From Anaerolineales bacterium (GTDB lineage: Bacteria; Chloroflexota; Anaerolineae; 4572-78; J111): DNA of 7,507 nucleotides. The stretch lies in assembly GCA_012032575.1 (NCBI GenBank), contig JAAUSP010000376.1, positions 1 through 7,507 of the forward strand. The letters run 5' to 3'. Position numbers and translations under genes: made by a program. Positions 1 to 7,507 of the stretch are shown here, piece after piece; position 1 is the first letter of the stretch, and each line of letters begins with the position of its first letter. A model generated the notes under the pieces. The model ran no database searches. It was given only the letters and a program-made list of their open reading frames with translations, and was not told the origin of the DNA.

Positions 1-608
1 TCGAAAAACCCACCCCTCCCCCGGGCGAGCCTGCCCCGGATATACCCCAAACCCCCTTGACCATCGAAGGGGCTGATGCCGCCGCCACGGTTCTGCGCCA
101 GCTCATCGAAGAAGCTCGGCAGGCCATCGCAACGCTGCGGGGGATGATGGAGGAAACCCGCCAGGTTTCCGAAGCAGCCTGGGAAGCCACCAAAGAGCAT
201 CGCCTGATTCTGGCCGAAATACGCACCGCCATCCGCCAGTACGAGCGAACCCGTCAAGAGAATAACGCATCGCCCAGCTTTGCGCGTAAGCGCCCGGAGA
301 CTGAGCTACAGCCAACGCGCGGGAACCGCTCTGACGACAGAAACAGGCAGCTTACTCTGGATGTGCTGGCGGGGATGACTATGAATGAAGCCGGGCGCAA
401 ATTTGGCATCAGTCCGGGCCGGGTTAAAACTATCTATATGAACCAATTTTACCGGCTTTATCACTTAAAAGATACCCTGGACTTAAGCCCGGAGGATATC
501 GCCATCATCAGAGGGCACGAACACCCCAATCTTTTGAGCGGGCAAAGGCCCTATGCCGACCACATCCGGGCGCTGCTGGAAAAGATGTGGGACCTTGAGA
601 AGGGCTAA
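1..608 (+). CDS. Coiled-coil / helix-turn-helix protein, 5'-truncated by window edge
   Basis: I do not recognise a named family. The frame is open to the left edge. A TTG at 57 could start a 183-residue protein, but codons 3-56 upstream have no stop and encode a Pro-rich stretch (EKPTPPPGEPAPDIPQTP), so I read this as the C-terminal part of a longer protein. Numbering from the TTG, residues about 10-66 are an Ala/Glu/Arg-rich heptad-like helix, probably a coiled coil. Residues about 98-134 look like a sigma-70 region 4-type HTH, with GRKFGISPGRVKTIYMNQFYRLY as the helix pair. A DNA-binding role is inferred from that. The stop lies 31 nt before the Bax1 nuclease gene on the same strand, so the two are probably co-transcribed. 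It could be an accessory factor of that nuclease or an unrelated regulator. Confidence 0.75.
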   Translation, partial: EKPTPPPGEPAPDIPQTPLTIEGADAAATVLRQLIEEARQAIATLRGMMEETRQVSEAAWEATKEHRLILAEIRTAIRQYERTRQENNASPSFARKRPETELQPTRGNRSDDRNRQLTLDVLAGMTMNEAGRKFGISPGRVKTIYMNQFYRLYHLKDTLDLSPEDIAIIRGHEHPNLLSGQRPYADHIRALLEKMWDLEKG

Positions 609-639
609 CGGCTGAAAATTATCCGCCGGCAGGACGCCA

Positions 640-1908
640 ATGCTCAAAGCCGAACTCATCCGCCCCCGGCTGGACATGCGCAACGGTCAGGTCTGGACCC
701 GCCCTATTCCCGCCGATTATCACTACCTGGGCGTGGCCGCCCACCTGATCGCCTTATTCCATCAGCACGTTGGGCGCAGTCGAGGCGCACTGGCCGAAGC
801 CCTGCGCGATTACGAAGGCGACAGCCTCGATTATCCGGTCATTCGTGGGCTGGCCGCTGTACTGGAAGCTCGCTGCACCTTTGGCAGCGAACCGCCGCTC
901 AATCCGGTTGAACTGCGAGCCGCTCTGTTTCAACAGGGGCCAACCACCTTCAAGCCCGACCTGTTCAGCCAGACCACCCGCGAGCAGGCCCTGGCCGAAA
1001 CCGCCGCCGCCTACCATCTGACTATTGAGCAGCTTGAAACCGCCCTCTTCGCCGACCTGGCCGAGGAGCAAATCCTGCTCGATCCCGGCCAAGCCATCGC
1101 CCCCGGCGACCTGATTGCCCGCTACAACCTGGAACTGGCGCGGGGCTTGCTCTACTGGGCGCGGGAGCTGCGGATTGAAGTGGGGGACGGCTACAAGGAC
1201 ATCTTCAAATTCATCAAGCTGTTTAAGCTGATGTATTCCATCCGGCCAATGGCAGGACAAACTGTGAGTTTGTCCCCTGAGCAAGCTAACAGCTTGCCCA
1301 ACAATCGTTACCACATCACCCTTTACGGCCCGATTTCGCCTTTTGTCAAATCCACCATTCGCTACGGCTTGCAGTTTGCCCGCTTCATGCCGGCCCTGTT
1401 GTTGTGCCAGACCTGGCAGATGGAGGCCGACATCCAACTGCCCAACGTCTCCAGCCGCGAGCCGCACCGCTACACCTTAACCGACCAGACCGAACTGCGA
1501 ACCCACTTCAAAGCCTCCGGCCTGTTCGACAGCCAGCTTGAGGCCGACTTTGCCGCCGAGTTTGAAGAAAAGTACGGCGGTGTCGAGCGAAAATGGGAAC
1601 TCGCCCGCGAGGATGAACTGATCCTGGTTGATGACACCGTGATGATCCCCGACTTTTCTTTCACCCATCGCCAGGATGGCCGGCGAGCGCTGCTGGAAAT
1701 TGTCGGCTTCTGGCAGCCCGATTACCTGCGCCGCAAGCTGGCTAAAGTGCGAGCGGCCAAACGGTCCGATTTGATTTTGCTGGTGTACGAAAGCGCCAAC
1801 GTGGCCGAGGGAACCTTCGAGGCCGTGTCCGCCGGGGAGGTATTAACCTTCAGCCGCAAGCCGGTGCTGAAAGATGTACTCGCCGCCGTCGAGCGCTGCG
1901 CGGTGTAA
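640..1908 (+). CDS. Bax1-like DUF790 nuclease (XPB helicase partner)
   Basis: This complete 422-residue protein matches the DUF790/Bax1 family in length and layout. The N-terminus (residues 1-80) has the family's 'aelirPRl...GVAAHLIALFHQHVG.SRGAL...VIRGLAAVLEARCTF' pattern, and a middle region (about 185-260) contains LYGPIS at 228-233. The C-terminal PD-(D/E)xK-like nuclease core has PDF at 337-339, LLEIVGFW at 351-358 with E353, and YLRRKLAKV at 362-370. From family knowledge, archaeal Bax1 binds the XPB helicase and acts as a structure-specific DNA endonuclease in a helicase-nuclease complex thought to serve DNA repair. No helicase gene is visible here; it may lie upstream of position 1. 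The ATG at 640 follows AGGAC at 631-635 with 4 nt between. The stop overlaps the ATG of the next frame (TAATG). Two perfect hairpins lie inside the gene at 1255-1275 and 1281-1297. Family call is firm; biochemical role is by analogy. Confidence 0.88.
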   Translation: MLKAELIRPRLDMRNGQVWTRPIPADYHYLGVAAHLIALFHQHVGRSRGALAEALRDYEGDSLDYPVIRGLAAVLEARCTFGSEPPLNPVELRAALFQQGPTTFKPDLFSQTTREQALAETAAAYHLTIEQLETALFADLAEEQILLDPGQAIAPGDLIARYNLELARGLLYWARELRIEVGDGYKDIFKFIKLFKLMYSIRPMAGQTVSLSPEQANSLPNNRYHITLYGPISPFVKSTIRYGLQFARFMPALLLCQTWQMEADIQLPNVSSREPHRYTLTDQTELRTHFKASGLFDSQLEADFAAEFEEKYGGVERKWELAREDELILVDDTVMIPDFSFTHRQDGRRALLEIVGFWQPDYLRRKLAKVRAAKRSDLILLVYESANVAEGTFEAVSAGEVLTFSRKPVLKDVLAAVERCAV

Positions 1909-2219
1909 TGCTCGTCAGCCCTGTCATTTCGACCGAAGGGAGAAATCTTTATAGCAAAGTACGCCGGCTGGATAAATTAACCCCGGTCGCCCTGGACCCG
2001 GAAAGCTGCCGGGCCAGCCAGGAGGTTGCTTACTTCACGTACAACGGCGTCTATCTTCAAAGCGATGCGGTCCGGCTGGCCGGCCCTTTGCCCCATCCAT
2101 CATCTTTGACCGAAACAAAAAATAAGTATATCATCCAGGGTGATTTCTCAGGGAGCCGCTTTTGGGCCGGCTGGGTACCGGGTCAAACGAGCTTCCGGGA
2201 TAGGGAGGATGCCGTATGA
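1908..2219 (+). CDS. Doubtful 103-codon frame between bax1-like gene and acyltransferase
   Basis: I recognise no domain. In its favour, the ATG overlaps the Bax1 stop (TAATG), the stop overlaps the likely acyltransferase start (ATGA at 2216-2219), and codons in about 1975-2095 have high GC3 like the host genes. Against it, codons 6-14 are simply the translation of a dispersed intergenic repeat (ISTEGRNLY), the last third is AT-rich and contains a convincing promoter at 2106-2134, and there is no ribosome binding site beyond possible coupling. It could be a short real protein, a decayed gene remnant, or chance. I lean towards non-functional or non-coding. Confidence 0.22.
   Translation: MLVSPVISTEGRNLYSKVRRLDKLTPVALDPESCRASQEVAYFTYNGVYLQSDAVRLAGPLPHPSSLTETKNKYIIQGDFSGSRFWAGWVPGQTSFRDREDAV
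1922..1950. repeat. Dispersed intergenic repeat (tcatttcgaccgaagggagaaatct type)
   Basis: Starting 13 nt after the Bax1 stop, this 29-bp stretch has short inverted arms (atttc at 1926-1930, gaaat at 1942-1946). It is of a type I know from intergenic regions of Chloroflexota and Bacteroidota genomes, where copies are spread between genes and often mistranslated as 'ISTEGRNL' or 'SFRPKGEI'. Only one copy is visible here, so repeat status rests on memory of the motif. Confidence 0.5.
2106..2134 (+). promoter_or_regulatory. Sigma-70/SigA-type promoter for the acyltransferase gene
   Basis: TTGACC (2106-2111) and TATCAT (2129-2134) are separated by 17 bp, each box matching consensus at 5 of 6 positions. 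The stretch is AT-rich within GC-rich DNA. Transcription would start near 2141, giving a leader of about 75 nt. This start point argues against translation beginning at the upstream in-frame ATG at 2140 and favours a start at 2209 or 2216. Confidence 0.6.
2202..2208 (+). promoter_or_regulatory. Shine-Dalgarno AGGGAGG deciding the acyltransferase start
   Basis: AGGGAGG at 2202-2208 abuts the ATG at 2209 with no spacing but lies 7 nt before the ATG at 2216, which is optimal. It therefore points to 2216 as the true start, although that ATG is in a different frame from the catalytic part of the acyltransferase. Confidence 0.6.
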
Positions 2220-2865
2220 GCCTCTACGCCAGTCATTACCCTTTCACCGAAGTAATCCGCAAGCTTTTTTTACCTATATTCACCTTTATTTCCGGCCTCA
2301 AATCAGCGGCGCGCATTATATCCCGCCTGAAGGCGCTTTTCTGCTTACCTCCAACCACGCCAGCCACGCCGATACGGCCATTATTTTTAGCGCCCTGCCG
2401 CCGCACCTCCGTCACCGCGTGGTGGCCGCCGCTGCCCGCGATTACTTTTTTGAGGGCGGCTGGCAGCAAAGCGCCGCCCGCATCCTGTTCAATGCCATCC
2501 CGGTGGATCGGGAGACCACCAAAGGGGAAGACCCGCTGCGGCACGTCGTCCGGGCGCTGGATGAGGGCTACGGCGTGGTCATTTACCCCGAAGGCACCCG
2601 CAGTCAAACCGGCAAGATTGGCCCGTTCCGGCGCGGCGTTGGCCGGCTGATTGCCCTCTTTCCCACTATTCCGGTTATCCCCCTGCGCCTGATTGGCACC
2701 GCTCAAGCCCTGCCCAAAGGCGCCAGCTTTCCCCGCCCCCGTACCGTCCATGTTTATTTCGGCCCGCCCCTCCAGCTCCAGGCCGATTTGAAGAACCGGA
2801 CCACCTGGCAGACCGCCGCCGACGCCGTGCGTGAAGCGGTGCTGCAATTGGAGGCGGATGCGTGA
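2216..2865 (+). CDS. plsC: PlsC-like 1-acylglycerol-3-phosphate acyltransferase with apparent -1 frame break near the N-terminus
   Basis: The protein belongs to the PlsC/LPLAT family, which transfers an acyl group to lysophosphatidate at the inner membrane during phospholipid synthesis. Visible motifs are NHASHAD (H at nt 2356-2358, the HX4D catalytic pair), IPVDRE (substrate-binding region), YPEGTRS (EGTRS at nt 2590-2604) and VIPLRLIGT. The catalytic frame is open from 2140 to 2865 with ATGs at 2140 and 2209. However, the Shine-Dalgarno spacing, promoter position and codon bias favour ATG 2216, which gives MSLYASHYPFTEVIRKLF. A -1 shift in the T7 tract (2265-2271) then joins it to FTYIHLYFRPQISGAHYIPPEG, a typical family N-terminus. 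The joined product is about 217 residues, normal for PlsC. If the shift is not real, translation from 2209 gives 219 residues (stop excluded) with an unusual N-terminus. A subfamily variant with another acyl acceptor cannot be excluded. Confidence 0.85.
2266..2272 (+). other. Slippery heptamer T TTT TTA at the acyltransferase frame break
   Basis: Reading from ATG 2216, the codons are CTT TTT TTA. T TTT TTA (2266-2272) is the same heptamer as the HIV-1 gag-pol slippery site. A -1 slip gives TTT TTT ACC and enters the catalytic frame. I see no clear stimulatory stem just downstream, so an indel in a homopolymer remains at least as likely. Confidence 0.4.
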
Positions 2866-2907
2866 TGCGTGAGCATTCTTCTCACGCATCACGCCTCACG
2901 TATCACG
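2860..2907. repeat. Perfect 14-bp hairpin with duplicated 3' arm over the acyltransferase stop codon
   Basis: The arm GCGTGATGCGTGAG (2860-2873), a 7-nt loop (CATTCTT) and CTCACGCATCACGC (2881-2894) form a perfect 14-bp stem that includes the TGA stop at 2863-2865. The 3' arm is then repeated with one mismatch (2895-2907 against 2881-2893), so the 5' arm can pair with either copy. No T tract follows, so a classical intrinsic terminator is not supported. It may still stop or protect the transcript, or be a mobile palindromic repeat. Confidence 0.7.
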
Positions 2908-2914
2908 GACAGTA

Positions 2915-3002
2915 TAGCTGCTACATAGCTGCTACATAGCTGCTACATAGCTGCTTCCTCACTGCACCGTCACTGCTACGTCACTGCTACGTCACTGCGC
3001 CT
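2915..3002. repeat. Eight in-phase 11-bp tandem repeats, two subtypes
   Basis: Four copies of TAGCTGCTACA (2915, 2926, 2937; the 2948 copy ends TTCC) are followed without any break in phase by four copies of TCACTGCTACG type (2959 ends CACCG; 2970 and 2981 exact; 2992 ends GCGCCT). Shared core is CTGCTAC. The period of 11 bp is close to one DNA helical turn and is not a multiple of 3, so it is not a peptide repeat. The array sits at the junction between GC-rich and AT-rich DNA. Its function is unknown: iteron-like protein-binding array, slippage-derived minisatellite, or insertion hotspot. Confidence 0.8.
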
Positions 3003-3034
3003 TATCGTAAGAGGCATTACATAGAGAAATCTCC

Positions 3035-3063
3035 TTGACGGAGTTGAGGAATGGTTTTATACT
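3035..3063 (+). promoter_or_regulatory. Strong sigma-70/SigA-type promoter upstream of the kinase
   Basis: TTGACG (3035-3040), a 17-bp spacer and TATACT (3058-3063) match consensus at 10 of 12 positions. Transcription would begin near 3070, leaving a leader of about 255 nt before the kinase ATG. The leader contains several dyads, so it may be regulatory, or the promoter may serve a small RNA or lost gene. Confidence 0.55.
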
Positions 3064-3110
3064 GGAATAGGCTGGTAAGTTGGGAAAACGGCTGCATAGA
3101 TTGGGCCAGG

Positions 3111-3210
3111 GCCGGTCTTTTACAGCCAGGTTCTATATAAACCCGCTGTAAACCGGTGTTATACTGCCAGGTGCGGGATAAGATGGAAGATTTTCTGAGT
3201 TATATAGAAC
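3111..3210 (+). other. Structured leader with overlapping dyads upstream of the kinase
   Basis: Three stems can be drawn. CCGG+TTTACAGC (3112-3126, with a 3-nt bulge) pairs with GCTGTAAACCGG (3145-3156). GTTCTATATAA (3130-3140) pairs perfectly with TTATATAGAAC (3200-3210). CCCGC (3142-3146) pairs with GCGGG (3173-3177). The first stem competes with the other two, as in a switching leader. A 20-codon frame (3183-3245, MEDFLSYIEQFQRVNSYIAF) begins inside it after GGGATAAG. No known riboswitch class is recognised. The rest of the kinase leader (3211-3324) holds only a 6-bp hairpin (CCAACT 3287-3292 with AGTTGG 3300-3305) and the ribosome binding site. Confidence 0.4.
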
Positions 3211-3310
3211 AATTCCAGAGAGTCAATAGTTATATTGCTTTTTGAATTTGAGCCTCCAAAGTATTCTTAAAGAATTCTACTACAAGCCAACTATTTCAAA
3301 GTTGGTAAAA

Positions 3311-3317
3311 GAGGTGG
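3311..3317 (+). promoter_or_regulatory. Ribosome binding site of the kinase gene
   Basis: GAGGTGG lies 7 nt before the ATG at 3325, fixing the start. A small hairpin (3287-3305) ends just upstream and leaves the site exposed. Confidence 0.65.
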
Positions 3318-3324
3318 TTTTGTA

Positions 3325-4347
3325 ATGAACGAAATGATTTATCGAGGGCAAACTAGCTCATATCAAATTACTGAGACTAATCCTCTGGCTTATGGTAGAA
3401 TTAGTGTTTTACTTAAAGCTAAGGATGGAAATGGTGGTAGTGTAGTAGTAAAATTATTTCGAGAGGATTTGGAACAGAAACGAGGCGAATACGTTCAAAA
3501 AGATTTTATTAAAGAATTGTTTTCTCTACAAAAATTAGCCCATCCTAATATTCTTCCAATAGTTGATTTCGGTGAAAATACTGGACCGCAATCCGCAACT
3601 TTCTTGGTACTACCGTTTTGCGAGGGCGGGAATCTTAGAAGATTTTTGCTTAACCAAAGCCCATTAACTCTAAATGTAGCATTGCCAATTTTAGAACAGC
3701 TTGCTGTTGCAATCGATTTTGCTCACAGGCAAAGATTTATTCATGGTGACATAAAGCCAGAAAATATCCTTTTCAAAGATGAAAAACAAACTCACCTTTA
3801 CCTTGCAGATTTTGGGATGGCTAAATATTTTCCGGTAGCTGATGAGTTAACTCCACCACCTCCATTAACTCAGGAAGAATTACTAAGTGCTCTTGGCCCA
3901 ACCCTATATTTAAGTCCAGAACAACTGGACGATGGCAAACAGTCTCCAGCATCGGATATATTTGCTTTTTCAATTATTGCGTATGAAATGCTTACAGGGA
4001 AACCGCCTTACGATATTCAGCAATCTACTTACCGTTTACTAAAAGCTAAAATAGAAGGCAATATAATTGATCCATTAGATGTAAACCCACATTTATCTCA
4101 ATCTACGAGAATAGCGTTGTTAAAAGGATTAAGTCTAAACCCTAAAGACCGTCCAGACACGGCGCTAGAATTATGTCAGTTATTAAGAAGCCATACACTT
4201 CCAGAGTCACCCTCGAAAAGCAACTTACACGGTTTTTGGGATTCTTTGACACCTACAAATAAAGTAGCAATCGTTACAGGTACAATCGCAGGAATTACAG
4301 GTGTCATTGTGGCATTGATCAATATTATTCCTGAATTGTTCAAGTAG
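3325..4347 (+). CDS. Hanks-type Ser/Thr protein kinase with C-terminal membrane anchor
   Basis: The 340-residue protein has a kinase domain at about 13-290. Visible elements are VVVK with the ATP-binding lysine K43, the probable alpha-C glutamate E64, the catalytic loop HGDIKPEN (140-147, base D142), DFG (162-164), SPE (197-199), the alpha-F aspartate D211 and the alpha-I arginine R276. HGD replaces HRD, so activation-loop control may be weak. The glycine-rich loop is degenerate: around LAYGRISV (21-28) only one glycine remains. The activation segment carries a Pro run (177-180). A linker (about 291-312) leads to a hydrophobic helix (about 313-335), then a short charged tail, so the kinase should face the cytoplasm on a tail anchor. 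There is no PASTA or other sensor domain. Codons are AT-rich, unlike the left flank, suggesting transfer. An attC-like repeat begins 30 nt downstream. The substrate is unknown; a signalling or defence role is inference. Confidence 0.9.
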   Translation: MNEMIYRGQTSSYQITETNPLAYGRISVLLKAKDGNGGSVVVKLFREDLEQKRGEYVQKDFIKELFSLQKLAHPNILPIVDFGENTGPQSATFLVLPFCEGGNLRRFLLNQSPLTLNVALPILEQLAVAIDFAHRQRFIHGDIKPENILFKDEKQTHLYLADFGMAKYFPVADELTPPPPLTQEELLSALGPTLYLSPEQLDDGKQSPASDIFAFSIIAYEMLTGKPPYDIQQSTYRLLKAKIEGNIIDPLDVNPHLSQSTRIALLKGLSLNPKDRPDTALELCQLLRSHTLPESPSKSNLHGFWDSLTPTNKVAIVTGTIAGITGVIVALINIIPELFK

Positions 4348-4377
4348 AATTTTATAGACATATTGGTGGGGTGCAAT

Positions 4378-4500
4378 ATAACAAAAAATTGTAGCCGAAT
4401 TGCTACCCTTCTTTTTTTGGAAATTGGTTGCGTCCGCGGTGTTGATTTTGGCTTGTAAGTCGGTTTGCCAGCCCGCAATCGGCTAAATTTTGGCGTTATG
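4378..4500 (+). other. attC: Candidate integron attC recombination site (VCR-like)
   Basis: The ends of this 123-nt stretch are imperfect inverted repeats with attC architecture. ATAAC (4378-4382) pairs with GTTAT (4495-4499), the R boxes. AAAATT (4385-4390) pairs with AATTTT (4486-4491). TAGCCGA (4392-4398) pairs with TCGGCTA (4479-4485), and TTGC (4400-4403) with GCAA (4475-4478), the L boxes. A4399 is an unpaired extrahelical base in the 5' arm, a hallmark that sets strand choice in real attC sites. The right end GGCGTTATG, CCGCGGTG (4434-4441) and TTGCCAGCCC (4465-4474) resemble the Vibrio cholerae VCR as I remember it. The site begins 30 nt after the kinase stop, the usual cassette position. 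No integrase gene is in the window, and the R core GTTATGT departs from strict GTTRRRY. Confidence 0.6.
4391..4418 (+). terminator. Possible intrinsic terminator after the kinase gene
   Basis: A short stem GTAGC (4391-4395) / GCTAC (4402-4406) with a 6-nt loop is followed by CCTTC and seven T (4412-4418). The 5-bp stem is weak, and its bases overlap the 5' arm of the attC-like site, so the two structures exclude each other. Confidence 0.4.
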
Positions 4501-4557
4501 TTTTTTCTCGGCGGACAGGTTATACACACTTGGAGCAAAGTCAGATTTGATGTGGCA

Positions 4558-4585
4558 TTGACTATAACCCAGTTTACTCTATAAT
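4558..4585 (+). promoter_or_regulatory. Near-consensus promoter of the restriction-modification operon
   Basis: TTGACT (4558-4563), a 16-bp spacer and TATAAT (4580-4585) match consensus at 11 of 12 positions. Transcription would start near 4592, about 57 nt before the methyltransferase ATG at 4649. It lies after the attC-like site, so the R-M operon carries its own promoter and would not depend on an upstream cassette promoter. I see no C-protein gene or clear operator. Confidence 0.7.
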
Positions 4586-4648
4586 CAGTTGTATTGTTAA
4601 AGACTCATTCGACACGGTTAAGTAAGAAAATTGAACTGTAGGCAGGGT

Positions 4649-6127
4649 ATGAAGCAGCTAACATTGAATTTTGACGAACCGACATTGGTTAGAAACCCAT
4701 CAACTCCTAAAGGATACAAAGGTCTTGCAGGCTTTCATAAATATTGGGGTAAAAAGCCTATTGAAGCTTGGGGATTTTTGATAGAAACCTTAACTCAAGA
4801 GAAGGAAATAATATTAGATCCATTTTTAGGTTCTGGTCTTATTGCTAAAGAGTGTATAGATTTTGATCGTCGCTTTATTGGATTTGATATTAATCCGTTT
4901 AGTATAGAATTAACCAAAGTTTATTTGAACCCGCCAGATTATTTGAAATTGAGACAAGCTCTTGATGATATTGAGAAGCTAGTAAAACCTGATATTGACT
5001 CATTATATCTAACATCAAAAGGTGAAATCGTCACACATTTTCTTTGGGAAAAAGACAAAATTACAAAAGTGTGGACAAAACATAGTGGAAAACGGGTTGA
5101 GATTGTATTATCAAACAAAGAGTTAGCTGACTTTGAATGTGTTGCGAACCATGAAATATCTATTGGTAGAAAGCTAAACTTATTTGATAATTCACGAATT
5201 AATTCTAAAAATGCTATGTCTTTTAATGACCTGTTTACTTATCGGGCATTGATGGCAATAAGCCATCTCATTCATTCTTTTGATCCATACGAAGATAGAG
5301 TAAATAGGGCATTAAAACTTATTTTGACAGCTTCACTTGGACAAATGTCAAAAATGGTTTTTGCTGTAACAAATCGGGGTAAAACTAAAGAACTTGAAAC
5401 AGAGAACATCGAAGTAGGTAGTTGGGTCATCGGTTACTGGCGACCGGAGCAACATTTTGAAATCAACGCCTGGAATTGTTTTGAGAATAAAGCAAACAGG
5501 TTGCTTAAAGCTCTTAAAAGTGGAAACGGTTATTATGTAACCGATATAACGAACTCTTTTCAAGGCTTTTATGATTCTAAAGCTCAATCTTATCTAAGAG
5601 TTGGTGATTCTGAGGTGTTATTGAGTGAAATTCCAGATGAAACAGTAAAGTTGATACTAACTGATCCACCACATGGTGATAGAATACCCTATCTTGAACT
5701 GAGCGAGATGTGGAATGCAATTCTTGATCTTGATGTTAATTTTGAGAATGAACTTGTTGTGTCAAATGCAAAAGGGAGGAATAAAAATTTAGATGAATAT
5801 AATTCAAAACTTTCCTCGATATTTTCTGAATGTAATCGTGTATTAGAACCAGATGGTTTATTGGCAATTATGTTTAATGCACGGTCTTGTGAACATTGGG
5901 ATAGCTTGCACGCTTTGGAGGCAGTAACAGGGTTAGAATATATCGGATGTTACCCAATGGAATATTCCGCAGGTTCTGTTGTTCAAGATAATCGAAAAGG
6001 AAGTTTGAAATCGGATTATGTTCTTTTATACGGTAAGCAAGTTACCAACTTGTATAAAAAGAAAATCATGAAAGTTTTTAATCTAATTGATGGTTGGATG
6101 ATTGAATACCCCAAGAATGGGAAATAA
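4649..6127 (+). CDS. Site-specific DNA methyltransferase (N6-adenine or N4-cytosine) of a type II-like R-M system
   Basis: The enzyme should transfer a methyl group from S-adenosylmethionine to an exocyclic amino group in a specific DNA site, protecting host DNA from the downstream endonuclease. I chose the ATG at 4649 (MKQLTLNFDEP, 492 residues), with AGG at 4640-4642; a TTG at 4631 would add six residues. Numbering from that TTG (498 residues), FHKYWGKKP (35-43) fits motif X, DPFLGSG (63-69) is motif I that binds the cofactor, FIGFDINP (82-89) is motif II, and TDPPHGD (344-350) is catalytic motif IV, followed by IPYLELSEMWN. RVLEPDGLLAIMF (403-415) matches the late conserved strand. The long insert between motifs II and IV (about 100-330) probably holds the target recognition domain. 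DPPH replaces the usual DPPY/F/W. AT-rich codon use differs from the left flank. The next gene starts 2 nt after the stop. The recognition sequence cannot be read from sequence alone. Confidence 0.87.
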   Translation: MKQLTLNFDEPTLVRNPSTPKGYKGLAGFHKYWGKKPIEAWGFLIETLTQEKEIILDPFLGSGLIAKECIDFDRRFIGFDINPFSIELTKVYLNPPDYLKLRQALDDIEKLVKPDIDSLYLTSKGEIVTHFLWEKDKITKVWTKHSGKRVEIVLSNKELADFECVANHEISIGRKLNLFDNSRINSKNAMSFNDLFTYRALMAISHLIHSFDPYEDRVNRALKLILTASLGQMSKMVFAVTNRGKTKELETENIEVGSWVIGYWRPEQHFEINAWNCFENKANRLLKALKSGNGYYVTDITNSFQGFYDSKAQSYLRVGDSEVLLSEIPDETVKLILTDPPHGDRIPYLELSEMWNAILDLDVNFENELVVSNAKGRNKNLDEYNSKLSSIFSECNRVLEPDGLLAIMFNARSCEHWDSLHALEAVTGLEYIGCYPMEYSAGSVVQDNRKGSLKSDYVLLYGKQVTNLYKKKIMKVFNLIDGWMIEYPKNGK

Positions 6128-6129
6128 AA

Positions 6130-6687
6130 ATGCTACGTTTTCAAGAAGCGCTAAACAAATTCAAAAATGACCATATAAGAGAACTTTCATCAACGGACGA
6201 GGGGATGAGATTCCTCAAACTTCGATCTTTGTCAAGAAAATACCAGATGGAGCATTTGATTAAAAAGGTCGGATTAGATTTTGAGGATACCAAATCAAAA
6301 GAATGGCTAAAAAAGTTATACGAATCTGATTTAACAGAGCCGATAATTGAAGAAACTATCCGAGAGTTGTATGAGTTGGAAAGAGAAGAAAGAAGAATAA
6401 AAGAAGACGAACTCGTAAATGAATTGTACAAAGTACAATCGTTTGAATGGGGAGGCTTGTATCAAAACAGTTTAGAAAAAACTATAGTGGATAATTATGT
6501 CAAAAAAATCAGATCCTATGATTTATTAAGTACAGCCATAGAAAATGATTTACATAACAGTATGCGAGCTTTTGTGCTAGCATCGTGGTATAACCACTGG
6601 ACTTCCATTATTATTGAAGATATTTTCAAAGATCATAGAAATGTGATACCGGCAATTGGTCTCGTAAAAAAGATAGATTTTTTGTGA
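6130..6687 (+). CDS. N-terminal part of a type II-like restriction endonuclease, frame broken in the active site
   Basis: This frame gives 185 residues starting 2 nt after the methyltransferase stop. Residues about 60-100 are a Glu/Lys/Arg-rich helix, perhaps a coiled coil. Residues 105-135 (SFEWGGLYQNSLEKTIV...) and 150-183 (LASWYNHWTSIIIEDIFKDH...IPAIGLVKKIDF) look like the start of a PD-(D/E)xK nuclease core, with the helix acids E163/D164 and the first catalytic aspartate D183. The frame then stops at TGA 6685-6687. The missing D-x-K half lies at the very start of the next frame, so the real product is probably about 362 residues after a -1 shift in the T6 tract at 6678-6683. I do not recognise the exact enzyme. 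The nuclease role comes from the rebuilt motif and the methyltransferase next door. Confidence 0.75.
   Translation: MLRFQEALNKFKNDHIRELSSTDEGMRFLKLRSLSRKYQMEHLIKKVGLDFEDTKSKEWLKKLYESDLTEPIIEETIRELYELEREERRIKEDELVNELYKVQSFEWGGLYQNSLEKTIVDNYVKKIRSYDLLSTAIENDLHNSMRAFVLASWYNHWTSIIIEDIFKDHRNVIPAIGLVKKIDFL
6678..6684 (+). other. Slippery heptamer T TTT TTG at the endonuclease frame break
   Basis: In the zero frame the codons are GAT TTT TTG TGA. The heptamer T TTT TTG (6678-6684) fits X XXY YYZ, and a one-base backward slip yields TTT GTG AAC and continues into the DLK half. Downstream there is only a weak 5-bp hairpin (6697-6701 with 6707-6711). Functional recoding is therefore possible but not demonstrated. 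Confidence 0.4.
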
Positions 6688-7220
6688 ACAACAAACCTTT
6701 CGATTTGAAAGTAACATATTTACCTGAAGGATATGTAAAGGATCAACGTAAAAAGCTTGGGCTTCCTCCTGAATTGACAATAATGAAAAACATGGCTCGA
6801 AATTTGAGAATTGTATATGACAGTAATGCTTCCGTTTCATTCTTGATACCGGATTTATGGCGAAAATTGGACGATCACCCAAACAGAAATGCAAAAGAAC
6901 TTGTTGCAGAATTGAAAAAATGTAGAGAGAATATTCTCAATGATTGTATTCAAACCCCAACACAATTGGTAAGATGGCTTTACGAAAATCAAGGAGTACG
7001 TCGTTTTGATGCTTCTAATAGGTTGTTTTTGGTTCTGGTAGACAAAAATAATTTATTTGAATCTTGGAAACTAAAAAGAGCAAAACCATTAATAGCAACC
7101 GTTGTAAATCAATATCTTGATACGGTGGATGATAATAATTTTGGGTTTGAATTGGATTTCTCTTGGGAAGGTAGCAGCTATATTACAGAGTCAGATGCCA
7201 TATTTGTTCTGAAGCAATAA
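6684..7220 (+). CDS. C-terminal part of the restriction endonuclease (DLK active-site half)
   Basis: This frame overlaps the previous one by 4 nt (GTGA) and would begin with GTG at 6684, yielding 178 residues. It opens immediately with NNKPFDLKVTYLPEGYV, where D7 and K9 form the D-x-K of a PD-(D/E)xK nuclease. The matching first aspartate is at the end of the previous frame. Joined, the core reads IDFFVNNKPFDLKVT, with the two acids 9 residues apart, normal spacing for the fold. No convincing Shine-Dalgarno is visible before the GTG, so independent initiation would rely on coupling. The remaining residues (about 20-178) contain no motif I can name and probably complete dimerisation and DNA recognition. 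Alternatives are a true two-subunit enzyme, an inactivated gene, or a sequencing error. No further gene follows on this strand. Confidence 0.72.
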   Translation: MNNKPFDLKVTYLPEGYVKDQRKKLGLPPELTIMKNMARNLRIVYDSNASVSFLIPDLWRKLDDHPNRNAKELVAELKKCRENILNDCIQTPTQLVRWLYENQGVRRFDASNRLFLVLVDKNNLFESWKLKRAKPLIATVVNQYLDTVDDNNFGFELDFSWEGSSYITESDAIFVLKQ

Positions 7221-7507
7221 AAAACATACCGATATAGTACAGTTGTCAAGTACCGGAACCTTAAAATTATAAAAATAGACACAGGTAAAGGCTAAAAAAG
7301 AGACAGCTTGAACCACACCGACCTCAAACCGGAGTTTGAGCGGTCACTTTTGTCAGGAAATGTTCAACTCAGCGACCGGCCAGGTTCAACTCAGGTCGCA
7401 GTTGTCGAAGGCGGCAGGCAGTAAGTCAATGCATGAGAACCCTCATTACATACCACGCTCCACACCTCACGGCCCGAAGCGACCCCACCTTTTATTGAAG
7501 TCAAGTG
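7221..7507. other. Non-coding tail with hairpin and short repeats; possible mobile-element remnant
   Basis: No convincing gene is present on either strand. AT-rich sequence to about 7300 returns to GC-rich sequence. A stem-loop at 7320-7345 (core CTCAAAC 7323-7329 / GTTTGAG 7334-7340, extended by GAC/GTC) is followed by a short T4 and could end transcription of the R-M operon, weakly. GTTCAACTCAG occurs twice with a 22-bp period (7362-7372, 7384-7394), and GCGACC (7372-7377) is inverted as GGTCGC (7394-7399). CAGTTGTC occurs at 7240-7247 and 7399-7406. This cluster resembles the terminal region of an insertion sequence, but no transposase is visible. Confidence 0.35.

Follow-up and report, generated by a model that had tools for sequence, protein, structure and literature searches.

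The window analysed here (the whole stretch of DNA, 7,507 nucleotides of one contig from an Anaerolineales bacterium) carries a long inverted repeat behind a protein kinase gene. Is this repeat an integron attC site, and are the genes on its two sides mobile gene cassettes? The bottom strand of a single-stranded attC site folds into a hairpin, which is oriented by extrahelical bases. Cleavage by the IntI integrase falls between the G and the TT of the R' box, and cassettes leave or enter as circles. A free cassette has its own R'' and R' boxes opposite one another; within an array, the R' is part of the next cassette. Our results indicate that the repeat is very probably an integron attC site joining two mobile cassettes in a GC-rich Anaerolineae chromosome, with no integrase on the contig. 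The mobility, the order of events and the defence role are what we infer from the analysis.

Results

An AT-rich segment in a GC-rich contig

In intervals of 500 bases, the GC content was 0.57-0.62 up to position 3000 and 0.31-0.39 from 3001 to 7250. The fall from about 0.6 to 0.31-0.39 spans the kinase and methyltransferase genes. The gene order in the AT-rich part is the kinase, the repeat, a DNA methyltransferase and a split partner gene. In the 5' flank of the kinase, the GC-rich left part contains genes for a DUF790 protein (640-1908) and an acyltransferase. Two metagenome proteins share 93-95% identity with the DUF790 protein, and a protein named as that of an Anaerolineae bacterium shares 90%, which makes Anaerolineae (Chloroflexota) the most likely host group. 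The DUF790 protein also matched the NCBIfam endonuclease Bax1 models, with scores below their cut-offs. The contig ends at 7507, which leaves 287 bases downstream of the methyltransferase operon.

The repeat has the architecture of an attC site

Direct reading bore out that the two arms are paired over 22 bp in the blocks given by the first-pass annotation, and that the repeat begins 30 nt downstream of the kinase stop codon (4345-4347). The left arm consists of ATAAC (4378-4382), the spacer AA (4383-4384), AAAATT (4385-4390), an unpaired G (4391), TAGCCGA (4392-4398), an unpaired A (4399) and TTGC (4400-4403). The arm therefore has two unpaired bases (G4391 and A4399), not the single one that had been claimed. 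The 'VCR-like' character named in the first-pass annotation refers here to size, which is near that of VCRs. The right arm consists of GCAA (4475-4478), TCGGCTA (4479-4485), AATTTT (4486-4491), the spacer GGC (4492-4494) and GTTAT (4495-4499). Pairing of the R'' and R' boxes, as expected of an attC site, is provided by the outer ATAAC and GTTAT. Direct reading places the AAC core of R'' at 4380-4382 and the GTT core of R' at 4495-4497, both on the plus strand, and the cut presumably falls between G and T of this GTT. The L'' and L' boxes also show the expected features: spacers of 2 and 3 bases, a 6-bp helix, the extra G4391 on the L'' side and a 7-bp helix. The scanners and the covariance model described below both assigned this G as the extrahelical base of the left arm (plus strand).

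A free-geometry scanner ranked the repeat at the top of the window, with a score of 17.5 (spacers of 2 and 3, helices of 6 and 7 bp, one extra base). Two matches as high as this were found in 1500 dinucleotide shuffles of 3001-7260. Real DNA (L001-L080, 1.245 Mb, both strands) gave 22 matches at or above 17.5, which were mostly other inverted repeats without attC geometry. When the canonical spacing was fixed, the repeat scored 18.3, none of the 1500 shuffles got to 17, and the real DNA set contained a single site with a higher score (L013, 19.2). A pair model with fixed register was built from 33 independent attC sites of 16 loci. It gave the repeat 42.0 bits versus 20.1 bits for the best among 2000 shuffles, and its training sites, each left out in turn, scored 18.9 to 70.1. 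On L001-L080 this model returned 14 matches of at least 12 bits, and 2 were returned on shuffled copies.

A covariance model (Infernal, R1) was also made in this analysis from 30 of the 33 sites, which lie around integron integrases elsewhere; the window was excluded. R1 matched 4375-4502 on the plus strand with 35.6 bits and E 6e-7, where the E-values are rough and the training sites were chosen by structure near integrases, not by experiment. A covariance-model search was the check that the first-pass annotation had proposed; the match is significant and lies on the strand that had been predicted. R1 found 0 matches at E≤1 in 27 loci (98,223 bases) that had been picked for reasons other than integrons, and 57 matches at E≤0.01 in 37 Chloroflexota integrase regions, training sites among them. 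The covariance model, the pair model and the canonical register together place the attC site at 4375-4502 (plus strand). Folding energy, which the first-pass annotation had proposed as a check on the bottom strand, was ordinary (DNA z -0.66 on the plus strand and -0.29 on the minus strand), and an Rfam search of the repeat gave no match. Further attC sites had also been looked for, and no second complete one was found on the contig (the next covariance-model match had E 1.5).

The kinase gene and its putative cassette ends

The Ser/Thr protein kinase gene is located at 3325-4347 on the plus strand (Pfam Pkinase, E 1.6e-36). Its product ends in a hydrophobic C-terminal tail, which is conserved in the alignment of 12 homologues (42-49% identity). 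The kinase matched the PADLOC models mad6 and PD-T4-6, and these matches suggest a possible role in defence.

The R'' box GCAATATAAC (4373-4382) pairs at 10 of 10 bases with GTTATATTGC at 3229-3238. Because of this pairing, the kinase cassette was placed at 3230-4495 (plus strand), with putative ends at G3229/T3230 and G4495/T4496. The kinase has nine GTT words on its upstream side, and that at 3229-3231 pairs best, with 7 bases beyond the core. The probability of such a 7-base pairing by chance was 0.0013 in shuffled 2866-3324 and 0.00005 in shuffled 3181-3324. As a control, 49 cassettes from 11 of 12 array loci supplied were examined. Beyond the core, their 5' ends had on average 4.96 bases paired with their own R'' and 2.16 with the array neighbour; the own-end values spanned 0 to 9, which makes the test noisy. 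For the kinase cassette, the own-end pairing was 7 versus an array pairing of 2. Own-end pairing went to 9 bases beyond the core, which makes a match of 12 in all, in 8 of the 49 control cassettes (L189, L179, L174, L181), and none of the 49 paired further.

The kinase thus has what defines a cassette, that is, one gene followed by an attC site and a 5' end that pairs with its own R''. The data of this contig support that the kinase is an integron gene cassette. The earlier proposal that it is, or was, a mobile one is supported as well, the upstream flank carrying the partner of the kinase R'' box; mobility itself is the part that we infer. Matches to the kinase at E≤1e-40 were found in 1 of 301 Chloroflexota genomes, and in none of 247 genomes from the phylum that includes a Desulfobacterales locus or of 229 from the gammaproteobacterial class, in searches that were run without a positive control. 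These searches brought up no example of the kinase as a cassette in another genome.

The methyltransferase-plus-partner operon

The DNA N6/N4 methyltransferase gene is located at 4649-6127 on the plus strand (ATG at 4649, with TTG at 4631 also possible; Pfam N6_N4_Mtase, E 2.3e-19), and the PADLOC model MTase_II matched it. The partner gene was delimited from open reading frames and relatives as two overlapping frames on the plus strand (6130-6687 and 6684-7220). The frame changes near a T run at about 6680. Most relatives have a single frame: of the 61 loci matching both halves, 56 have an undivided partner frame (a few of them short), and 19 of 80 loci were without a usable match to both halves. 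The split may be genuine or may be an error of the assembly.

The partner contains an invariant D-x8-D-x-K, which is located in two consecutive strands of the predicted model (mean pLDDT 92). We take this arrangement to resemble that of PD-(D/E)XK nucleases. The partner is only a candidate restriction nuclease, and neither the libraries nor the structure search gave a match in its support: nothing was over cut-off in Pfam, no sequence match was found in PADLOC, NCBIfam or the PDB, and Foldseek found no match to the model at E≤0.001.

At the partner stop lies AAAAAACATACC (7219-7230, plus strand), a putative mutated R'' box of a second cassette with the core ACC instead of AAC. It agrees at 11 of 12 bases with the reverse complement of 4495-4506, and is the sole such place on the plus strand. 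The chance level of this half-site was about 0.008 (P 0.0076 in random 40-base samples of the AT-rich part). No right half for it was found up to the contig end at 7507. Since the core is changed and the right half is missing, the attC site of the second cassette may be broken, lost, or may never have been there. On this contig the operon is accordingly bounded by a complete attC site upstream and only by a mutated half-site downstream. The first-pass annotation had suggested that the restriction-modification operon may be the next cassette. This suggestion is supported by relatives that adjoin attC sites and by the half-site after the stop. The operon is probably the next cassette, which would extend from 4496 to 7230 on the plus strand.

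Relatives of the operon beside attC sites

Relatives were found by scanning with 22 aligned homologues, and the best 80 of 114 loci (38-67% identical) were searched with the covariance model. In these best 80 of 114 loci, 26 attC sites were found at E≤1 in 10 loci, and 19 sites at E≤0.01 in 6 loci. All 26 matches were on the gene strand. The remaining 70 of the 80 loci were without a match at E≤1. An attC match lay directly beside the operon in 9 of the 80 loci (5 at E≤0.01), and 3 of the loci (2 at E≤0.01) had attC matches at both ends of the operon. The upstream sites end 12-184 nt before the methyltransferase (L011, L038, L039, L056, L076, L077), and the downstream sites begin 2-28 nt past the estimated partner end (L011, L039, L046, L051, L055, L056). 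The half-site at 7219-7230 occupies the position where these downstream sites start. Seven of the 12 operon-adjoining sites were at E≤0.01; the weak ones are those of L038, L076, L077 and L046 and the downstream one of L011. The nine loci with an adjoining site are named as Desulfobacteraceae, Verrucomicrobia, Deltaproteobacteria, Casimicrobiaceae, Desulfobacterales, Sterolibacteriaceae, Chlorobiota, bacterium UASB270 and Candidatus Ozemobacter. The Microcystis wesenbergii locus (L033) has two attC matches, at 6533-6620 (E 2e-5) and 8254-8340 (E 9e-6), which are 1.6 and 3.3 kb away from the methyltransferase relative, on its upstream side.

The state 'beside attC' (10 rows, the window included) was mapped on the methyltransferase tree and required at least 8 changes; 24 of 500 shuffles were as low. 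From these state changes, and with the caution that missed attC sites would inflate their count, the operon appears to move into and out of integrons repeatedly.

Integrases on this contig and in other genomes

No integrase was recognised with Pfam or NCBIfam among the nine open reading frames scanned, so that the cluster is indeed without a visible integrase, as had been described, and does not present the IntI integrase that a complete integron would have along with its attI. The covariance model gave no match to the left of 3230 and the kinase.

The integron integrase family TIGR02249 was over cut-off in at least 42 of 400 Chloroflexota genomes, a lower bound because at most five candidates were scored per genome. 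It was over cut-off in 71 of 185 genomes of a class taken to be gammaproteobacterial from the Parabeggiatoa locus L009. One Chloroflexota class (47 genomes) had no TIGR02249 match at E≤1e-40. The regions around integrase genes contain attC-like sites in the same register as the repeat of the window. Several contigs from such regions break off no more than 1 kb from the integrase, on the side expected to carry the array. The Chloroflexota integrase regions L122-L158 have attC matches, some of which are about 130 nt long.

Discussion

The site of the window shares its register, spacers, left-arm extrahelical base and AAC/GTT cores with the attC sites of chromosomal integrons (Chloroflexota and Gammaproteobacteria arrays), and like them it is right behind a gene, on the strand of that gene. 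Unlike them, it has AT-rich arms and stands alone on the contig. No close sequence relative of it was found among 20 long attC sites compared. Integrase-less attC clusters (CALIN) and single-attC cases likewise have attC sites with no integrase nearby; however, the window has one complete attC (one match at E≤1), below the two or more of the IntegronFinder 2 default for CALIN. The accessible text of PMC9024848 allows single attC sites without an integrase as true positives in IntegronFinder, with two as the default. Insertion of cassettes at attG sites has already been published (Loot et al. 2024, as cited; PMC12901181). By gene context alone the window is similar, with a cassette that adjoins ordinary chromosomal genes and not attI. 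Neither a close relative of the 5' flank nor the empty site of an attG insertion was found.

Integrons of Chloroflexota have also been published, and methylation and restriction genes are described as common cassette cargo in the available parts of PMC8618304 and PMC9668308. Chromosomal integrons have been presented as reservoirs of defence systems (Darracq et al. 2025, as cited in the accessible part of PMC13064858). The window agrees with such cassettes in having a methyltransferase pair as cargo and a kinase that matches PADLOC defence models. It differs from them by the kinase neighbour and by the split of the partner gene, and its defence function is a predicted one. Among open-access literature titles, we found none that reports the kinase or the methyltransferase pair as a cassette.

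In the mechanism that we propose, the AT-rich DNA would be foreign and would consist of the kinase cassette (3230-4495) and the methyltransferase-plus-partner cassette from 4496, joined by the attC site. The second cassette's own attC may have been worn down to the mutated R'' box. An integrase in trans, or one since lost, probably delivered the cassettes. It is highly improbable that the repeat is instead a chance or unrelated inverted repeat, such as a terminator or part of another mobile element. Its ordinary folding energy would fit such an origin, and other inverted repeats in real DNA score similarly with simple scanners, but the covariance-model E of 6e-7 takes sequence and structure together, the strand, extrahelical base and spacers are all correct, and the ends of the kinase cassette match. 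We consider it unlikely, too, that only the kinase is a true cassette, with an unrelated AT-rich defence island beside it and a half-site that arose by chance. The 287 bases behind the operon hold no complete attC, the half-site has a changed core at P about 0.008, and 70 of the 80 relatives lack an attC match, all of which would be expected from this explanation. However, nine of the 80 loci have relatives of the operon that do adjoin attC sites, three of them at both ends, and the half-site sits where the attC of such relatives starts, 2-28 nt past the end of the gene.

The cassette remnant, with one attC, no integrase and defence-type cargo, is oddly placed, with neighbours that are neither a recognised attC nor an integrase. 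Tentatively, and at somewhat less than even chance, a defence-type cassette pair was put into a non-integron Chloroflexota site by an integrase from elsewhere, with the methyltransferase-partner cassette repeatedly entering and leaving integrons across many phyla. A leftover of an ordinary chromosomal integron, whose integrase, attI and other cassettes have either been deleted or are located outside the contig, is a possibility to which we likewise give a little under an even chance. The integrases over cut-off in Chloroflexota genomes argue for such a leftover, as do the contigs that break off close to the integrase on the array side, and integrase-less attC clusters are regarded as degraded integrons in the accessible text of PMC9024848. 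Against it, the 5' flank consists of the DUF790 and acyltransferase genes with no recognised integrase, and no attC match was found left of the kinase.

The analysis indicates that one short contig can be enough to certify a lone attC site and to map cassette ends, since a cassette retains at its 5' end the sequence that pairs with its own R'' box. In addition, it links one methyltransferase-partner family with attC sites in loci named as Desulfobacteraceae, Casimicrobiaceae, Sterolibacteriaceae, Chlorobiota, Verrucomicrobia and others. If the insertion was at a non-integron site, the window would be an environmental example of cassettes that leave integrons and settle defence-type genes in a new host. 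If an integrase from elsewhere did put the pair there, integrons would seed lone defence genes into integron-free genomes.

Edges of the AT-rich part

A strong inverted repeat, perhaps a terminator, lies across the acyltransferase stop (2857-2897, 17-nt arms, 94% complementary). The left edge of the AT-rich part (2903-3001) contains seven tandem 11-nt repeats with 11-nt spacing, in which ATAGCTGCTAC drifts to GTCACTGCTAC. At 7323-7394, where the GC content is rising again, there is a hairpin CTCAAAC/GTTTGAG (7323-7340) together with a direct repeat GTTCAACTCAG (7362 and 7384), and this stretch is a possible right border of the insert.
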